Shown: positions 1 through 64,000 of the stretch, one piece after another | How positions within the stretch are numbered: position 1 is the stretch's first letter | Layout of the letters: every line of letters begins with the position of its first letter | Origin: Cellulomonas sp. RIT-PI-Y | GTDB lineage: Bacteria; Actinomycetota; Actinomycetes; Actinomycetales; Cellulomonadaceae | Assembly (NCBI RefSeq): GCF_025642745.1 | Contig: NZ_JANZKP010000001.1 | Coordinates: 124,001 to 188,000, forward strand | Reading direction: 5' to 3' | Length of the DNA: 64,000 nt | The notes under the pieces: model-generated | What the model saw: the letters and a program-made list of their open reading frames with translations, nothing else | Told to the model about the DNA's origin: nothing | Databases searched by the model: none | Program-made: the position numbers and the translations under genes

Positions 1-66
1 GGCCATCGGCCTGTTCCGGGACGAACGTCCCCGGCAGGCCGCGGCGGACCGGGGTTCCCTGAACCG

Positions 67-501
67 ATGCGCCAGACGCCCGTGTACTACTACTCCTCCG
101 CCAGCGGCCTGGTGCGGACCTTCGCCGAGCGCCTGGGCCGACCGGTGTTCAACCTGGCCGAGCGGGAGCACCGGCTCAGCGAGGCCGACGGCCCGTGGGT
201 GCTGCTCACGCCGTCGTACAAGACCGGGAACGAGAACAACGACACCATCCCGGAGGCGGTGCGCCGCTTCCTGCGCAACCCGGTGAACCGGCGCCGGATG
301 GTCGCCGTGATGGGCTCGGGCAACCGGAACTTCGGTCGGCACTACCAGATGGCCTGCCGGCAGATCGCGGCGAGGTCCGGCCGTCCGGTGCTGTTCGAGT
401 TCGAGATCGCCGGCACCCGGTGGGACGTCGAGGAGTGCCGGCGGCTGCTGGCCGACCTGGACGCCGCGCTCGCCACGGAGCACGGCGTCCAGGCGTCCTG
501 A
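67..501 (+). CDS. nrdI: Ribonucleotide reductase flavodoxin NrdI
   Basis: Flavodoxin-like protein of 144 residues that supplies oxidant to assemble the manganese-tyrosyl radical of class Ib ribonucleotide reductase. The FMN-phosphate loop is visible as SSASG near residue 10, and the family signature GSGNRNFG at about residues 83-90. The length is normal for NrdI. A stop codon in another frame lies 5 nt before the ATG, which would suit coupling to an upstream gene cut off by the window edge. The first 66 bases show no recognisable product. Unusually, the next gene downstream converges on it, so the usual nrdE does not follow. Confident family call. Confidence 0.93.
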   Translation: MRQTPVYYYSSASGLVRTFAERLGRPVFNLAEREHRLSEADGPWVLLTPSYKTGNENNDTIPEAVRRFLRNPVNRRRMVAVMGSGNRNFGRHYQMACRQIAARSGRPVLFEFEIAGTRWDVEECRRLLADLDAALATEHGVQAS

Positions 502-505
502 TCCG

Positions 506-1105
506 CTACTGGATGTTCACGTCGATCACGTTGTAGAACGCGTTCGCGGTGTTGTCGACCACCCAGACCGCGTAGATCACGTGGTATCCGGTGCGGTCGG
601 CGGGGATCGTGAAGGTGTGGGTCTGCCCCTGGACCGGCAGCGACCCGTCGTACGGGACGGTCTTGATCAGCTCCAGCGAGGAGCGGCTCAGCGGGGCGTT
701 CTGGTTCCAGCCCTGCTTGGTGATGTAGTACTCCCACTTGGTCGTGGCGTGCAGCGCGGTGTAGTTCCAGGCGACCGAGACCGTCCGGTTGGTGACCTGG
801 TTCTTCACCCAGCGGGTCGAGCTCTGCTGGTCCAGCTCCGAGAACCGGGTGTTGCCGCCGGACGCGAGCGTCCCGTCCGCCGGTCCCTGCGCCGGGAAGC
901 CCTTGGGACCCTCGATGCTCTGCGGCTCGTACTGCACCGCCCCCAGCCCGGTGTTGCCCGGCATGGCCGCCCGGGCGATCAGCTGCGAGTTGCTGCCGCC
1001 GATGTACCCGTGCGACTGCGCGGCCGGTGCCGCGAGCAGACCGAGCACCGCGGTGACCGCGAGGGCCCCTGAGATCCGGGACAGCTTCTGACGTCGATTC
1101 ATCAT
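506..1105 (-). CDS. Secreted AA10 lytic polysaccharide monooxygenase (chitin type)
   Basis: Copper-dependent oxidase that cleaves crystalline chitin outside the cell, 199 aa. A Sec signal peptide occupies about residues 1-31 and ends in AQS, leaving mature His32 as N-terminal copper ligand. The second histidine-brace residue is His119 in YTALHATT, and the axial aromatic is in NAFY near residue 190. The body (SVQYEPQS-like QYEPQS, ELDQQ, IPADR) closely recalls Serratia CBP21, hence chitin rather than cellulose. No carbohydrate-binding module is attached. It has no cysteine at all, unlike CBP21 with two disulfides. Two adjacent ATGs occur; an AGGGGGA stretch abuts the first and sits 3 nt from the second (1102), so the start could be either. 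Confidence 0.93.
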   Translation of the reverse strand: MMNRRQKLSRISGALAVTAVLGLLAAPAAQSHGYIGGSNSQLIARAAMPGNTGLGAVQYEPQSIEGPKGFPAQGPADGTLASGGNTRFSELDQQSSTRWVKNQVTNRTVSVAWNYTALHATTKWEYYITKQGWNQNAPLSRSSLELIKTVPYDGSLPVQGQTHTFTIPADRTGYHVIYAVWVVDNTANAFYNVIDVNIQ

Positions 1106-1180
1106 TCCCCCTGAATGGTGACGGGCGGGCGACCTCCGGCCCCGGCCCCTGTGCGATCCGCCCCGTTGCGGGCCGCGCGG

Positions 1181-1196
1181 AGTGACCGTAGTCACA
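1181..1196. promoter_or_regulatory. Crp/GlxR-like palindrome between AA10 and ligD-pol
   Basis: AGTGACCGTAGTCACA matches the Crp/GlxR consensus TGTGA-N6-TCACA at 9 of 10 defined positions. Its centre reads TACGGT on the minus strand, a possible -10 box about 80 bases upstream of the AA10 start. Binding could therefore tie AA10 expression to cAMP signalling. Assignment rests on motif match alone. Confidence 0.4.
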
Positions 1197-1273
1197 TTCC
1201 ACCGCGGCCTGGCGAGGGGTCGCCCGCCCTCGTCGCGCCTGGCACACATCGGGCGGCGACGGCCGCGCGGTCC

Positions 1274-1279
1274 TACCGT
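1274..1279 (+). promoter_or_regulatory. Leaderless -10 box (TACCGT) of ligD-pol
   Basis: TACCGT ends 6 nt before the ATG at 1286 and no Shine-Dalgarno sequence is present, so transcription should begin at the start codon. Confidence 0.55.
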
Positions 1280-1285
1280 GGCGCC

Positions 1286-2353
1286 ATGACGCCCACCGCC
1301 TCCCCCGCGACGGAGCTCGAGGTCCGCGGCCGCACCGTCCGGGTGAGCAATCCGCAGAAGGTGGTCTTCGCCGAACGCGGCTTCACCAAGCTGGACGTGG
1401 TCGAGTACCTGCTCGCGGTCGGCGACGGGATCCTGGGCGCGCTGCTGCACCGCCCGACCACCCTCGAGCGCTGGCCCAAGGGGGTCTTCCCCGGCGCCAT
1501 GCTCTCCACCCGCGCGGACAACCGCGGCGACGCGTTCTTCCAGAAGCGCGTGCCCCCGGGCGCACCGGACTATGTGCAGACCGCCCGGATCGCCTTCCCC
1601 TCCGGTCGCACCGCCGACGAGGTCAGCCCCACCGAGCTGGCAGTGGTGATCTGGGCCGCCAATCTGGGCACCCTGACCTTCCACCCCTGGCCGGTCACCG
1701 CCGACGACGTCGAGGCCCCGGACCAGCTGCGGATCGACCTGGACCCCCAGCCCGGCACCGACTTCTCCGACGCCGCCCGGGTCGCCCCGCACGTGCGGGA
1801 GATCCTGGCCGAGCACGGCCTGACCGGGTATCCCAAGACCTCCGGCGGCCGAGGCATCCACGTGTTCGCGCCGATCGCACCGCGGTGGACCTTCACCCAG
1901 TGCCGCCGGGCCGCGATCGCCGTCGGCCGTGAACTGGAACGCCGGCTGCCCGGGCAGGTCACCACCAAGTGGTGGAAGGAGGAACGCGGCCCGAGCATCT
2001 TCGTCGACTACAACCAGATGGCACGGGACCGCACCATCGCCTCCGCCTACTCGATCCGGCCCCACCCGCGCGCCACCGTCTCCACCCCGCTGCGCTGGGA
2101 CGAGGTCGCGGACGTGCGGCCCGACGACTTCGACCTGCGGACCGTCCCCGCCCGGTTCGCGGAGGTCGGCGACCTGTTCGCGCCGCTCGCCGCCGACGCT
2201 CCGGAGCGGGGATCGCTGGACGGCCTGCTCGCGCTGGCCGACCAGGACGAACGCGATCACGGGCTGGGCGACCTGCCGTACCCGCCGGAGTACCCCAAGA
2301 TGCCGGGCGAGCCGAAGCGGGTGCAGCCGAGCAAGGACCGGGACCGGACGTAG
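1286..2353 (+). CDS. LigD-type polymerase domain protein (NHEJ primase-polymerase)
   Basis: Stand-alone archaeo-eukaryotic primase superfamily polymerase, 355 aa, as found N-terminal in LigD. In this family the enzyme adds nucleotides at double-strand break ends during Ku-dependent non-homologous end joining. The catalytic Asp pair is seen in RIDLDP (Asp151, Asp153). HPWP at about 133, the KTSGGRGIH motif and DYNQMARDRTIASAYS are also typical. Neither the ligase nor the phosphoesterase domain is fused, and no Ku or ligase gene occurs in the window. The ATG at 1286 was preferred over more upstream codons because homology begins shortly after it and a -10 box is placed for a leaderless start. 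Confidence 0.9.
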   Translation: MTPTASPATELEVRGRTVRVSNPQKVVFAERGFTKLDVVEYLLAVGDGILGALLHRPTTLERWPKGVFPGAMLSTRADNRGDAFFQKRVPPGAPDYVQTARIAFPSGRTADEVSPTELAVVIWAANLGTLTFHPWPVTADDVEAPDQLRIDLDPQPGTDFSDAARVAPHVREILAEHGLTGYPKTSGGRGIHVFAPIAPRWTFTQCRRAAIAVGRELERRLPGQVTTKWWKEERGPSIFVDYNQMARDRTIASAYSIRPHPRATVSTPLRWDEVADVRPDDFDLRTVPARFAEVGDLFAPLAADAPERGSLDGLLALADQDERDHGLGDLPYPPEYPKMPGEPKRVQPSKDRDRT

Positions 2354-2534
2354 CCCGGCCCGGGGGTCCGGCGACGGCCGCCATCGCCGCCGAGGAGCTC
2401 GCCCGCCAGGTGCGGGTCCATGTCGCGCTCGGCACCGCCGCCGCGCTCGGCTGGACCGAGGAGTCGCTGACCGCCGACCTGCAAGCTCGGCTGGTGCTGG
2501 GACCGGAACCCGCACACCTGGCTGGGCGCCGCCT
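2354..2534. other. Intergenic stretch after ligD-pol, left flank of cassette
   Basis: No convincing gene. One forward frame reads like protein (AAEELARQVRVHVALG around 2388-2440, continuing to about 2520) but has no suitable start codon or ribosome site and runs into the direct repeat. It may be a coding remnant or chance in high-GC DNA. Confidence 0.3.
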
Positions 2535-2578
2535 CCGCGGGGCTCAGGACCCGGTCGCGACCGGCCGCTCCGGGTCGC
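2535..2578 (+). repeat. Left direct repeat (attL-like)
   Basis: Begins CCGCGGGGCTCAGGACCC and matches 4004-4047 at 43 of 44 positions. It duplicates the end of the sulfurtransferase gene, including its stop codon. Confidence 0.85.
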
Positions 2579-2675
2579 AGCGCGTGTCACCGCCGGCTGG
2601 AGCCGCGTGAAACGCCTGACCCGCCACACGCCCTTGCAGCTGAAGATGAGGATTCTGATATCCGAGGGGTGAGTC

Positions 2676-2704
2676 TTGTGTCGTTCACAGGCTGCACGTA
2701 GTGT
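2676..2704 (+). promoter_or_regulatory. Candidate promoter of the cassette genes
   Basis: TTGTGT at 2676-2681, a 17-nt spacer, then TAGTGT at 2699-2704. This would give a leader of roughly 70 nt before the ATG at 2781, including the hairpin at 2742-2763. Unlike most genes here, this one is not leaderless. Confidence 0.4.
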
Positions 2705-2741
2705 CAGCCGTGAGCCCTCAGCCGCGCCATCGGGTGATGAC

Positions 2742-2763
2742 CGTTCCACGCTCGCGTGGAACG
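2742..2763 (+). promoter_or_regulatory. Hairpin in the leader of the cassette gene
   Basis: Perfect 9-bp inverted repeat CGTTCCACG / CGTGGAACG with a 4-nt loop, ending 17 nt before the ATG and just upstream of the GAAGGG ribosome site. It could be an operator or an mRNA structure affecting initiation. Confidence 0.45.
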
Positions 2764-2780
2764 CGCGTGAAGGGCACGAC

Positions 2781-3533
2781 ATGTTCGCTAGAAGACTCTT
2801 CGCCTGCCGCTCGGTCGCCACCGTCGTCCTGGCCACCGCCTTGACTCTCGGCGGCGGAGTGACCATGACGAGCGCCTCCTCGACCCAGGTCGACCTTCAC
2901 GATTCCGGTTCGACAGCGGACGCGCCTGATGATGCAGATTCACCCACGACCGACTCGTCAGCTGCGGGCATCGGTACCGATCTCCCGGATCAGGATCCTG
3001 GTATGCGCGACCTGGAGCGCACATCTCACGACCTGCGGCAGGGGACCGATCCCGCGGAGCCAGCTCCCTCGGCGCCCTCGGACCCGCCAACAGCCGAGCC
3101 CCAGGTCACCCCTCGCATCTCACCTCGAGCTGCGACCTGGACCGTGTACTCCGTGACGGACAAGAAGACCACCTCCGGCTACACCGACTACAGCCAACGA
3201 CTCGGGAACTGCAAAGCGATCCGATCAGGGACGACCTGCACGATCAGCGTCAGCAAGGCCGCCACTCGCACCGTGGGACTGGCACTGGGCGCCAGCCGTT
3301 CGACGATCACCGCCGGCCTGAACATCTCCAACGCGTCCACGGTGTCGATGTCCGTGTCATGTTCGTCCCCTCGACTTCGGGCGGGCCAGACGTACCGGGC
3401 GTGGCCGATGGGAAACCGGTATTCGTACAGGGTGTGGAAGACCTACTCCAACACCGCGGGTGTTGTCACCGTGACGAAGTCGACCACTCAGTACGCGTTC
3501 AGCCCCGCCCAGAACTCCATCACGTGCGGGTGA
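2781..3533 (+). CDS. Secreted beta-rich protein of unknown function (cassette gene 1)
   Basis: 250 aa, family not recognised. A Sec signal peptide covers about residues 1-31 (FARRLF, then a hydrophobic run, MTSASS). A Ser/Thr/Asp/Pro-rich low-complexity linker covers about 32-115. A compact C-terminal domain of about 135 residues follows with four cysteines (in GNCKA, TTCTI, VSCSS and the final ITCG), probably two disulfides. Its middle alternates polar and apolar residues (TISVSKAATRTVGLALG, STITAGLNISNASTVSMSV), a pattern suggesting long beta-hairpins. The linker-plus-domain build resembles secreted effectors or bacteriocins, but this is inference. GAAGGG precedes the ATG. The stop overlaps the start of the lipoprotein gene by 4 nt. 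Base composition is lower in GC than the surroundings. Confidence 0.72.
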   Translation: MFARRLFACRSVATVVLATALTLGGGVTMTSASSTQVDLHDSGSTADAPDDADSPTTDSSAAGIGTDLPDQDPGMRDLERTSHDLRQGTDPAEPAPSAPSDPPTAEPQVTPRISPRAATWTVYSVTDKKTTSGYTDYSQRLGNCKAIRSGTTCTISVSKAATRTVGLALGASRSTITAGLNISNASTVSMSVSCSSPRLRAGQTYRAWPMGNRYSYRVWKTYSNTAGVVTVTKSTTQYAFSPAQNSITCG

Positions 3534-3937
3534 ACTTCTCTCCCCCGCTGGGCGCAGCTCTGCTCGCAACAGCCATCGCCGGTCCGCTCACAGCGTGCGC
3601 CGCACGCACCGTCGGAGAGCCCCTGTCCTTCTATCGTGGCAAAACATTGGACAACGTGGCGGCGGTGGTCGACGAAGGATTCTTGTACGCCGTGCAGGAC
3701 GATTCGGTGCTCGTGGGGGCTGAGCCCACATTTGACGAGGCACAATGGGGAGCTTCGGCATGGACCGTCCTCGCCGTGTGCGCGGATGCCGAGACGCTCG
3801 AGGAATCGAGTCGTGCCGAATTGATCGTCGTTCCGACAGCAGGTCTCAATCCAGCGGAGCGTCGGGCCATCGAGTCCGGCACCTTCCATGACCAGCAACC
3901 GTCCTGCGACATGCACTCCTCGGCTGAACCGTCATGA
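3530..3937 (+). CDS. Small lipoprotein, unknown function (cassette gene 2)
   Basis: 135 aa, family not recognised. It starts at GTG inside a GTGA overlap with the stop of the upstream secreted-protein gene, so the two are translationally coupled. A short signal peptide ends in the lipobox LTAC at about residues 23-26, predicting a membrane-anchored lipoprotein on the outer face. The mature part is acidic with two further cysteines (LAVCAD and PSCDM) that may pair. A surface lipoprotein coupled to a secreted partner recalls toxin-immunity or ligand-receptor pairs; nothing in the sequence proves either. AT-richer codons than its neighbours support acquisition together with the upstream gene. 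Confidence 0.68.
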   Translation: MNFSPPLGAALLATAIAGPLTACAARTVGEPLSFYRGKTLDNVAAVVDEGFLYAVQDDSVLVGAEPTFDEAQWGASAWTVLAVCADAETLEESSRAELIVVPTAGLNPAERRAIESGTFHDQQPSCDMHSSAEPS

Positions 3938-4003
3938 CACGAGCGTGGTGCTGCGGACGAGTGCCCGTGACGATCGCGGCCACCAGGGTTCATGGCCCGG
4001 GGC

Positions 4004-4047
4004 CCGCGGGGCTCAGGACCCGGTGGCGACCGGCCGCTCCGGGTCGC
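4004..4047 (+). repeat. Right direct repeat (attR-like) at the sulfurtransferase 3' end
   Basis: The same 44 bases as 2535-2578 with one mismatch. It contains the sulfurtransferase stop codon (4013-4015) and its last codons, so the gene is left intact by the presumed insertion. Confidence 0.85.
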
Positions 4048-4846
4048 TCGACCACTGCGACCAGCTGCCCGGGTAGAGCACCGGCGTGTACCCGGCCATC
4101 GTGAGCGCGGCGGCCTGGTGCGCGGCGGTGACGCCCGACCCGCAGTAGACGGCGACTCGTCCGTCCGCGGGCGCTCCGAGCGCGGCGAATCGCCGGGTGA
4201 GGTCGTCCGCGGGCAGGAAGGCCCCGGTGCCGTCGACGTTCTCCGCCGTGGGGGCGCTGACCGCGCCGGGGATGTGGCCCGCGCGCGGGTCGACCGGCTC
4301 GACCTCGCCCCGGAAGCGCTCGGCGGCGCGGGCGTCCAGCAGCAGGCCGTCGGCGGGCCAGGCGGCGACCCCGTCCGCGTCCAGGGTGGGCAGCTGCCCA
4401 CCGGTCAGCTCGACGTCACCGAGCGGTGGGTGCACCTCGGTCTGATCCAGGTCACCCCCCGCGGCGGTCCAGGCGGCGAGCCCGCCGTCGAGGATCCGCA
4501 CCTCGGCGACCCCGGCCCAGCGCAGCAGCCACCAGGCGCGGGCCACCGACATCGACCCGGAGTCGTCGTAGACCACGACCCGCTCGTCCTGGCGCAGGCC
4601 CCAGGTGCGGGCAGCGCGCTGCAACGCGTCCGGATCGGGCAGCGGGTGCCGACCGCCGGCGGGGGTGGGCGGCGCGGCCAGCTCGGTGTCCAGGTCGACG
4701 TAGACCGCCCCGGGCAGGTGACCGGCACGGTAGCCGTCGACCCCGGGCGGGCCGCCCAGCTGCCAGCGGACGTCCAGCAGTCGGGGCGGACGGTCGGCGG
4801 CCAGCTCGTCGGCCAGCGCGGTGGCGGAGACGATCACCTCAGGCAT
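4013..4846 (-). CDS. sseA: Thiosulfate / 3-mercaptopyruvate sulfurtransferase
   Basis: Two tandem rhodanese domains, 277 aa. It transfers sulfane sulfur from thiosulfate or 3-mercaptopyruvate to a thiophilic acceptor in the cytoplasm. The N-terminal domain (about 1-135) carries the family motif AGHLPGAVYVDLD but no catalytic Cys. The C-terminal domain (about 155-277) holds AGHIPGAVSAPT and the active-site loop YCGSGVTA with Cys235. The CGSGVT loop is more usual for mercaptopyruvate-type enzymes. Its 3' end is the probable integration target of the neighbouring cassette. The start is preceded by a leaderless-type -10 box. Confidence 0.9.
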   Translation of the reverse strand: MPEVIVSATALADELAADRPPRLLDVRWQLGGPPGVDGYRAGHLPGAVYVDLDTELAAPPTPAGGRHPLPDPDALQRAARTWGLRQDERVVVYDDSGSMSVARAWWLLRWAGVAEVRILDGGLAAWTAAGGDLDQTEVHPPLGDVELTGGQLPTLDADGVAAWPADGLLLDARAAERFRGEVEPVDPRAGHIPGAVSAPTAENVDGTGAFLPADDLTRRFAALGAPADGRVAVYCGSGVTAAHQAAALTMAGYTPVLYPGSWSQWSSDPERPVATGS

Positions 4847-4852
4847 GACGGC

Positions 4853-4858
4853 ACGGTA
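4853..4858 (-). promoter_or_regulatory. Leaderless -10 box (TACCGT) of sseA
   Basis: TACCGT on the minus strand with 6 nt before the ATG at 4846, and no ribosome site. Confidence 0.55.
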
Positions 4859-4895
4859 GCCCGGTCCTGGGCGGCCGTCATCGGCTGCACCGCGC

Positions 4896-5192
4896 TCAGC
4901 CCGGCAGCACTGGGATCCAGCGCGTGCCCTCCCGGCGGGTGACCACCGACCGCGGCACGGCTGCCAAGCCCGTGACCTCGCCGACCACCCGTCCGGCGAC
5001 CTGGAAGGCTCCGGCGTCGTCGTCGGCCAGGTAGCGCACGGTGATCCGGGGCTCCCCGGCCACCACCGCGAGGTCGCGCGCCTCGACCCGGGTCAGCTCC
5101 GCGGCGGCGTCCGCGGCGGCGGGCAGCACGTGCTCCGGGCGGACTCCGGGGAGCAGACGGCCGACGACCAGGATGACGCGGTAGGAGGGCAT
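4896..5192 (-). CDS. Small hypothetical protein
   Basis: 98 aa, not recognised. It begins MPSYRVILVVGRL and looks like a small alpha/beta protein with no signal peptide or membrane segment. The ATG at 5192 was chosen over an upstream one because the extension is cysteine-rich and atypical, and because CAGGCT, a weak -10 box, ends 6 nt before it. It runs divergently from jetA with only 50 bp between the starts, so the two may share a control region. Coding is supported by strong third-position GC bias. Confidence 0.6.
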   Translation of the reverse strand: MPSYRVILVVGRLLPGVRPEHVLPAAADAAAELTRVEARDLAVVAGEPRITVRYLADDDAGAFQVAGRVVGEVTGLAAVPRSVVTRREGTRWIPVLPG

Positions 5193-5228
5193 CCGGACAG
5201 CCTGGCATGAGCACCCGCCCGCGATCAC

Positions 5229-5234
5229 TAGGCT
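5229..5234 (+). promoter_or_regulatory. Leaderless -10 box (TAGGCT) of jetABC
   Basis: TAGGCT lies 8 nt before the ATG at 5243. It supports that start over the in-frame ATG at 5207, which would precede the promoter. Confidence 0.5.
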
Positions 5235-5242
5235 GGCCCGCG

Positions 5243-6727
5243 ATGATCACTCGTGCCGAAGGTGCCTACCTGGGCGCCGTCCGGGCGTTCCAGAACCCGA
5301 TGCTCGATCTGCTGCACAAGCGGCATGCCCCGCTCATCGTCTCGTTGCTGTCGCTGGTGTTCACCGCGGAGCGGCCGACGGTGCCGGTGGATGACGCGCA
5401 CACCGAGATCGCGGACGCCCTGGACCAGCTGCGTGCCTCCGGGTACGGCGACGACCTGCCCAGCGGCAACGCCCGCGACCTGTGCCGGCAGTGGGCCGAC
5501 GCGGGCTGGCTGGTGCGCCAGGTGCTGGAGGACGACGTCGAGGTCTACCAGGTGTCCGCGCACGCGGTGGGAGCACTGGAGGTCGCCGGCCGCGCCGGGG
5601 GCACCCGCGCCCGGGTGTCGCAGTCCCGGGTGCGCACCCTGCTGGACGCGGTCGACCGGCTGGCACAGCACGCGGACCCGGACGTGCTGGTCGCGATGGC
5701 CCGGCTGGACGCGGAGATCGCGGAGAAGAAAGCGGAGCTGGACCGGATCCAGCGCACCGGCACCGTCGAGCAGGTCGGCGAGGAGACCCTGCTCGAGGAG
5801 GCGGAGAACCTGCTCCACCTGGTCCGCGAGCTGCCCGGTGACTTCGCGCGGGTGGCCGAGTCGATCAAGGCCATGCAGCGCGACGTGGTCACCGCCCTGC
5901 GCCAGGACGAGCGGCCCACCGGCGACGTGCTGCGCGAGTACCTGGAACGCGGCGAGCACGTGATGGAGTCGACCGTCGAGGGGCGGGCGTTCGCCGGCGC
6001 GTTGCGGCTGATCGGCGACCCGCGGCGGCTGGACGAGCTGTCGGCCCAGCTGGACGTGGTGCTGCGGCACCGGTTCACCCGTCTGCTGCCCGCCCAGCAG
6101 CGCACCGAGTTGAGCGAGATCGGCCGCCGGATCGAACAGGGCCTGGAGCAGGTGTTCGCCACCCAGCGCGAGGCCTCGTCGGTGATCACCACCCAGGTCC
6201 GCCACCACGACCCACTGCGCGACCGGCAGGTCGACGACCTGCTGCGGGACGTGATGACCGGGATGCAGGCCTGGATGCCGGACTCCCGTCGCGGCCAGGC
6301 GGTCGACCCGCTGCGCCGCCTGCCGGTGGCCGAGGTGGACCACCTGCGCCAGACCCCCGGCGACCTGCGCCCGCCGCAGCCGCCGGACGCGCTCACGGAG
6401 TGGGACGACGACGCGGCCGAGGAGGTCTCGCACGCCGAGGCCCGGGCCTGGGGCGGTCCGCACTACGCCGAACTGGGCGCGTACCTGACCGACTGGCTGG
6501 GCACGCACCGGGACCTGGAAGGCACCGCGCTCGCGGACGCCTTCTCCGCCGCTCCGCCGCACCTGCGCCGACCGGTGGACCTGCTGGGTCTGCTGGAGAT
6601 CGCCGAGCAGTTCCGCAGCACCGAGACCGACACCATCGCCTACGTCGAGGCCGTGCGCCCCGATGGCACCCCGCGCCGCTTCGCCTTCGAGGGCGTGACC
6701 GTGCGGCTGGAGGACGAGCATGACTGA
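5243..6727 (+). CDS. jetA: JetA / MksF-like kleisin (DUF3375)
   Basis: 494 aa kleisin-type subunit of a bacterial SMC-like complex of the Wadjet (JetABCD) / MksBEFG family, which in characterised systems extrudes loops on small circular plasmids before cleavage. N-terminal winged-helix-like region (about 1-110), central helical and coiled-coil section rich in Glu and Arg (about 150-330), and a C-terminal part ending [13 protein letters not shown]. Length and order agree with DUF3375 proteins, which stand first in type I Wadjet operons. The stop overlaps the jetB start by 8 nt. Assignment rests on size, sequence character and the diagnostic gene order. Confidence 0.85.
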
Positions 6728-7454
6728 CACCGACGCCTTCATCGACACCGTCTCCATGGAGGAGGACCCGGGCGAGCTGTTCGCCGGCGACTCCGGCACC
6801 CTGGACGCCGACGTGCGCCGGGTGCTGGTCCGCCTGCTGCAGCGCCGGTTCCTGCTCGCGGAGAAGAACGCCGCGCAGTGGAAGACCCTGCTGGCCAACC
6901 AGCAGGTGATCGAGTCCCGGCTGCACGACTTGTTCGTGCACCTGGTGGTCGACCACGACCGCGGCATCGCCTACAAGCGCCAGGTCCGCTCCGACGAGCT
7001 GGACGTCCCGGTGCTGCTCCGCGACGAGGCGTACACCCGCGCCGAGACCCTGGTCCTGGTGCACCTGCGCACCGTGTTCCAGCGTGAGCGCGGCGCCGGG
7101 GAGACCTCGGTCCGGGTCGACGTGGAGGAGATCGAGCAGACCGCGCTGACCTACTTCGACCCGACGCTCACCAACCTGGCGACCCGGCAGCGGGAGATCC
7201 GCGCCGCGGTGGCCCGGCTGGCGAAGGACGGTCTGATCGAGGAGGTGTCCGAAGGGCGCTACCGGATCACCCCGCTGGTCGAGGTGGTGCTGAGCAACGA
7301 GCGCCTGGTCGAGCTGCGCGAGTGGCTGCGCACCCCCGGAGCGGAGGTGGTCGTCGAGGAGGACGCGCCGGAGCCCGACCCCGAGCCCGCACCGGTGGCG
7401 CAGACCCCGGAACTCCCGCAGGAGAACGACTTGTTCGAGGAGACGGACCGATGA
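6720..7454 (+). CDS. jetB: JetB / MksE-like subunit (DUF4194)
   Basis: 244 aa protein matching DUF4194, the small winged-helix accessory (KITE-like) subunit that bridges kleisin and SMC in Mks/Wadjet condensins. It begins inside the end of jetA (8-nt overlap) and its stop overlaps the jetC start as ATGA, giving a tightly coupled operon. The core runs from about residue 28 ([19 protein letters not shown]) to about 205. The C-terminal tail (about 210-244) is acidic and Pro-rich and probably disordered. It has no enzymatic motif, as expected. Confidence 0.85.
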
Positions 7455-10400
7455 CGATGGTGGACACGCTCTTCGGTCTGATCCCCGCGGCCTCGACCGG
7501 CCAGCAGTGGGTGGCCCGCGACCTGCAGCTGGTCAACTGGGGTGGCTACGACGGTCACCACCGGGTGCTGCTGGCGCCGACCGCCACCCTGCTGTCCGGT
7601 GGCTCCGGCTCCGGCAAGTCCACCCTGATGGACGCCTACATCGCGCTGCTCATGCCGCACACCACCCCGTTCAACGGGGCGTCGAACGGCGGGGTCGTCG
7701 GCCGCCCGCGCGGCAAGGACCAGCGCAACATCCTGTCCTACTCCCGCGGCAAGCTGGACGAGTCCCGCACCGACGAGGGCACCCGGGAGCGGGTGCTGCG
7801 CGGCGACGGCAAGGACACCTGGTCGGCGATCGCCATGACCTGGGCCGATCAGGGCGGCCGGGTGTTCACCGCGGTGCGCGCCTGGTACGTGCCGTCCGCC
7901 GCCCGGCACCTGGAGGAGGTCACCGCGGTGCGCGCCACCGTGGACGACGCCTTCGACCTGACCGCCCTGGAGACCGCCGCCGCCGAACGACTGGCCCGGC
8001 CCGCGGTGACCGGGACCGGTCTGACGGCCTACGACACCGACCGCGAGTTCACCGCCCGGCTCTGGTCCACCCTGGGCATCGGCGCCACCGGCGACGGCAG
8101 CCGCGCGGTGGGGCTGCTCGGCCGGATCCAGGCCGGGCAGCAGATCACCACGGTCGACGCCCTCTACAAGGCGATGGTGCTGGAGGAGCCGAGCACCTTC
8201 GCCACCGCGGATGCCGTGGTCGAGCAGTTCGACAAGCTGACCGGCACCCGTGACCAGATGATCACCGCCCGCCAGCAGGTCAAGGCCCTGGAGCCGATCC
8301 GCGAGCTGCGCAGCCGGATCGAGGGCGCCGCCGACCGGCTGCGTGTGATCGAGCAGCTCGGCGACGTGGACGCCCCGAACTCCCCCGCCGCGCTGTGGCG
8401 GCACGAGCAGCGGCTCGGCCTGCTGCGCGACGTCGAGCACGACCTGCAGCAGCGGCACCGCGGCGCCCAGCGCCAGGTGACCGAGACCACCGCCCGGGTG
8501 GAGGCCGCGCGCGCCGAGCTGGACGGGGTCAAGGAGACGCTGTGGAGCTCCGGCGGCGACCGGCTCGCCACCGCCCAGCGCGAGCACCGCACGGCCGAGG
8601 AGCGCCTGGCCCGGGTCACCGTCGCCCGCACCCGGATCGCCCAGATCGTCCGCGACGGACTGGACCACGACCTGCGGGCCAGGGCCGACTTCGACCGGCT
8701 GGTCGCCCAGGCCCGGGCCGCGCTCGCCGACGGGGACGCCAAGGCCGCCGCCCGTCGCGCGCTCGGCGACGCGATGACCGAGAAGAAGGACGCCGCGATC
8801 GAGCTGGCCCGGCTCCGGTCGGACCGGGTCGCCGCCACCTCGCACAAGGGCGCGATCCCGAGCGACCTGCTGCACGCCCGCGCCGCCCTGGCCGAGGCCG
8901 CCGGGATGACCCCGGAGCAGCTGCCGTTCGTCGCCGAGCTGATCGAGGTCCGCGCCGAGCACGAGCCGTGGCGGGAGTCGTTCAACCTCGCTCTCGGCGG
9001 CTTCGCGACCCAGCTGCTGCTGGACATGGCCGACCTGCGCCGGTTCCGGGACGCCATTGACGGCGTGCAGCTCGGCCGCCGCCTGCGGTTCGAGGGCGTG
9101 CCGACCGACATCCGCACCGAGGTCGCCCTCGACCCGCGCACCCTGCCCGGCCGCCTGGACTTCCGCTCCGGGCCGTTCACCGGCTGGCTGCGCACCGAGC
9201 TGGCCAACCGGTTCGTCTACGTCTGCGTCGACACCACCGGCGAGCTCTCCCAGCACCGCAAGGCGCTGACCCGCGCGGGGCAGACGTCGGACGGCGCGCG
9301 CGGTGCCCACGGTGGCGGCGGCCGGGCCAACCTGCTCGGCTTCAGCAACACCCGTCGGCTGGCGCAGCTGGACCGGGAGATCGAGTCCGCCCAGCGCCGG
9401 CTGTTGCTGGCCGAGCAGGGTGTCGAGTCCGCCGACGCCGGACTGGATCAGCAGGACGCCGAGCTGGAGGCCTTCCGCGCGATCGACGCGACCAGCTGGG
9501 ACGACATCGACACCGGCACCGCCGAGTCGGACCGGGACCGTTGGCAGCAGGTGATCGAGGACGTCACCGCGGGCAATCCCGAGGTGACCCGGCTCCAGGG
9601 CCGCGCCACCGAGCTGGAGGCGTCGATCCGGGCGCTCAGCGACCAGCTCGGCCGGGCCAAGGGTGACGCCGAACAGATCGCCGAGGTCTGGTCCGCGGTC
9701 AGCGACGACGTCGACGTGGCCCAGCGCGCCCTGGACGACGCCCTGGATGCCGAGCTCACCGTCGCCGACGACCAGCGCGACTACCTGGACGCCCTGCTCG
9801 GCAGCCCCGACGACCAGCCGCCCGCCACTCCGCGGGCCGCCCTGGACGCCTTCGACGCCCGCTCCGCCCGCGCCACCGAGCTGCTGCGCACCGACCGGCA
9901 GTCCGCCGAGCAGGAGATCGGCACCGCCCGGGACACCCTGGCCCGCACCTTCGAGACCTTCGTCGAGCGCTGGCCGGACCCGAACCTCGGCACCGACCCG
10001 GACGGCGCCTTCGCCGACTTCGACCGGATCCTCACCGAGCTGGAGGCCTCCGGGCTGCACGAGCTGGAGGCGGACTGGCGCAAGAGCCTGCTCCGGCTGT
10101 CCGGCAACGACCTCACCGACCTGTACAACGCGCTGTCCCGTTCGGTCCGGGAGATCAAGGAGCGGATCCGCCCGGTCAACGACATCCTCGCCGCCCTGCC
10201 GTTCGCCGACGACGACCACCGGCTGCGGATCGACGCCCGGGACACCCAGTCCACCGTCGTCGCCCGGTTCCGCAAGGAGCTGCGCGACCTGCGCGACGAG
10301 CTCGCCACGGAGGCCACCGACGACGAGCGGGAGCGCCGGTACACCCGGATGTCCCGCGTCATCGACCGTATCCGCCGCACCGCACCGGACTTCGCCGACC

Positions 10401-10807
10401 TGGTCGACGTCCGGCGCCACGTCCGGCTCTCCGCGGAGAAGGTCGACCTGGCGGGCGAGCACGTCGCGCTCTACGACCACATCGGCGAGAAGTCCGGCGG
10501 TGAGTCGCAGGAGCTGGTCGCGTTCATCGTCGGCGCCGCGCTGCGCTACCAGCTCGGCGACGCCGGGGCGGACCGTCCGCGCTACGCCCCGGTGTTCCTG
10601 GACGAGGCGCTGATCAAGGCGGACGCCCGGTTCACCGGCCGGGCGATCGGCGCCTGGCGCGGGCTCGGCTTCCAGCTGGTGATCGGTGCGCCGAACGACA
10701 AGTTCAGCGCGCTGGAGCCGCACGTCGACCTGGAGTACGTGGTGATCAAGGACGCGGCAGGACGGTCGCGGACCAAGGCGGTCGTAGGGGTGCCCGACCC
10801 GGCCTGA
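7451..10807 (+). CDS. jetC: JetC / MksB-like SMC ATPase
   Basis: 1118 aa SMC/Rad50-like ATPase, the motor of a Wadjet/Mks condensin. The N-terminal head has Walker [10 protein letters not shown] at about residues 50-58. A long coiled-coil region with a central hinge-like part spans about 290-880. The C-terminal head has the ABC signature SGGESQE near 1014 and Walker B VFLDEA near 1048. The length fits MksB/JetC. The three genes form one overlapping operon. The fourth gene, jetD (DUF3322/DUF2220 topoprim nuclease), which normally adjoins, is absent: upstream is a divergent small ORF, and downstream is a hydrolase with its own promoter. Confidence 0.9.
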
Positions 10808-10895
10808 CCCACCAGAGCACTCAGTCGGCCCACATCCCGCGCCTATTTCCGACCGGGCACCACCCAGATCCCGGTCGGCGGCGGCGAGCCGCTCC

Positions 10896-10901
10896 TACCG
10901 T
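10896..10901 (+). promoter_or_regulatory. Leaderless -10 box (TACCGT) of the first hydrolase
   Basis: TACCGT ends 7 nt before the ATG at 10909. It shows that this gene is not part of the jet operon. Confidence 0.5.
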
Positions 10902-10908
10902 CACCGTC

Positions 10909-12420
10909 ATGCAGACCTTCCTCACCCGTCGCGGGCGGACCACGGCCGTCGCCGCGAGCGCGGCCGCCCTCCTGCTCACCGCGTGCTCCTCCGGTTCGAC
11001 CACCGCCGACGACCCGAGCCCGACGCCGGTCGTCGGGCTCGACGCGATCTACGCCCAGGACCTCGACTGGACCGACTGCGGCGACCTCGAGTGCGCCGAC
11101 GTCGTCGTGCCGATGGACTGGAACGAGCCCGACGGCGACACGATCGCGATCGCGGTCAACCGGCGTGCCGCCACCGGGGAGCGGATCGGTTCGCTGCTGG
11201 TCAACCCCGGCGGGCCGGGCGCCTCGGGCCTGGACCTGGTCGAGAACTTCAGCCTGTACGGCTTCGGGGCGGCGATCGGCGAGCAGTACGACATCATCGG
11301 CTTCGACCCGCGCGGGGTCGGCGAGTCCGAACCGGTGACCTGCCTCGACGACGACGCGCTGGACGCCTACTTCGCGAGCGACACCACCGACGACGAGGCC
11401 GGCTACGCCGAGTCCGTCGCCCAGGCCGCCGCGTTCAACCAGGCGTGCCTGGACGCCACCGGTCCGTTCCTCCAGCACGTCGGGACGATCCAGGCCGCGA
11501 AGGACATGGACGTGCTGCGCGCCGTGCTGGGCGAGGACTCCCTGGACTACCTCGGGTTCTCCTACGGCACGTTCCTCGGCACCACCTACGCCGCGCTCTT
11601 CCCGGAGCGGGTCGGCCGGATGGTGCTGGACGGAGCGGTCGACCCGGGCGTCAGCGCCATCGAGGACGCGAAGGTGCAGGCGGCCGGGTTCGAGAACGCG
11701 ATGCGCGCCTACGTGGCGGACTGCCTCGCCGGTTCCACCTGCCCGTTGACCGGCACCGTCGACGACGGAGTCGCGCAGATCGTCGGTCTGCTCGACTCCC
11801 TGGCGGCCGCTCCGCTGCCCACCGGCGACGACGACCGACCGCTGACCGCGGCGCTGGGATTCCTCGGCTTGATCCAGCCGCTGTACGCGCAGGAGGTCTG
11901 GCCGTACCTGACCATGTCGCTGGACGCCGCGATCAACGAGGGCGACGGCAGCATGCTCCTGTACTGGGCGGACTACTACCTCGACCGCGGCGAGGACGGT
12001 CACTACACCAGCAACGCGAACTCGGCGATCGTGGCCGTCAACTGCGCCGACTCCGGCCCCACCGAGCTGACCTACGCCGAGTACCAGGCACAGGTCGCCG
12101 ACATCGCGACCGTGGCGCCCACCATGGCCGCGTTCTTCGCCGGACCGACCTGCCCGTCCTGGCCGGTGGCCGCCGAGGGCACGCTCGACGACTACAGCGC
12201 CGCCGGGTCCGCCCCGATCCTGGTCGTCGGCACCACCAACGACCCCGCCACCCCGTATGTCTGGGCGCAGGGGCTGACCGCCACCCTGGAGTCCGCCACC
12301 CTGCTCACCTACCAGGGCGAGGGCCACACCGCCTACGGATCGTCGAACTCCTGCGTCCTCGACGCCGTCGACGCCTACCTGATCGACGGCACCGTGCCCG
12401 CCGAGGGCACCACCTGCTGA
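10909..12420 (+). CDS. Secreted alpha/beta hydrolase lipoprotein, tripeptidyl-aminopeptidase type
   Basis: 503 aa exported peptidase-like hydrolase of the Streptomyces tripeptidyl aminopeptidase (Tap/SlpD) family. A signal peptide ends in lipobox LLTAC with Cys26, so the enzyme is membrane anchored outside. The oxyanion region is NPGGPGASG and the nucleophile elbow is GFSYGT with Ser218. The C-terminal domain holds the TNDPATPY (Asp) and GEGHTAYG (His) motifs. It probably trims short peptides from the N terminus. A close paralog lies inverted at 17284-18819, with nearly the same C-terminal residues (NSCVLDAVDAYLIDGTVP). Confidence 0.85.
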   Translation: MQTFLTRRGRTTAVAASAAALLLTACSSGSTTADDPSPTPVVGLDAIYAQDLDWTDCGDLECADVVVPMDWNEPDGDTIAIAVNRRAATGERIGSLLVNPGGPGASGLDLVENFSLYGFGAAIGEQYDIIGFDPRGVGESEPVTCLDDDALDAYFASDTTDDEAGYAESVAQAAAFNQACLDATGPFLQHVGTIQAAKDMDVLRAVLGEDSLDYLGFSYGTFLGTTYAALFPERVGRMVLDGAVDPGVSAIEDAKVQAAGFENAMRAYVADCLAGSTCPLTGTVDDGVAQIVGLLDSLAAAPLPTGDDDRPLTAALGFLGLIQPLYAQEVWPYLTMSLDAAINEGDGSMLLYWADYYLDRGEDGHYTSNANSAIVAVNCADSGPTELTYAEYQAQVADIATVAPTMAAFFAGPTCPSWPVAAEGTLDDYSAAGSAPILVVGTTNDPATPYVWAQGLTATLESATLLTYQGEGHTAYGSSNSCVLDAVDAYLIDGTVPAEGTTC

Positions 12421-12432
12421 GACCGGTCACCC

Positions 12433-12475
12433 GGCGGGGACGGTGCCGTCACATCCGGACGGCACCGTCCCCGCC
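12433..12475. terminator. Bidirectional terminator between hydrolase and VOC genes
   Basis: Perfect 18-bp stem (GGCGGGGACGGTGCCGTC and its complement) with a 7-nt loop. The right arm lies within the last codons of the convergent VOC gene, so one hairpin serves both directions. Confidence 0.85.
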
Positions 12476-12841
12476 GATCGTCCAGTCCGGGTTGTGCGCG
12501 ACCTCCCACACGTAGCCGTCGGGGTCCGCGAACGCCCCCGACGTCCCGCCCCACTCCGCGCGCTCCGCGGGCCGCACCAGACTGCCGCCCGCCGCCACCG
12601 CCGCCTCCAGCACCGGCGCCACGTCCTCCGGCGCCCGCACGTTGTACGCCAGCTCCACGCCCGGCGCTCCGCGCCCCTGCACGCCGGTCCAGAGCGCGAA
12701 CACCATCCCGCCCGCCTGGAAGAACGCCACCTCCGTGTCCGGCCGCTCCGGCGCGGGCCAGCCGAGCGCCCGGTAGAACGCGACCGCGCGATCCAGGTCG
12801 TCGACGCCGAGGGTGACCAGGCTGATCCGGGGCTCCATCAT
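12449..12841 (-). CDS. VOC-superfamily (glyoxalase-fold) protein
   Basis: 130 aa vicinal-oxygen-chelate fold protein with paired beta-alpha-beta-beta-beta modules (ISLVTLGVDDLDRAVAFYRALG at the start, GAFADPDGYVWEVAHNPDW near the end). Members include glyoxalases, dioxygenases and antibiotic-binding resistance proteins; the substrate here cannot be told. AGGAAGG lies 5 nt before the ATG at 12841, and a second ATG follows at once. It sits 10 bp downstream of the Zn-ribbon gene and is probably cotranscribed with it. Confidence 0.82.
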   Translation of the reverse strand: MMEPRISLVTLGVDDLDRAVAFYRALGWPAPERPDTEVAFFQAGGMVFALWTGVQGRGAPGVELAYNVRAPEDVAPVLEAAVAAGGSLVRPAERAEWGGTSGAFADPDGYVWEVAHNPDWTIGGDGAVRM

Positions 12842-12851
12842 GGACACCTTC

Positions 12852-13388
12852 CTACCGCCGAGCGCCCGCCGACGCCTCATCCCGGGCATTGCGGCCCCGA
12901 CACCTCGGGCACACCCGCATCCCGGCGATCCGGTCCCGCTCCCGCGGGGTCATCTCCTCGGGGTCCAGCACCCGGTCACCGCACAGCCCTCGCCCGTCCA
13001 GACCCGCCACGATGTGCGCCCAGTGCGAGGGGAACCGGTAGCTGTACACCCGCCCGGGGATGGTCAGCTCGTGGTCGTCGGTGGTGGGCAGGTCCTCCCG
13101 CCGGGCGATCTCGGTGTCGACCCCGATGTACCCCGCCTTGTCCGCCGCACCCTGGCCCGAGCCGATCCGGGTCCGGTCGCAGGCGTGCAGCACCACGTAG
13201 GGCTGATCCGCGGGCGCGTCGATCAGACCGCCGTGGATCACACCCCGGCTGCCGTGGAAGTACCAGCGCTCGTGCTCGGGAACGTGCGGGTCGGTGAGCT
13301 CGACGGCGGTGAAGCGGCGGGTCCGGGTGTCGTGGCAGTCGACCACGACCGTCGCGGCGTCGCAGCGGGGGCAGGGCTCGGAACGCAT
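12852..13388 (-). CDS. Zinc-ribbon protein of unknown function
   Basis: 178 aa, function not recognised. Two CPRC knuckles, one at the start (EPCPRCDAATVVV) and one near the end (RVCPRCRGRN), could make a zinc ribbon that closes the chain. Between them is an alpha/beta region with VVLHACDRTRIGSG and YSYRFPSHWAHIVAGLDG. No signal peptide. A diverged copy of the first 26 codons or so exists at 15562-15639, so this gene has been partly duplicated. It is probably cotranscribed with the VOC gene downstream. Confidence 0.65.
   Translation of the reverse strand: MRSEPCPRCDAATVVVDCHDTRTRRFTAVELTDPHVPEHERWYFHGSRGVIHGGLIDAPADQPYVVLHACDRTRIGSGQGAADKAGYIGVDTEIARREDLPTTDDHELTIPGRVYSYRFPSHWAHIVAGLDGRGLCGDRVLDPEEMTPRERDRIAGMRVCPRCRGRNARDEASAGARR
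13302..13388 (-). repeat. Direct repeat, intact copy (5' end of Zn-ribbon gene)
   Basis: The first 87 bases of the Zn-ribbon gene, matched by 15562-15639 in the same orientation with about ten substitutions and 9 fewer bases. The two copies bracket the Ltp-domain and M15 peptidase genes. Confidence 0.75.
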
Positions 13389-13421
13389 GGGGACATCATC
13401 CCGCCCGATCGCCCGCGACGG

Positions 13422-14399
13422 TCAGAGCCCGGTGGTGCTGACCCCGTACTCGGCCTGCTCCGGCGTGAACTGCTCGCCGTACTCGCTGGTCAGCTGCTCC
13501 AGCAGCCCCTGCCGGGAGAACGCGCTGTACTCCAGGTAGGACGCCGCCGCCTCGGCCGCCTCGGCGTTCCAGTCGACCCCGCCCTCGGCCTCCAGCCGGG
13601 CGACCGCGAACTCCGCGTCCTCGGGCGGGTAACCCTCGCCGTACTCACTGGTCAGCTGGTCGATCAGACCAGCACGGGAGAACGCGGTGTAGCTGAGGTA
13701 CGACTGCGCTGCCCGGTAGGCGTTCTGCTGCGACAGCGTGCCCTTCGCCGCTTCTGCTGCCGCGGCTGCCGCCTCGGCTTCCGCCTGGGCGGCGGCCTCC
13801 GCAGCCTCCTGAGCGGCGTGGTCGACGACCGTCAGCATCACCTGCGTCCCGGGCTCGACCTCGACGCCACTGGAGGGTGACTGCGATTCGACCTCGCCCG
13901 CGTCGCCGATGGTGTCGGAGGTCAGCCCGACCGCCTCCAGGGCGGCCACGGCATCGGCCAGGGACATCCCACCGACGTCGGGGACCTCGATCCGGTCGGA
14001 CGCGGACTCCTCGGCAACCGTGCTCGCAGCGGGAGTGCCCCCCGGTGCTGCCTCGTCGCCGGAGTCACCCAGCCCCGCCACCGCGCCGAACACGACCAGG
14101 AACACGACGACACCGGCGGTGACCAGCACCCAGGTGCGCCGGAACCACGGCTTCTTCGCGGCCGGATCCTCCTGCACCGCCAGGGCCGGAGTCGGCCCCT
14201 GCGAGGGGACGGAGGAAGACGGCGCGGTCGAACCCTGCGCCGCCTGCGTGACCTGGGCGCGAGCCGGACCCGGGGACGGCGCAGGCGGGCCACCGTTCGG
14301 GAGCGGGCGGGAGTGCTCGGTCCAGCGCGTCCCGTCCCACCACCGGAGCTGAGCGGGCGTCTGCGGATCCGGGTACCAGCCGGGCGTGGGTGTGCTCAC
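13422..14399 (-). CDS. DUF2510-PASTA-Ltp membrane protein
   Basis: 325 aa single-pass membrane protein with an unusual chain of domains. DUF2510 lies at about 5-32 (GWYPDPQTPAQLRWWDGTRWT). A Pro/Ser/Gln-rich cytoplasmic linker follows, then one transmembrane helix at about 92-111. One PASTA-like domain lies at about 140-195 (VPDVGGMSLADAVAALEAVGL). An Ala/Glu helix covers about 196-222. Two Ltp repeats (PF07553 type) run to the C terminus, each with the pattern YL.Y.AFSR.GL..QLTSEYGE. Ltp repeats are known from the lipoprotein of phage TP-J34 that blocks superinfection, but are also common in actinobacterial surface proteins. GTG start with a leaderless -10 box. Confidence 0.8.
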   Translation of the reverse strand: MSTPTPGWYPDPQTPAQLRWWDGTRWTEHSRPLPNGGPPAPSPGPARAQVTQAAQGSTAPSSSVPSQGPTPALAVQEDPAAKKPWFRRTWVLVTAGVVVFLVVFGAVAGLGDSGDEAAPGGTPAASTVAEESASDRIEVPDVGGMSLADAVAALEAVGLTSDTIGDAGEVESQSPSSGVEVEPGTQVMLTVVDHAAQEAAEAAAQAEAEAAAAAAEAAKGTLSQQNAYRAAQSYLSYTAFSRAGLIDQLTSEYGEGYPPEDAEFAVARLEAEGGVDWNAEAAEAAASYLEYSAFSRQGLLEQLTSEYGEQFTPEQAEYGVSTTGL

Positions 14400-14405
14400 T
14401 CGCGC

Positions 14406-14411
14406 ACGCTA
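14406..14411 (-). promoter_or_regulatory. Leaderless -10 box (TAGCGT) of the Ltp-domain gene
   Basis: TAGCGT on the minus strand, 6 nt before the GTG at 14399. Confidence 0.5.
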
Positions 14412-14663
14412 GACACACCCGAGAGGCTCCCGTGGCCCGATCGGCCTCAGCACGCGACGATCACCCGAACGCCACACGACGGACCCTGCGGACGCCGCCG
14501 CACCCCGTCCCTCCCCGTGGTGAGGAAACGGCCTCTCCCGCCGCGACCCGTCGCTCGAGCCCCCCGCGTGATGGAGCAGCCGCGTTGACCGTTCGAACTC
14601 TCAGCGCGCCGGGTCGCGCCTCGTCGCGCCGTCGTGACGGGCATCCCCAAAGGAAATTGTCGT

Positions 14664-14679
14664 TCGAACAGGTGTACGA
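14664..14679 (+). promoter_or_regulatory. LexA (SOS) box candidate before the M15 peptidase
   Basis: TCGAACAGGTGTACGA matches the actinobacterial SOS box TCGAAC-N4-GTTCGA at 11 of 12 defined positions. It lies 62 nt upstream of the M15 peptidase start, just after TTGTCG (14657-14662), which could be a -35 element. Binding here would block transcription. The rest of 14400-14740 shows no gene. Confidence 0.6.
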
Positions 14680-14740
14680 ACACAGTGGATGCGTCAGGCC
14701 GGCTCGACCGGCCCCACCTCACAACACGAAGGAGGTACGC

Positions 14741-15427
14741 GTGGCCAACTCGGAGAACGGCTGGCCGCTGGTCGTCGAGGCACAGCTCGAACCGCTCGCA
14801 TGGCTGCCGAACAACGCCCGTCTGCTGGCAGGACCTGTCGCTCAGGTCCTCGGCTATGTCGCACGGCAGTTCGCAGCCCGGGTCGAACCCATCACGTCGA
14901 CCAGCTCGTTCCGTCCCAAGGCCACGATCGGCTCGGGTAGCACCTACTCCAACCATGCCTCGGGCACCGCGCTCGACATGAACGGGGGCCGTCACCCGCA
15001 GGGCTCGAAGGACACCTTCACCGACCCGCAGGTCGGTGCCATCCGGCAGATCCTCGCCGAGTGCTCCGGCGTCCTGCGGTGGGGTGGCGACTACGCCATG
15101 CCCATCACCGACGAGATGCACTTCGAGATCCGACCTGGCGCCACCGCGGCTCAGGTCGCGGCGGCCGCCGCCGCACTCACCACCAACACACCCAACCCGG
15201 AGGAAGACATGCCCCTGAACGACGCCGACAAGTCCTGGATGACCGGCGAGGTCCACCGCGTGGTCCTGGAGATCCTGCGCGCACCCGAGTTCCAGCTCAA
15301 CGACATCCCGGCGCGAGTCCTGGCTGCCAAGGTCTCCGACGACACCGGAACTCTCGCGCAGACCGTGCGTGACGCCCGCCAGATCGCGCGCCGGACCGAA
15401 ATCGCCGTGCAGAACCTGTCGAGCTGA
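14741..15427 (+). CDS. M15-family peptidoglycan peptidase, endolysin-like
   Basis: 228 aa. The N-terminal domain (about 1-140) is a D-Ala-D-Ala or L-Ala-D-Glu type M15 zinc peptidase: SNHASGTALDMN supplies His and Asp ligands and EMHFEI the last His. The C-terminal part (about 155-228) is helical and linker-like, without a recognised wall-binding repeat. There is no signal peptide, as in phage endolysins, which need a holin; none is seen nearby. AAGGAGG lies 5 nt before the GTG. Together with the SOS box upstream this suggests a damage-induced lysis gene of phage origin; the lack of other phage genes argues for a remnant or a domesticated gene. Confidence 0.82.
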   Translation: MANSENGWPLVVEAQLEPLAWLPNNARLLAGPVAQVLGYVARQFAARVEPITSTSSFRPKATIGSGSTYSNHASGTALDMNGGRHPQGSKDTFTDPQVGAIRQILAECSGVLRWGGDYAMPITDEMHFEIRPGATAAQVAAAAAALTTNTPNPEEDMPLNDADKSWMTGEVHRVVLEILRAPEFQLNDIPARVLAAKVSDDTGTLAQTVRDARQIARRTEIAVQNLSS

Positions 15428-15443
15428 CACCGGTCTACCGACA

Positions 15444-15473
15444 GGCCCCGCTCTCCTCCGGGAGAGCGGGGCC
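15444..15473 (+). terminator. Terminator after the M15 peptidase gene
   Basis: Perfect 13-bp stem (GGCCCCGCTCTCC and its complement) with loop TCCG, 16 nt after the stop codon. Confidence 0.85.
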
Positions 15474-15561
15474 CGACCTGCGGCCCTACGGAAGCGGAGC
15501 CGAGTTCGTGACGGTCCGATCGAGTCACAGCTGCGCTCGGGGATGTGTGGGCCGGTGGCGA

Positions 15562-15639
15562 GACGGTGGCGAGACGGCGGGTACGGGTGTCATGGCGATC
15601 GACCACGACCGTCGCGGCGGGGGCAGGCTCGGAGCGCAT
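15562..15639 (-). pseudogene. Truncated, diverged copy of the Zn-ribbon gene 5' end
   Basis: Read on the minus strand it starts MRSEPAPAATVVVDRHDT, against MRSEPCPRCDAATVVVDC in the intact gene at 12852-13388. The 9-base shortfall removes one CPRC knuckle in frame, and similarity ends after about 26 codons. No ribosome site. The rest of the 15474-15677 spacer holds nothing else recognisable apart from a short 11-bp tandem repeat (GGTGGCGAGAC type) at its edge. Confidence 0.7.
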
Positions 15640-15677
15640 GGGATCGTCCGGTCGGTTCCGCACCACCGCAGACCACA

Positions 15678-15707
15678 GCGCCCCGTCCTCCGCGGAGGAC
15701 GGGGCGC
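15678..15707 (-). terminator. Terminator after the NlpC/P60 gene
   Basis: Perfect palindrome with 14-bp arms (GCGCCCCGTCCTCC and its complement) and a 2-nt centre, 16 nt beyond the stop codon on the minus strand. Confidence 0.85.
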
Positions 15708-15722
15708 CGTGGTCGTGCTCGT

Positions 15723-16931
15723 TCAGCTGGCGGGTCGGGCCACCGATGGCATGAGCCCGTAGGTCCGGACGGTGGTGAGACGGACCGGGTTGCCGGCGCT
15801 GGGCGCTTCGATCATCTTGCCGTCACCGATGTAGAGAGCCACGTGATAGATCTGGGACGGGTCCGAGGTGTTCGACGACCAGGCGAGGATGTCGCCGGGC
15901 TGCGCCTGGGAGAACGGCACCTTGGGCAAGCTGGTGTACTGATCGCGCGAGACCCGCTTGATGGACACCCCCGCTGCGGCCCAGGACTGTTGCGTCAGAC
16001 CGGAGCAGTCGAACGCGTTGGGACCGACGCCCCCCCACAGGTACGGCTTGCCGATCTGCGCGGTCGCGAAGTTGATCGCCAGGCTCGCCTTCGACGGGGC
16101 GGGAGCCGCCGGCGGCGTCGGCGGCTGATAACCGGGATAGGTGTAGGTCTGCCAGGTCCACTCCGAAGCGCTCGTGTACAGCACCATGTTGCCGTCGTTC
16201 TGGACCCGCAACGATCCTGCACCCCGGCCGCTGGTGCCGCTCTGCCACTTCGCGACGTTGGCAGCGGTGTAGAGGACGAGATTGCCGTCGTTCTGGACGG
16301 TGGCACGATTGGCACCGGAACCGTTCGTGCCGGACTGCCACATCGAGCCGGAAGGCCCGTAGAGAACGAAGTTCCCATCCGTCTGCATGACCGCCTCGAA
16401 GACACCGTTGGGCGATTGCAGGCGCTGCCCGGCTGCGAGCGCTGTGCCGGATTCGAGACGTGAGGGGTAGTACTTCGTCCCCGACTGCCAGACCGACTTC
16501 GGCGCGGACGTGTACAGGACGAAGTTGCCATCGTCCTGGAGCTGGGCGAACGCGGCACCGGTTCCGTAGGTCTGCGACTCCCACAGCGCGACACCACCAG
16601 CGGTGTAGACGACGAAGTTCCCGTCACTCTGCATCACCGCATAGGCACCCGGGTTGCCGTTGCTGTTGGTGTGCCAGCGAGCCTCGTTCCCGGGGGCGTA
16701 CAGCACCAGGTTCCCGTCGCTCTGCATCACCAGGGTGAGCTTCCCGCTGGTCGAGGTCAGCTGCTGGCCCGCCGTGAGCCGTTCCCCCACGTTCAACCGG
16801 TTGCTCCCCGCCGCGGCATCGGCGTCCACCGACGTGGAGACCAGCATCCCCACCGACAGAACCGCAGCGAGCAGCAAGGCGAGAAGAGCTCGAGTTCGGT
16901 GACGCGGCGACCCCTGCACGATTTCAGACAC
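15723..16931 (-). CDS. Secreted B-lectin / NlpC-P60 cell-wall hydrolase
   Basis: 402 aa. A signal peptide (about 1-40, ending SVDADAAAG) leads to two monocot-mannose-binding (B-lectin) domains. Each has three QxDGNxVxY repeats such as MQSDGNLVLY, LQDDGNFVLY and VQNDGNLVLY (about 43-275). A Pro/Ala linker (PGYQPPTPPAAPAP) follows, then a C-terminal NlpC/P60 peptidase with Cys in FDCSGLTQQSW and His in YHVALYIGDG. It is expected to cut peptidoglycan stem peptides while binding mannose-containing wall polymer. GAGGAGG precedes the GTG at 16931. The 220 bp upstream show no clear promoter, and no c-di-AMP riboswitch was recognised. Confidence 0.88.
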   Translation of the reverse strand: MSEIVQGSPRHRTRALLALLLAAVLSVGMLVSTSVDADAAAGSNRLNVGERLTAGQQLTSTSGKLTLVMQSDGNLVLYAPGNEARWHTNSNGNPGAYAVMQSDGNFVVYTAGGVALWESQTYGTGAAFAQLQDDGNFVLYTSAPKSVWQSGTKYYPSRLESGTALAAGQRLQSPNGVFEAVMQTDGNFVLYGPSGSMWQSGTNGSGANRATVQNDGNLVLYTAANVAKWQSGTSGRGAGSLRVQNDGNMVLYTSASEWTWQTYTYPGYQPPTPPAAPAPSKASLAINFATAQIGKPYLWGGVGPNAFDCSGLTQQSWAAAGVSIKRVSRDQYTSLPKVPFSQAQPGDILAWSSNTSDPSQIYHVALYIGDGKMIEAPSAGNPVRLTTVRTYGLMPSVARPAS

Positions 16932-17112
16932 ACATCCTCCTCGGTCAGCCGATGCCCGCTCGACGTCGGCTCGATCAATGTGGCAGCTGAACGCCAGCCG
17001 CGTGGAGGGTTTGTGTCGGCAGAGTCGATTCGCGCGGAGGTTCACGACAGCGGACCCGCACCGCTCGGATCTGTCCAGGGACAAAGGGCCTCGGCTGCGG
17101 CGCACCCACGAC

Positions 17113-17145
17113 GAAGGCCCGGGATCGCGATGATCCCGGGCCTTC
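17113..17145 (-). terminator. Terminator after tRNA-Thr
   Basis: Perfect 14-bp stem (GAAGGCCCGGGATC and its complement) with a 5-nt loop, a few bases past the tRNA 3' end. Confidence 0.85.
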
Positions 17146-17151
17146 CGTGTG

Positions 17152-17224
17152 AGCCGCCTGCGGGAATCGAACCCGCGACCTTCTCATTACGAGTGAGACG
17201 CTCTGCCGACTGAGCTAAGGCGGC
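17152..17224 (-). tRNA. tRNA-Thr (anticodon CGT)
   Basis: 73 nt without encoded CCA. The acceptor arm GCCGCCT pairs with AGGCGGC and the discriminator base is T. The D-loop starts TAGCTCAGTCGGCAGAGC, the anticodon loop is CTCGTAA with anticodon CGT, and the T arm is GCGGGTTCGATTCCCGC. It reads ACG codons. It lies at the right edge of an accessory segment, but no duplicated 3' end was seen that would mark an integration site. Confidence 0.96.
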
Positions 17225-17249
17225 ACCGTCCCGGAGGACGAGCGGGCCC

Positions 17250-17279
17250 ACTCTACCTGGCGCGACCGCGCTGCTCCAA
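17250..17279 (-). promoter_or_regulatory. Promoter of tRNA-Thr
   Basis: On the minus strand TTGGAG (17274-17279) and TAGAGT (17250-17255) are separated by 18 nt. Transcription would begin about 20 nt before the mature tRNA. Confidence 0.5.
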
Positions 17280-17283
17280 AGCG

Positions 17284-18819
17284 TCAGCAGCGCGTCCCGG
17301 CTGCGGGCACCGTCCCGTCCACCAGGTAGGCGTCGACCGCGTCCAGGATGCAGGAGTTGGAGCGGCCGTAGGCGGTGTGGCCCTCGCCCTCGTAGGTGAG
17401 CAGGGTGGCGGAGTCGCCGAGCGTCGCGGTGAGCGACTCGGCCCAGGCGTAGGGGGTGGCCGGGTCGTTGGTGGTGCCGATGACGACGATCGGGGCCGCG
17501 TCGGTGGCGATGTAGGAGTCCAGGCCACCGGCCTCGGGGACCGGCCAGTTGGCGCAGAGCACCCCGCCGTAGCCGAAGAAGCTGCCGACGGTGGGGGCGG
17601 CGGCCTCGATCTCGGCGGCGTCGGCACGCATCTGGGCGATGTCCGTGGTGCCGCGGTCGTCGGCGCAGCCGATCGCCCAGAACGCGACGGTGGAGTTGGT
17701 GGTGTACGTGCCGCTGGCGTCGCGGTCGTAGTACAGGTCGGCGAGCTGGAGCAGCACGGAGCCGTCGCCGGACTGGATCGCGTCCCGCAGGCCCATGGTC
17801 AGGTAGGTCCAGCTGGACTCGTCGTAGAGCGGGAGCGCGATGCCGCTGAACGCGAGGGCGCCGGTCAGGTCACGATCGGCGTCCTGGGTGGGCAGCGGGG
17901 AGGCGGTGACCTGGTCGAGCAGGGCGCGGATCTGGGCGAGGCCCTCGTCGGCGGTGCCGGTGAGCGGGCAGCTCGCGGCGGCCTGGCAGTCGGTGACGTA
18001 GGCGCGCAGCGCCCCTTCGAACCCGACGGCCTGTCCGAGCGACAGCTCCTGCGAGGTCAGGGTGGGGTCGACCGCGCCGTCGAGCACCAGCCGGCCGACC
18101 TGCTGCGGGAACAGGGCGGCGTAGGTGGCGCCGAGCTGGGTGCCGTAGGAGTAGCCGACGTAGTTCAGGGTGTCGTCGCCGACCACGGCCCGGATCACGT
18201 CCATGTCCTTGGCGGCGCTGACCGTGTCGACGTGCTCCAGCAGGGGTCCGGTGCCGTCCAGGCAGCCCTCGCCGAGCGCGGTGTAGGCGGCCTCGGCGTC
18301 GGCGACGCCCTGATCGGTGGCGAAGTCGTAGTCGGCGGAGACCAAGGCGTCCATCTCGCTGTCGGAGACGCAGGAGATGGCGGTGGACTGCCCGACGCCG
18401 CGCGGGTCGAAGCCGATCAGGTCGTAGCTCGCGACCACGTCGTCGCCGAACCGGCCGAGCGCGATCGAGGACAGCGCGTCGATGCCGGATCCGCCCGGGC
18501 CGCCGGGGTTGATCAGCAGCGAGCCGAGCCGGCCGCCGGTGGCGGCGTGCCGGTTGACAGCGATGTCGATGGTGTCGCCGCCCGGGTCGGACCAGTCGAG
18601 CGGGACGGTCACCATCGCGCACTCGAGGTCGCCGCAGCTGGACCAGTCGACGTCCTGGCCGTAGATCGCCTCGGCACCGTCGGGGACGGTGGTGGGCAGG
18701 ACGGCGGAGGCGGTCGGGTCGGAGTCGGAATCGGAGCCCGCACCGCACGCGGCCAGCGCCAGAGCGGCGACGGAGGCGAGGGCGAGAGTCCGGAGGGCCT
18801 GGGGTCGCACTGAGGTCAC
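17284..18819 (-). CDS. Secreted alpha/beta hydrolase lipoprotein, paralog of 10909-12420
   Basis: 511 aa, same family and layout as the enzyme at 10909: lipobox LALAAC, NPGGPGGSG oxyanion loop, nucleophile elbow GYSYGT with Ser224, TNDPATPYAW (Asp) and GEGHTAYG (His) near the end. Probably an exported aminopeptidase anchored to the membrane. The two copies are inverted and 4.9 kb apart, and resemble each other along the whole length. GTG start with a leaderless -10 box. The region between it and the tRNA is 59 bp. Confidence 0.85.
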   Translation of the reverse strand: MTSVRPQALRTLALASVAALALAACGAGSDSDSDPTASAVLPTTVPDGAEAIYGQDVDWSSCGDLECAMVTVPLDWSDPGGDTIDIAVNRHAATGGRLGSLLINPGGPGGSGIDALSSIALGRFGDDVVASYDLIGFDPRGVGQSTAISCVSDSEMDALVSADYDFATDQGVADAEAAYTALGEGCLDGTGPLLEHVDTVSAAKDMDVIRAVVGDDTLNYVGYSYGTQLGATYAALFPQQVGRLVLDGAVDPTLTSQELSLGQAVGFEGALRAYVTDCQAAASCPLTGTADEGLAQIRALLDQVTASPLPTQDADRDLTGALAFSGIALPLYDESSWTYLTMGLRDAIQSGDGSVLLQLADLYYDRDASGTYTTNSTVAFWAIGCADDRGTTDIAQMRADAAEIEAAAPTVGSFFGYGGVLCANWPVPEAGGLDSYIATDAAPIVVIGTTNDPATPYAWAESLTATLGDSATLLTYEGEGHTAYGRSNSCILDAVDAYLVDGTVPAAGTRC

Positions 18820-18825
18820 CGGGTC

Positions 18826-18831
18826 ACCGTA
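18826..18831 (-). promoter_or_regulatory. Leaderless -10 box (TACGGT) of the second hydrolase
   Basis: TACGGT on the minus strand, 6 nt before the GTG at 18819. Confidence 0.5.
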
Positions 18832-18840
18832 GCCGGTGGA

Positions 18841-19980
18841 TCAGACCCGCTGGGGTCGCAGGCCGATCATCATGGCCTCCACTGCGAGCAGCGGGGAGAC
18901 GTTGCCGGCGAGCCGTTCGCGGGCCTCGGAGACCGCGTCCATCCGGTGCAGGCTCTGTTCCGGCGTGCTGCTGCGGGCCAGGTCGCGGACCGCCTCCTCC
19001 TGCGCGCCGTTGACCAGATCCACCCGGGCGCCGAGCTGGACGACCAGCACGTCCCGGTAGAGCGAGAGCAGGTCGACCATCGCGCGGTCGAGGACGTCGC
19101 GCTGGGCGCGGGTGGCCCGGCGCTTCTGCTCCTCCTCCAACTGCCGGAGCTGCCCGCGCAGCGCGGGCGGGATGGCGGTCAGTCCCTCGGCGCCCAACGA
19201 GCGGAGCAGGGCGGTGCGTTCGGCGGCGTCCCGCTCCTCGGTGGCGGCCTTCGCGTCGGCCTGCGCGGTCTCGACCAGATCGGCGGCGGCCAGCACGGCG
19301 TCGCCGACGCCACGGACGCGGGACGCGAGGCGCAGGACCTGGCCGCGGCGGGCGCGGGCCTCGGGGTCGCGGGCCAGCCGACGGGCGACGCCGACGTGGC
19401 TCTGCGCGGCCTTGGCGGCGGTGAGGGCGACGGCCGGGTCGATGCCGTCCCGGCGGACCAGCAGGTCGGCGACCGCCTGCACCGGGGGCACCCGCAATGC
19501 CACCGCACGGGACCGGGAGCGGATGGTGACCAGCACGTCCTGCGGGCTCGGGGCGCACAGCAGCCAGACGGTCCGCGGCGGCGGCTCCTCGATCGCCTTG
19601 AGCAGGACGTTCCCGGAGGTCTCGTTCAACCGGTCGGCGTCCTCGATCACGATCACCCGCCAGCGCCCCTGGGACGGGCTGCGCTGGGCCAGCTCGACCA
19701 GCGGTCGCACGGTGTCGGCGCGGATCACCACCCCCTCGGTCGCCACGAAGGTGACGTCCGGGTGGGTGCCCGCCAGCACCTGCGCACAGCCGGGGCTGCG
19801 CGGGTCGGCGCTCGGATCCTGCAGGGCGGCGGCGAAGGCACGGGCCGCGTTCGACCGACCGGAGCCGGGCGGACCGGTGAGCAGCCAGGCGTGCGTCATC
19901 CGGGTCGGGTCCTCGGCGGCGGCGCGCAGCACGTCGACCGCGGGTTCCTGCCCGACGACGTCGTCCCAGACCGTGGTCAT
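18841..19980 (-). CDS. holB: DNA polymerase III subunit delta'
   Basis: 379 aa clamp-loader subunit of the replicative polymerase. AAA+ domain at about 1-165 with a P-loop-like GPPGSGRSN in which Arg replaces the catalytic Lys, as in delta' proteins that do not hydrolyse ATP. The sensor region is NVLLKAIEEPPP and the SRC-like motif is seen as RSRSRAVAL. The zinc-finger cysteines of DnaX-type subunits are mostly missing. A helical collar domain follows (about 230-379). The start overlaps the tmk stop as ATGA, the usual actinobacterial tmk-holB pair. Confidence 0.92.
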   Translation of the reverse strand: MTTVWDDVVGQEPAVDVLRAAAEDPTRMTHAWLLTGPPGSGRSNAARAFAAALQDPSADPRSPGCAQVLAGTHPDVTFVATEGVVIRADTVRPLVELAQRSPSQGRWRVIVIEDADRLNETSGNVLLKAIEEPPPRTVWLLCAPSPQDVLVTIRSRSRAVALRVPPVQAVADLLVRRDGIDPAVALTAAKAAQSHVGVARRLARDPEARARRGQVLRLASRVRGVGDAVLAAADLVETAQADAKAATEERDAAERTALLRSLGAEGLTAIPPALRGQLRQLEEEQKRRATRAQRDVLDRAMVDLLSLYRDVLVVQLGARVDLVNGAQEEAVRDLARSSTPEQSLHRMDAVSEARERLAGNVSPLLAVEAMMIGLRPQRV

Positions 19981-20636
19981 GCCGCCACCCCGCGTGCGGC
20001 CAGCAGGGCGGCGACCCGGGTCCGGATGTCCGCGGCCACCTCCTCGGGTCCGCGGGCGGCGTCGAGCACCAGCCAGCGGTCCGGGTCGGCGGAGGCCCGG
20101 GACAGGAAGGCCGCACGGGTCCGGCGGTGGAAGTCGTCGCCCGCGCTCTCCAACCGGTCCGGACCACGGTCGCGGTCGGAGAGCCGGGACAACCCCACCG
20201 CGGGGTCCAGGTCCAGCAGCACCGTCAACGCGGGCAGCAGACCGGAGGTGGCCCAGAGCGAGAGGTCCTCCACCTCCTGCGCGCCCAGGTCCCGGCCGGT
20301 GCCCTGGTAGGCGACCGAGGAGTCCAGGTAGCGGTCGGTGATGACCACGCCGCCGGCGTCGAGCGCCGGGCGGACCAGGGAGGCGACGTGGTGGGCGCGA
20401 TCGGCGGCATAGATCAGTGCCTCGGTCCGCGGGTCCATGTGATCGCCGTGCAGCACGGCCTCGCGCAGGATCCGGCCCAGGTCGGTACCGCCGGGCTCGC
20501 GGGTCAGCACCACCGGCAGGCCCAGACCGCGCAGCCAGTCACCGAGCAGCCGGGACTGGGTCGACTTGCCGACGCCGTCCCCGCCCTCGAGCGAGAGGAA
20601 CAGGCCGCCGGGCACGGTCGTGGAGGTCGAGGTCAC
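19977..20636 (-). CDS. tmk: Thymidylate kinase
   Basis: 219 aa dTMP kinase making dTDP for DNA synthesis. P-loop EGGDGVGKST at about 20-29, TREPGGT near 49-55, and the DRYLDSSVAYQG motif in the middle mark a standard bacterial enzyme. The GTG at 20636 was chosen because it precedes the conserved core by a normal distance and follows a -10 box with leaderless spacing. A longer upstream extension has no family similarity. Overlaps holB by 4 nt. Confidence 0.93.
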   Translation of the reverse strand: MTSTSTTVPGGLFLSLEGGDGVGKSTQSRLLGDWLRGLGLPVVLTREPGGTDLGRILREAVLHGDHMDPRTEALIYAADRAHHVASLVRPALDAGGVVITDRYLDSSVAYQGTGRDLGAQEVEDLSLWATSGLLPALTVLLDLDPAVGLSRLSDRDRGPDRLESAGDDFHRRTRAAFLSRASADPDRWLVLDAARGPEEVAADIRTRVAALLAARGVAA

Positions 20637-20643
20637 GGGCCCC

Positions 20644-20649
20644 AGGGTA
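20644..20649 (-). promoter_or_regulatory. Leaderless -10 box (TACCCT) of tmk-holB
   Basis: TACCCT on the minus strand, 7 nt before the GTG at 20636. Confidence 0.45.
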
Positions 20650-20750
20650 TCGACCCGGTCGGACAGCGGATCCCGCACCCGGCGTCCCGCACCCGGTCGT
20701 CCGCCTGTGGGTGCCAGGCGCTCGCCGCCCACCGCGAGACGCCGCGTGAG

Positions 20751-20767
20751 GTCGTGCACTGCACGAC
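20751..20767. promoter_or_regulatory. Palindrome upstream of the IclR gene
   Basis: GTCGTGCACTGCACGAC is a perfect palindrome with 8-bp arms around one central base, about 100 bp upstream of the -10 box of the IclR transcript. It may be an operator; the cognate factor is unknown. Confidence 0.35.
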
Positions 20768-20869
20768 AGACTCGGGAGACCGCTCCGCTCTCCGGCTCGC
20801 GCACCGGTCGATCGGCGTGCGACGCGCGCAGAACGCGACCGGGCCCTGGTCCGCGGCAGGCGCGCTGGC

Positions 20870-20875
20870 TACGGT
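20870..20875 (+). promoter_or_regulatory. Leaderless -10 box (TACGGT) of the leader ORF and IclR gene
   Basis: TACGGT ends 6 nt before the ATG at 20882, the start of the leader ORF, rather than before the regulator's own start at 20923. Confidence 0.5.
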
Positions 20876-20881
20876 CGGGCC

Positions 20882-20926
20882 ATGCGCCCCGAGCAGCGTC
20901 GCCGACCAGAGCGACCCCTCCGATGA
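20882..20926 (+). CDS. 14-residue arginine-rich leader peptide (uORF)
   Basis: Reads MRPEQRRRPERPLR and stops in a TGA that overlaps the IclR start codon as ATGA. Six of fourteen residues are Arg, three encoded by the uncommon CGA codon. The -10 box is placed so that the transcript would begin at this ATG. Ribosomes would thus enter on the leader and reach the regulator by reinitiation, and slow decoding of the Arg codons could tune output. Translation is inferred from position, not shown. Confidence 0.45.
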   Translation: MRPEQRRRPERPLR

Positions 20927-21726
20927 CCGGAGTCGACGGCCCCGCGCGCAACGAGTCGCTCTCGGTCCGCCGCTGCCTGCACCTGTTGGAGCACGTCCGG
21001 CGGCACGCGACCGCGGAGCGCGGGGTCCCGGTGCTGGACCTGGCCGAGGCGATCGGAGTGCATCGGTCCACCGCCGCCCGGCTGCTCGCCCCGCTGATCG
21101 ACGAGGGGCTGCTGCACCGGGACACCGCGGGCCGGTACCGGCTGGGTCTGGGCGCGCTCCGGCTGGGTCAGTCGTACCTGGGGGCGATCGACCTCCCCGC
21201 GCTCGCCGAGCCCGCGCTGCACCACCTGGCCGAGCGGACCGGCGGGGTGTGCGTGCTGGCCGTGCCGGAGCGCGACGGACTGAGACTGGAGCTGAGCACC
21301 GGTCGCGGTCGCGGGCCGCTGACCCCGGGCGCGCTGGTCCCGAGCTACTGCACCGCCTGGGGCAAGGCCGTGCTGTCGGTGGCCCCGGCGGCCTGGATCG
21401 ACCGGGCGATCGCCACCGGGCTGCGGCCGCTGACCCCCCGCACCATCACCGACCCGACCGAGTTGCGCGGCGAGCTGGACCGCACCCGGCAGCGCGGCTT
21501 CGCCCTGGACGACCGGGAGCACGACCCGCACCTGCGCGCGGTCGCCGCCCCGGTGCTCAGCCACACCGGCATGGTGGTCGCCGCGGTCGGCGTCGCGCTC
21601 GACCACCATCGGATGCCGCCGGTCGCGCTCCGAGAGAACGCCCGTGCCACCGCCGAGGTGGCCCGGTCCCTGTCCGGTGCGATGGGCTGGTCCCCCGCAC
21701 CTCGACCCACCACCCGGGAAGCCTGA
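20923..21726 (+). CDS. IclR-family transcriptional regulator
   Basis: 267 aa. N-terminal winged helix-turn-helix at about 13-75 (VLDLAEAIGVHRSTAARLLAPL, then RYRLGLGALRLG), and C-terminal effector-binding domain at about 85-255 with YCTAWGKAVLS and RGFALDDREHDP. IclR proteins control catabolic genes in response to small acids or sugars. It lies 1 nt upstream of the GH20 gene, which it likely regulates along with itself. No ribosome site precedes the ATG; translation probably depends on the leader ORF. Confidence 0.88.
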   Translation: MTGVDGPARNESLSVRRCLHLLEHVRRHATAERGVPVLDLAEAIGVHRSTAARLLAPLIDEGLLHRDTAGRYRLGLGALRLGQSYLGAIDLPALAEPALHHLAERTGGVCVLAVPERDGLRLELSTGRGRGPLTPGALVPSYCTAWGKAVLSVAPAAWIDRAIATGLRPLTPRTITDPTELRGELDRTRQRGFALDDREHDPHLRAVAAPVLSHTGMVVAAVGVALDHHRMPPVALRENARATAEVARSLSGAMGWSPAPRPTTREA

Positions 21727-21727
21727 G

Positions 21728-23374
21728 ATGACCGTGCCCGAGCTCGTCCCCGCCCCGATCCGTCTGACCCGGACCGACGGCGGCTGGTCGCTGCCCGAGC
21801 GGTTGTCGGTCGCCGTCGACCCCGCGCTGTCGGCCGCCCGGCCGCTGCTCGTCGACCTGCTCGGTGTCCGGCTGGGGCGGGAGCTGGTCCCGGTGGCCGC
21901 CGCCGGTGCGTCCGACATCGCTCTCCGGCACACCGAGGAGCTCGCACCCGAGCACTACCGGCTGCGGGTCGACGGCTCCGTGCTGATCGAGTCGAGCGGC
22001 CCGGACGGCGCCCGGCACGCCTTGCGCACCCTGCAGCAGATCGTCGGTCCGGCCGCGTTCCGTGCCCTGCCGATCCGCGACGCGCCGGTGGTCCTGCCCG
22101 GGGTCGTGGTCGAGGACGGACCGCGATTCGGCCACCGCGGGGTGCTGCTGGACGTGGCGCGGCACTTCATGCCGAAGGACGGCGTGCTGCGGTTCATCGA
22201 CCTGATCTCCGCGCACAAGCTGAACGTGCTGCACCTGCACCTGACCGACGACCAGGGCTGGCGGATCCAGATCCGGGCGTATCCGCGCCTGACCGAGGTC
22301 GGCGCCTGGCGCGCCGAGTCGCAGATCGGCTCGTCCCGCTCGTCGCGCTACGACGCGACACCGCACGGCGGCTTCTACACCCAGGACGACCTGCGGGAGA
22401 TCGTGGCCTTCGCCCGCACCCGGGGCGTCACCGTCGTGCCGGAGATCGACATGCCGGGTCACTCCCAGGCGGCGATGGTCGCCTATCCCGAACTCGCCGC
22501 ACTGCCCGAGCAGGCGGCGACCTGGCCGGTCTGGACCCGCTGGGGGCTGAACCCGCACGTGCTCGGCACCTCGGACCGGGTGCTCGACTTCTACCGGACG
22601 GTGCTGGACGAGGTGCTGGACCTCTTCGACTCCCCGCTGATCTGCCTGGGCGGCGACGAGGTGCCGGTGGACGAGTGGACCGCCGACCCGGACAGCGTCC
22701 GCCGGGCGGAGGAACTGGGCATGACCGGCGTCGAGGAGCTGCTGCCCTGGTTCATCGGCCGGCTCGCCGACCACCTGCGCACCCGCGGACGCCGGGCCAC
22801 CGCCTGGGACGAGGTCGGCGGGTCCCGGTTGCCCACCGACGTGGCGATCAACTCCTGGCGCGGCTACCGCGGCGGGATCGACGCCCTGCGGGACGGGCAC
22901 GACGTGGTGGTCTGCCCCGAGCACGAGGTCTATCTCGACCACCGTGCCGCCCCCGGCCTGGACGAGCCCGCCCCGGTCGGCACCGTGCACACCCTGGAGG
23001 ACGTGTACCGGTTCGAGCCGGTCACCGACCAGGTGGCGGAGGCCGCCGCCGAGCCCGGCGCGGGCACGGTGCTCGGCGCGCAGGCCCAGCTGTGGAGCGA
23101 GCAGCTCGACTCCCCGCGCCGGGTGGACTACGCCGCGTTCCCGCGGCTGGCCGCGTTCGCCGAGGTCGTGTGGTCCCCGCGGGAGGCCCGCGACTGGCCC
23201 GGGTTCGACCGGCGGCTGCGCGGCGCGCACCTGGACCGGCTGGACGCGGCGGGGGTGGAGTACCGGCCGCTGGCCGGTCCGCACCCGTGGCAGCGGCGGC
23301 CGGACGTGCCGGGATGGCCGCTGCGGTTCGACGAGCTGGGCCGGCTGGTGCACGCCGAGGACGGGGCGGGCTGA
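21728..23374 (+). CDS. GH20 beta-N-acetylhexosaminidase
   Basis: 548 aa enzyme releasing N-acetylglucosamine from the non-reducing ends of chitooligosaccharides. N-terminal GH20b-type alpha/beta domain at about 1-125, then the (beta/alpha)8 barrel from about 137 (FGHRGVLLDVARHFM). The catalytic Asp-Glu pair is in CLGGDEVP (Asp310, Glu311). HLHLTDDQGWRI and EIDMPGHSQA line the substrate site. No signal peptide, so it is cytoplasmic and would work on imported chitin fragments, downstream of enzymes such as the AA10 protein. It is encoded directly after the IclR gene. Confidence 0.93.
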   Translation: MTVPELVPAPIRLTRTDGGWSLPERLSVAVDPALSAARPLLVDLLGVRLGRELVPVAAAGASDIALRHTEELAPEHYRLRVDGSVLIESSGPDGARHALRTLQQIVGPAAFRALPIRDAPVVLPGVVVEDGPRFGHRGVLLDVARHFMPKDGVLRFIDLISAHKLNVLHLHLTDDQGWRIQIRAYPRLTEVGAWRAESQIGSSRSSRYDATPHGGFYTQDDLREIVAFARTRGVTVVPEIDMPGHSQAAMVAYPELAALPEQAATWPVWTRWGLNPHVLGTSDRVLDFYRTVLDEVLDLFDSPLICLGGDEVPVDEWTADPDSVRRAEELGMTGVEELLPWFIGRLADHLRTRGRRATAWDEVGGSRLPTDVAINSWRGYRGGIDALRDGHDVVVCPEHEVYLDHRAAPGLDEPAPVGTVHTLEDVYRFEPVTDQVAEAAAEPGAGTVLGAQAQLWSEQLDSPRRVDYAAFPRLAAFAEVVWSPREARDWPGFDRRLRGAHLDRLDAAGVEYRPLAGPHPWQRRPDVPGWPLRFDELGRLVHAEDGAG

Positions 23375-23392
23375 GGACCGGGGCCCCCGCGC

Positions 23393-24571
23393 TCAGAACA
23401 GGGTGGTCAGCACCTCGACCACCCGCTGCCGATCGTCGATCACCGGCACCGCCCGCCACTTGTCGAAGCTGGTGCACGGATGCGACAGCCCGAGCTCGAC
23501 CACGTCGCCGACCGCCAGCTCCGTCGCACCCTCGGCGGATTCCAGGTACGCGTGCTGGTCGTTGGTCCGGGTCAGCGTCCAGCCCCCCAACTCCCCCGGC
23601 ACCCCGTCCCGGTGCACCCGCAACGGGATCGGCAGCCCCTCGTCGTAGGGAAGGTCGCGCTTGCCGGCGCCGAGGATGGCCAGCCCCGGCTCCGGCCTCG
23701 AGGTGACCTGCGCCCAGACCCGCAGCGCCGGTCGCAGCTCACCCGGGATCCGGGTGAACGGGGTGCGCTCGGCGTAGATGCCGTGGTCGTGGGTGACGGT
23801 CGAGCCGCTGCGCAGCAGCACGGTGGCGCCGGGCATCCCGCCCAGCACCTCGGCGACCAGGTCGAACCACGCCGACCCGCCCGCCGAGACGATCACGTCG
23901 CCGTCGATCAGCTCGCCGACCGCGGTGCCCGCCTCCCGCAGCAGGCCCAGGAACGCGCGGACCTCGGTGGCCCCCGGCAGTCCGCCCTCGTAGGCGGTGA
24001 CCCCGGCCAGCCTCAGGCCCTCGGTGGTGTGCACCCGGCGGGCGAGGTCGAGCAGGGCGGGCAGATCGCGGGCACCCGTGCGACCGGCGGGGTGGCCGAG
24101 CTCGATCAGCACCGGCACCGGGCGGTCGGGATCCGCCGCCGCGAGCGCCGCGATCCCGGCCTCGGAATCGACCTGGAGCAGCACCTCGGCCTCGGTCCGC
24201 GCGATCCACCGCAGGGCGCTGGGGTCCAACACCTCGTTGGCGATCAGGATCCGGTCCACCCCGGCGGCGTGCGCGGCCATCGCCTGGTTCGCGCTGGCCA
24301 GGGTGATCCCCCACGCTCCCGCGTCCAGCTGCCGGCGGTAGAGCGCGGGCGCCATCGACGTCTTGCCGTGCGGGGCCAGGCGCAGGCCGTGCTCGGCGGC
24401 GAACGCCGCCATGGTGGCGATGTTGTGGTCGACGGCGGCGGTGTCCACGGTGAGCACCGGCCAGCTCAGAGAGCCGTCGAAGAGGTGGTGCTCACCGGCG
24501 AGCCAGTCCGCGGTCGACACGGGCTCGGGCTGCCAGAAGCCCTTGGTCCAGGGGCCGATGGTGTCCGTCAT
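23393..24571 (-). CDS. PLP-dependent D-amino-acid dehydratase/aldolase-like protein
   Basis: 392 aa fold-type III PLP enzyme of the D-serine dehydratase / D-threonine aldolase family. The PLP lysine is Lys70 in APHGKTSM. The barrel domain runs to about 265, and the C-terminal beta domain carries the zinc pair His...Cys in NDQHAYLE and SHPCTSFDKWR. Members dehydrate D-serine-like substrates or cleave D-beta-hydroxy amino acids; which is not clear. It converges on the GH20 gene with 18 bp between. The start is confirmed by a -10 box at leaderless distance. Confidence 0.8.
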   Translation of the reverse strand: MTDTIGPWTKGFWQPEPVSTADWLAGEHHLFDGSLSWPVLTVDTAAVDHNIATMAAFAAEHGLRLAPHGKTSMAPALYRRQLDAGAWGITLASANQAMAAHAAGVDRILIANEVLDPSALRWIARTEAEVLLQVDSEAGIAALAAADPDRPVPVLIELGHPAGRTGARDLPALLDLARRVHTTEGLRLAGVTAYEGGLPGATEVRAFLGLLREAGTAVGELIDGDVIVSAGGSAWFDLVAEVLGGMPGATVLLRSGSTVTHDHGIYAERTPFTRIPGELRPALRVWAQVTSRPEPGLAILGAGKRDLPYDEGLPIPLRVHRDGVPGELGGWTLTRTNDQHAYLESAEGATELAVGDVVELGLSHPCTSFDKWRAVPVIDDRQRVVEVLTTLF

Positions 24572-24577
24572 GCCTCG

Positions 24578-24583
24578 ACCCTA
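24578..24583 (-). promoter_or_regulatory. Leaderless -10 box (TAGGGT) of the PLP-enzyme gene
   Basis: TAGGGT on the minus strand, 6 nt before the ATG at 24571. The terminator hairpin of the upstream gene starts only 4 bases further upstream and fills the -35 region. Confidence 0.5.
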
Positions 24584-24586
24584 GGC

Positions 24587-24617
24587 ACGCCGGCCCGGTG
24601 TGGCACCGGGCCGGCGT
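24587..24617 (-). terminator. Terminator after the Gfo/Idh/MocA gene
   Basis: Perfect 14-bp stem (ACGCCGGCCCGGTG and its complement) with loop TGG, 19 nt past the stop codon on the minus strand and abutting the next promoter. Confidence 0.8.
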
Positions 24618-24636
24618 CCCAGGACGCGCAGGGCAC

Positions 24637-25641
24637 TCACTCCCCGGGGTACCGCAGCCCGATCTGCTCCCGGATCGTGTCCATCGTCGTCATGACCTCC
24701 AGCGTCTGCTGCCAGGTGATCCGGGGGCTCTCGGTCGCGCCCTCGGCGATCCGACGCGCGACCTCGGCGGCCTCGAACTGGAGCCCGTGCGGGGTCGGCC
24801 GGTCGAAGGTCCAGACCCGGCCGTCCCGCCGGGTGACGGTGAACCGGCTGGGAGCGTAGAACGAGCCCTCGACGGTGATGGTGCCGTCCGTGCCGGTGAT
24901 CGCGGCGGTGGTCGGGGTCTTGGCCCAGAGCGTGGTGGACAGGGTGGCCTGGGTGCGGTCGCCGTAGTCGAGGACGATGCCGATCTGGCCGTCGACGCCG
25001 GTGTCGGTGAGCTGGCCGACCGCGTGCACGGACCGCGGGGCGCCGAGCAGGTCGTGGGCGAAGCTGACCGGGTAGACGCCCAGGTCGAGCAGGGCGCCAC
25101 CGGCGAGCTCGGGGGCGAACAGGCGGCTGCTCGGGTCGAGCGGGAACGCCTGGCCGTGGTCGGCGAACACGGAGACGACCTCGCCGATCTCGCCCGAGTC
25201 GATCACCTGGTGCAGCGCCTGGACGTGCGGCAGGAACCGGGTCCACATCGCCTCCATCACGAACACCCCGGCGGCCCGGGCGGCGTCCAGCACCTCACGG
25301 GCCTCGACGGCGTTGCGGGTGAAGGCCTTCTCGACCAGGACGTGCTTGCCCGCGGCGATGGCCAGCAGGGCGTGCTCGCGGTGCTCGGAGTGCGGGGTGG
25401 CGACGTAGACCACGTCCACCTGGGGGTCGTCGACCAGGGCGTCGTAGCTGCCGTGCACGGTCTCGACCCCGTGCGCGGCGGCCCAGCGGGCGGCCTTGTC
25501 CTGGTTGCGGGATCCGACGGCCACGGCACGGGACTCGGTCTCCGCGTGCAGGGCGTCGGTGAAGTGTCCGGCGATGTTCCCGGCACCGAGGATGCCCCAG
25601 CGGAGGGCGGGCGCGGTGCGCGGCTCTGCGATCAGCGTCAT
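24637..25641 (-). CDS. Gfo/Idh/MocA-family oxidoreductase
   Basis: 334 aa NAD(P)-dependent sugar or polyol dehydrogenase. N-terminal Rossmann domain with GILGAGNIAGHF at about 16-27, family signature VEKAFTRN (Ala in place of the usual Pro of EKP) near 105, and C-terminal alpha/beta domain with the GALLDLGVYPVSF motif. The substrate cannot be read from sequence; the dihydrodiol / glucose-fructose branch with EKA is plausible. Transcribed alone, between a leaderless promoter and a terminator. Confidence 0.85.
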   Translation of the reverse strand: MTLIAEPRTAPALRWGILGAGNIAGHFTDALHAETESRAVAVGSRNQDKAARWAAAHGVETVHGSYDALVDDPQVDVVYVATPHSEHREHALLAIAAGKHVLVEKAFTRNAVEAREVLDAARAAGVFVMEAMWTRFLPHVQALHQVIDSGEIGEVVSVFADHGQAFPLDPSSRLFAPELAGGALLDLGVYPVSFAHDLLGAPRSVHAVGQLTDTGVDGQIGIVLDYGDRTQATLSTTLWAKTPTTAAITGTDGTITVEGSFYAPSRFTVTRRDGRVWTFDRPTPHGLQFEAAEVARRIAEGATESPRITWQQTLEVMTTMDTIREQIGLRYPGE

Positions 25642-25647
25642 GGTCCG

Positions 25648-25653
25648 ACCCTA
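25648..25653 (-). promoter_or_regulatory. Leaderless -10 box (TAGGGT) of the Gfo/Idh/MocA gene
   Basis: TAGGGT on the minus strand, 6 nt before the ATG at 25641. Confidence 0.5.
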
Positions 25654-25824
25654 GACCCGCGCGGGAGGCCGTTCCCGTTCCGGTGGTGGGCGAGGTGGCG
25701 GGCTGACCTGGGGCCCAGGTCCCTGTCCCCGTCGACGCGGTCCTCCCTAGGGTGGAGGGGTCGGCGGTGAACGGTCCCCGCGGGACGCGCGGGGCACCGT
25801 CGGCGCGAACCGAAGGAGGCCACT

Positions 25825-26988
25825 GTGTCCATGACCGACGTGTCCACCGTCCACCCGATCCGGACCGTCATCTCGCCCGGCCGCTACGCCCAGGGCCGCG
25901 GCGCCCTGGCCCGGCTCGGCGAGCTGACCGCGCCGATCGGCCGCACTCCCCTGGTGGTCTCCGACGATGTGGTCTGGGGATTCGTCGGGGAGCAGATCAC
26001 CGCCTCCTTCGCCGGGGCCGGTCTCCCGCTGACCCGGGACGGCTTCGGGGTCTACGCCACCGCCAAGGCCGTCGACTCGATCGCGGCCCGGATCGCCGAG
26101 GTCGGCGCCGACGTGGTGGTCGGCGTCGGCGGCGGGTCGGTGATCGACGCGGTCAAGGCCGCCGGTCACCTCGCCGGGGTCCGCTGGGTGTCCGTGCCCA
26201 CGGTCGCCTCGACCGACGCCCCCTGCTCGGCGCTGTCGGTGATCTACTCCGAGGAGGGCGCCTTCGAGGAGTACCGGTTCTTCCCGCACAACCCGGACCT
26301 GGTGCTGGTGGACAGCCAGCTGGTGGCGAACGCCCCGGTGAGGTTCCTGGTGGCCGGGGTCGGCGACGCGCTGGCGACCTGGATCGAGGCCCGGGCGGTG
26401 GCGAGGACCGACGCCACCACGATGGCGGGCGGGCTGCCGACCATGACCGGCACCGCGCTGGCCCGGCTGTCCTGGGACGTCCTGTGGGAGAACGCGCTGC
26501 CCGCGATCGCCGCGGTGCGGGACCACCTGGTGACGCCCGCGGTGGAGAAGGTGATCGAGGCGAACACCCTGCTGTCCGGTCTGGGATTCGAGTCCGGCGG
26601 CCTCGCCGCGGCGCACGCCATCCACAACGGCCTGACCGCCGCGCCGCAGACCCACGGCCTGACCCACGGCCAGAAGGTCAACATCGGCTCGGTCACCCAG
26701 TTGGTGCTGGAAGGCGCACCCACCCCGGAGGTGCGCGACTTCATCGAGTTCACGACGCGGGTCGGGTTGCCCAACACGCTGACCGAGATCGGTCTGACCA
26801 CCGACGACGTGGACGACCTCACCCGGGTGGCCGAGGCCGCCACGGCGGAGGGCGAGACGATCCACGCCATGCCGTTCACCGTCCGGGTGCCGGAGCTGGT
26901 GGACGCGTTGCGGTCGATCGAGGGCCTCAGCCGCCAGGTCCGCGCGGAGGCCGGTCTCCCGGAGCCCGTCCCGCACACCGCGCACTGA
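25825..26988 (+). CDS. gldA: Glycerol dehydrogenase (iron-containing ADH fold)
   Basis: 387 aa, oxidises glycerol to dihydroxyacetone with NAD. The dinucleotide loop is GVGGGSVIDAVK near 108-119. The metal site is formed by Asp of the ATWIEARA region and the His of AAAHAIHNGL and THGLTHGQKV. Length and motifs match GldA rather than the lactaldehyde-reductase branch. AAGGAGG lies 5 nt before the GTG at 25825, so this start is preferred over the ATG two codons later. Single gene closed by a strong hairpin. Together with glpD at the right end of the window it suggests glycerol use by two routes. Confidence 0.88.
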   Translation: MSMTDVSTVHPIRTVISPGRYAQGRGALARLGELTAPIGRTPLVVSDDVVWGFVGEQITASFAGAGLPLTRDGFGVYATAKAVDSIAARIAEVGADVVVGVGGGSVIDAVKAAGHLAGVRWVSVPTVASTDAPCSALSVIYSEEGAFEEYRFFPHNPDLVLVDSQLVANAPVRFLVAGVGDALATWIEARAVARTDATTMAGGLPTMTGTALARLSWDVLWENALPAIAAVRDHLVTPAVEKVIEANTLLSGLGFESGGLAAAHAIHNGLTAAPQTHGLTHGQKVNIGSVTQLVLEGAPTPEVRDFIEFTTRVGLPNTLTEIGLTTDDVDDLTRVAEAATAEGETIHAMPFTVRVPELVDALRSIEGLSRQVRAEAGLPEPVPHTAH

Positions 26989-26995
26989 GCACCTC

Positions 26996-27030
26996 GGCCC
27001 GCCCTCCCGGTCAGGTGGGGAGGGCGGGCC
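26996..27030 (+). terminator. Terminator after gldA
   Basis: 13-bp stem (GGCCCGCCCTCCC and its complement) with a 9-nt loop. It ends at the base before the -10 box of the GH13 gene, so it occupies that promoter's -35 region. Confidence 0.85.
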
Positions 27031-27036
27031 TACGGT
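27031..27036 (+). promoter_or_regulatory. Leaderless -10 box (TACGGT) of the GH13 gene
   Basis: TACGGT ends 6 nt before the GTG at 27043. Confidence 0.5.
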
Positions 27037-27042
27037 GAACGG

Positions 27043-28404
27043 GTGAGCAGCGACCTGGTCCGACCCGCCGACGCCCTGTGGTGGCAGGTGTACCCGCTGG
27101 GGTTCACCGGCTCCGAGCCGACGGCCACCCCCGCCGTGCGGCACCGAATCCCCCGGATCACCGCCTGGCTGGACTACCTGGTCGGCACCGGGCTGAACGG
27201 GCTCGCCCTGGGCCCGGTCTTCGCCTCCGGCACGCACGGCTACGACACCGTCGACCACCTGCGGATCGACCCCCGGCTCGGTGACCGGGCGGACTTCGAC
27301 GCGCTGATCGCCGCCGCCCACGACCGCGGGATCCGCGTGCTGCTGGACGGGGTGTTCAACCACGTCGGCGTCGAGCACCCGGCGTTCCGGACCGTGCTGG
27401 CCGGTGGGCCGGAGCACCCGGACAACGACCTGTTCCGGATCGACTGGTCCGGACCGGAGCCGGCCTGGGACTGCTTCGAGGGCCACCGGCAGCTGGTCAC
27501 CCTGAACCACGACTCCGAGCGGGTGGTCGACTGGGTCGCCGACGTGATGACGCACTGGCTGGACGCCGGGGCGGACGGCTGGCGACTGGACGCGGCCTAC
27601 GCCGTGCCGACGGCCTTCTGGGCGCGGGTGGTCGAGCGGGTCCGGGCCCGGCACCCGCGGGCCTACCTGGTGGGCGAGGTGATCCACGGCGACTACACCG
27701 GGTTCGTCACGGAGTCGGGGGTGGACAGCGTCACCCAGTACGAGCTGTGGAAGGCCACCTGGAGCTCGATCGTCGACCACAACTGGCACGAGCTGGTGTG
27801 GACGCTCGGCCGGCACGACGAGTTCGTGACGCACTTCCGGCCGTGGACGTTCGTCGGGAACCACGACGTGACCCGGATCGTGTCCCGGGTCGGGGACGCC
27901 CGCACCGCCGGCCACGCGCTGGTGCTGCTGGCCACGCTGGCCGGGACCCCGGCGGTCTACTACGGCGACGAGCAGGCGCTGACCGGTCTCAAGGAGGAAC
28001 GGGTCGGCGGGGACGACGCCGTCCGGCCTGAGTACCCCGAGACGCCCGACCGCGTCCCCGGCTCCGGGCTCGCTCCGGACGGTGCCGAGCTGCGTCGGCT
28101 GCACCAGGCCCTGTTCGGGCTGCGCCAGCGGCACCCGTGGCTGGCGGCGGCGCGCACCGAGGTGCTGAACGTGACCGGGGAGCTGCTGGTGTACCGCCAG
28201 CACGGCCCGACGGGTGAGTCGTTGACGGTGGCGCTGAACCTCGGTGAGGCGACCGAGACCGACCTGGGTGGCGGTGCGATCGAGGTGCTGGCGATCTCCG
28301 CGGCGGGCGACCGGGCGGGGCAAGGGGATCCGCACACCGCCCGGGCCGAGGGGTCGCGGATCACGGTCCCGGCCCGTGGGTGGTTGATCGCGCAGCACCC
28401 CTGA
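27043..28404 (+). CDS. GH13 alpha-amylase-family enzyme
   Basis: 453 aa cytoplasmic glycoside hydrolase or transferase of family GH13. All four conserved regions are seen: DGVFNHVG (I), GWRLDAAYA with nucleophile Asp183 (II), VGEVIHGD with acid/base Glu212 (III) and FVGNHDVTR with Asp275 (IV). The C-terminal beta domain is short (from about 360). No signal peptide or starch-binding module. Oligo-glucosidase or sucrose-related specificities are possible; sequence alone does not decide. GTG start with leaderless promoter. Confidence 0.88.
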   Translation: MSSDLVRPADALWWQVYPLGFTGSEPTATPAVRHRIPRITAWLDYLVGTGLNGLALGPVFASGTHGYDTVDHLRIDPRLGDRADFDALIAAAHDRGIRVLLDGVFNHVGVEHPAFRTVLAGGPEHPDNDLFRIDWSGPEPAWDCFEGHRQLVTLNHDSERVVDWVADVMTHWLDAGADGWRLDAAYAVPTAFWARVVERVRARHPRAYLVGEVIHGDYTGFVTESGVDSVTQYELWKATWSSIVDHNWHELVWTLGRHDEFVTHFRPWTFVGNHDVTRIVSRVGDARTAGHALVLLATLAGTPAVYYGDEQALTGLKEERVGGDDAVRPEYPETPDRVPGSGLAPDGAELRRLHQALFGLRQRHPWLAAARTEVLNVTGELLVYRQHGPTGESLTVALNLGEATETDLGGGAIEVLAISAAGDRAGQGDPHTARAEGSRITVPARGWLIAQHP

Positions 28405-28406
28405 CC

Positions 28407-28435
28407 GGGCACGCCGGTCACCCGGTGGCGTGCCC
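28407..28435 (+). terminator. Terminator after the GH13 gene
   Basis: 9-bp stem GGGCACGCC / GGCGTGCCC with an 11-nt loop, right after the stop codon. Confidence 0.6.
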
Positions 28436-28474
28436 CGAGGTCCCCCACCCCGGACCGGCTTCCAGGTGGCCGCC

Positions 28475-28507
28475 CCGGCGCGCGACGCGGGAGTCGTCGC
28501 GCGCCGG
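28475..28507 (-). terminator. Terminator at the end of the rhamnogalacturonan operon
   Basis: Perfect 13-bp stem (CCGGCGCGCGACG and its complement) with a 7-nt loop, starting 7 nt past the kduI stop on the minus strand. It may also stop transcripts from the convergent GH13 gene. Confidence 0.85.
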
Positions 28508-28514
28508 GACCGGG

Positions 28515-29333
28515 TCAGCGCAGGTCGGTGACCGGCGCGGGGTCCATGTCGTCGAAGGACTGGTTCTCCCCCGCCATCGCCCACACGAAGGAGTACGCGG
28601 CGGTGCCGACCCCGGAGTGGATGGACCAGGACGGGGAGATGATCGCCTGCCGGTCCGCGACCACCAGGTGCCGGGTCTCGGTGCGCTCGCCGAGCAGGTG
28701 GATCACCCGGCCGTCCTCCGGCAGATCGATGTACAGGTAGCACTCGGTCCGGCGGTCGTGGGTGTGCGCGGGCATCGTGTTCCACATCGACCCGGGGTGC
28801 AGCTCGGTCACGCCCATCACGATCTGGCAGGACCGGATCCCGCCGGCGTGGATGTACTGGTTCAGCGACCGCCGGTTGCTGGTGAGCTGGTCGCCGAGCT
28901 CACGCACCGTGCCCTCGCCCTTGAGCACCAGCTGGTTCGGATACGTGGTGTGGGCCGGGGCGCTGAACAGGTAGAACTGCGCCCCGTCGCCGGCGAAGAC
29001 CACGTCCCGGGTCCCGCGCCCCAGGTAGAGGCAGGCGCCGTTCGGCAGCTCATAGGCCTCGCCGTCGGCGGTGACCGTGCCGGTCCCGCCGACATTGACG
29101 ATCCCGAGCTCGCGGTTCTCCAGGAAGTACTCGGCGCGCAGTTCGTCGAAGGTCGGCAACGGCAGGTCGCCGCCCGCGGGTGTGGCACCGCCGAGCACGA
29201 TCCGGTCGTGGTGGGTGTAGGTCGCCGTGACCCGGCCCTCGACGAACAGGTCCTCGACCAGGAACCGCTCGCGCAGCTGCGCGGTGTCGGCGGACGGGAT
29301 CTGCTCCGGGCTGGTGGCGTAACGCTGGTCCAT
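28515..29333 (-). CDS. kduI: 5-keto-4-deoxyuronate isomerase
   Basis: 272 aa cupin-fold isomerase converting 5-keto-4-deoxyuronate (from unsaturated galacturonate) to 3-deoxy-D-glycero-2,5-hexodiulosonate. The metal-binding stretch MPAHTHDRRTECYLY is the KduI hallmark, with further His in SIHSG. The N terminus MDQRYATSPE is typical. Last gene of the nine-gene minus-strand operon, 32 bp after kduD. It handles the uronate half of the GH105 product. Confidence 0.94.
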   Translation of the reverse strand: MDQRYATSPEQIPSADTAQLRERFLVEDLFVEGRVTATYTHHDRIVLGGATPAGGDLPLPTFDELRAEYFLENRELGIVNVGGTGTVTADGEAYELPNGACLYLGRGTRDVVFAGDGAQFYLFSAPAHTTYPNQLVLKGEGTVRELGDQLTSNRRSLNQYIHAGGIRSCQIVMGVTELHPGSMWNTMPAHTHDRRTECYLYIDLPEDGRVIHLLGERTETRHLVVADRQAIISPSWSIHSGVGTAAYSFVWAMAGENQSFDDMDPAPVTDLR

Positions 29334-29365
29334 CGATCTCTCCAAGGTGTGTCGGGGCGCGCGGG

Positions 29366-30130
29366 TCAGCGCACCAGCCAGCCGCCGTCGACCGGGATGA
29401 TCGCGCCGTTGAGGTAGTCGGATGCAGCCGAGGCCAGGAACACGAACGGCCCCTGCAGGTCGGCGGCGGTGCCCCAGCGACCGGCCGGGATCCGGTCCAC
29501 GATCGACGTCGACCGGGACTCGTCCGAGCGGATCGGGGCGGTGTTGTCGGTGGCCATGTACCCGGGGGCCACCGCGTTGACGTTGATGCCGCGCGCGGCC
29601 AGCTCGTTCGCGAAGGACTTGGTGATCCCGGCGACCGCGTGCTTGGACGCGGCGTAGCCCGGCACCAGGATCCCGCCCTGGAAGGAGAGCATCGAGCAGA
29701 TGTTGATGATCTTGCCGCTGCCCTGCTCGACATAGCGCCGGGCGGCGGACTGGGACAGGTGGAACACCGCGTCCAGGTTGATCGCCAGCACGTCGTCCCA
29801 GTCGGCCGCCGGGTGCTCCAGCAGCGGGGCCCGGCGGATGATCCCGGCGTTGTTCACCAGGATGTCGATCCGACCGAGGTGGTCCACCACGGACTGGACC
29901 GCCGCGTCCAGCCGGCCCGGGTCGGCCGTGATCAGGTCCAGCTCGATCCGGTGCACGCGGCGACCGAGCTGCTCGATCAGCGCGGCGGTCTCGGTGGCCT
30001 CGGAGCGGTCCAGCAGGGCGATGTCGGCGCCCGCCTCGGCCAGGGCGAGCGCGGCCCCCTGGCCCAGGCCACGGCCGGATCCGGTCACCAGGGCGACCTT
30101 GCCGTCCAGTCGGAACGAATCGAGAATCAT
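29366..30130 (-). CDS. kduD: 2-dehydro-3-deoxy-D-gluconate 5-dehydrogenase
   Basis: 254 aa short-chain dehydrogenase reducing 3-deoxy-D-glycero-2,5-hexodiulosonate to 2-keto-3-deoxygluconate. NAD loop TGSGRGLGQG at about 16-25, NNAG at about 93-96, and catalytic Ser of CSMLS and Tyr-Lys of YAASK. Its pairing with kduI fixes the substrate. KDG kinase and KDPG aldolase, which would complete the route, are not in the window. Confidence 0.92.
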   Translation of the reverse strand: MILDSFRLDGKVALVTGSGRGLGQGAALALAEAGADIALLDRSEATETAALIEQLGRRVHRIELDLITADPGRLDAAVQSVVDHLGRIDILVNNAGIIRRAPLLEHPAADWDDVLAINLDAVFHLSQSAARRYVEQGSGKIINICSMLSFQGGILVPGYAASKHAVAGITKSFANELAARGINVNAVAPGYMATDNTAPIRSDESRSTSIVDRIPAGRWGTAADLQGPFVFLASAASDYLNGAIIPVDGGWLVR

Positions 30131-30145
30131 GCGTTCTCCTCCTCT

Positions 30146-30997
30146 TCAGATGAACGTGGTGGTGAGTGCGCCCAGCCCGGTGACCCGGACGGTGACGACG
30201 TCGCCGGAGGTCAGGGACCGGTGGGCGGCCTGGGCGGGCCCGGTGCGGGCCGGGGTGCCGGTGGAGATCACGTCGCCCGGTTCGAGGGTGATCACCTGGG
30301 ACAGGTAGTGGACGAGGAACGCCACGCCGAAGACCATCGCGTCGGTGGTCGACCGGACGGTGACCTCGCCGTTGCGCTCCACCTCGACCGACCGGCCGCG
30401 CAGGTCGCCGCACTCGTCCGAGGTGACCAGCCACGGTCCCAGCGGGCCGAAGCCGTCCACGCTCTTGCCCAGGGCCCACTGGTTCGTGCGGGACTGCCAG
30501 TCCCGGTCCGAGACATCGTTGAACAGGGTGTAGCCGCCGACGTGGCCCAGGGCGTCCGCCTCGGACACCCGGTGCGCCCACCGTCCGATCACGACGGCGA
30601 TCTCGCCCTCGTAGTCGACGTCCGGCGTGGTGGGCCACAGGGTGACCGGGTCGTCGGGACCGCAGATCACATTGGGTGTCTTGACGAAGACGTTCGGGTG
30701 GTCGGGGTCGTCCGAGGTCTCCAGGTGGCCGCGGTAGTTGTAGCCGAGGCAGAGGATCTTCCCCGGCCGGACCGGCGGGCCCAGGCGCACCGAGTCCAGA
30801 CCGGGCAGTCCGTCCGGATCGGCGGCCGACACCAGGGCCCGGACCTCGGTGAGCAGCCGGTCGTCGCTCAGCAGGGCCTCCACCCCGCGGCCGCCGGTCC
30901 GATCGGCCAGGTCGAGCACCCGGTCGGTGCCGTCCGACGCCCGGAGGACCGCACCGGGCCGGTCACCGCCGTGCTGCCGGAGGGTCACGAGTCTCAT
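30146..30997 (-). CDS. Fumarylacetoacetate-hydrolase-family enzyme
   Basis: 283 aa metal-dependent enzyme of the FAH superfamily. The catalytic domain holds GKILCLGYNYRGH, the metal site DYEGEIAVVIG and GDVISTGTPA. The family includes 2,4-diketo-3-deoxy-L-rhamnonate hydrolase of the oxidative rhamnose pathway, as well as acylpyruvases and oxaloacetate decarboxylases. Its place between the GH105 and kduD genes makes a sugar diketoacid or uronate-derived acid the likely substrate. No other oxidative rhamnose genes are present, so its step in this operon is unresolved. GGGGGA precedes the ATG. Confidence 0.82.
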   Translation of the reverse strand: MRLVTLRQHGGDRPGAVLRASDGTDRVLDLADRTGGRGVEALLSDDRLLTEVRALVSAADPDGLPGLDSVRLGPPVRPGKILCLGYNYRGHLETSDDPDHPNVFVKTPNVICGPDDPVTLWPTTPDVDYEGEIAVVIGRWAHRVSEADALGHVGGYTLFNDVSDRDWQSRTNQWALGKSVDGFGPLGPWLVTSDECGDLRGRSVEVERNGEVTVRSTTDAMVFGVAFLVHYLSQVITLEPGDVISTGTPARTGPAQAAHRSLTSGDVVTVRVTGLGALTTTFI

Positions 30998-31010
30998 CGC
31001 TGTCCCCCGC

Positions 31011-32165
31011 TCAGTAGTACGTCCGCAGGTACTCGGCGAGGCAGAGGATCGCCATCGCCTGCCCGTACGGCATCGAGGTGCACGGGATGTTCCGGTAGAA
31101 GTCCAGGTCGGAGCCCATGCCGGTGCCGAAGGAGACCTGCTGCAGCTCCCCGTCGGCGGAGATGTTCGCGATGATCGCGCGCACGGCCCGCTCGGCGGTG
31201 GCGGTGTACCGACGGTCCAGGTAGCCCTTGCGGACCGCCTTGAGCACCCCGTAGGCGATCCCCGCCGTGGCCGACGCCTCCAGGTACGACTCCGGGTCGT
31301 CCAACAGGGTGTGCCAGAGCCCGGACTCGTCCTGCAGCTCGGCGAGGGCGGAGACCTGGGCGTCCAGCACCTCCAGCAGGAAGCGCCGGGTCGGGTCGTC
31401 CGCGGGCAGGTCGACCAGTTCCAGGAAGTCCGGGATCACCATGGTCAGCCAGGAGTTGCCGCGGGCCCAGCGCGCCCGGGCGAAGTTGTGCTGCCCGTCG
31501 AAGGTCCAGCCGTGGAACCAGAGCCCGGTCTCCCGGTCCATCAGGTAGGCCACGTGCGTGAGGAACTGGAAGGTCGCCTCCCGCACGTACTGCGGCCGGT
31601 CCAGCAGCAGACCGATCTTGGTCAGCGGCAGCACCGTCATCATCAGGGTGTCGTCCCAGAGCTGGTGGTGGTTCTCCTCCGCCAGCGTGAGGTGCTGCAT
31701 CCCCCCGTGCGGGGTGCGCGGCATCTCCCGCATCGCCCACTCCGCCCAGGAGTCCAGCCAGGGCAGCAGGGTGCAGTCGCCCTCCTTCTCGTACAGGCTG
31801 GCCAGGGTGAGGAACGGCGCCATCGTGTTGACGTTCTTGGTGGTGCCCTCGGCCAGCCGGGCGGCGAACCAGGAGTCCACGATGTCCCGCATCCGCCGGT
31901 CGGCGGTCTGGTCGTAGTACTGCCAGATCCCGTACAGCCCGATGCCGTGGGTCCATTCCCAGCCGGCCCAGCCCTTGGTGTCGATCACCCGGCCGTCGTC
32001 CAGCCGGAGCAGGAACTCCCCCGTCTCGTCGGTGATGTTCACCAGGTTCTCGGTGAGCCGGCAGACCAGTTCCCGGATCCCGGCCCGGTCGATGAACCGC
32101 TCCGGCGCCCGCAGCAGCGCGCTGTGCTTCACCGGCCAGACCGGCTGGGCGTGCACGTCCGTCAT
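31011..32165 (-). CDS. GH105 unsaturated rhamnogalacturonyl hydrolase
   Basis: 384 aa cytoplasmic (alpha/alpha)6-barrel enzyme like YesR/YteR, which removes the unsaturated galacturonyl residue from rhamnogalacturonan-I disaccharides left by pectin lyases. Family features include KGWAGWEWTHGIGLYG, the catalytic region ENHHQLWDDTLMM with Asp pair, GLWFHGWTFDGQHNFARARWARGNSW (near 170-200) and FLEASATA-like YLEASATAGIAYG. No signal peptide, implying that the disaccharide is imported first. GGGGGA lies before the ATG at 32165. It releases rhamnose and 5-keto-4-deoxyuronate, the inputs of the flanking genes. Confidence 0.92.
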   Translation of the reverse strand: MTDVHAQPVWPVKHSALLRAPERFIDRAGIRELVCRLTENLVNITDETGEFLLRLDDGRVIDTKGWAGWEWTHGIGLYGIWQYYDQTADRRMRDIVDSWFAARLAEGTTKNVNTMAPFLTLASLYEKEGDCTLLPWLDSWAEWAMREMPRTPHGGMQHLTLAEENHHQLWDDTLMMTVLPLTKIGLLLDRPQYVREATFQFLTHVAYLMDRETGLWFHGWTFDGQHNFARARWARGNSWLTMVIPDFLELVDLPADDPTRRFLLEVLDAQVSALAELQDESGLWHTLLDDPESYLEASATAGIAYGVLKAVRKGYLDRRYTATAERAVRAIIANISADGELQQVSFGTGMGSDLDFYRNIPCTSMPYGQAMAILCLAEYLRTYY

Positions 32166-32176
32166 CGCGTTCCCCC

Positions 32177-33007
32177 TCAGGCCCACGGCGAGTCGATGTC
32201 GAACTCGCGGGCGACGCTGGTGATCTCCTCGCGGGTCAGCCCCTCGGCCTGCCGTCCGGCGACCAGGTCCATGTACTCGTACTTCGCGCCGGTCTCGGCG
32301 TACTCCATCCGGTCGACCGCGCGGAGCACCGACAGGTCGGAGCGCGACATGGTGCCGTGCTTGGACCACAGGACGATCTCCGCCTGGCGCAGACCGGCGA
32401 CGTTCGCGGCCTGCATGCCGTCCGAACCGGGGATCATGAAGTCCAGGACCTCGATGCCCTGGGACAGGGACACGATCGACTCCGGCTCCCAGCGCAGGAT
32501 CGCCGCGTTCATCGCCTTGGTGTCCCGGTAGGCCGGGATGTGCGACAGGTAGGTCAGGTGCGGCGGCTGCGCGTGCACGACCGCCTGGAAGTCGATGCCA
32601 CGACGGGCGACCTGGTCCTGGTGCACGGCCAGGTGGGAGTTGAACTCCGACGTGAGGCGCTCGAACGCCCGGCGCTCCGAGGTGAACAGGGTCGCGGTGG
32701 TGCCGCCCTCGTGCACTCGCACCGCGCCCACCGCCGCCTCGGGGTCGGCCGCGATCTGCCGCAGCCGGCGACCCGATCCGGTGGACAGCACGATCTGGCC
32801 GGCCAGGGCGGGGGCGGGCAGCGGCAGGGCGATCTCCTCGGTGACCGGGAATCGTGCGGTGAGCACCGCGTCGTCCCAGTCCCAGCCGACGTAGACCGAG
32901 AGGTTCCCGGCCCCGGCCTCGGCGGCGTCGATCTCGCAGATGCGGGCGCCTGCCTCGCCCATCGCGTGCAGCAGGTCGTCCAGGGACGGACGAGTGGTCT
33001 GGGACAT
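32177..33007 (-). CDS. rhaD: Rhamnulose-1-phosphate aldolase
   Basis: 276 aa class II (zinc) aldolase of the AraD/FucA fold that splits L-rhamnulose-1-phosphate into dihydroxyacetone phosphate and L-lactaldehyde. GAGNLSVYV near the start, LSTGSGRRLRQI, VVHAQPPHLTYLS with zinc His, and LWSKHGTMSRS with the last His fit RhaD. The start overlaps the rhaB stop by one base (TGATG), showing coupling. The lactaldehyde product is taken by FucO. Confidence 0.92.
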   Translation of the reverse strand: MSQTTRPSLDDLLHAMGEAGARICEIDAAEAGAGNLSVYVGWDWDDAVLTARFPVTEEIALPLPAPALAGQIVLSTGSGRRLRQIAADPEAAVGAVRVHEGGTTATLFTSERRAFERLTSEFNSHLAVHQDQVARRGIDFQAVVHAQPPHLTYLSHIPAYRDTKAMNAAILRWEPESIVSLSQGIEVLDFMIPGSDGMQAANVAGLRQAEIVLWSKHGTMSRSDLSVLRAVDRMEYAETGAKYEYMDLVAGRQAEGLTREEITSVAREFDIDSPWA

Positions 33008-34548
33008 CAGAGGCTTCCTTCGCGGTGGACGGGGACGAGTCCCCGCAGACGGTCCTCGGCCTGCTGCCAGGTCGACTCGGTGCCGTCGTGCTGGTGTCCG
33101 CCGGGGTTCCAGCGGACCGGATCGGTGGAGGCGCGGACCACGGCGCGCGCGGCGGGCAGTCCGCCGTCGAGCGCGCCGACGGCGAGCGCCTGGGTGAGCA
33201 GATTGCCGATGGCGGTGGCCTCGGCCGGGCCGGCGATCACCGGGAGGCCGGTCGCCGCGGCGGTCAGGCGGCACAGCAGGTCGTTGCGGGAGCCGCCGCC
33301 GACCACGTGCACCACCTCGACCGGGTGGTCGGCGAGCGCGGACAGGTGCCGGATCGCCCGGCGGTACCCCAGGGCGAGCGAGTCCAGGACGCACCGGATC
33401 ACCTCCGCGGGCTCGATCGGCTCCGGCTGCCCGGTGCGGCGGGCGGCGGCACGGATCCGGGCGGGCATGTCCCCGGGCGGCACGAACGCGGGATCGTCCA
33501 CGTCGACCACGGTGCGCAGGCCGGGCACCTGGTCCGCCTCGCGGATCAGCGCGGCCAGGTCCTGCGGGTGACCCGCCTGCGCCCAGGTGCGCAGCGACTC
33601 CGCCACCAGCCACAGCCCGCCGACGTTGCACAGGTGGCGGACGGTCCCGGCGACACCGAGCTCGTTGCCGACGTTGGCGACCCGGGCGAGGTCGGTCAGC
33701 ACCGGGGCGTCCAGCTCGATCCCGACCAGGGACCAGGTGCCCGAGGAGATCCACGCGGCCGGTCGCTCGTCCATCGGGACCGCGACCACCGCGGAGGCGG
33801 TGTCGTGCGACCCCACCGCGACGTGCAGCGCACCGGGCAGGCCCAGGTCGGCCGCCAGCTCCGCGCGCACCTCGCCCAGCACCGTGCCCGGCTCGACCAG
33901 CGGCGCCAACCGGCCCCGGACGTCCCCGGCCGCGGACCGGCGCAGGGCGTCCAGCACGACCGGGCTCCACCGCCGGGTGGTCGGGTCGAGCATGCCGGTG
34001 GTGGAGGCGTTGGTGACCTCGGTGACCTCGGCGCCGGACAGCCAGAACCCGAGCAGGTCCGGGACCATCAACAGCCGGTCCGCCGCAGCCCAGGCCGCGG
34101 ATCCCGCCTCCGCGAGGAGCTGGTACATCGTGGTGAACGGCTGATGCTGGGTCCCGGTGGCCCGGTAGTGCGTCGCGGGGTCCAGGGTCCGAGCGAACGC
34201 CTCCGGCATGCCGGCGGTGCGGGTGTCCCGGTAGTGCACCGGGTCGCCCAGCAGCACGCGGTCGGCGTCCAGCAGCCCGTAGTCGACCGCCCAGGTGTCG
34301 ATGCCGACCGACCGCACCGGTCCGTGCTCGCGGGCGGCCAGTCGGAGTCCGTCCTGGACCCCGGCCCACAGCGAGAGCAGGTCCCAGTGCAGGCGGGTGC
34401 CCGTCCGCACGGGTGTCCGGACCGGCCGGTTGGCGAAGCGGCCCGTCTCGCGGGTGAGCAGCCGACCGCCGTCCAGACGTCCGGCGATCACCCGCCCGCT
34501 GGACGCGCCGAGGTCGACCGCGACGAGGGCACCGAGTGGCGAGCTCAT
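33007..34548 (-). CDS. rhaB: Rhamnulokinase
   Basis: 513 aa FGGY-type carbohydrate kinase phosphorylating L-rhamnulose at C1. N-terminal ATPase lobe VAVDLGASSGRVI at about 8-20, GIDTWAVDYGLLD near 84-96 and the C-terminal lobe VHVVGGGSRNDLL (about 419-431) followed by GPAEATAIGNLL. These agree with RhaB rather than xylulo- or glycerol kinase. It stands 4 bp downstream of rhaI and overlaps rhaD. Confidence 0.94.
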   Translation of the reverse strand: MSSPLGALVAVDLGASSGRVIAGRLDGGRLLTRETGRFANRPVRTPVRTGTRLHWDLLSLWAGVQDGLRLAAREHGPVRSVGIDTWAVDYGLLDADRVLLGDPVHYRDTRTAGMPEAFARTLDPATHYRATGTQHQPFTTMYQLLAEAGSAAWAAADRLLMVPDLLGFWLSGAEVTEVTNASTTGMLDPTTRRWSPVVLDALRRSAAGDVRGRLAPLVEPGTVLGEVRAELAADLGLPGALHVAVGSHDTASAVVAVPMDERPAAWISSGTWSLVGIELDAPVLTDLARVANVGNELGVAGTVRHLCNVGGLWLVAESLRTWAQAGHPQDLAALIREADQVPGLRTVVDVDDPAFVPPGDMPARIRAAARRTGQPEPIEPAEVIRCVLDSLALGYRRAIRHLSALADHPVEVVHVVGGGSRNDLLCRLTAAATGLPVIAGPAEATAIGNLLTQALAVGALDGGLPAARAVVRASTDPVRWNPGGHQHDGTESTWQQAEDRLRGLVPVHREGSL

Positions 34549-34552
34549 CGCC

Positions 34553-35716
34553 TCACGCGCCCCACCCGGACGGGGTGCCGCCGACCCGCTCGACGGCGAT
34601 CCGGTCCCCGTAGCCGGAGGCGGTGTAGGCCGCCATCGGGTCCCGGGGCAGACCGCGTGACTCGCGCCAGTCGGCCAGTGCCGGTCGCACGTCGGTGTAG
34701 AAGGCGTCCATGTAGAGGCCGTTGGCGGCGAGCACGTCGCCGGAGTCCTGCGCCGCCCGCAGCGCCCCCTGGTCGATCAGCAGCGCCCGGGCGGTCATCT
34801 CCTGCACGTTCAGCACCGAACGGATCTGACCGGGGATCTTGTCCTCGATGTTGTGGCACTGGTCCAACATGAACGCGACCGGGCTGTCGGTGGCCAGACC
34901 GCCGCCGCGCACCACCTCGGCCAGGATGCGGAACAGCTGGAACGGGTCCGCCGCCCCGACGATCAGGTCGTCGTCGGCGTAGAACCGCGAGTTGAAGTCG
35001 AAGGAGCCGAGCCGCCCGAGCCGGAGCAGCTGGGCGACGATGAACTCGATGTTCGTGCTCGGCGCGTGGTGCCCGGTGTCCAGGCACACCATCGCCCGCT
35101 CGCCGAGTGCGGTCACGTGCGCGTAGGACGTGCCCCAGTCCGGCACGTCCATCGTGTAGAAGAACGGCTCGAAGATCTTGTACTCCAGGACCAGGCGCTG
35201 CTCCGGGCCCAGCCGGTCGTAGATCACCCGCAGCGAGTCGGCCAGCCGGTCCTGCCGACCGCGGATGTCGCCCTGCCCGGGATAGTTCGTGCCGTCCGGC
35301 AGCCAGATCTTCAGGTCCCGCGACCCGGTGGCGTCCATGACGTCGATGCAGGCCAGGTGGTGGTCGATCGCCTTGCGCCGGACGGTCGGGTCGACGTGGG
35401 TCAGGGAGCCGAACTTGTAGTCGTCGTCCTGGAAGGTGTTGGAGTTCACCGTGCCGAGCCGCACTCCCAGGTCCTCGGCATCGGCCGCCAGAGCGGCGAA
35501 GTCGTCCACCAGGTCCCACGGGATGTGCAGCGCGACGGTCGGGGCCAGCCCGGTCAGCCGGTGCACCTGAGCGGCGTCGGCCAGCTTCTCCCGGATCGTC
35601 CGCGGGGTGCCGGGGGTGCCGTAGACCTTGAAGCGGGTGCCGGCGTTGCCGAACGCCCAGGACGGGAGCTCGACCGCCTGCCGTGCCAGGGTGGTGAGCA
35701 TCGCGTCGTCGAACAT
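34553..35716 (-). CDS. rhaI: L-rhamnose isomerase
   Basis: 387 aa metal-dependent isomerase of the RhaI (Pseudomonas stutzeri / actinobacterial) class, interconverting L-rhamnose and L-rhamnulose. Metal and substrate residues appear in LEYKIFEPFFYTMD, CLDTGHHAPSTNIEF and FDFNSRFYADDD. It is unrelated in length and start to E. coli RhaA. AAGGAGACC lies before the ATG at 35716, and a LacI-type palindrome lies 14 nt further upstream. Confidence 0.92.
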   Translation of the reverse strand: MFDDAMLTTLARQAVELPSWAFGNAGTRFKVYGTPGTPRTIREKLADAAQVHRLTGLAPTVALHIPWDLVDDFAALAADAEDLGVRLGTVNSNTFQDDDYKFGSLTHVDPTVRRKAIDHHLACIDVMDATGSRDLKIWLPDGTNYPGQGDIRGRQDRLADSLRVIYDRLGPEQRLVLEYKIFEPFFYTMDVPDWGTSYAHVTALGERAMVCLDTGHHAPSTNIEFIVAQLLRLGRLGSFDFNSRFYADDDLIVGAADPFQLFRILAEVVRGGGLATDSPVAFMLDQCHNIEDKIPGQIRSVLNVQEMTARALLIDQGALRAAQDSGDVLAANGLYMDAFYTDVRPALADWRESRGLPRDPMAAYTASGYGDRIAVERVGGTPSGWGA

Positions 35717-35730
35717 CGTGGTCTCCTTGG

Positions 35731-35742
35731 TGAATCGTTTCA
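35731..35742. promoter_or_regulatory. LacI-type operator before rhaI
   Basis: TGAATCGTTTCA (TGAAACGATTCA on the other strand), the cleanest member of the set of similar palindromes around this cluster. It lies between rhaM and rhaI. Confidence 0.6.
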
Positions 35743-35750
35743 CTCGCACT

Positions 35751-36092
35751 CTAACGCACCTCGGCCGCGGCGAGCTGGTCCTCCAGGTGGAAGACCTCGG
35801 GCACGTAGGCGAAGCCCTCGTCCGGCGCACCCTCCGCGTCGAACAGCGCGGACATCTCGCACTGCCACCGGGCGTTGACCTCCGTGGCGGCGACCCTGGC
35901 CTGCGCCAGCTCCCGGTCGTCCGCCTCGAAGAAGCCGATCAGCAGACCGTCCTCGCGCAGGAACAGCGAGTAGTTCCGCCAGCCCGCGTCCCGGAGCGCG
36001 ATCAGCAGCTCGGGCCACACCGCGGCGTGGCGCTCCCGGTAGCGGTCGAGGTGCCGCGGGTCGACCTGGGAGGTGAAGCAGTAGCGCGTCAT
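35751..36092 (-). CDS. rhaM: L-rhamnose mutarotase
   Basis: 113 aa dimeric ferredoxin-like protein interconverting alpha and beta anomers of L-rhamnose so that the isomerase receives its preferred form. The catalytic His lies in RYRERHAAVWPEL near residue 22, with YSLFLREDGLLIGFFE following. The length is normal for RhaM. It lies 34 bp upstream of rhaI. A LacI-type operator lies 4 nt upstream of its ATG and overlaps where a ribosome site (GAAGAG) would be. Confidence 0.92.
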   Translation of the reverse strand: MTRYCFTSQVDPRHLDRYRERHAAVWPELLIALRDAGWRNYSLFLREDGLLIGFFEADDRELAQARVAATEVNARWQCEMSALFDAEGAPDEGFAYVPEVFHLEDQLAAAEVR

Positions 36093-36096
36093 CGGT

Positions 36097-36108
36097 TGAA
36101 TCTCTTCA
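36097..36108. promoter_or_regulatory. LacI-type operator before rhaM
   Basis: TGAATCTCTTCA, matching TGAANCNNTTCA; two differences from TGAAACGATTCA when read on the minus strand. Confidence 0.45.
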
Positions 36109-36163
36109 TTCGGCGACCGCCACCCGGCGGCCGGGACCCCTGCCCCCGGCCGCCGGATGGCGA

Positions 36164-37531
36164 TCAGACAGGGGCGGAGTCGCGCTGCTCCGCGGCGGCG
36201 ACGGGGGCGGTGCCGTCCAGCTCGGACAGCGAGGTGCCCTTGGTCTCCCGGCTGAGCAGGGCGGCGCCGGCCGCGACCAGGCAGACCGCGAAGGTGATCG
36301 CACCGACCAGCAGCGGCACGTTGGTCGCTCCCGGCGGGGCCACCCCGGTGATGATCATCGGGAAGAACGACGCGAGGGCCAGACCGATGTTCTGCGAGAC
36401 CGCGAAGCCGGTGACCCGGATCCGCATCGGGAACTGCTCCTGGAAGAACGTCGCGAAGGTGGCGTTCCACATCTGGAAGAACACGCTCTGCACGATCACG
36501 ACCGTGACGAACACCAGCACCATGTGGTGCTGCTCGATGGTCCAGAGGTAGACACCCGCCAGGGCGCCGCCGCCCAGGCCGCCGACGACCATGAAGGTCC
36601 GACGGCCGATCCGGTCGGACAGCGCGCCGAACACCGGGATGGTGCCGATCGCGACCAGGTTCGCGGTCAGGGTCACCCAGAGGAACTCGCCGGTGGAGAA
36701 GCCGTTGCCGTAGCCCTCCTGCGTGGCGAAGGACGCGCCGAACACCAGGGTGGCGGTGCCGATCACATTGGTCAGCGTCATCAGGATGCAGCGGACCGTG
36801 AGCCACGGGTAGCGCGTGATCAGCTCGACGAACGGGAACCGGCGCTTGGCGGCGTCGTCCTGCGCCGCGAACGCCGGCGGCTCCTCGACCTTGCGCCGGA
36901 TGATGTACCCGGCCAGGATCACGAACGCGCTGAGCAGGAACGGGACCCGCCAGCCCCAGCTGTGGAAGGCGTCGTCGTCCAGCAGGATCGACAGCGGCAG
37001 CATGATGCCGATGGCCAGGATCGAGCCGACCTGGGTGCCCTGCAGGCTGAACGAGGCGAAGAAGCCACGGCGCTCGTCGGGCGAGTGCTCCACGATCATC
37101 GCGCTCGCCCCGCCGAGCTCCCCCGCGACCGCGAAGCCCTGCACCACCCGGAGCAGGACCAGCAGGACCGGCGACAGCATGCCGACCTGGGCGTAGGTGG
37201 GCAGCAGGCCGATCGCGAAGGTCGAGATGCCCATCAGGATCATCGCGAACACCAGCACGTTCTTCCGGCCGCGCCGGTCGCCCCAGGCGCCGAGCACGAC
37301 CGCACCCACCGGGCGCAGCACGTAGCCGATCGCGTACGTGGCCAGCGACAGCATGATGGCGATCGTGGCGTTCCCCGAGGGGAAGAAGATCGTCGGGAAG
37401 ACCAGCGCCGCCGCCTGCGTGTACAGCGAGTAGTCGTAGTACTCCAGCGCGCTGCCGATCCAGCCGCTCATCGCGGCGCGCTTCGGGTCTCGCTTCCCGG
37501 TCAGCGCGTCCGCGGTCGTGGTGCTGCTCAT
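36164..37531 (-). CDS. MFS transporter, metabolite:H+ symporter type
   Basis: 455 aa with about 12 transmembrane helices. The cytoplasmic loop GAWGDRRGRK between helices 2 and 3, and its repeat GALSDRIGRR after helix 8, mark the MHS branch of the major facilitator superfamily. As first gene of the rhamnogalacturonan operon it probably imports rhamnose or the unsaturated galacturonyl-rhamnose disaccharide. Two ATGs lie 6 nt apart; GAAAGAG is 6 nt from the second (37531) and touches the first, so the second is preferred. Confidence 0.88.
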   Translation of the reverse strand: MSSTTTADALTGKRDPKRAAMSGWIGSALEYYDYSLYTQAAALVFPTIFFPSGNATIAIMLSLATYAIGYVLRPVGAVVLGAWGDRRGRKNVLVFAMILMGISTFAIGLLPTYAQVGMLSPVLLVLLRVVQGFAVAGELGGASAMIVEHSPDERRGFFASFSLQGTQVGSILAIGIMLPLSILLDDDAFHSWGWRVPFLLSAFVILAGYIIRRKVEEPPAFAAQDDAAKRRFPFVELITRYPWLTVRCILMTLTNVIGTATLVFGASFATQEGYGNGFSTGEFLWVTLTANLVAIGTIPVFGALSDRIGRRTFMVVGGLGGGALAGVYLWTIEQHHMVLVFVTVVIVQSVFFQMWNATFATFFQEQFPMRIRVTGFAVSQNIGLALASFFPMIITGVAPPGATNVPLLVGAITFAVCLVAAGAALLSRETKGTSLSELDGTAPVAAAEQRDSAPV

Positions 37532-37598
37532 GCTCATCTCTTTCGTCAACGGTGACGAGGTGCCGGCACTGGCCCCTCCGAAATGTGCTGCCGGGAGC

Positions 37599-37617
37599 AC
37601 CGTATTGGAACGATTCA
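37599..37617 (-). promoter_or_regulatory. MFS operon promoter with LacI-type operator
   Basis: On the minus strand TACGGT (37599-37604) would be the -10 box. The palindrome TGGAACGATTCA at 37606-37617 sits directly upstream in the -10/-35 spacer. Regulator binding there would exclude polymerase. One mismatch to TGAAACGATTCA. Confidence 0.55.
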
Positions 37618-37708
37618 TTTTGCGCCATAGGACCTTGGTCGTGGATCGCGATCCCCGCGACGAGGACCTTCGCCCCGGTCCGCACCACCCGTCGGCTGGT
37701 GGACTGGA

Positions 37709-37720
37709 TCGAACGTTTCA
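37709..37720. promoter_or_regulatory. LacI-type operator before fucO
   Basis: TCGAACGTTTCA, weaker match to the same palindrome, 26 nt upstream of the fucO start. Confidence 0.4.
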
Positions 37721-37746
37721 CAACCCCGACGACCCGGAGGATCCTC

Positions 37747-38901
37747 ATGACCGTGCAGCGGATGATCTGGAACCAGACCGCCTACTTCGGCGCCGGAGCG
37801 GTGGAGGTGATCCCGGAGGAGCTCACCCGGCGCGGCTTCACCACGGCCTTCGTGGTGTCCGACGCCGTGCTGGTCGAGACCGGCGTCACCGGGCGGGTCA
37901 CCGACCTGCTGGACGCCGCGGGCATCGCCTACCAGGTGTACAGCGACGTGCTCCCGAACCCCCCGATCGAGAACGTGCAGGCCGGGGTCGCGGCGTTCCG
38001 GGCCGCCGGTGCCGACGTGCTGATCGGGGTGGGCGGCGGCTCACCGCAGGACACCTGCAAGGCGATCGGCATCATCGTCGCCAACCCGGAGTTCGAGGAC
38101 GTGCGCTCCCTGGAGGGCGTGGCCCCGACCACCCGGCCGAGCATCCCGATCATCGCGGTCCCCACCACCGCCGGGACCGCGTCGGAGACCACGATCAACT
38201 ACGTCATCACCGACACCGAACGGCAGCGGAAGTTCGTCTGCGTCGACCCGCACGACATCCCGGTGCTCGCGGTGGTCGACCCGGAGATGATGGCGAGCGC
38301 GCCCCGATCGCTGAAGGTCGCCACCGGCCTGGACGCCCTCACGCACGCGATCGAGGGCTACACCACCGCCGGCGCGTGGGAGCTGTCCGACCTGTTCCAC
38401 CTCAAGGCGATCCGGACCATCGCGACCTCACTGCGCCACGCCGCCGACGGCGACGCGGCGGCCATGGAGCGGATGGCGCTGGGCCAGTACGTCGCGGGGA
38501 TGGGCTACTCCAACGTCGGCCTCGGCCTGGTGCACGCCATGGCGCACCCGCTCGGCGCGTTCTACTCCGCGCCGCACGGGGTGGCCAACGGCATCCTGCT
38601 CGCACCGGTGATGGCGTTCAACGCCGCGCACACCGGGGAGAAGCTCCGGGACGTGGCCGCCGCGTTCGGGGTCGAGGACGCCGCCACCCTGCCGCTGGAC
38701 CGGGCCCGAGCCGCCGCCGTCGATGCGGTCGCCGCCCTGACCCGAGACCTGGGCAACCCGACCTCGATCACTGCCGTCGGGGCCACCGAGGCGGACGTCC
38801 CGGCGCTGGCCAAGGCCGCCTTCGACGACGTCTGCGCCGGCGGCAACCCCCGCCCCGCGACCGTCACCGACATCGAGGACCTGTTCCGCTCCCTGCTCTG
38901 A
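37747..38901 (+). CDS. fucO: L-lactaldehyde reductase (iron-containing alcohol dehydrogenase)
   Basis: 384 aa group III alcohol dehydrogenase. NAD loop GVGGGSPQDTCKAIG near 97-111, PTTAGTASE, and the iron ligands in GLDALTHAIEGYT and VHAMAHPLGAFYSAPHG. It is expected to reduce L-lactaldehyde, the RhaD product, to 1,2-propanediol. Divergent from the MFS gene with a shared 215-bp control region that holds two LacI-type operators. GGAGG lies about 8 nt before the ATG. Confidence 0.88.
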   Translation: MTVQRMIWNQTAYFGAGAVEVIPEELTRRGFTTAFVVSDAVLVETGVTGRVTDLLDAAGIAYQVYSDVLPNPPIENVQAGVAAFRAAGADVLIGVGGGSPQDTCKAIGIIVANPEFEDVRSLEGVAPTTRPSIPIIAVPTTAGTASETTINYVITDTERQRKFVCVDPHDIPVLAVVDPEMMASAPRSLKVATGLDALTHAIEGYTTAGAWELSDLFHLKAIRTIATSLRHAADGDAAAMERMALGQYVAGMGYSNVGLGLVHAMAHPLGAFYSAPHGVANGILLAPVMAFNAAHTGEKLRDVAAAFGVEDAATLPLDRARAAAVDAVAALTRDLGNPTSITAVGATEADVPALAKAAFDDVCAGGNPRPATVTDIEDLFRSLL

Positions 38902-39050
38902 CCCCCACCCGTCCGCGACCCCTGTGCCATCGGTGCGCCGCTGCCGTCGGTGAGCCGTACCCGCCGGCCAGCCACGCGCGCCGGTACGCCGCCGCCACCG
39001 GTGATCCGTGCCGAGGTCGGCGCCCCAGGTCACGGGGACGGGGGCGGACC
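38902..39050. other. Spacer between convergent fucO and lacI-family genes
   Basis: No gene is seen. An imperfect inverted repeat (CCGTACCCGCCGGC with GCCGGTACG, 38957-39000) might act as a terminator but is not clean. Confidence 0.25.
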
Positions 39051-40073
39051 TCAGGCCGGGACGCTGGTCGCCCGGACCACGAGCTCCGGCCGGAAGACCT
39101 CGCGCTCGCGCACCGGCTCCCCCGCCTCGGTCCGGCCCAGCAGGATGTCGGCGGCCCGGAACCCCAGCCGGTGCGCGGGCTGCCGCACCGACGTCAACGG
39201 GGTGGCCAGCTCGGCCGCGACCTCGATGTCGTCGTAGCCCACGATCGCGATGCTGCCGATCAGCTCCGGTCGGCGACGCCGGATCTCGCGCTGGACGCCG
39301 ATCGCGACCAGGTCGTTGACGCAGAACACCGCTCGCGGTGTCCGGTCCGAGGCCAGCAGTGGCGCGATCGCGTCCGCCCCGCCGCCCGCGTCCAGGGTGT
39401 CGATCAGCACCTCCCGGATCACCGCGGCCGGGTCGAGTCCGCGCCGCTCGACCGCCCGCTGCAGACCGGTCAACCGGTCCCGGCACGGGCGGAGGGTGTG
39501 CGGCCCGTTGAGCATCACGATCTCCCGGTGGCCCAGCTCCAACAGGTGCTCGCCCGCCAGCCGGCCGCCCTCGACGTCATCCACCGCCACCGAGGACAGC
39601 GCCGACGTCGGCGAGGTCATGTCCAGCAGCACGGTGTTCATACCGCGCGACGCCAGGGTCAGCAGCGGGCCGAGGTCGTCGCCGGTGGGCACCACCAGCA
39701 GACCGGACACCCCGTGCTCGACGAACAGGCGCAGGTAGCGCGCCTCCCGCTCCGGGTCGTCGTCCGAGCTGGCCAGCATGAGCGTGTGGTCCGCCGCGCC
39801 CAGCCGGTCCTCGATCCCGCGGGCCACCTCGGTGAAGAACGGGTTGCGGATGTCCAGCACGATCGCGCCGACCGTGGTGATCGTGCCGGCCCGCAGCTGC
39901 CGCGCCGAGGCGTTCGGCACGAAGGACAGCTGCCGGATCGCCTCCTGCACCCGCTCCCGGGTCGCCGGGGCCACCCGCTCCGGCCGGTTCAGCACGTTCG
40001 ACACGGTGCCGACCGAGACGCCCGCCAGACGCGCGACATCACCGATCGAGCTCCGGCGGGTGGCGGCTGACAC
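39051..40073 (-). CDS. LacI-family regulator of the rhamnose locus
   Basis: 340 aa. Helix-turn-helix at about 8-30 (SSIGDVARLAGVSVGTVSNVLNRP, read as the LacI signature), hinge helix near 55, then a periplasmic-binding-protein-like sugar domain (VGAIVLDIRNPFF at about 68 to RPELVVRATSVPA at the end). The GTG at 40073 fits the family N terminus. Its position beside fucO and the LacI-style palindromes at 35731, 36097, 37606 and 37709 make it the likely repressor of the whole cluster, released by rhamnose or a derivative. It starts 40 bp downstream of topA. Confidence 0.88.
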   Translation of the reverse strand: MSAATRRSSIGDVARLAGVSVGTVSNVLNRPERVAPATRERVQEAIRQLSFVPNASARQLRAGTITTVGAIVLDIRNPFFTEVARGIEDRLGAADHTLMLASSDDDPEREARYLRLFVEHGVSGLLVVPTGDDLGPLLTLASRGMNTVLLDMTSPTSALSSVAVDDVEGGRLAGEHLLELGHREIVMLNGPHTLRPCRDRLTGLQRAVERRGLDPAAVIREVLIDTLDAGGGADAIAPLLASDRTPRAVFCVNDLVAIGVQREIRRRRPELIGSIAIVGYDDIEVAAELATPLTSVRQPAHRLGFRAADILLGRTEAGEPVREREVFRPELVVRATSVPA

Positions 40074-40113
40074 GCGGGCCTCTGGTTCTGCGGTCGTGTG
40101 GTGCGGGACGGTG

Positions 40114-42843
40114 CTACTTCTTCGCGGCGGCCTTGCGGGTGGTGGTCTTGCGCGCGGCGGGCTTCTTCTTCGGCGCCTGGGCCCGCTTGTCCGCCAGCAG
40201 CTCGATCGCCTGCTCGCGGGTGATCGTCTCCGGGGTGACGTCCCGGGGCAGGGTGCGGTTGGTGGTGCCGTCGGTGACGTACGCGCCGAACCGCCCGTCC
40301 TTGACCACGATCGGCTTCTCCGAGGTCGGGTCGTCGCCGAGCTCACGCAGCGGCGGCGTGGCGGTGGCGCCCCGGCCGCGCTTGGGCTGGGCGTAGATCG
40401 CCAGCGCCTCCTCCAGCGTGGTGCTGAAGATGGCGTCCTCCGACGGCAGGGTGCGCGAGTCGGTGCCCTTCTTCAGGTACGGGCCGTAGCGGCCGTTCTG
40501 CGCGGTGATCTCGGTGCCGGTCTCCGGGTCGGCGCCGACCACGCGCGGCAGGCTGAGCAGCTTGAGCGCGTCGTCCAGGGTCACCGTGTTCAGGGACATC
40601 GACGAGAACAACGAGCCGGTGCGCGGCTTGGGCTGCGCGGCGAGCGCCTTCTTCCTGGCGGCCGCGGACAGCCCCGGGTCCAGCTCGGGCTCGGGCAGCA
40701 GCTCCGTGACGTACGGACCGAACCGGCCGTTCTTGGCGACGATGGTGGTGCCGGTCGACGGGTCGGTGCCGAGCACCAGGTCGCCCTCCGGCTCGGCCTC
40801 CAGCAGCTCCCGGGCCTTGGCGGCGGTGAGCTCGTCCGGGGCCATGTCGTCGGGGACCGAGGCGCGCTTGGGGTTCCCGTCCGGGCCGGGCTCGCCCTGG
40901 TTGTCCTCGATGTAGGGGCCGTAGCGACCGACCCGCAGGGTGAGGCCGTCGCCGAGGTCGATGGAGTTGACCTCGCGGGCGTCGATCTCGCCGAGGTTGG
41001 CGACCAGCTCGCGCAGGCCGTCACCGTCGACACCGTCCGCCGCGGCGTTCCCGAAGTAGAACCGGGTCAGCCAGTCCACCCGGTCCTCGGTCCCGGCGGC
41101 GATGGCGTCCAGGTCCTGCTCCATCCCGGCGGTGAAGTCGTAGTCCACCAGCCGGTCGAAGTTCTCCTCCAGCAGCCGGGTAACCGCGAACGCCAGCCAG
41201 GTCGGCACCAGCGCCTGACCACGGTTGGTCACGTAGCCCCGGTCCTGGATCACCGAGATGGTGGCGGCGTAGGTCGACGGACGGCCGATCCCGCGCTCCT
41301 CCAGCGCCTTGACCAGGCTGGCCTCGGTGAAGCGCGGCGGCGGGGAGGTGCGGTGGCCGTCCGCGGTCAGGTCCGAGGCGGCCAGCGGGTCGCCCTCGGA
41401 CATCCGCGGCAGCCGGGTCTCCTCCTTGCCCGCGGCGTCCTTGCCCTCGTAGCGCTCGACGTCGCGACCCTCCTCGTAGGCGGCCAGGAAGCCGCGGAAG
41501 GTGATCACGGTGCCGGAGGCGGAGAACTGGGCCTCGGTGGCCGCGCCGGTCGACGGCGCGGGCACGGTGGCGCCCAGCCGGACGGTGGTGGTCTGCACCT
41601 TGGCGTCGGCCATCTGGGAGGCGACGGTGCGCTTCCAGATCAGCTCGTACAGCCGGAACTGGTCGCCGGACAGCTCGCGCGCGACCTGCGCCGGGGTGCG
41701 GAAGTTGTCACCGGCGGGCCGGATCGCCTCGTGCGCCTCCTGGGCGCCCTTGGACTTGGCCGCGTACATCCGCGGCTTGTCCGCGACGTGGTCCGCGCCG
41801 TACAGCTCCGCGGCCTGCCGACGGGCGGCGTCGATCGCCTGGGTGCTCAGCACCGGCGAGTCGGTCCGCATGTAGGTGATGTAGCCGTTCTCGTACAGGC
41901 TCTGCGCGGTGCGCATGGTCTGCCGGGACGCCATCCGCAGCTTGCGCGAGGCCTCCTGCTGCAGGGTCGAGGTGGTGAACGGCGCGGCCGGGCGACGAGT
42001 GCTGGGCTTGGACTCCAGCGAGCGCACCGCGAAGTCCGCACCGTCCAGCGCGGAGACCCACGCGGTCGCGGCGGCCTCGTCCAGGTGGATCGTCGAGCCG
42101 GTGCCCTTGAGCACGCCGTCGTCGCCGAAATCGCGGCCGGTGGCCACCCGCTGATCGCCGATCCGGGTCAGCCGGGCGTCGAAGGAAGGCTCGTCGGCGG
42201 ACTCGACCGCGAAGGTGCCGGTGAGGTCCCAGTAGTCGGCGGCGACGAAGGCCATCCGCTCCCGCTCGCGCTCGACCACCAGCCGGGTCGCGACCGACTG
42301 CACGCGACCGGCGGAGAGTCCCTGGCGGACCTTGCGCCACAGCACCGGGCTGACCTCGTAGCCGTACAGCCGGTCCAGGATGCGCCGGGTCTCCTGGGCG
42401 TCGACCAGGCGCACGTCCAGCTCGCGGGTGTTCTCCAGCGCCCGGGTGATCGCCTCGCGGGTGATCTCGTGGAAGACCATCCGCTTGACCGGCACCTTGG
42501 GCTTGAGCTCCTGCAGCAGGTGCCAGGCGATGGCCTCGCCCTCGCGGTCCTCATCGGTGGCGAGGTAGAGCTCGTCGGAGTCCTTGAGCTTCCGCTTGAG
42601 CTCGGCGACCTTCTTCTTCTTGTCCGCGTCGACCACGTAGTACGGCTCGAACCCGTTGTCCACGTCGACGGCGAACTTGCCGAAGGGTCCCTTCTTCATC
42701 TCCGCGGGCAGCTCGGAGGGCTGCGGCAGGTCACGGATGTGCCCGACGCTGGCCTCGACGTCGTAGTCGTCGCCGAGGTACCCGGCGATCGTGCGCGCCT
42801 TGGCGGGCGACTCCACGATGACCAGCTTGCGACCTGCGGACAT
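40114..42843 (-). CDS. topA: DNA topoisomerase I
   Basis: 909 aa type IA topoisomerase relaxing negative supercoils. TOPRIM domain at about 5-130 (LVIVESPAKARTI, then YLATDEDREGEAIAWHL), catalytic Tyr324 in YITYMRTDSP. The C-terminal half has several DGRFGPYVT-type repeats in place of zinc fingers. A Lys/Ala-rich tail (KKKPAARKTTTRKAAAKK) binds DNA, as in other actinobacteria. GCAGGAAG precedes the ATG at 42843. Confidence 0.97.
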   Translation of the reverse strand: MSAGRKLVIVESPAKARTIAGYLGDDYDVEASVGHIRDLPQPSELPAEMKKGPFGKFAVDVDNGFEPYYVVDADKKKKVAELKRKLKDSDELYLATDEDREGEAIAWHLLQELKPKVPVKRMVFHEITREAITRALENTRELDVRLVDAQETRRILDRLYGYEVSPVLWRKVRQGLSAGRVQSVATRLVVERERERMAFVAADYWDLTGTFAVESADEPSFDARLTRIGDQRVATGRDFGDDGVLKGTGSTIHLDEAAATAWVSALDGADFAVRSLESKPSTRRPAAPFTTSTLQQEASRKLRMASRQTMRTAQSLYENGYITYMRTDSPVLSTQAIDAARRQAAELYGADHVADKPRMYAAKSKGAQEAHEAIRPAGDNFRTPAQVARELSGDQFRLYELIWKRTVASQMADAKVQTTTVRLGATVPAPSTGAATEAQFSASGTVITFRGFLAAYEEGRDVERYEGKDAAGKEETRLPRMSEGDPLAASDLTADGHRTSPPPRFTEASLVKALEERGIGRPSTYAATISVIQDRGYVTNRGQALVPTWLAFAVTRLLEENFDRLVDYDFTAGMEQDLDAIAAGTEDRVDWLTRFYFGNAAADGVDGDGLRELVANLGEIDAREVNSIDLGDGLTLRVGRYGPYIEDNQGEPGPDGNPKRASVPDDMAPDELTAAKARELLEAEPEGDLVLGTDPSTGTTIVAKNGRFGPYVTELLPEPELDPGLSAAARKKALAAQPKPRTGSLFSSMSLNTVTLDDALKLLSLPRVVGADPETGTEITAQNGRYGPYLKKGTDSRTLPSEDAIFSTTLEEALAIYAQPKRGRGATATPPLRELGDDPTSEKPIVVKDGRFGAYVTDGTTNRTLPRDVTPETITREQAIELLADKRAQAPKKKPAARKTTTRKAAAKK

Positions 42844-42883
42844 GAACTTCCTGCTTCCTCGGTGAGACGACAACGGGGGAACT

Positions 42884-43840
42884 CTACGACGGACCGTCCC
42901 GCAGCCCGGCGGCCACCGCGGATCGGCGCAGCGCGACCAGGACGGCGAACGACAGGGCGGCCACCGCCACGATGCCCAGTGCGCCACCACCGTAGGCGGT
43001 CAGCAGCGAAGCGCGGTCGGCGAGCGGGTCGGCGGCGTGCCAGGTGCTCACCAGACCGAGGGCGCCGGTGATGCCGGCCCCGAGCGAGATGAGCAGGAGC
43101 AGCACGATGGCCACCCGGTCGCCGGTGCGGCCCACGGGATGGCGGGACACGACCGGCACCGCGGCGGTCGGGGTCACCCGGTGCTCGCGGACGCCCACGG
43201 CGGGGACCAGGCAGGCCAGCGCACCCCAGACCAGCACCACCAGCAGCGCCGCCACGACGTCGGAGGGCCGGTGCCACTGGCCGACCAGGGTGGAGATCCC
43301 GGTCGCCCCGGCATAGCCCGCGCCGAGCACGGCCACCCAGGGCCGGGCCCGCGGCGGGACCACCAGCAGCACCGCCACCGCCACGGACGCCGCCGCGGTG
43401 GTGTGCCCGCTGGGCAGCGTGTTGAAGTCCGGGCCGTGTCCCCAGTCCGGGCGGTCCCAGACCAGCTTCTTGAGCACCTGGGTGCTGATGTTCGCGCCGC
43501 CCAGCACCACGGTGGCCGCGATGGCCAGCGACCACCGCCGCCGGATCAGCGCGATCGTCCCGCAGGCCAGCACGGCCGCCACGATGAAACCGACCGACAC
43601 CACGTCCAGCACCGGCTCGGCGACCTGCCACAGCGTGGTCTGGCCGATGTGCGCACCCTCCAGGGCCGCCTGGTCGACCGACTGACCGTGCTCGGTCCCG
43701 ACGAACAACCGCCAGCACCCGACCACACCCGACGCCGCGACCAGCACCACCAGCACGGTCCACGCCACCGCCGCACCGGAGCGCCGGGCACCGGGCACCC
43801 GCGCGGGAGCGGGCGGCAGCGGGGCGTGGACGGAGGTCAT
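42884..43840 (-). CDS. PAP2-family membrane phosphatase
   Basis: 318 aa integral membrane phosphatase of the PAP2 / lipid phosphatase type. The three motifs are present: KKLVWDRPD (motif 1), LPSGHTTAAA (motif 2) and GQWHRPSDVVAA (motif 3). About seven membrane helices, two of them after the catalytic region. The substrate may be undecaprenyl pyrophosphate or phosphatidic acid. The ATG at 43840 is placed for a leaderless start. It lies 40 bp upstream of topA on the same strand. Confidence 0.88.
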   Translation of the reverse strand: MTSVHAPLPPAPARVPGARRSGAAVAWTVLVVLVAASGVVGCWRLFVGTEHGQSVDQAALEGAHIGQTTLWQVAEPVLDVVSVGFIVAAVLACGTIALIRRRWSLAIAATVVLGGANISTQVLKKLVWDRPDWGHGPDFNTLPSGHTTAAASVAVAVLLVVPPRARPWVAVLGAGYAGATGISTLVGQWHRPSDVVAALLVVLVWGALACLVPAVGVREHRVTPTAAVPVVSRHPVGRTGDRVAIVLLLLISLGAGITGALGLVSTWHAADPLADRASLLTAYGGGALGIVAVAALSFAVLVALRRSAVAAGLRDGPS

Positions 43841-43847
43841 GGCGCTC

Positions 43848-43853
43848 ACCGTA
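43848..43853 (-). promoter_or_regulatory. Leaderless -10 box (TACGGT) of the PAP2 gene
   Basis: TACGGT on the minus strand, 7 nt before the ATG at 43840. Confidence 0.5.
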
Positions 43854-43999
43854 GGCGACGGCGGGGACGGCAGCCGATTCACCGGGGCCCCGCACACCGA
43901 ACGTGCACGGAACCCCTGGGGTGCGCACAGGACCGCCGCGCGTCACTCTGAGAGCACACGGCCACATCGTGGTGGCCACCGTCCGGGGAGGTTCCGGCC

Positions 44000-44380
44000 A
44001 TGGCCGATCTCGGCAACCCGTTCAGCGGGTACTCGGTGGACGACATCGACGCGGCACAGCGGTTCTACGGGCAGACGCTCGGTCTGGAGACGCGCCCGGT
44101 GAACGGGCTGCTCTGGCTCCGGCTCGGCACCGGCGCCGACGTGCTGCTCTATCCCAAGGGCGACGCCCATGTGCCGGCGTCCTTCACCGTGCTGAACTTC
44201 CGGGTGGCGGACGTCCCCGGCACGGTGGCGGAGCTGCGCGGGCGGGGCGTCGAGTTCGAGCGCTACGAGGGCACGCCGACCCAGACCGACGAGGACGGGG
44301 TGTTCCGCGGCGGCGGTCCGCTGATCGCCTGGTTCACCGACCCGGCCGGCAACGTGCTGTCGATCGTGGCCGACGACTGA
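44000..44380 (+). CDS. VOC-superfamily protein
   Basis: 126 aa glyoxalase-fold protein (SGYSVDDIDAAQRFYGQTLGL at the start, WFTDPAGNVLSIV at the end). Function is not assignable: the metal-ligand positions typical of glyoxalase I are not obvious. GGGGAGG precedes the ATG. Single gene ahead of the two-component system. Confidence 0.82.
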   Translation: MADLGNPFSGYSVDDIDAAQRFYGQTLGLETRPVNGLLWLRLGTGADVLLYPKGDAHVPASFTVLNFRVADVPGTVAELRGRGVEFERYEGTPTQTDEDGVFRGGGPLIAWFTDPAGNVLSIVADD

Positions 44381-44445
44381 GGACCCACAGGGTTCTCACA
44401 GGCTCACGTCAGGACCGGTTCAGCCAGCGGACGCACAGTGAACTC

Positions 44446-45180
44446 ATGACCGCCTCCACACTCACCCGCGAAGCCCTGACCCGTCCGGACGGCCAGCCCG
44501 TCCGCGCCCTCGTCGTCGACGACGAGGCCACACTCGCCGAGCTGCTGTCCACCGCCCTGCGCTACGAGGGCTGGCAGGTGGAGCACGCGCTCACCGGCCA
44601 GACCGCGATCAAGCAGGCCAAGCACCTCGACCCCGACGTGATCCTGCTCGACGTCATGCTCCCCGACCTGTCCGGTCTGGAGGTGCTGCGCCGGATCCGC
44701 GCCACCCACCCGACGGTGCCGGTGCTGTTCCTCACCGCCAAGGACGCGGTCGAGGACCGGATCGCCGGGCTCACCGCCGGGGGCGACGACTACGTCACCA
44801 AGCCGTTCAGCCTGGAGGAGGTCGTGGCCCGGCTGCGTGCCCTGCTGCGCCGGACCGGCGCGGTCAACCAGCGCGAGGAGGCCGTCCTGACCGTCGGCGA
44901 CCTGGTGATGGACGAGGACTCGCACGAGGTCACCCGTGGCGGCGAGGACATCCGGCTGACCGCCACCGAGTTCGAGCTGCTGCGCTACTTCATGCGCAAC
45001 CCCAAGCGGGTGCTGTCCAAGGCGCAGATCCTGGACCGGGTCTGGCAGTACGACTTCGGCGGGCAGGCGAACATCGTCGAGCTGTACGTGTCCTACCTGC
45101 GTCGCAAGATCGACAAGGGCCGCGAGCCGATGCTGCACACCCTGCGCGGCGTGGGCTACGTGCTCAAGCCCGCCGCGTGA
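44446..45180 (+). CDS. OmpR-family response regulator
   Basis: 244 aa. Receiver domain at about 19-135 with acidic pocket VVDDE and phosphoacceptor Asp69 in ILLDVMLPD, the switch region LFLTAKDA and Lys in YVTKPFSLEE. Winged-helix DNA-binding domain at about 147-243, ending HTLRGVGYVLKPAA. It is coupled to the sensor kinase gene by a GTGA overlap. The 65 bp upstream contain CTCACAGG and CTCACGTC side by side (44395-44410), perhaps half-sites for autoregulation; this last point is tentative. Confidence 0.93.
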   Translation: MTASTLTREALTRPDGQPVRALVVDDEATLAELLSTALRYEGWQVEHALTGQTAIKQAKHLDPDVILLDVMLPDLSGLEVLRRIRATHPTVPVLFLTAKDAVEDRIAGLTAGGDDYVTKPFSLEEVVARLRALLRRTGAVNQREEAVLTVGDLVMDEDSHEVTRGGEDIRLTATEFELLRYFMRNPKRVLSKAQILDRVWQYDFGGQANIVELYVSYLRRKIDKGREPMLHTLRGVGYVLKPAA

Positions 45181-46712
45181 GCGTCGCCGCCGCCCGCCCG
45201 CGCACCCGCTGGACGCTGCGCCGCCGTCTGGTCGCCGTGGTGCTGGTGCTGCTGGCCTCGGTGGCGGCGGTCATGGGCGTGGTGTCCACCCTGGCACTGC
45301 GCAGCTCGCTGATCGGGCAGATCGACCAGCGGCTGGAGTCCGCCAGCCAGCGCGCGGAGCAGGCGCCGGAGCGGTTCCGGGACGGGATGCCCACGGACGC
45401 ACCGACCGCCGGTGACTCGTCCGGGACCGAGCCCACCCCGCCGACCACCGGCACCGACGTGCCGCCCGCGCTCGGCCTGCCCGGCCAGGACGTCGGCACC
45501 GTGAACGTCTACCAGCTGAACGGCCAGACACTGTCCGGCTACCTCGACGACGACGGCGTGAGCCAGCAGCTCACCGACGAGCAGCTCGACGTGCTGCTCG
45601 GCCTGACCCCCAGCGGCGCGATGGTCACCGTGGAGCTGCCGGAGCTCGGCAGCTACCGCGTGGTGTCCACCACGAACGACGACGGTGATCTGTCGATCAC
45701 CGCCCTGCCGCTGTCCGGTGCCACCTCGACGGTCGACAAGTTCCTGGCGGTGGAGATCGCGGTCGCGGCGATCGGCCTGCTGGTCGGCGCCTGGCTGGCC
45801 ACCGTGCTGGTCCGGCGCGAGCTGCGCCCGTTGGACCGGGTGGCGGCCACCGCGACCCGGGTCGCCCAGATGCCCCTGGCCCGCGGCGAGGTGGAGATCG
45901 CCGAGCGGGTGCCGGAGCAGGACACCGACCCGGGCACCGAGGTGGGCCAGGTCGGCTCCGCCCTCAACCAGATGCTCGGGCACGTGGAGTCCGCTCTGAC
46001 GGCCCGGCACGAGTCGGAGACCCAGGTCCGCCGGTTCGTCGCCGACGCCTCGCACGAGCTGCGCACTCCGCTCGCCTCGATCCGGGGCTACGCCGAGCTG
46101 GTGCAGCGCCTGCCCGAGGACCTGCCGGAGGACGCGCTGCGCGCCATGGGCCGGGTGGAGTCGGAGGCGCGGCGGATGACGACCCTGGTCGAGGACATGC
46201 TGCTGCTGGCCCGCCTGGACGCCGGCCGCGATCTGGACCTGCAGGAGGTCGACCTGGCCGGGCTCGCCGTGGACGCGGTCGCCGACGCGCACGTCGCCGG
46301 GCCGGACCACGACTGGCGGCTGGACCTGGGCGAGGAGGACGACGAGCCGCCCGCACCGGTGATCGGCGACGAGCACCGGCTGCGTCAGGTGCTGCTCAAC
46401 CTGCTGTCCAACGCCCGGGTGCACACCCCCGCCGGCACCCGGGTGGTGGTGTCCGTGCGCGAGGAGGGCTCCGAGGTCGTGCTGCGGGTGCGCGACGACG
46501 GGCCGGGCATCCCCGAGCCGCTGCTGTCCCGCCTGTTCCTGCGCTTCGCCCGGGGCGACGAGTCCCGCAACCGCGCCGCCGGCTCGACCGGGCTGGGCCT
46601 GGCCATCGTGCGCGCGGTCGTCACGGCGCACGGCGGCACGATCGTCGCGGACGGCACCCCGGGTGCGACCACGTTCACGGTCCGGCTGCCGCGCGCGGAC
46701 CCGGTGGCCTGA
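45177..46712 (+). CDS. Sensor histidine kinase
   Basis: 511 aa membrane kinase. First transmembrane helix at about 16-38, extracytoplasmic sensor region at about 39-185 with a Pro/Thr-rich insert, second helix at about 189-208, HAMP domain to about 265. The dimerisation domain carries phosphoacceptor His293 in DASHELRTPL. The catalytic ATP domain has NLLSNA (N box), DDGPGIP (G1) and STGLGLAI (G2). The signal is unknown. Partner of the regulator encoded just upstream. Confidence 0.92.
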   Translation: MSVAAARPRTRWTLRRRLVAVVLVLLASVAAVMGVVSTLALRSSLIGQIDQRLESASQRAEQAPERFRDGMPTDAPTAGDSSGTEPTPPTTGTDVPPALGLPGQDVGTVNVYQLNGQTLSGYLDDDGVSQQLTDEQLDVLLGLTPSGAMVTVELPELGSYRVVSTTNDDGDLSITALPLSGATSTVDKFLAVEIAVAAIGLLVGAWLATVLVRRELRPLDRVAATATRVAQMPLARGEVEIAERVPEQDTDPGTEVGQVGSALNQMLGHVESALTARHESETQVRRFVADASHELRTPLASIRGYAELVQRLPEDLPEDALRAMGRVESEARRMTTLVEDMLLLARLDAGRDLDLQEVDLAGLAVDAVADAHVAGPDHDWRLDLGEEDDEPPAPVIGDEHRLRQVLLNLLSNARVHTPAGTRVVVSVREEGSEVVLRVRDDGPGIPEPLLSRLFLRFARGDESRNRAAGSTGLGLAIVRAVVTAHGGTIVADGTPGATTFTVRLPRADPVA

Positions 46713-46733
46713 GACCGGGGCGACCGGAGGAGC

Positions 46734-46776
46734 GGTCGGGGTCCGGACGGGTCCCCCTGCCGTCCGGACCCCGACC
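46734..46776. terminator. Bidirectional terminator between kinase and aldo/keto reductase genes
   Basis: Perfect 17-bp stem (GGTCGGGGTCCGGACGG and its complement) with a 9-nt loop, between the two convergent stop codons. Confidence 0.88.
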
Positions 46777-46788
46777 CGACGGCTCCGC

Positions 46789-47721
46789 TCAGGCGGAGGC
46801 GTCCGTCAGCGCCTGGACCTGGGCGCCGCTGAGCTCCAGGGTCGCGGCCGCGATCAGGTCGGGCAGCTGCTCGGTCGTGCGCGCGCTGGCGATCGGGGCG
46901 GCGATCCCGGGCTGGGCCCGCAACCAGGCCAGCGCGACGGTGGTGACCGACGCACCGGTCTCGGCGGCGACCCGGTCCAGCGCGGACAGCACGTTCCGGC
47001 CCCGGTCGTCCAGGTACCGGCCCGCACCGCCCGCGCGCTGGGAGTCGACGGTGGCGCCGTCCCGGTACTTGCCGGTGAGGAACCCGCTGGCCAGCGACCA
47101 GTACGGCAGCACCGCCAGGTCCTCCGCGACCGCGAGGTCCTGCAGGGGGCCCTCGTACTCGTCCCGGTGCACCAGGTTGTAGTGCGGCTGGAGCGCCACG
47201 AACCGGGCCACCCCGAGCTCGTCCGCGATCGCCAGGGCCTTGGCCAGCCGGTCGGCGGTGAAGTTCGACGCGGCGACGTAGCGGGCCTTGCCCTGGGCGA
47301 CGACCTCGCCGAGCGCGGCGACCGTCTCCTCCAGCGGGGTGTCCTGGTCGTCGATGTGCGCGTAGTACAGGTCGACGTGGTCGGTGCCGAGCCGGCGCAG
47401 CGAGCCGTCGATCGCGGCCTGCACCGCGGCACGGGAGGTCCCCGGCTGCGCGGCGGCCTGGCCGACCTTGGTCGCGATCACGACGTCGTCGCGGTTGCCG
47501 CGTGCGGCGACCCACTCGCCGATGATCGTCTCCGACTCACCGCCGGAGTTGCCCTCCACCCACTGCGAGTAGACGTCGGCGGTGTCGATGAAGCTGCCGC
47601 CCGCCGCCGCGAACGCGTCCAGCACGGCGAACGACTGGTCCCGGTCCGCGGTCCAGCCGAAGACGTTGCCGCCCAGGTTGAGCGGCAGGACGTCCAGGTC
47701 GGTGGTGCCGATGCGGGTCAT
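46789..47721 (-). CDS. Aldo/keto reductase
   Basis: 310 aa NADPH-dependent carbonyl reductase with a TIM barrel. The tetrad is visible as Asp and Tyr of FIDTADVYSQW, the Lys of VIATKVG and the His of YYAHIDD. Family signature VRYVAASNF-like ARYVAASNFTADRL. C-terminal cofactor stretch PIASARTTEQL. Substrate unknown; general detoxification of aldehydes or a sugar role is possible. GAGGAGG lies 4 nt before the ATG at 47721. Confidence 0.88.
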   Translation of the reverse strand: MTRIGTTDLDVLPLNLGGNVFGWTADRDQSFAVLDAFAAAGGSFIDTADVYSQWVEGNSGGESETIIGEWVAARGNRDDVVIATKVGQAAAQPGTSRAAVQAAIDGSLRRLGTDHVDLYYAHIDDQDTPLEETVAALGEVVAQGKARYVAASNFTADRLAKALAIADELGVARFVALQPHYNLVHRDEYEGPLQDLAVAEDLAVLPYWSLASGFLTGKYRDGATVDSQRAGGAGRYLDDRGRNVLSALDRVAAETGASVTTVALAWLRAQPGIAAPIASARTTEQLPDLIAAATLELSGAQVQALTDASA

Positions 47722-47901
47722 GATCCTCCTCGACGCCGGGCCCCGTGGGTCGGCGTCCCTCGATCGTCGGGTCGTCTGGTGCCCGGTCGGTGCGATCGGG
47801 TCACTCCGGCACAACCCGTCGGTCCGCGCTCCTCTTCCCTCACAGGCGGTGCCCAGTCCCTGCTCACGTCGGTCGGAGATCACCGGCCGACGCTCGATCG
47901 C

Positions 47902-49227
47902 ATGGACACCTCACCCGTCACACCCCCGGTGCTGGACCTGGTGATCCCGGTCTACAACGAGGCGCGGGGGCTGGAGCACGCGGTCCGGACCGTGCGCGCC
48001 TTCCTCGATTCCCGGTTCCCCTACCCCGCGCGGCTCACGGTCGCCGACAACGCGTCCACCGACGGCACCCTCGCCGTGGCACGGCGCCTCGCGGCCGAGC
48101 TGCCCGGGGTCCGGGTGCTCCATCTCGACGCGAAAGGCCGAGGGCGCGCGCTGCACACCGCCTGGCTCGGGTCGGATGCGCAGGTGCTCGCCTACATGGA
48201 CGTCGACCTGTCCACCGACCTGGCCGCTCTCCTCCCGTTGGTCGCCCCGCTGATCTCCGGGCACTCCCACCTGGCGATCGGCACCCGGCTGGCCCGGGGC
48301 TCCCGCGTGGTACGAGGTCCCAAGCGGGAGGTGATCTCCCGCGGGTACAACCTGATGCTGCGCGGCGCCCTGGCCGCACGGTTCTCCGACGCCCAGTGCG
48401 GGTTCAAGGCGATCCGCTCCGACGCCGCGCACGAGCTGCTGCCCCTGGTCGCCGACACCGGCTGGTTCTTCGACACCGAGCTGCTGGTGCTGGCCGAGAA
48501 GGCCGGGCTCCGGATCCACGAGGTGCCGGTGGACTGGGTGGACGACCCGGACTCCCGGGTCGACATCGTGGCCACCGCCCTGGCCGACCTGCGCGGCACG
48601 ATCCGGATCGGCCGCGATCTGCTCGCCGGACGGCTGCCCCTGGCCGAGGTCGCGGAGCATCTGCCCCGGCCCTCGCGGAGCTCCGCACCACCGGGACGTC
48701 CGTTGCTGCACCAGCTGCTCCGGTTCGCGCTGATCGGCGTGGCGAGCACGCTCGCCTACGTGCTGCTGTACCTGGTGCTCGCGGGCCCGTTCGGCGCTCA
48801 GCTGGCCAACGTCACCGCCCTGCTGGTCACCGCGGTGGCCAACACCGCGGCGAACCGGCGGCTCACCTTCGGCCTGCGCGGTCCGGACCGGCTCGCCCGG
48901 CAGCACGGCCAGGGGCTGCTGGTCTTCGGCGTCGCCTGGTCGCTCACCGCGGGCTCGTTGGCGGTGCTGCACCAGACCGCGCCGGGCGCCTCCCGCGCGG
49001 TCGAGCTGTCCGTCCTGGTCGCGGCCAATCTGGGTGCCACCGTGCTGCGCTTCCTGCTGCTGCGCGCCTGGGTGTTCCGCGGGAGCTCGTCCCGCGCGAC
49101 CGCGACCCCCACCACGCCCACCGTCCCCGCCGCGTCGCGACCGGATCGACCGGGACGGCCGCCCGCCCCGTACCGCGCCGACGCCGCCCGGACCACCACG
49201 ACCTCCGTCCCCGGGGAGCACCGATGA
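47902..49227 (+). CDS. Bifunctional GtrB-GtrA glycosyltransferase/flippase-like protein
   Basis: 441 aa. N-terminal GT2 domain at about 10-245 with LVIPVYNEARGL, the nucleotide site VADNASTDGT and the DxD-like YMDVDLSTD. It resembles polyprenyl-phosphate sugar synthases. C-terminal GtrA-like domain at about 270-395 with four membrane helices, a candidate flippase for the lipid-linked sugar, followed by a Pro/Arg-rich tail. The two functions are usually separate genes. The stop overlaps the GT39 start as ATGA, so the pair probably makes and then uses a polyprenyl-phosphate sugar at the cell surface. Confidence 0.87.
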   Translation: MDTSPVTPPVLDLVIPVYNEARGLEHAVRTVRAFLDSRFPYPARLTVADNASTDGTLAVARRLAAELPGVRVLHLDAKGRGRALHTAWLGSDAQVLAYMDVDLSTDLAALLPLVAPLISGHSHLAIGTRLARGSRVVRGPKREVISRGYNLMLRGALAARFSDAQCGFKAIRSDAAHELLPLVADTGWFFDTELLVLAEKAGLRIHEVPVDWVDDPDSRVDIVATALADLRGTIRIGRDLLAGRLPLAEVAEHLPRPSRSSAPPGRPLLHQLLRFALIGVASTLAYVLLYLVLAGPFGAQLANVTALLVTAVANTAANRRLTFGLRGPDRLARQHGQGLLVFGVAWSLTAGSLAVLHQTAPGASRAVELSVLVAANLGATVLRFLLLRAWVFRGSSSRATATPTTPTVPAASRPDRPGRPPAPYRADAARTTTTSVPGEHR

Positions 49228-51389
49228 GCATCACCCACCGTCCGACCACCGGACCGGACCCGGTCCCGACGATCAGCGACCCGGCGCCCGCCGCGGCGCG
49301 CGTGCCGCACGCCGCGCGCACCGGCCACCTCTCCCCGCGCTGGCGACAGCGGCCCGGGTGGGAGAAGGGCGCCGTCGTCGCCCTCCTGGCGGTCACCGCG
49401 GGTCTGTACCTGTGGGACCTGTCGTCCTCCGGCTGGGCGAACTCCTTCTACTCGGCGGCCGTCCAGGCGGGGTCCACCTCGTGGCGCGCCTTCCTGTACG
49501 GCGCGTCGGACGCCGCCGCCTCGATCACGGTGGACAAGCCGCCCGCGTCGCTGTGGGTGATGGCGCTGTCGGTCCGGATCTTCGGGCTGTCGTCCTGGTC
49601 GATCCTGGTCCCGCAGGCGCTGATGGGCGTGGCGACGGTCGGCGTGCTCTACAGCTCGGTCCGCCGCCGGTTCTCCGCGGGGGCCGCCCTGATCGCCGGG
49701 ACGGTGCTCGCCCTGACCCCGGTCGCGGCGCTGATGTTCCGGTTCAACAACCCGGACGCCCTGCTCGTGCTGCTGCTCACCCTGTCGGTGGCCGCCGCGC
49801 TGCGGGCGATCGAGGGCCCACGCACCACCCGGTGGATGGTGCTGGCCGGAGCGCTGGTCGGACTGGCGTTCCTGACCAAGCAGTTGCAGGCGTTCCTGGT
49901 CCTGCCCGGCATCGCCCTCGCGTTCCTGTGGGCTGCGCCGGTCACGATCGGCCGCCGGATCCGCGACGGCCTGCTCGCCGTGCTGGCGATGGTGATCGCG
50001 GGCGGATGGTGGGTCGCCCTGGTCGAGCTGGTGCCCGAGTCCTGGCGGCCGTACATCGGCGGGTCCCAGGACAATTCCTTCCTGGAGCTGACCTTCGGCT
50101 ACAACGGCCTGGGCCGGATCACCGGCGATGAGACCGGTTCGGTCGGCGGCGGCGGAGGCGGGTGGGGCTCCACCGGCCTCGGCCGGTTGTTCGGCGGGGA
50201 GGTCGGCGGGCAGATCGCCTGGTTGCTGCCCGCTGCCCTGGTGGTCGCGGTCGCCGTGCTGTGGCTGCTCCGCCGTCTGCCCCGGACCGACAGCGGCCGG
50301 GCGATGGTCGTCATCTGGCTCGGCTGGCTGGTGGTCACCGCGGTGACCTTCTCCTTCATGGCCGGGATCTTCCACGCCTACTACACGGTGGCTCTCGCTC
50401 CCGCCGTGGCGGCGCTGGTCGGCATCGGCGCGGCCGAGCTCTGGCGGCATCGGCGGTTGAGCTGGGCGGTTCCGCTGGTGGCAGCGGTGACCGTCGGCAC
50501 CGGCGGATGGGCGTGGGTGCTGCTGGGCCGCAGCGCCGACTGGTTCGGCTGGCTGCGCTGGGTGGTGCTGGTGACGAGCGTGCTCGCCGCGGGTGCCCTG
50601 CTCGCCGGCCGTCTCCTCCGTCCGGCGCACCGGGGCCGCCTCCTGCTGCGCACCGGGGCCGGTCTGGCCCTGCTGGCCGGGCTCGCGGGCCCGACCGCCT
50701 ACACGCTGCAGACCGTCTCCACCGGCCACACCGGCTCGATCGTCACCGCGGGGCCGAGCGTCAGCACCGGGTCGGGCGGCCCGGGCGGCGCTCCCGGCGG
50801 CACCGGCGGCGGCCCGGGCGGGAACGGCGGCGGCGCTCCGGGTGCCGGGTCACCGGGCGGGACCGGCGCCCAGAACGGCGGCGGTCAGAACGGCGGCGGC
50901 ACCGGCGGACCGGGCGGCTCCACCTCCTCGAACGGAACGACCGGCGGCAACGGCACCGGAATGCCGTCGGTGCCGGGTGGTGCCACCGGTGGTTCGACCG
51001 GCGGACAGGGCGGCACGGGCGGCATGGGCGGGCTGCTCGGCGGGACCGAGGTCAGCGACGAGGTCGCCGAGCTGCTGCTCACCGACGCGGACGAGTACAC
51101 CTGGGCCGCCGCCACCGTCGGGTCCCAGAATGCCGCGTCGTACCAGCTCGCGATCGAGGAGTCGGTGATGCCGATCGGTGGCTTCAACGGCTCGGACCCC
51201 TCGCCCACGCTGGCGGAGTTCCAGGCGCTGGTCGCCGACGGCCGGATCCACTACTTCATCGCGGGCGACTCGATCGGCCAGTCGTCGAGCGGTTCCGACG
51301 CCGCCGGGGAGATCACGTCCTGGGTGGAGGAGAACTACACCGCCCAGGACGTCGACGGGACGACCGTGTACGACCTCAGCGGCGACTGA
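49224..51389 (+). CDS. GT39 (ArnT/PMT-like) membrane glycosyltransferase
   Basis: 721 aa. Multi-span membrane domain at about 48-510. The first extracytoplasmic loop carries the catalytic-type Asp region (FYSAAVQAGSTSWRAF, ASITVDKPP) as in ArnT and protein mannosyltransferases. A glycine-rich low-complexity linker of about 100 residues (about 515-615, GGxGG and GTGGxGG blocks) leads to an extracytoplasmic C-terminal domain (about 620-721, including YQLAIEESVMPIGGFNG and IHYFIAGD). It would transfer sugar from polyprenyl phosphate to a protein or wall glycan outside the membrane. Partner of the upstream GT2 gene. Confidence 0.87.
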   Translation: MSITHRPTTGPDPVPTISDPAPAAARVPHAARTGHLSPRWRQRPGWEKGAVVALLAVTAGLYLWDLSSSGWANSFYSAAVQAGSTSWRAFLYGASDAAASITVDKPPASLWVMALSVRIFGLSSWSILVPQALMGVATVGVLYSSVRRRFSAGAALIAGTVLALTPVAALMFRFNNPDALLVLLLTLSVAAALRAIEGPRTTRWMVLAGALVGLAFLTKQLQAFLVLPGIALAFLWAAPVTIGRRIRDGLLAVLAMVIAGGWWVALVELVPESWRPYIGGSQDNSFLELTFGYNGLGRITGDETGSVGGGGGGWGSTGLGRLFGGEVGGQIAWLLPAALVVAVAVLWLLRRLPRTDSGRAMVVIWLGWLVVTAVTFSFMAGIFHAYYTVALAPAVAALVGIGAAELWRHRRLSWAVPLVAAVTVGTGGWAWVLLGRSADWFGWLRWVVLVTSVLAAGALLAGRLLRPAHRGRLLLRTGAGLALLAGLAGPTAYTLQTVSTGHTGSIVTAGPSVSTGSGGPGGAPGGTGGGPGGNGGGAPGAGSPGGTGAQNGGGQNGGGTGGPGGSTSSNGTTGGNGTGMPSVPGGATGGSTGGQGGTGGMGGLLGGTEVSDEVAELLLTDADEYTWAAATVGSQNAASYQLAIEESVMPIGGFNGSDPSPTLAEFQALVADGRIHYFIAGDSIGQSSSGSDAAGEITSWVEENYTAQDVDGTTVYDLSGD

Positions 51390-51397
51390 GCCCGCGA

Positions 51398-52873
51398 TCA
51401 GACCGGGTAGGCGGCGAAAGCGTTGCTCACGTCGGCGACCGGGGCGGTCAGCACGAACACCGCGGTGCCGTTGTTCCACACCGCGGTGCCGGTGCCGTCG
51501 CCCCGGTCGACGACCGTCACGACGCCGGTGTCCGTCCCGGCCACCGTGACCGGTCCGGTGCTCAGCACCTCACCGGTCACGGCGGTCGCGAGCGCGGCCT
51601 GCTGCGCGGTGGCCTCCTCGGCGGTCGCCCACTGGCCGGAGTGCACCGTCAGCTGGTCACCGGCCTCGTCGGCGTAGGTGTCGAGGTACGACTCCAGCGC
51701 CCCGGCACCGGTCCACTCCGCGTCGTCCGCCGTGGCGGTCAGGGCGTACTGCAGCACGGTGGCGGGCAGGTCCGCGGCGAAGGCGGTGGTGGCGGTCCGG
51801 TCGATCGCCGTCAGCGCACTGGTCGGCGACGGCGCCTGGACCACCTGCTGCTCGGCGGCCGGCTGATCCCGGTTCATCAGGTACCAGGCGGCCGCACCGG
51901 CACCTCCCAGCACCAGGACACCGACGACGATCAGGGTGATCCACAGGCCGCGACGGCTGCGACGGGTGTCGGACACGGGTTCCTCCGAGTGGTCGACTGC
52001 CCCGGACGCGGGCGGTTCGGGAGCCGAGGCGTGCCCGGTCGGCACGAGCTGCGGCCGGGTGGGATCGGGCTGCCCGGCCGGCGTCGACGGCGTCGCGATC
52101 GCGCGCGGTGCGGCGGCCGGCACCACCGGCTGGGCACCGGTGACCGGCTTCCAGGGCGCGTCCGCGGCCGCGACGACCTGCGTCGCACCGGTGATCGGGT
52201 GCCAGGCGGGCTGCGGGGTCGGCGTGGGCGGTGCCGGGACGGCCGACGAGGGGTCCGGCCCGGCGACGGTCTGATCGAAGCTGACGGCGGGCGGCACGGC
52301 GGAGGACCCGGTGGCGACCGGAGCGGCATCGACGGAGGAGCCGGTGGCCGCCGGAGCGGCATCGGCGACGGTGGCACGGCTTCCGGCCGTGCGACGCGGC
52401 AGGACGGAGCCGGAGAGCCGGGTCGCGGGCGCGGCTGCGGTCGGAGCATCGGATGCGGTCGGAGCTACGGCTGCGGTCGGAGCGTCGGCGCCGACGGCGG
52501 ACGGGGCGGGCGCGTTCGAGGGTGCCACTGGTCGGGTCGTGGGGGTCGGCGGCGCGGCCGGTGTCGACGCCGGCGCACCGGCGACGGGCTTCGGCACCAC
52601 CGGGATCGCCGCCGTGCTCACCGGCGGCTTGCCGCGCAGCGAGCGCCGACTCGGCACCACGGGCAGCGGATGCGTGCCGGTCACCGGCGCGGGTTCGGCC
52701 GGGGCGGAGGCGTCCGACATCGTGGTGGACGTACCGGGCTGCCATCCCGCCGGCGCACTGCCGAAGGCGGACGGCACCGCGGGCGGCGGGGTCGCGGCCG
52801 GAGTCGCGGGGTCGGCGGACCGCTGCCCGTCGGTGTCGACGGTCTGGTCCGACCGGGTGTCGCGCTCAGTCAT
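51398..52873 (-). CDS. Pro/Ala-rich single-pass membrane protein
   Basis: 491 aa, function unknown. A long disordered cytoplasmic part (about 1-300) rich in Pro, Ala, Thr and Val contains repeated short blocks such as DAPTAA and ATGSSVDAAP. A transmembrane helix follows at about 311-333 (GLWITLIVVGVLVLGG), then a folded extracytoplasmic domain of about 150 residues (from AIDRTATTAFAADL to AFAAYPV). GGGGAGA precedes the ATG at 52873. A -10 box TAGGCT (52900-52905, minus strand) gives a short leader. It converges on the GT39 gene with only 8 bp between stops. Confidence 0.75.
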   Translation of the reverse strand: MTERDTRSDQTVDTDGQRSADPATPAATPPPAVPSAFGSAPAGWQPGTSTTMSDASAPAEPAPVTGTHPLPVVPSRRSLRGKPPVSTAAIPVVPKPVAGAPASTPAAPPTPTTRPVAPSNAPAPSAVGADAPTAAVAPTASDAPTAAAPATRLSGSVLPRRTAGSRATVADAAPAATGSSVDAAPVATGSSAVPPAVSFDQTVAGPDPSSAVPAPPTPTPQPAWHPITGATQVVAAADAPWKPVTGAQPVVPAAAPRAIATPSTPAGQPDPTRPQLVPTGHASAPEPPASGAVDHSEEPVSDTRRSRRGLWITLIVVGVLVLGGAGAAAWYLMNRDQPAAEQQVVQAPSPTSALTAIDRTATTAFAADLPATVLQYALTATADDAEWTGAGALESYLDTYADEAGDQLTVHSGQWATAEEATAQQAALATAVTGEVLSTGPVTVAGTDTGVVTVVDRGDGTGTAVWNNGTAVFVLTAPVADVSNAFAAYPV

Positions 52874-52966
52874 TGGTGTCTCCCCGCATGATCCCGGGCA
52901 GCCTAGTCGTCGCGCCTTCACCCTTCCGGGTTATCGGGGCGTCGTCGTGTCGTCCGGGTGCCCTGC

Positions 52967-54553
52967 TCAGGCCACCAGATCGCGCCGCCGCAGACCCCAC
53001 ACCCCACCGCCGACCAGCGCCACCGCGGCCGCTCCGCACACCAGGACCGGGGTCCAGGCCATCGGGTCACCGGGCAACGAGGGCATCAGGCGCAGCACGG
53101 ACAGCGCGTCCGCGCCGTCGGGCAGCAGGCCGGCCAGCAGACCGGTGAGCGCCACGTATCCGAGGTAGGCCCACCCGACGGCGAGCCACCGGGGTGCCGC
53201 GCCCACGAGCAGAGCGGTCAGACCGGTGAGCAACCACACCACCGGCAGGTTCACCAGCGCCGCCGCGGTCAGGTGCGGGATCTGGCCGGGGTCGTCGAGG
53301 GTGCCCGCGGCGGCCAGCCCCATCGAGAGCCCGCCGGTGACGAGCACCAGCGCGGAGCCGAGCACGGGCACCGCGAGCTGAGGCAGCAGCCACCGCACCC
53401 GGGCCACCGGTCCGGCGAGGACGTGTCCGGCCCGGCCGATCAGCTCCTCGCCGTGCAACGCCGCGGTGCCCGAGACCCCGGCCGCGGCCGCCAGGCAGGT
53501 GGCCAGCACGAGGTACCGGGCGAAGACCGGGTCGGTCGCCGGACCGCTGCCGCCGGCGGACAGGATCCGCGCCAGGTCCGGCTGCTCGGCCACGAAGTCG
53601 AGCACCTGCCGGGCGAGCACCCCGACCAGCGCACACAGGGCGGCCGCGCCGAGCGTCCAGGCCAGCACCGACCCGCCCTGTCGACGCACCGTCACGGCGA
53701 ACAGCCCGCGCAGCCGGGGTGAGGCGGTGGAGCGCCCGGGTCGATCCGGCACCAGGGCGGACCCGAGGTCACGCCGGGCGGCGACCCGGCCGGCGATCCC
53801 GGCGCAGCACAGCGCGGCCGCCGGGAGCAGCAGCAGCGGCCACCACCGTTCGCCGACCCAGGCCCGCGCGGCCTGCGCCCACCCGAACGGGCTGAGCCAG
53901 CTGAGCACGCTGCCGGACTCCGGGGCGCGCACGTCGCCGACTGCGCGGAGCAGGTAGCCGACGCCGACCAGCGCCGCGGCCGACGCGGAGGCGGTCCTGG
54001 CCCGGGCGGTGAGCTGTGCGGCGCCCGCCCCCAGCGCGCCGAACACCAGTCCGACCCCGGCCGCTCCGGCGCCGAAGGCCAGTGCACCGGGCAGCGGCAA
54101 GCCCCCGGCGATCAGCACCACCACCAGCCCTGCGCCGATCACCACGTCCGCGATCAGCACCACGGTCAGCGCCGCGGGCACCGGTGCGGCGCGTCCGACC
54201 GGGGCGGCCCGGACCAACTCCATCGATCCGGACTCCTCGGCCCCGCGCAACTGCCGCACGGCCAGGAACGCGGACATCAGGGCGACCGGCAGTGCCACCC
54301 AGCCGAGCAGCTCATTGGCCACCATCGCGCCGAGGGTATAGTCGTCCAGGCCGTAGCCCGGTCCGGCCAGGGCGGTGGCAGCGGGCGACCGGATCAGCTC
54401 GGCCCGGGCGGCCCGGGCCGCAGCGGTCCCGAAGACCTGCGACTCCGAACTCACCGAACCGGCCGTGATCAGCCAGACCGCGAGCGCCCAGACCGCGAGG
54501 CGCACCCGCTCGGCCCGCAGCCCGGCCCGCGCCAGCTGCCAGGCGCCGGTCAT
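52967..54553 (-). CDS. ABC transporter permease (drug/polyketide exporter type)
   Basis: 528 aa with about 12 membrane helices in two similar halves, like the permeases annotated as polyketide antibiotic exporters in actinobacteria. Cytoplasmic loops are Arg-rich ([12 protein letters not shown] at the start, [10 protein letters not shown] at the end). It pairs with the ATPase gene directly upstream through an ATGA overlap. The substrate is unknown. The TetR regulator in front supports a drug-efflux role. Confidence 0.85.
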
Positions 54554-55455
54554 CGCACGCCGCCGTACTCGCGCAGGAACAGGTCCTCCAGCGTCGGCGG
54601 GTGGGCGGTCAGCGCGTGGACCCGGTGCCGGCCGAGCGACTCCAGCAGGTCGGGCAGCCGGTCGCCGTCGACCTGGAACCGGACCCGGGCGCCGTCCCGG
54701 TCGACGTCGTGCACCCCGTCGGTCGCGTCGAGCTCGCCGACCAGGGCGGTCGCCGCGTCGTCGTCCGCCACCTGCAGGCGGACGGAGGTGCGGGTGCGGC
54801 CCCGGAGCTCGTCCAGGGTGCCGGAGCGGACCTGCCGACCGCCGCGGACGATCGTCACCCGGTCACAGAGCGCCTCCACCTCGGCCAGGATGTGACTGGA
54901 CAGCAGCACGGTCCGGCCCTGCGCGGCGACCTGACGGATGCACTCGGTGAACACGGCCTCCATCAGCGGGTCGAGGCCGCTGGTCGGCTCGTCGAGCAGC
55001 AGCAGCTCGGTGTCGGCGGCCAGGGCGGCGACCAGGGCGACCTTCTGCCGGTTGCCCTTGGAGTAGGCGCGCATCCGCACGGTCGGGTCCAGCTCGAAGA
55101 GTTCGGTCAGCTCCCGTCGCCGGACGGGGTCGACCCCGCCGCGCAGTCGTCCGAGCAGGTCGATCGCCTCGCCGCCGGTCAGGCTGGGCCACAACGCGAC
55201 CTCGCCCGGCACGTAGGCCAGTCGCCGGTGCAGCGCGACCGCGTCCCGCCACGGATCGCCGCCCAGCAGCTCGGTCCGTCCGGCGTCCGCACGGATCTGT
55301 CCGAGCAGCACCCGGATGCTGGTCGACTTCCCCGCACCGTTCGGTCCGAGGAACCCGTGCACCTCCCCGGTCGCGACCTCCAGGTCGAGGCCGTCCAGCG
55401 CGGTGCGCCGTCCGAACCGCTTGACCACGCCGGACATCACGATGCTGCTGGTCAT
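54550..55455 (-). CDS. ABC transporter ATP-binding protein
   Basis: 301 aa. Walker [10 protein letters not shown] at about 37-45, signature region [12 protein letters not shown] (degenerate, as in the CcmA/DrrA drug-exporter group), Walker [13 protein letters not shown], switch His in LLSSHIL, then a C-terminal domain of about 85 residues. GGAGG precedes the ATG. Middle gene of the TetR-ATPase-permease operon; both junctions overlap by 4 nt. Confidence 0.93.
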
Positions 55456-56096
55456 CGGTCCTCCTGCTGGGCGAGGTAGGCGTCGAGCATCCCGGTGTCG
55501 GTGAGCATCGCCTCGGTGTAGAGCTCCAGGGCGGGCAGCACGGCCCACCGGGCCAGCTCCGCGAAGGCCGCGACCGGCTCCAGCGTCGGCGAGGGCGCAC
55601 GTCCCGCCTCGGCCTCGATCAGGGTCAGCTGCAGCAGACCGACACTCTGGGCGACCGCGTACCGGGCACGCAGCTCGGGGTCGCGGGACGGACGCACGGT
55701 GCCGGCCCGTTCGCCGGCGGCCAGGTACTCCCGGGTGGCCTCGACCATGTGGTCGACGAACCGGCCGGCCAGGGCGCCCCCGACCGCCAGGCTGCGCACC
55801 ACGTAGCCGAAGACCGGGCCGTACCGGGTGAGGTCACCGAGCTCGGCCATCACCTCGCTCGGGGTGTCGACGGTCAGCGACTGCTCCTTGCGGTGCCGGA
55901 TCCGGGCCAGCGCCTCGTCGTCGCAGGCCGCCCGCAGCCCGTCCTTGGAGCCGAAGTGGTGGATCACCAGCGCCGGGCTGACCCCCGCGTCCTCGGCGAT
56001 CGCCCGTACGCCGACGCCGAACCCGTCCCGGGCGAAGCACAGCATTGCGGCGTCCCGGATCCGGGCCCGGGCGGTGAGGTCGTCTGCTGAACGCAT
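55452..56096 (-). CDS. TetR-family repressor of the ABC exporter
   Basis: 214 aa. N-terminal HTH at about 10-55 ([43 protein letters not shown] region) and a helical ligand domain. First gene of the exporter operon. A near-perfect palindrome overlaps its own -10 box, so autorepression relieved by the exported compound is likely. Confidence 0.9.
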
Positions 56097-56103
56097 GTAC
56101 AGC

Positions 56104-56123
56104 AGACTAAACAGTTGTTCAGT
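56104..56123 (-). promoter_or_regulatory. TetR operator overlapping a leaderless -10 box
   Basis: ACTAAACAGTTGTTCAGT at 56106-56123 is an inverted repeat of 8-bp arms with one mismatch. The -10 box TAGTCT (56104-56109, minus strand) ends 7 nt before the ATG at 56096 and is half covered by it. The sequence is much AT-richer than its surroundings. Confidence 0.65.
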
Positions 56124-57529
56124 CAGCCACCAGTGCGGGTCGCCCGGACGGCCTCCATCAGGTCCGCCGCCTGCGCCACCGTCATGCCGGCGGGCGCCTG
56201 ACCCGGCTCGATCGATCCCGCCGGGACCACCGCGTGGGTGAAGCCCAGCCGGGCCGCCTCGGACAGCCGGCGCACCGTCCCGGTCACCGGCCGGATCTCC
56301 CCCGCCAGCCCGACCTCGCCGATCGCGACCAGCCGCGGCGGCAGCGGCACGTTCTCCCGGGAGCTCACCGTCGCCAGCGCCAGCGCGAGGTCCGCGGCGG
56401 GCTCGACCACCCGCGCACCGCCGACGCTGGACACGTACACGTCCTGGTCGGCGACCTTGAGCCCGGCCCGCCGCTGCAGCACGGCCAGCACCATCGCCAG
56501 TCGCGACCCGTCGACGCCGCTGGTGGTCCGTCGCGGGTTGGACAGCATGCTCGGGGCCACCAGCGACTGGACCTCGGTGGCCAGCGGCCGCCGCCCCTCG
56601 AGCGTGACCGTGACGCAGGTGCCCGGCACGTGATGGCGCTCGTTGGACACGAACAGCCCGGAGGGGTCCGCCAGCCCGACGATCCCGCTCTCGTTCAGGT
56701 CGAAGCAGCCGACCTCGTCCGTCGGGCCGAACCGGTTCTTGGTCGCCCGCAGCAGGCGGAGCCGGGAGTGCCGGTCACCCTCGAACTGGCAGACCACGTC
56801 CACCAGGTGCTCCAGGGTGCGCGGGCCCGCCACCGAGCCGTCCTTGGTCACGTGGCCGACCAGCACCACCGACAGGTTGCGCTGCTTGGCGGCGGCGATC
56901 AGCGACCCCGCGACCTCCCGGACCTGGGCCACCCCGCCCGGCGACCCCTCGACCTCCGCGGAGGCGACGGTCTGCACCGAGTCGAGGACCAGCAGGTCCG
57001 GCCCGGACTGCTCGATGTGCCCCAGGATGGTGGACAGGTCGGTCTCCGCGGTCAGCAGCAGCCGATCGGCCAGCGCACCGATCCGCTCCGCCCGCAGCCG
57101 GACCTGACCGGCCGACTCCTCGCCGGTCACGTAGAGCACGGTGCGCCCCTCGGACTCCGCGACCCGGCTGGCCACGTCGAGCAGCAGGGTCGACTTGCCC
57201 ACCCCGGGCTCCCCCGCGAGCAGCACCACCGCGCCGGGCACCAGGCCACCGCCGAGCACGCGGTCCAGCTCGTCCACCCCGGTCGGGCGCGAACGGCTGG
57301 TCTCGACGTCGATCTGCGCGATCGGCCGGGCGGCACCCCGTGGCGGAGTGCTCGCCACGGTCCGCGGCGCGGCACCCCCCGCACCGCCGTCCTCGGTCAC
57401 GCTGCCCCAGGTCTGGCACTCGCCGCACCGGCCCACCCACTTGCTGGTGGTCCAGCCGCACTCCGAGCAGCGGTAACCGGCCCGGGGCGTCCGGGCCGCG
57501 CGGGAGGAACGAGAGGTGCTGGTGCTCAC
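56123..57529 (-). CDS. radA: DNA repair protein RadA
   Basis: 468 aa RecA-like helicase that drives branch migration in recombinational repair. Zinc finger CSECGW...CGEC at about 21-38, Walker A GEPGVGKST near 106-114, the RadA motif KNRFG near 262, and a C-terminal Lon-like domain without a full protease dyad. GTG start with a -10 box at leaderless spacing. The gene lies 26 bp downstream of the TetR start on the same strand and diverges from disA, the usual partner. Confidence 0.95.
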   Translation of the reverse strand: MSTSTSRSSRAARTPRAGYRCSECGWTTSKWVGRCGECQTWGSVTEDGGAGGAAPRTVASTPPRGAARPIAQIDVETSRSRPTGVDELDRVLGGGLVPGAVVLLAGEPGVGKSTLLLDVASRVAESEGRTVLYVTGEESAGQVRLRAERIGALADRLLLTAETDLSTILGHIEQSGPDLLVLDSVQTVASAEVEGSPGGVAQVREVAGSLIAAAKQRNLSVVLVGHVTKDGSVAGPRTLEHLVDVVCQFEGDRHSRLRLLRATKNRFGPTDEVGCFDLNESGIVGLADPSGLFVSNERHHVPGTCVTVTLEGRRPLATEVQSLVAPSMLSNPRRTTSGVDGSRLAMVLAVLQRRAGLKVADQDVYVSSVGGARVVEPAADLALALATVSSRENVPLPPRLVAIGEVGLAGEIRPVTGTVRRLSEAARLGFTHAVVPAGSIEPGQAPAGMTVAQAADLMEAVRATRTGG

Positions 57530-57535
57530 GCGGCC

Positions 57536-57541
57536 ACGCTA
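57536..57541 (-). promoter_or_regulatory. Leaderless -10 box (TAGCGT) of radA
   Basis: TAGCGT on the minus strand, 6 nt before the GTG at 57529. Confidence 0.5.
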
Positions 57542-57596
57542 ACCGCGACCGCCCACACGCCGGGCGGCTCACCCACCGCGGAACCGGCCCGACCCG

Positions 57597-57602
57597 TAGG
57601 AT
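57597..57602 (+). promoter_or_regulatory. Leaderless -10 box (TAGGAT) of disA
   Basis: TAGGAT ends 6 nt before the GTG at 57609, back to back with the radA promoter 55 bp away. Confidence 0.5.
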
Positions 57603-57608
57603 CGCGGC

Positions 57609-58682
57609 GTGCCCACCTTCCCGGCGGACGATCTGCTCCGCTCCACCCTGGCCGCCGTCGCCCCCGGCACCGAACTGCGCGACGGCCTGGAGCGCATCCT
57701 GCGCGGCCGCACCGGCGCGCTGATCGTCCTCGGCCACGACGCCACCGTGGAGAGCATCTGTTCCGGCGGGTTCGAGCTGGACGTCGAGTTCTCCGCCACC
57801 CGGCTGCGCGAGCTGGCCAAGATGGACGGCGCGATCGTGATGGACCCCGACCGGGGCCGGATCCTGCGCGCGGCCGTGCAGCTGCTGCCGGACGCCTCGA
57901 TCAGCACCTCCGAGTCCGGGACCCGGCACCGCACCGCGGAGCGGGTCGCCAAGCAGACCGGCCTGCCGGTGATCTCGGTGTCCGCGTCGATGCGGATCAT
58001 CGCGCTCTACGTCGAGGGCCAGCGGCACGTGCTGGAGGACGCCGACGCCATCCTGGCCCGCGCCAACCAGGCGCTGGCCACCCTGGAGCGCTACAAGTCC
58101 CGCCTGGACGAGGTCGCCGGCACCCTGTCCGCACTGGAGATCGAGGACCTGGTCACCGTGCGCGACGTCTGCGTCGTGGTGCAGCGGCTGGAGATGGTCC
58201 GCCGGATCTCGGAGGAGATCGCGGGCTACGTGGTCGAGCTCGGCACCGACGGCCGGCTGCTGTCCCTCCAGCTGGACGAGCTCACCGGCGGGGTCGGGTC
58301 GGACGCCGACCTGGTGGTCCGCGACTACGTCGACACCGCGCGCCGGACCCAGGAGCAGGTGCAGACCGCGCTCGCCGCCCTGGACTCGACCGAGCTGCTC
58401 GACCTCTCCGCGATGGCCCGGGTGCTCGGCCTCCCCAGCGCGGTCGAGGTGCTGGACTCCGCGGTCGCCCCGCGCGGCTACCGTCTGCTGTCCAAGGTGC
58501 CCCGGCTGCCCGCCGCGATCGTGGACCGCCTGGTCGGCCACTTCAACGGCCTGCAGAAGCTGCTCGCGGCGAGCATCGACGATCTGATGGCGGTGGACGG
58601 CGTCGGCGAACAGCGGGCCCGCGCCGTGCGCGAGGGGCTGTCCCGGCTGGCCGAGTCCAGCATCCTGGAGCGCTACGTCTGA
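57609..58682 (+). CDS. disA: Diadenylate cyclase / DNA integrity scanning protein
   Basis: 357 aa octameric enzyme making c-di-AMP from two ATP and sensing branched DNA. DAC domain at about 1-145 with the DGA motif (MDGAIVMD) and the RHRT motif ([15 protein letters not shown]). A helical spine follows, and a C-terminal helix-hairpin-helix DNA-binding domain ([16 protein letters not shown] near 325-341). GTG start. No c-di-AMP riboswitch was recognised in the window. Confidence 0.97.
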
Positions 58683-58718
58683 CGGAATGCCCGCGCGCCG
58701 CCCCTGGTTGCGCGAAGC

Positions 58719-59642
58719 ATGAAGGCAGTCAGCTACGACCGCTTCGGCGGCGCCGAGGTCATGCAGGTCACCGAACAGCCCGAGCCGCACGTCGGCCCGG
58801 ACTCCGTGCTGGTGAAGGTGGTGGCCGCCGGGATCAACCCGGTCGACTACAAGGTCCGTGAGGGGTACCTCCAGGGGATCATCGACACCCGCTTCCCGGC
58901 GATCCCGGCCTGGGACGTCGCCGGCGTGGTGGTGAAGGCCGGACTGGACACGCCGGAGTTCGCCGAGGGCGACGAGATCCTGGCCTACGCCCGCAAGGAC
59001 ACCGTCCAGGACGGCACCCTGGCCGAGTACGTGCAGGTCCCGGTGCGCACCGCCGCCCGCAAGCCCGCCGGACTCGACTTCGACCGGGCCGCCGCGCTGC
59101 CGCTCGCCGGTCTGACGGCGCTGCAGAGCCTGCGCCGCTCCGGCGTGACCAGCGGCGACACCGTCCTGGTGCACGCCGCGGCCGGTGGCGTCGGGTCGAT
59201 CGCCGTCCAGCTGGCCGTGCGGGCCGGCGCTCACGTGATCGGCACCGCCTCCGAGCGCAACCACGACTACCTGCGGGCACTGGGGGCCGAGCCGGTGAAC
59301 TACGGCGACGGGCTGGTCGCCGCGGTCCGTGCCCTGGCGCCCGAGGGCGTGGACGTGATCCTGGACTACGTCGGCGGACCGGCGATGGACGCCACCGATC
59401 AGCTGCGCCGCCCGGGCGGGGCCGTCGTGTCGATCGCCGACCCGCGCGCCCGCACCGAGTTCGGCGGTGACTACGTGTGGGTCCGCCCCGACTCCGACGA
59501 CCTGGCCGAGCTCGCGCAGCTCGCGGCCGACGGCGACCTGCGGATCGAGTTGTCCGCGAGCTACCCGCTGGAGCGCGCCGCGGAGGCCTACGACGAGCTC
59601 GCCGGGGGCCACACCCGCGGCAAGATCGTGGTCACGCCCTGA
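58719..59642 (+). CDS. NADP-dependent quinone oxidoreductase-like protein
   Basis: 307 aa medium-chain dehydrogenase without the structural zinc loop. GroES-like N-terminal half (ITPVDYKVREG-like INPVDYKVREG, AWDVAGVVV) and a Rossmann half with VHAAAGGVGSIAVQLA. Such enzymes reduce quinones or enones with NADPH. The stop is immediately followed by the convergent stop of the next gene. No clear ribosome site; it starts 36 nt after disA and may be cotranscribed with it. Confidence 0.87.
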   Translation: MKAVSYDRFGGAEVMQVTEQPEPHVGPDSVLVKVVAAGINPVDYKVREGYLQGIIDTRFPAIPAWDVAGVVVKAGLDTPEFAEGDEILAYARKDTVQDGTLAEYVQVPVRTAARKPAGLDFDRAAALPLAGLTALQSLRRSGVTSGDTVLVHAAAGGVGSIAVQLAVRAGAHVIGTASERNHDYLRALGAEPVNYGDGLVAAVRALAPEGVDVILDYVGGPAMDATDQLRRPGGAVVSIADPRARTEFGGDYVWVRPDSDDLAELAQLAADGDLRIELSASYPLERAAEAYDELAGGHTRGKIVVTP

Positions 59643-60227
59643 TCAGCCGAGCGTGAAGACCACCGGGTCGGTGCTCACGCCGTCCAGGGTGAGCACCGCC
59701 TGGTAGGTCCCGGCGCCCGGCGCGGGCAGCCCGGTGGAGCAGGCCTCGTCCGATCGGGTACGGTCCCACTGCGTCTGTCGCTGGTCGGCCTGCCCCGCAC
59801 CGAGCAGCAGCTGCAGCGCCTCACCCCCGCCGCAGTCGGTGCTGGCCCAGATCCGGTCGGTGCCGGAGGTGACCACGATCTGCCGCTGCGCGTCCCCGGC
59901 GTCCAGCAGGCACGGGGTGGTCCCGGAGTTGGTCATGGTCGCGGTGAACAGCGGCGCCGCGCCCTCCGGATAGGTCGTCGCGTCCGCGCTGAGCTGGATG
60001 GTCAGGTTCGCCGGGTCGCAGGCGACCGCCCCCGCGTCCGGTTCCTCGGTCTGCGTGCTCTCGCTCGGTGCCGGGTCCGCGGCGGGCTCGGCGGGACCAC
60101 CGCCGGTGAGGGCCCGCACGATCACGACCACCAGGACGACGACCACGACCAGTGCGAGCAGCACCACCGCTCGCCGTCGCCAGTAGACAGCCGCCGGTTC
60201 CGGCCCGGTCGGGCGCAGCACGCTCAT
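59643..60227 (-). CDS. Single-pass membrane protein with extracytoplasmic domain
   Basis: 194 aa, function unknown. A short cytoplasmic N terminus precedes a transmembrane helix at about 20-39 (VVLLALVVVVVLVVVIV). A Pro/Glu/Thr-rich linker with acidic residues follows, then a domain of about 125 residues with four Cys (ACDPAN, TPCLLD, DCGGG, EACSTG), beta-sandwich-like (ATMTNSGTTPC, GTYQAVLTLDG). GGAGGAG precedes the ATG at 60227. It diverges from mutY. Confidence 0.78.
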   Translation of the reverse strand: MSVLRPTGPEPAAVYWRRRAVVLLALVVVVVLVVVIVRALTGGGPAEPAADPAPSESTQTEEPDAGAVACDPANLTIQLSADATTYPEGAAPLFTATMTNSGTTPCLLDAGDAQRQIVVTSGTDRIWASTDCGGGEALQLLLGAGQADQRQTQWDRTRSDEACSTGLPAPGAGTYQAVLTLDGVSTDPVVFTLG

Positions 60228-60302
60228 GGTCGACTCCTCCCCGTCCGCCTGCCGAACACCGTAGCCAGCACGCCGGGCCGCGCCGGGTGCGGCACGCCGG
60301 AT

Positions 60303-61247
60303 GTGAGGATGTCCCCCGTGCCTGCCGCCGCCAGCCCCGACCTCGAGCCGGTCCCCGCCGAGGAGATCGCGGAGATCCGCGATCTCACCGTCGACTGGTT
60401 CGTCGGCCACGCCCGCGACCTGCCCTGGCGAGCGGAGGACCGCACCCCCTACGGCGTCCTGGTCAGCGAGGTCATGCTGCAGCAGACCCCGGTGGTCCGG
60501 GTGGAACCGGCCTGGCGCGCCTGGATGACCCGCTGGCCCACCCCCGCCGACCTGGCGGCGGCCGCCCCCGCGGACGTGCTGCGCGCCTGGGACCGGCTCG
60601 GCTACCCCCGCCGGGCGCTGCGCCTGCGCGACTGCGCCCGGGCCGTCGTCGAGCGGCACGGCGGCGAGCTGCCCACCGACGACACCGAGCTGCGCGCCCT
60701 GCCCGGGATCGGCGAGTACACCGCCGCCGCGGTCCGGGCCTTCGCCCACGGACTGCGTTCCACCGTGCTCGACACCAACGTCCGCCGGGTGCTGGCCCGG
60801 GTCGCCGAGGGGATCGCCTTGCCTGCGCCCGCCCTGACCGCCGCCGAGCGCCGCCTGGCCGGGGCCTTCGTGCCCGGCGACGACGCGGCGGCCGCACGCT
60901 GGGCGGCGGCCTCGATGGAGCTGGGCGCACTGGTGTGCACCGCCCGGTCACCGCGCTGTGAGGCCTGCCCGGTCCGCGGCCTGTGCGCCTGGCGTGCCGC
61001 CGGGTTCCCGGCCGACGCGCACGCCGGCCGCCGCCGGACCCAGGCCTGGGCGGGAACCGACCGTCAGGTGCGCGGCCGGATCATGGCGCTGCTCCGCGAG
61101 GCCCTGGAACCCGCACCGGCCTTCGCGATCGCGGCCGTGTGGTCGGACGACGTGCAGCGTGAGCGGTGCCTCGCGTCACTGCTCGCGGACGGCCTGGTGG
61201 AACAGGTGGGGTCGGACGAGGAGCCGGCGTACCGGTTGCCGAGCTGA
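60303..61247 (+). CDS. mutY: A/G-specific adenine DNA glycosylase
   Basis: 314 aa glycosylase removing adenine paired with 8-oxoguanine. The catalytic Glu is in SEVMLQQTPV, helix-hairpin-helix LPGIGEYTAAAV, Asp in VLDTNVRRVL, and the [4Fe-4S] cluster C-X6-C-X2-C-X5-C in the stretch from VCTA to GLCAW. The C-terminal NUDIX-like 8-oxoG domain of E. coli MutY is missing, as often in actinobacteria; a small winged-helix-like tail replaces it. The start could be GTG 60303 or ATG 60309; no ribosome site favours either clearly. Confidence 0.93.
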   Translation: MRMSPVPAAASPDLEPVPAEEIAEIRDLTVDWFVGHARDLPWRAEDRTPYGVLVSEVMLQQTPVVRVEPAWRAWMTRWPTPADLAAAAPADVLRAWDRLGYPRRALRLRDCARAVVERHGGELPTDDTELRALPGIGEYTAAAVRAFAHGLRSTVLDTNVRRVLARVAEGIALPAPALTAAERRLAGAFVPGDDAAAARWAAASMELGALVCTARSPRCEACPVRGLCAWRAAGFPADAHAGRRRTQAWAGTDRQVRGRIMALLREALEPAPAFAIAAVWSDDVQRERCLASLLADGLVEQVGSDEEPAYRLPS

Positions 61248-61255
61248 CACCCGGG

Positions 61256-61765
61256 TCAGCGGTGCGCGGCGAGCTCCAGCAGCACCACCCCCACGCCGAG
61301 CACCCCCTCGGCCCCCAGCACCACCAGTCGCTGGACCAGGGTCAGCCGCAGTCGGCGCGCGGCCGCCCAGCCGATGACCACCAGCGTCACGACCAGCGCG
61401 ATCGTCGAGGCCCGCAGCGCGGCACCCACCGACCAGATGCCCGCCGTCGCCATCGCGAGGTACAGCAGCGGGAGGACCACCGGGAGCAGCCCGCTGCGGG
61501 TCACCGACAGCATGTGCCGGAGCTCGTCCCGGTCCGGCAGCGCCTGATGCACCACCACGTGCGACACCAGATCCGCCACCAGGACGGCCAGCAGCGTCCC
61601 ACCCACCGTGATGGCCAGCGTCCTGGTCGCGGCGCCGGGGCTCTCCAGGTGATCGCGCAGGGCGATCACCACGGCGAGCGCCGCGAACGTGACGTAGACG
61701 CGCTCCTTCAGCCGTTCCGCCCGGCGCCCGACCTCCTCCGTGCTCGGCGCGGCGTCCGCCGTCAC
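61256..61765 (-). CDS. Small integral membrane protein
   Basis: 169 aa, family not recognised. About four to five membrane helices after a charged N terminus (EEVGRRAERLKERVYV). The HVVVHQALPDRDELRHMLS segment lies between helices 2 and 3. The GTG start overlaps the stop of the GNAT gene (GTGA), so the two are coupled. Converges on mutY with 8 bp between stops. Confidence 0.75.
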   Translation of the reverse strand: MTADAAPSTEEVGRRAERLKERVYVTFAALAVVIALRDHLESPGAATRTLAITVGGTLLAVLVADLVSHVVVHQALPDRDELRHMLSVTRSGLLPVVLPLLYLAMATAGIWSVGAALRASTIALVVTLVVIGWAAARRLRLTLVQRLVVLGAEGVLGVGVVLLELAAHR

Positions 61766-62289
61766 CCGCGGTCCAGCTCGACCAGCATCCGGGTGTTGCC
61801 CAGGGTGTTCGGCTTCACGCGCGCCAGGTCCAGGAACTCGGCCACGCCGTCGTCCTGCGAGCGCAGCAGCTCGGCGTACACCTGCTGGTCGACCGGGGTG
61901 CCGTCGATCGGCGACCAGCCGTGTCCCGCGAAGAAGTCGACCTCGAAGGTCAGGCAGAACAGCCGGCGCAGACCGAGGCCGCGCGCCCGCTCGGTCAGCG
62001 CGTCCAGCAGCAGATGGCCGACCCCGCGCTTGCGCCAGTCGCCGGCGACCGCGAGCGTGCGGATCTCGGCCAGGTCCTCCCACATGACGTGCAGCGCGCC
62101 GCAGCCGATCAGGGTGCCGTCCGGCGCCTCGGCCACCAGGAACTCCTGCACGGCCTCGTAGTAGCCGACCCACTCCTTGGCCAGCAGGATGCGCTCGTCC
62201 GCGTAGGGCTGGACCAGCGCGCCGATCCGTCGCACGTCCGCGGGCAGGGCGGGGCGGATCCGGATCGGGGTGTCATCGCGCGAGGTCAC
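61762..62289 (-). CDS. GNAT acetyltransferase, N-acetylglutamate synthase-like
   Basis: 175 aa GNAT-fold enzyme. The acetyl-CoA loop is RKRGVGHLLLDAL near 86-98. VDFFAGHGWSPIDGTPVDQQVYAELLRSQDDGVAEF resembles the short ArgA-type N-acetylglutamate synthases of actinobacteria (Rv2747-like), which start arginine synthesis. This specificity is inference from the C-terminal pattern. GTG start with leaderless -10 box. Confidence 0.82.
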   Translation of the reverse strand: MTSRDDTPIRIRPALPADVRRIGALVQPYADERILLAKEWVGYYEAVQEFLVAEAPDGTLIGCGALHVMWEDLAEIRTLAVAGDWRKRGVGHLLLDALTERARGLGLRRLFCLTFEVDFFAGHGWSPIDGTPVDQQVYAELLRSQDDGVAEFLDLARVKPNTLGNTRMLVELDRG

Positions 62290-62295
62290 GGACCC

Positions 62296-62301
62296 AACCT
62301 A
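62296..62301 (-). promoter_or_regulatory. Leaderless -10 box (TAGGTT) of the GNAT gene
   Basis: TAGGTT on the minus strand, 6 nt before the GTG at 62289. Confidence 0.45.
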
Positions 62302-62365
62302 CGACCGGCCGCGCCTCCCGCACGTCGCGCGTCCCGGACAGCGAGACTCCGGCGCCGCGCCGGGA

Positions 62366-63316
62366 TCAGACCAGGTCCAGCAGCCGGGCCGCGGTGCGCT
62401 CGTCGACGACCAGGTCCGTGACCGTCCCCGCACGCAGGGCCGCGAGCAGCGGCACCGCCTTGGTGTCCCCCGCGACCGCGCACAGCCGGCGCGGGATCCG
62501 CCGCAGCTGCTCGGGCGTCGGACCGGTGGCCCGGGCGTTCAACGGGACGTCCTGCCAGGAGCCGTCCGCACGCAGGAAGACGGTGCACACGTCCCCGACC
62601 ACGCCCTGGTCGTGCAGCAGGTCGACGTCACTGGAGTCCAGATACCCGGCCGAGTACACGTGCGAGGGCAGCGACCCGGTGACCGAGCCCACCGAGAACA
62701 GCGCGATGTCCGCCCGGGCCTGCTCGTCCAGCACCCGGCGGACCGACCGCTCCCGCCACATCGACTGCTTGCTCTCCGGGTAGTCGAAGAACGCCGGGAC
62801 CGGGAAGTGGTGCACCGCGGCCCCGTAGGCCGCGCCGAAGGACGCGATCAGGTCGCTGGCGTACTCGATGCCGGAGGTGCGGGTGTTCGCCGCCCCGTTG
62901 AGCTGCACCACCACCGACCCGCGGGTGGCCTTGGGCTGCAGCCGGCGGCTGATCGCGGCCAGCGTGGTGCCCCAGGCGACGCCCAGGATCATGTCCGAGT
63001 CGAACCAGCTGGACAGCAGCCGGGCCGCGGTCCTCGCGACCTGGTCGAGGCGTTCGATCTCCTCGGCGGTGTCCGGGACCGGCACCACGTAGGTCTCGAT
63101 GCCGAAGGCGGCGGAGATCGACCGTCCCAGACCGGGGCCGCGGGTGGTCGACGGCCGGAGCGTGATCTCGACCAGGCCGCTCTCCCGCGCCTGCTTGAGC
63201 AGTCGCGACACCGTGGAGCGCGAGGTGCCCAGGTGCCGGGCGATGACCTCCATCTTCACGTCCTGGAGGTAGTACATCGACGCCGCGCGCAGCACGTCCT
63301 GGTCCCGGTCGGCCAT
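62366..63316 (-). CDS. SorC/DeoR-type sugar-binding transcriptional regulator
   Basis: 316 aa. N-terminal HTH at about 10-50 (AASMYYLQDVKMEVIARHLGTSRSTVSRLLKQA region). The C-terminal SorC sugar-phosphate-binding domain has ILGVAWGTTL near 109 and FSVGSVTG. AAGGAGG precedes the ATG at 63316. Divergent from glpD with a palindrome between them, so it probably controls glycerol-3-phosphate metabolism and its own expression. Confidence 0.9.
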   Translation of the reverse strand: MADRDQDVLRAASMYYLQDVKMEVIARHLGTSRSTVSRLLKQARESGLVEITLRPSTTRGPGLGRSISAAFGIETYVVPVPDTAEEIERLDQVARTAARLLSSWFDSDMILGVAWGTTLAAISRRLQPKATRGSVVVQLNGAANTRTSGIEYASDLIASFGAAYGAAVHHFPVPAFFDYPESKQSMWRERSVRRVLDEQARADIALFSVGSVTGSLPSHVYSAGYLDSSDVDLLHDQGVVGDVCTVFLRADGSWQDVPLNARATGPTPEQLRRIPRRLCAVAGDTKAVPLLAALRAGTVTDLVVDERTAARLLDLV

Positions 63317-63333
63317 TCACCCTCCTTGGTGAC

Positions 63334-63347
63334 TGCACGTTCGTGCA
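63334..63347. promoter_or_regulatory. Operator candidate between the SorC-type regulator and glpD
   Basis: TGCACGTTCGTGCA, perfect 6-bp arms around TT, lies 17 nt upstream of the regulator start. It is the only strong palindrome in the 157-bp divergent region. Confidence 0.5.
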
Positions 63348-63473
63348 CAGCAGTTGCGCGTCTGTTCGCGGACCCTGACGATAGCCCCAGGCAGGACCGA
63401 AGTCCCAGCCGTGCGAGCAGCCGCGCACGACCGGGACGAGCGGCCGACGGCGACGCATCGGAGAGAGACACCC

Positions 63474-64000
63474 ATGAGGACGGCAGCACTGACCCCCCAG
63501 CTGCGCGAGGACGCCCTGGCGACCCTGCGTTCCACCTCGGAGGGGGGTCCCGAACTCGACGTGCTGGTGATCGGCGGCGGTGTCACCGGTGCCGGCATCG
63601 CGCTGGACGCGGTCACCCGTGGCCTGTCCACCGCGGTCATCGACGCGCAGGACTGGGCGTCGGGCACGTCGAGCCGCTCGAGCAAGCTGGTGCACGGTGG
63701 CCTGCGCTACCTGCAGATGCTCGACTTCCACCTGGTCCGCGAGGCGCTGACCGAGCGCGATCTGCTGATCAACACCCTGGCTCCGCACCTGGTGAAGCCG
63801 GTGTCCTTCCTCTACCCGCTGGAGCACCGGGTCTGGGAGCGTGCCTACGTCGGCGCCGGTGTCGCGCTGTACGACACCCTGGCGAGCGTGTCCGGCCGCG
63901 AGCGGGCGATGCCGATCCACCGGCACCTGACCCGCCAGGGCATGGAGAAGCTGTTCCCCGACCTGCGCCACGACGCCGCGGTCGGTGCGGTCCGGTACTG
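63474..64000 (+). CDS. glpD: Glycerol-3-phosphate dehydrogenase (partial)
   Basis: First 175 codons of an FAD-dependent, membrane-associated dehydrogenase that oxidises glycerol-3-phosphate to dihydroxyacetone phosphate and feeds electrons to quinone. FAD loop VLVIGGGVTGAGIALDAV at about 31-48, and the signature GTSSRSSKLVHGGLRYLQ shortly after. GGAGAGAG precedes the ATG. The gene continues past the right edge of the window. Confidence 0.95.
   Translation, partial: MRTAALTPQLREDALATLRSTSEGGPELDVLVIGGGVTGAGIALDAVTRGLSTAVIDAQDWASGTSSRSSKLVHGGLRYLQMLDFHLVREALTERDLLINTLAPHLVKPVSFLYPLEHRVWERAYVGAGVALYDTLASVSGRERAMPIHRHLTRQGMEKLFPDLRHDAAVGAVRY

Follow-up and report, generated by a model that had tools for sequence, protein, structure and literature searches.

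Repeated apparent loss of the JetD nuclease from jetABC operons of Cellulomonas and related genera

Results

A complete jetABC operon

The window, a 64,000-nucleotide stretch of the draft genome of Cellulomonas sp. RIT-PI-Y, carries three adjoining genes on its forward strand: jetA (5243..6727; 494 aa), encoding an MksF-like kleisin of family DUF3375 (Pfam, 390 bits); jetB (6720..7454; 244 aa), encoding an MksE-like KITE protein of family DUF4194 (148 bits; MksE model 29 bits, cut-off 27); and jetC (7457..10807, or from 7451; 1116 aa, 1118 from the earlier start), encoding an MksB-like SMC ATPase (SbcC_Walker_B 77 bits, AAA_29 72 bits). jetA and jetB share 8 bases; with a start at 7451, jetC would share 4 with jetB. 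The PADLOC models JetA1, JetB1 and JetC1 are matched over nearly full length (683, 360 and 1611 bits), and JetC also matches the MukB N-terminal model (30 bits, cut-off 23). All three ATPase motifs of JetC are encoded intact on the forward strand: Walker A (GGSGSGKS, 7598..7621), the ABC signature (SGGESQ, 10493..10510) and Walker B (VFLDEA, 10592..10609). An earlier sequence-only reading of this locus described three complete, overlapping condensin subunits with intact JetC motifs, and the Pfam and PADLOC matches and the motif check confirm that description. The closest JetABC relatives in a tree of 136 rows are those of a complete genome (G071) and then of the named species Cellulomonas denverensis; JetA identity is 73–91% in most same-genus loci and 60% at the lowest.

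Descriptions of Wadjet usually present a plasmid-cutting system of four parts, with JetA as the kleisin that joins two JetC motor dimers and JetB as the KITE subunit. The window operon unites homologues of JetA, JetB and JetC, and shares its kleisin, KITE and SMC families and its gene order with Wadjet type I (JetABCD/MksBEFG/EptABCD).

JetD is missing from the locus and from the genome

In contrast to Wadjet type I, no JetD/MksG (the CAP and Toprim nuclease) was found in this genome, a 3.52 Mb draft in 94 contigs that is 99.98% complete and ~73% G+C. The JetD_C/DUF2220 family (PF09983) has 0 matches across it. A clade-specific profile, built from five JetD proteins of the clade, has as its sole match a 19.8-bit piece at profile positions 98–182, outside the Toprim part, which lies in a 170-aa ORF on another contig with the look, by eye, of a helix-turn-helix regulator. 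The site directly 3′ of jetC (10808..10908, forward strand) is where jetD starts in JetD-bearing relatives; we looked for a JetD remnant in these 101 bases before the next gene and saw none. The genome holds one DUF3375 protein only. The absence of jetD noted in the sequence-only reading thus stands and extends to the whole genome, and neither of these JetD searches recovered the nuclease elsewhere that it allowed for.

The neighbours are also as described: a divergent 98-aa ORF on the left (4896..5192, reverse strand) and on the right a TAP-like alpha/beta hydrolase with a lipobox-like N-terminus (by eye). The 98-aa ORF had been put forward by position as a replacement effector, a suggestion that did not survive comparison: of 40 other same-genus loci, tblastn finds it in one, that of G071, and gives no hit at the C. 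denverensis locus, which is almost as close to the window as G071. It has no match in Pfam, PADLOC or NCBIfam, and we do not count it as part of the system. A replacement effector beside the operon was rejected more generally by neighbour clustering: of 41 same-genus loci, at most 8 have the same family immediately beside jetC, and the 8 loci with the commonest directly downstream family all belong to one subclade. The promoter of its own that the sequence-only reading gave the hydrolase was not confirmed: a sigma-70-like site was not found in 4800–11000, which is weakly telling at ~73% G+C. A membrane-protein family (by eye; cluster 3) lies near the operon in 21 of the 41 same-genus loci (within L039–L078), in most of them at a distance of a few kb on the jetA side, and is absent from the operon's surroundings in the window. 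A LigD-type primase-polymerase gene occupies window positions 1286–2353, ~3 kb left of the operon.

The operon occurs beside SMC

SMC scores 918 bits in the same genome and was matched in all 30 genomes tested, this one included, with 28 above the family's curated cut-off. Judged by SMC alone, the operon therefore occurs beside SMC-ScpAB and has not replaced it. JetABC and SMC trees were compared in 26 of the 30 genomes (G169 and G176 were removed by a motif filter; SMC is in pieces in G161 and G130), giving JetABC distances 1.11 times those of SMC, and so about the same pace of evolution, a correlation of r = 0.586, and 7 of 23 splits in common against 0.19 expected. Since the trees partly agree, descent of the operon looks partly vertical; since they differ at 16 of the 23 splits, some transfer is likely. 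Searches of plasmid and phage collections did not recover JetC of this clade: 7 of 72,556 plasmid records and 1 of 50,697 phage records match, all at no more than 40% identity.

JetD-less operons across the family and order

Across 200 genomes of the family, DUF3375 (JetA) was detected in 156 and JetD_C in 31, all of them among those 156, so that 125 of the 156 JetA-bearing genomes have no JetD_C match. DUF3375 is absent from the other 44, and the operon is thus not essential. An order-wide sample of 198 genomes, whose JetA-bearing rows include 15 genomes of the same family, had JetA in 78, JetD in 39 and both in 37; 41 of the 78 JetA-bearing genomes were without JetD. One genus of this sample (g35, family f11) gave no JetD_C match in 10 of 11 DUF3375-bearing genomes, and the nuclease-free form may be the rule there.

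The same pattern is visible locus by locus. At the window and 40 other same-genus loci, jetD adjoins jetC in four (L047, L060, L063, L065) and a remnant is present in two (L045, L067); 34 have no trace of jetD, and L078, which ends inside jetA, is uninformative. Among the best 80 of at least 249 confirmed named loci, a JetD match lies directly 3′ of jetC in 40 (two being remnants) and none in 40. Within these 80, Cellulomonas has 3 full or nearly full jetD genes, 1 remnant and 13 loci with none, and Actinomadura has 11, 1 and 4 (full, remnant, none); jetD follows jetC in 6 of 7 Actinoplanes and 6 of 9 Nocardia loci. Complete orthologous jetABCD operons among them thus include those of Cellulomonas gelida and of many Actinomadura, Actinoplanes and Nocardia. 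Where seven loci were viewed closely, the start of jetD overlies the end of jetC in six (L047, L060, L063, L065, L093, L098) and falls two bases later in L102. Some contigs end 0.7–1.3 kb past jetC (e.g. L041, L062, L147, L151, L158), and only the head of jetD is detectable there.

A JetD encoded elsewhere was also looked for: none was found in the window's genome, and in G148 and G084, where one does lie elsewhere, it goes with an additional complete JetABC of separate lineage. Such other-lineage systems, JetABCD in full, are found in G046, G148 and G084 (L256, L257, L258). Two further JetABC lineages in the family are without an adjacent JetD (L130–L134 and L099/L108/L109), each with recurring neighbours, which in L108 and L109 are valS-like and F420-ligase-like genes (by eye); of the eight genomes concerned only G037 has JetD, beside its main-clade operon.

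Stages of jetD decay

Several loci are consistent with jetD caught in the course of decay: firstly, C. phragmiteti (G171) has an in-frame TGA at jetD codon 23, possibly a sequencing error; secondly, Cellulomonas sp. URHE0023 (G165) retains a tail piece in two frames, again possibly a sequencing error, and a head piece by eye; thirdly, G176 has a C-terminal piece with one other gene in between, and Actinomadura sp. 6K520, among the best 80 of at least 249 loci, has a 30-bit tail. Absence is clean in G127, G170 and G144, where jetC is followed after 41–61 bases by an LLM-type oxidoreductase gene (by eye); the same gene stands 3′ of jetD in G162 and G169. In 13 loci of other genera (L100, L101, L103–L105, L089, L112, L115–L120) a glycogen-phosphorylase-like gene (by eye) follows jetC, directly or one gene later, and in one of these genomes, G141, jetD lies between the two. 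A neighbour shared in this way across genera points to a conserved chromosomal context, as for an old resident.

In G192, which is C. denverensis to judge by its identical JetC, an orphan broken jetD piece lies on contig 15 (L259, 6606–7163), away from the JetD-less jetABC and with no jetABC in the 12 kb around it. jetC itself is broken at two main-clade loci of draft genomes (L088, L095 in G028, G133; 91% and 83% complete), by sequencing error or true loss.

jetD appears to be an old member of the operon

The JetABC tree was built from 181 loci, less 19 and then 26 duplicates with identical JetC, giving 136 rows: 40 with JetD, 3 with remnants and 93 with none. The 19 comprise four cut by contig ends (L078, L086, L152, L176), two with broken jetC (L088, L095) and 13 of other lineages; among these, L176 has JetD and L086 (G135) probably has it on another contig end. 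From an earlier set of 101 loci, 13 had been dropped.

The JetD and JetABC trees are congruent. Over the 40 JetD-bearing rows, the two sets of distances correlate at r = 0.876, against 0.539 for the largest of 5000 permutations, and 19 of 37 splits are shared, against a permuted mean of 0.15 and maximum of 2. An initial congruence test had given a weak result with 10 JetD rows (r 0.57, p 0.043), the JetD tree being poorly supported. JetDs of the clade also stand apart from three JetDs of other lineages (support 100/100). These data indicate that JetD and JetABC travelled together and that jetD is an old member lost repeatedly. Parsimony requires at least 21 changes of JetD state on the 136-row tree, a count that cannot separate gain from loss; if jetD was never regained, 41 losses occurred in the 122-row part that holds every JetD; a 49-row clade on the Cellulomonas side accounts for 17 of these losses. 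JetD is found in 0 rows of the 14-row outer clade, where its absence could be original. Within the remainder, the trees indicate an ancestral jetABCD operon from which jetD was lost many times, the window's lineage included.

According to the sequence-only reading, a jetD at this place in close relatives would point to simple recent loss. jetD is indeed at the same place in other Cellulomonas; a simple recent loss is not borne out, as the window's clade in the tree consists of 18 rows, every one JetD-less (G135, fragmented and probably JetD-bearing, was not placed) and JetABC is still constrained. Branch lengths hinted at faster JetD evolution before loss in Cellulomonas, which we do not claim because the ratio of JetD to JetABC protein distance is only 1.74 there versus 1.46 on the other side.

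Selection on JetABC is unchanged without JetD

JetABC is under purifying selection in the JetD-less operons. Between the window and G071, dN/dS is 0.163 for JetA, 0.115 for JetB and 0.157 for JetC, and between the window and C. denverensis 0.189, 0.143 and 0.192. Median values for JetA/B/C are 0.129/0.139/0.130 (~0.13) in 32 JetD-less nearest-neighbour pairs (JetC range 0.04–0.27), 0.144/0.194/0.186 in 17 mixed pairs and 0.096/0.111/0.174 in 16 JetD-bearing pairs, in which JetD itself has 0.238. JetA and JetB are thus slightly less constrained and JetC slightly more in JetD-less than in JetD-bearing pairs, which are not all independent and differ in taxa between classes.

JetABC change was also counted in 16 sets of sisters or near-sisters, each with an outgroup: 1055 substitutions fell on the JetD-less side and 1088 on the JetD-bearing side (Wilcoxon p 0.57), and the JetD-less side was the faster in 5. 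Nor did any stretch of JetA, JetB or JetC have a clear excess of change on JetD-less branches, as a relaxed JetD interface might (lowest p 0.054, uncorrected). Frames of jetABC are full-length in nearly all main-clade loci, and all three ATPase motifs match the strict pattern in 89 of 96 JetD-less rows. Loss of jetD leaves no visible mark on the evolutionary rate of JetABC.

A near-invariant motif at the JetB N-terminus

Residues 7–28 of JetB (6738..6803, forward strand) form a conserved motif, FIxxVxMExDPxELFxGDxGTL, in which F7, V11, M13, E14, L20, F21, G23, D24, G26, T27 and L28 do not vary, gaps aside, across 39 rows from JetD-less operons of the genus. This motif has a mean entropy of 0.45 bits, compared with 0.39 in the folded body and 2.35 in the tail, and the motif is common to JetD-bearing and JetD-less operons of the clade. 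By its conservation it is a candidate docking site for a partner. JetD touches an IFDR motif in the JetB N-terminus, as stated in a review (PMC10586767). We did not equate the two motifs: the JetB profile aligned no IFDR motif in solved chains. Were they the same, the site would have a use other than JetD.

Discussion

Lacking JetD, the window operon is not a type I Wadjet system, and one would not expect it to cut plasmids in the known way. On the points that can be tested it matches MksBEF: MksF-, MksE- and MksB-like subunits (the MksE model above its cut-off), intact ATPase motifs, no MksG, and SMC in the same genome. MksBEF of Pseudomonas aeruginosa is likewise a nuclease-free, three-subunit, Muk-like condensin beside SMC. 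It belongs to another phylum and is likened here by description; the present clade differs in having many losses, some recent-looking, and JetD-bearing sister species. In P. aeruginosa, MksBEF serves chromosome organisation and segregation together with SMC (PMC7485682), and the review has it as presumed to have lost JetD (PMC10586767). MukBEF shares the plan of kleisin, KITE and MukB-like ATPase, and the window JetC matches the MukB N-terminal model; however, MukBEF seems to have taken the place of Smc-ScpAB in its hosts, while the present genome does have SMC, and the window JetC has ~1116 residues, MksB proteins being described with a shorter coiled coil.

Because jetD has been dropped many times while the motor stayed under the same selection, the JetABC motor very probably performs some task for which cutting is not required. 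The reading we favour, and hold to be probable by a modest measure, is that the operon descends, minus its nuclease, from a type I Wadjet/MksBEFG system and has been kept for a cutting-independent and likely chromosomal role as a second condensin. An ancestral jetABCD operon would have lost jetD in the window's lineage, with jetABC kept as useful without DNA cutting. By analogy with known systems, a kleisin-linked dimer of JetC motors with the JetB KITE subunit would load on DNA, and ATP hydrolysis by JetC would drive loop extrusion, which may aid chromosome organisation and segregation beside SMC, as for P. aeruginosa MksBEF, the one source for the chromosomal part. In Wadjet, DNA extrusion is ascribed to JetC, the subunit that hydrolyses ATP (PMC10586767); once JetD is gone, a small circle would stay uncut even after complete extrusion, which would leave a loop-extruding condensin. 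Chromosome organisation is the likeliest of the readings offered before this analysis, and the operon probably acts as an MksBEF-like, JetD-independent second condensin. Such a role cannot be assumed, since MksBEFG of Corynebacterium glutamicum, with its nuclease present, affects non-chromosomal DNA only, according to two reports (PMC7083940, PMC10123090).

Another explanation is that JetABC defends against plasmids without cutting them, compacting or sequestering small circles so that they are silenced or badly partitioned, in the manner proposed for Smc5/6. Compaction of circular DNA by Smc5/6 is described in the review (PMC10586767); equal constraint on JetABC with and without JetD fits one shared task, small circles for instance, and the clade's JetC was not found on plasmids. 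We regard it as unlikely. More doubtful still is that JetABC works with some other nuclease, encoded elsewhere and docking on the conserved JetB N-terminus. The near-invariance of that motif without JetD and the reported JetD contact at the IFDR motif (PMC10586767) speak for it, and a partner of the JetD type could still be in use; against it, a search covering the JetD family found no JetD-like protein in the genome, the top family directly downstream of jetC reaches just 8 of 41 loci in one subclade, and the IFDR motif did not align with the JetB profile.

The remaining explanations concern history. The majority of rows are JetD-less, as is the whole outermost clade of 14, parsimony does not separate gain from loss and the 10-row test was weak, all of which would suit an old nuclease-free condensin of Cellulomonas that gained JetD now and then. 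Yet the 40-row JetD tree tracks the JetABC tree closely, the clade's JetDs stand apart from the three of other lineages, and jetD lies directly 3′ of jetC with remnants near the same place; JetD as a late acquisition is very improbable and is disfavoured within the 122-row part, while the outer clade could fit it. A decaying relic, with jetD gone first and jetABC on its way out, would agree with the lack of DUF3375 in 44 of 200 family genomes and the broken jetC of two drafts. It is strongly disfavoured, and we give it hardly any credence, in view of the full-length frames in nearly all main-clade loci, JetC dN/dS of 0.04–0.27 in JetD-less pairs, the absence of acceleration after JetD loss in 16 comparisons and the ATPase motifs kept in 89 of 96 JetD-less rows.

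Returning to the second-condensin reading, a bolder form of it can be entertained, tentatively and at rather less than even confidence: JetABC may be a JetD-independent condensin first, even in JetD-bearing species, and the nuclease a detachable defence module dropped some 20–40 times while selection on the motor stayed visibly the same. If so, each JetD-bearing and JetD-less sister pair would be a natural experiment in which a defence machine becomes, or always was, a chromosome machine. Loss of JetD is already mentioned in print, in one paper, the review (PMC10586767), and searches of open-licence literature returned nothing on Wadjet in Cellulomonas or on Wadjet lacking JetD, which is weak evidence of novelty. 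The new elements are how widely and how often the nuclease has been lost and that the motor has kept its rate throughout. That selection stays the same after the cutter has gone, time after time, is evidence from comparison for a separate task of the motor. For annotation, it follows that a match to JetA, JetB and JetC alone does not identify a plasmid defence system. Species pairs suited to testing are C. gelida and G170, G169 and C. uda, Myceligenerans indicum and M. pegani, and Actinomadura violacea and Actinomadura sp. KC216. In G148 and G084 a JetD-less main-clade jetABC coexists with a complete JetABCD in one genome.
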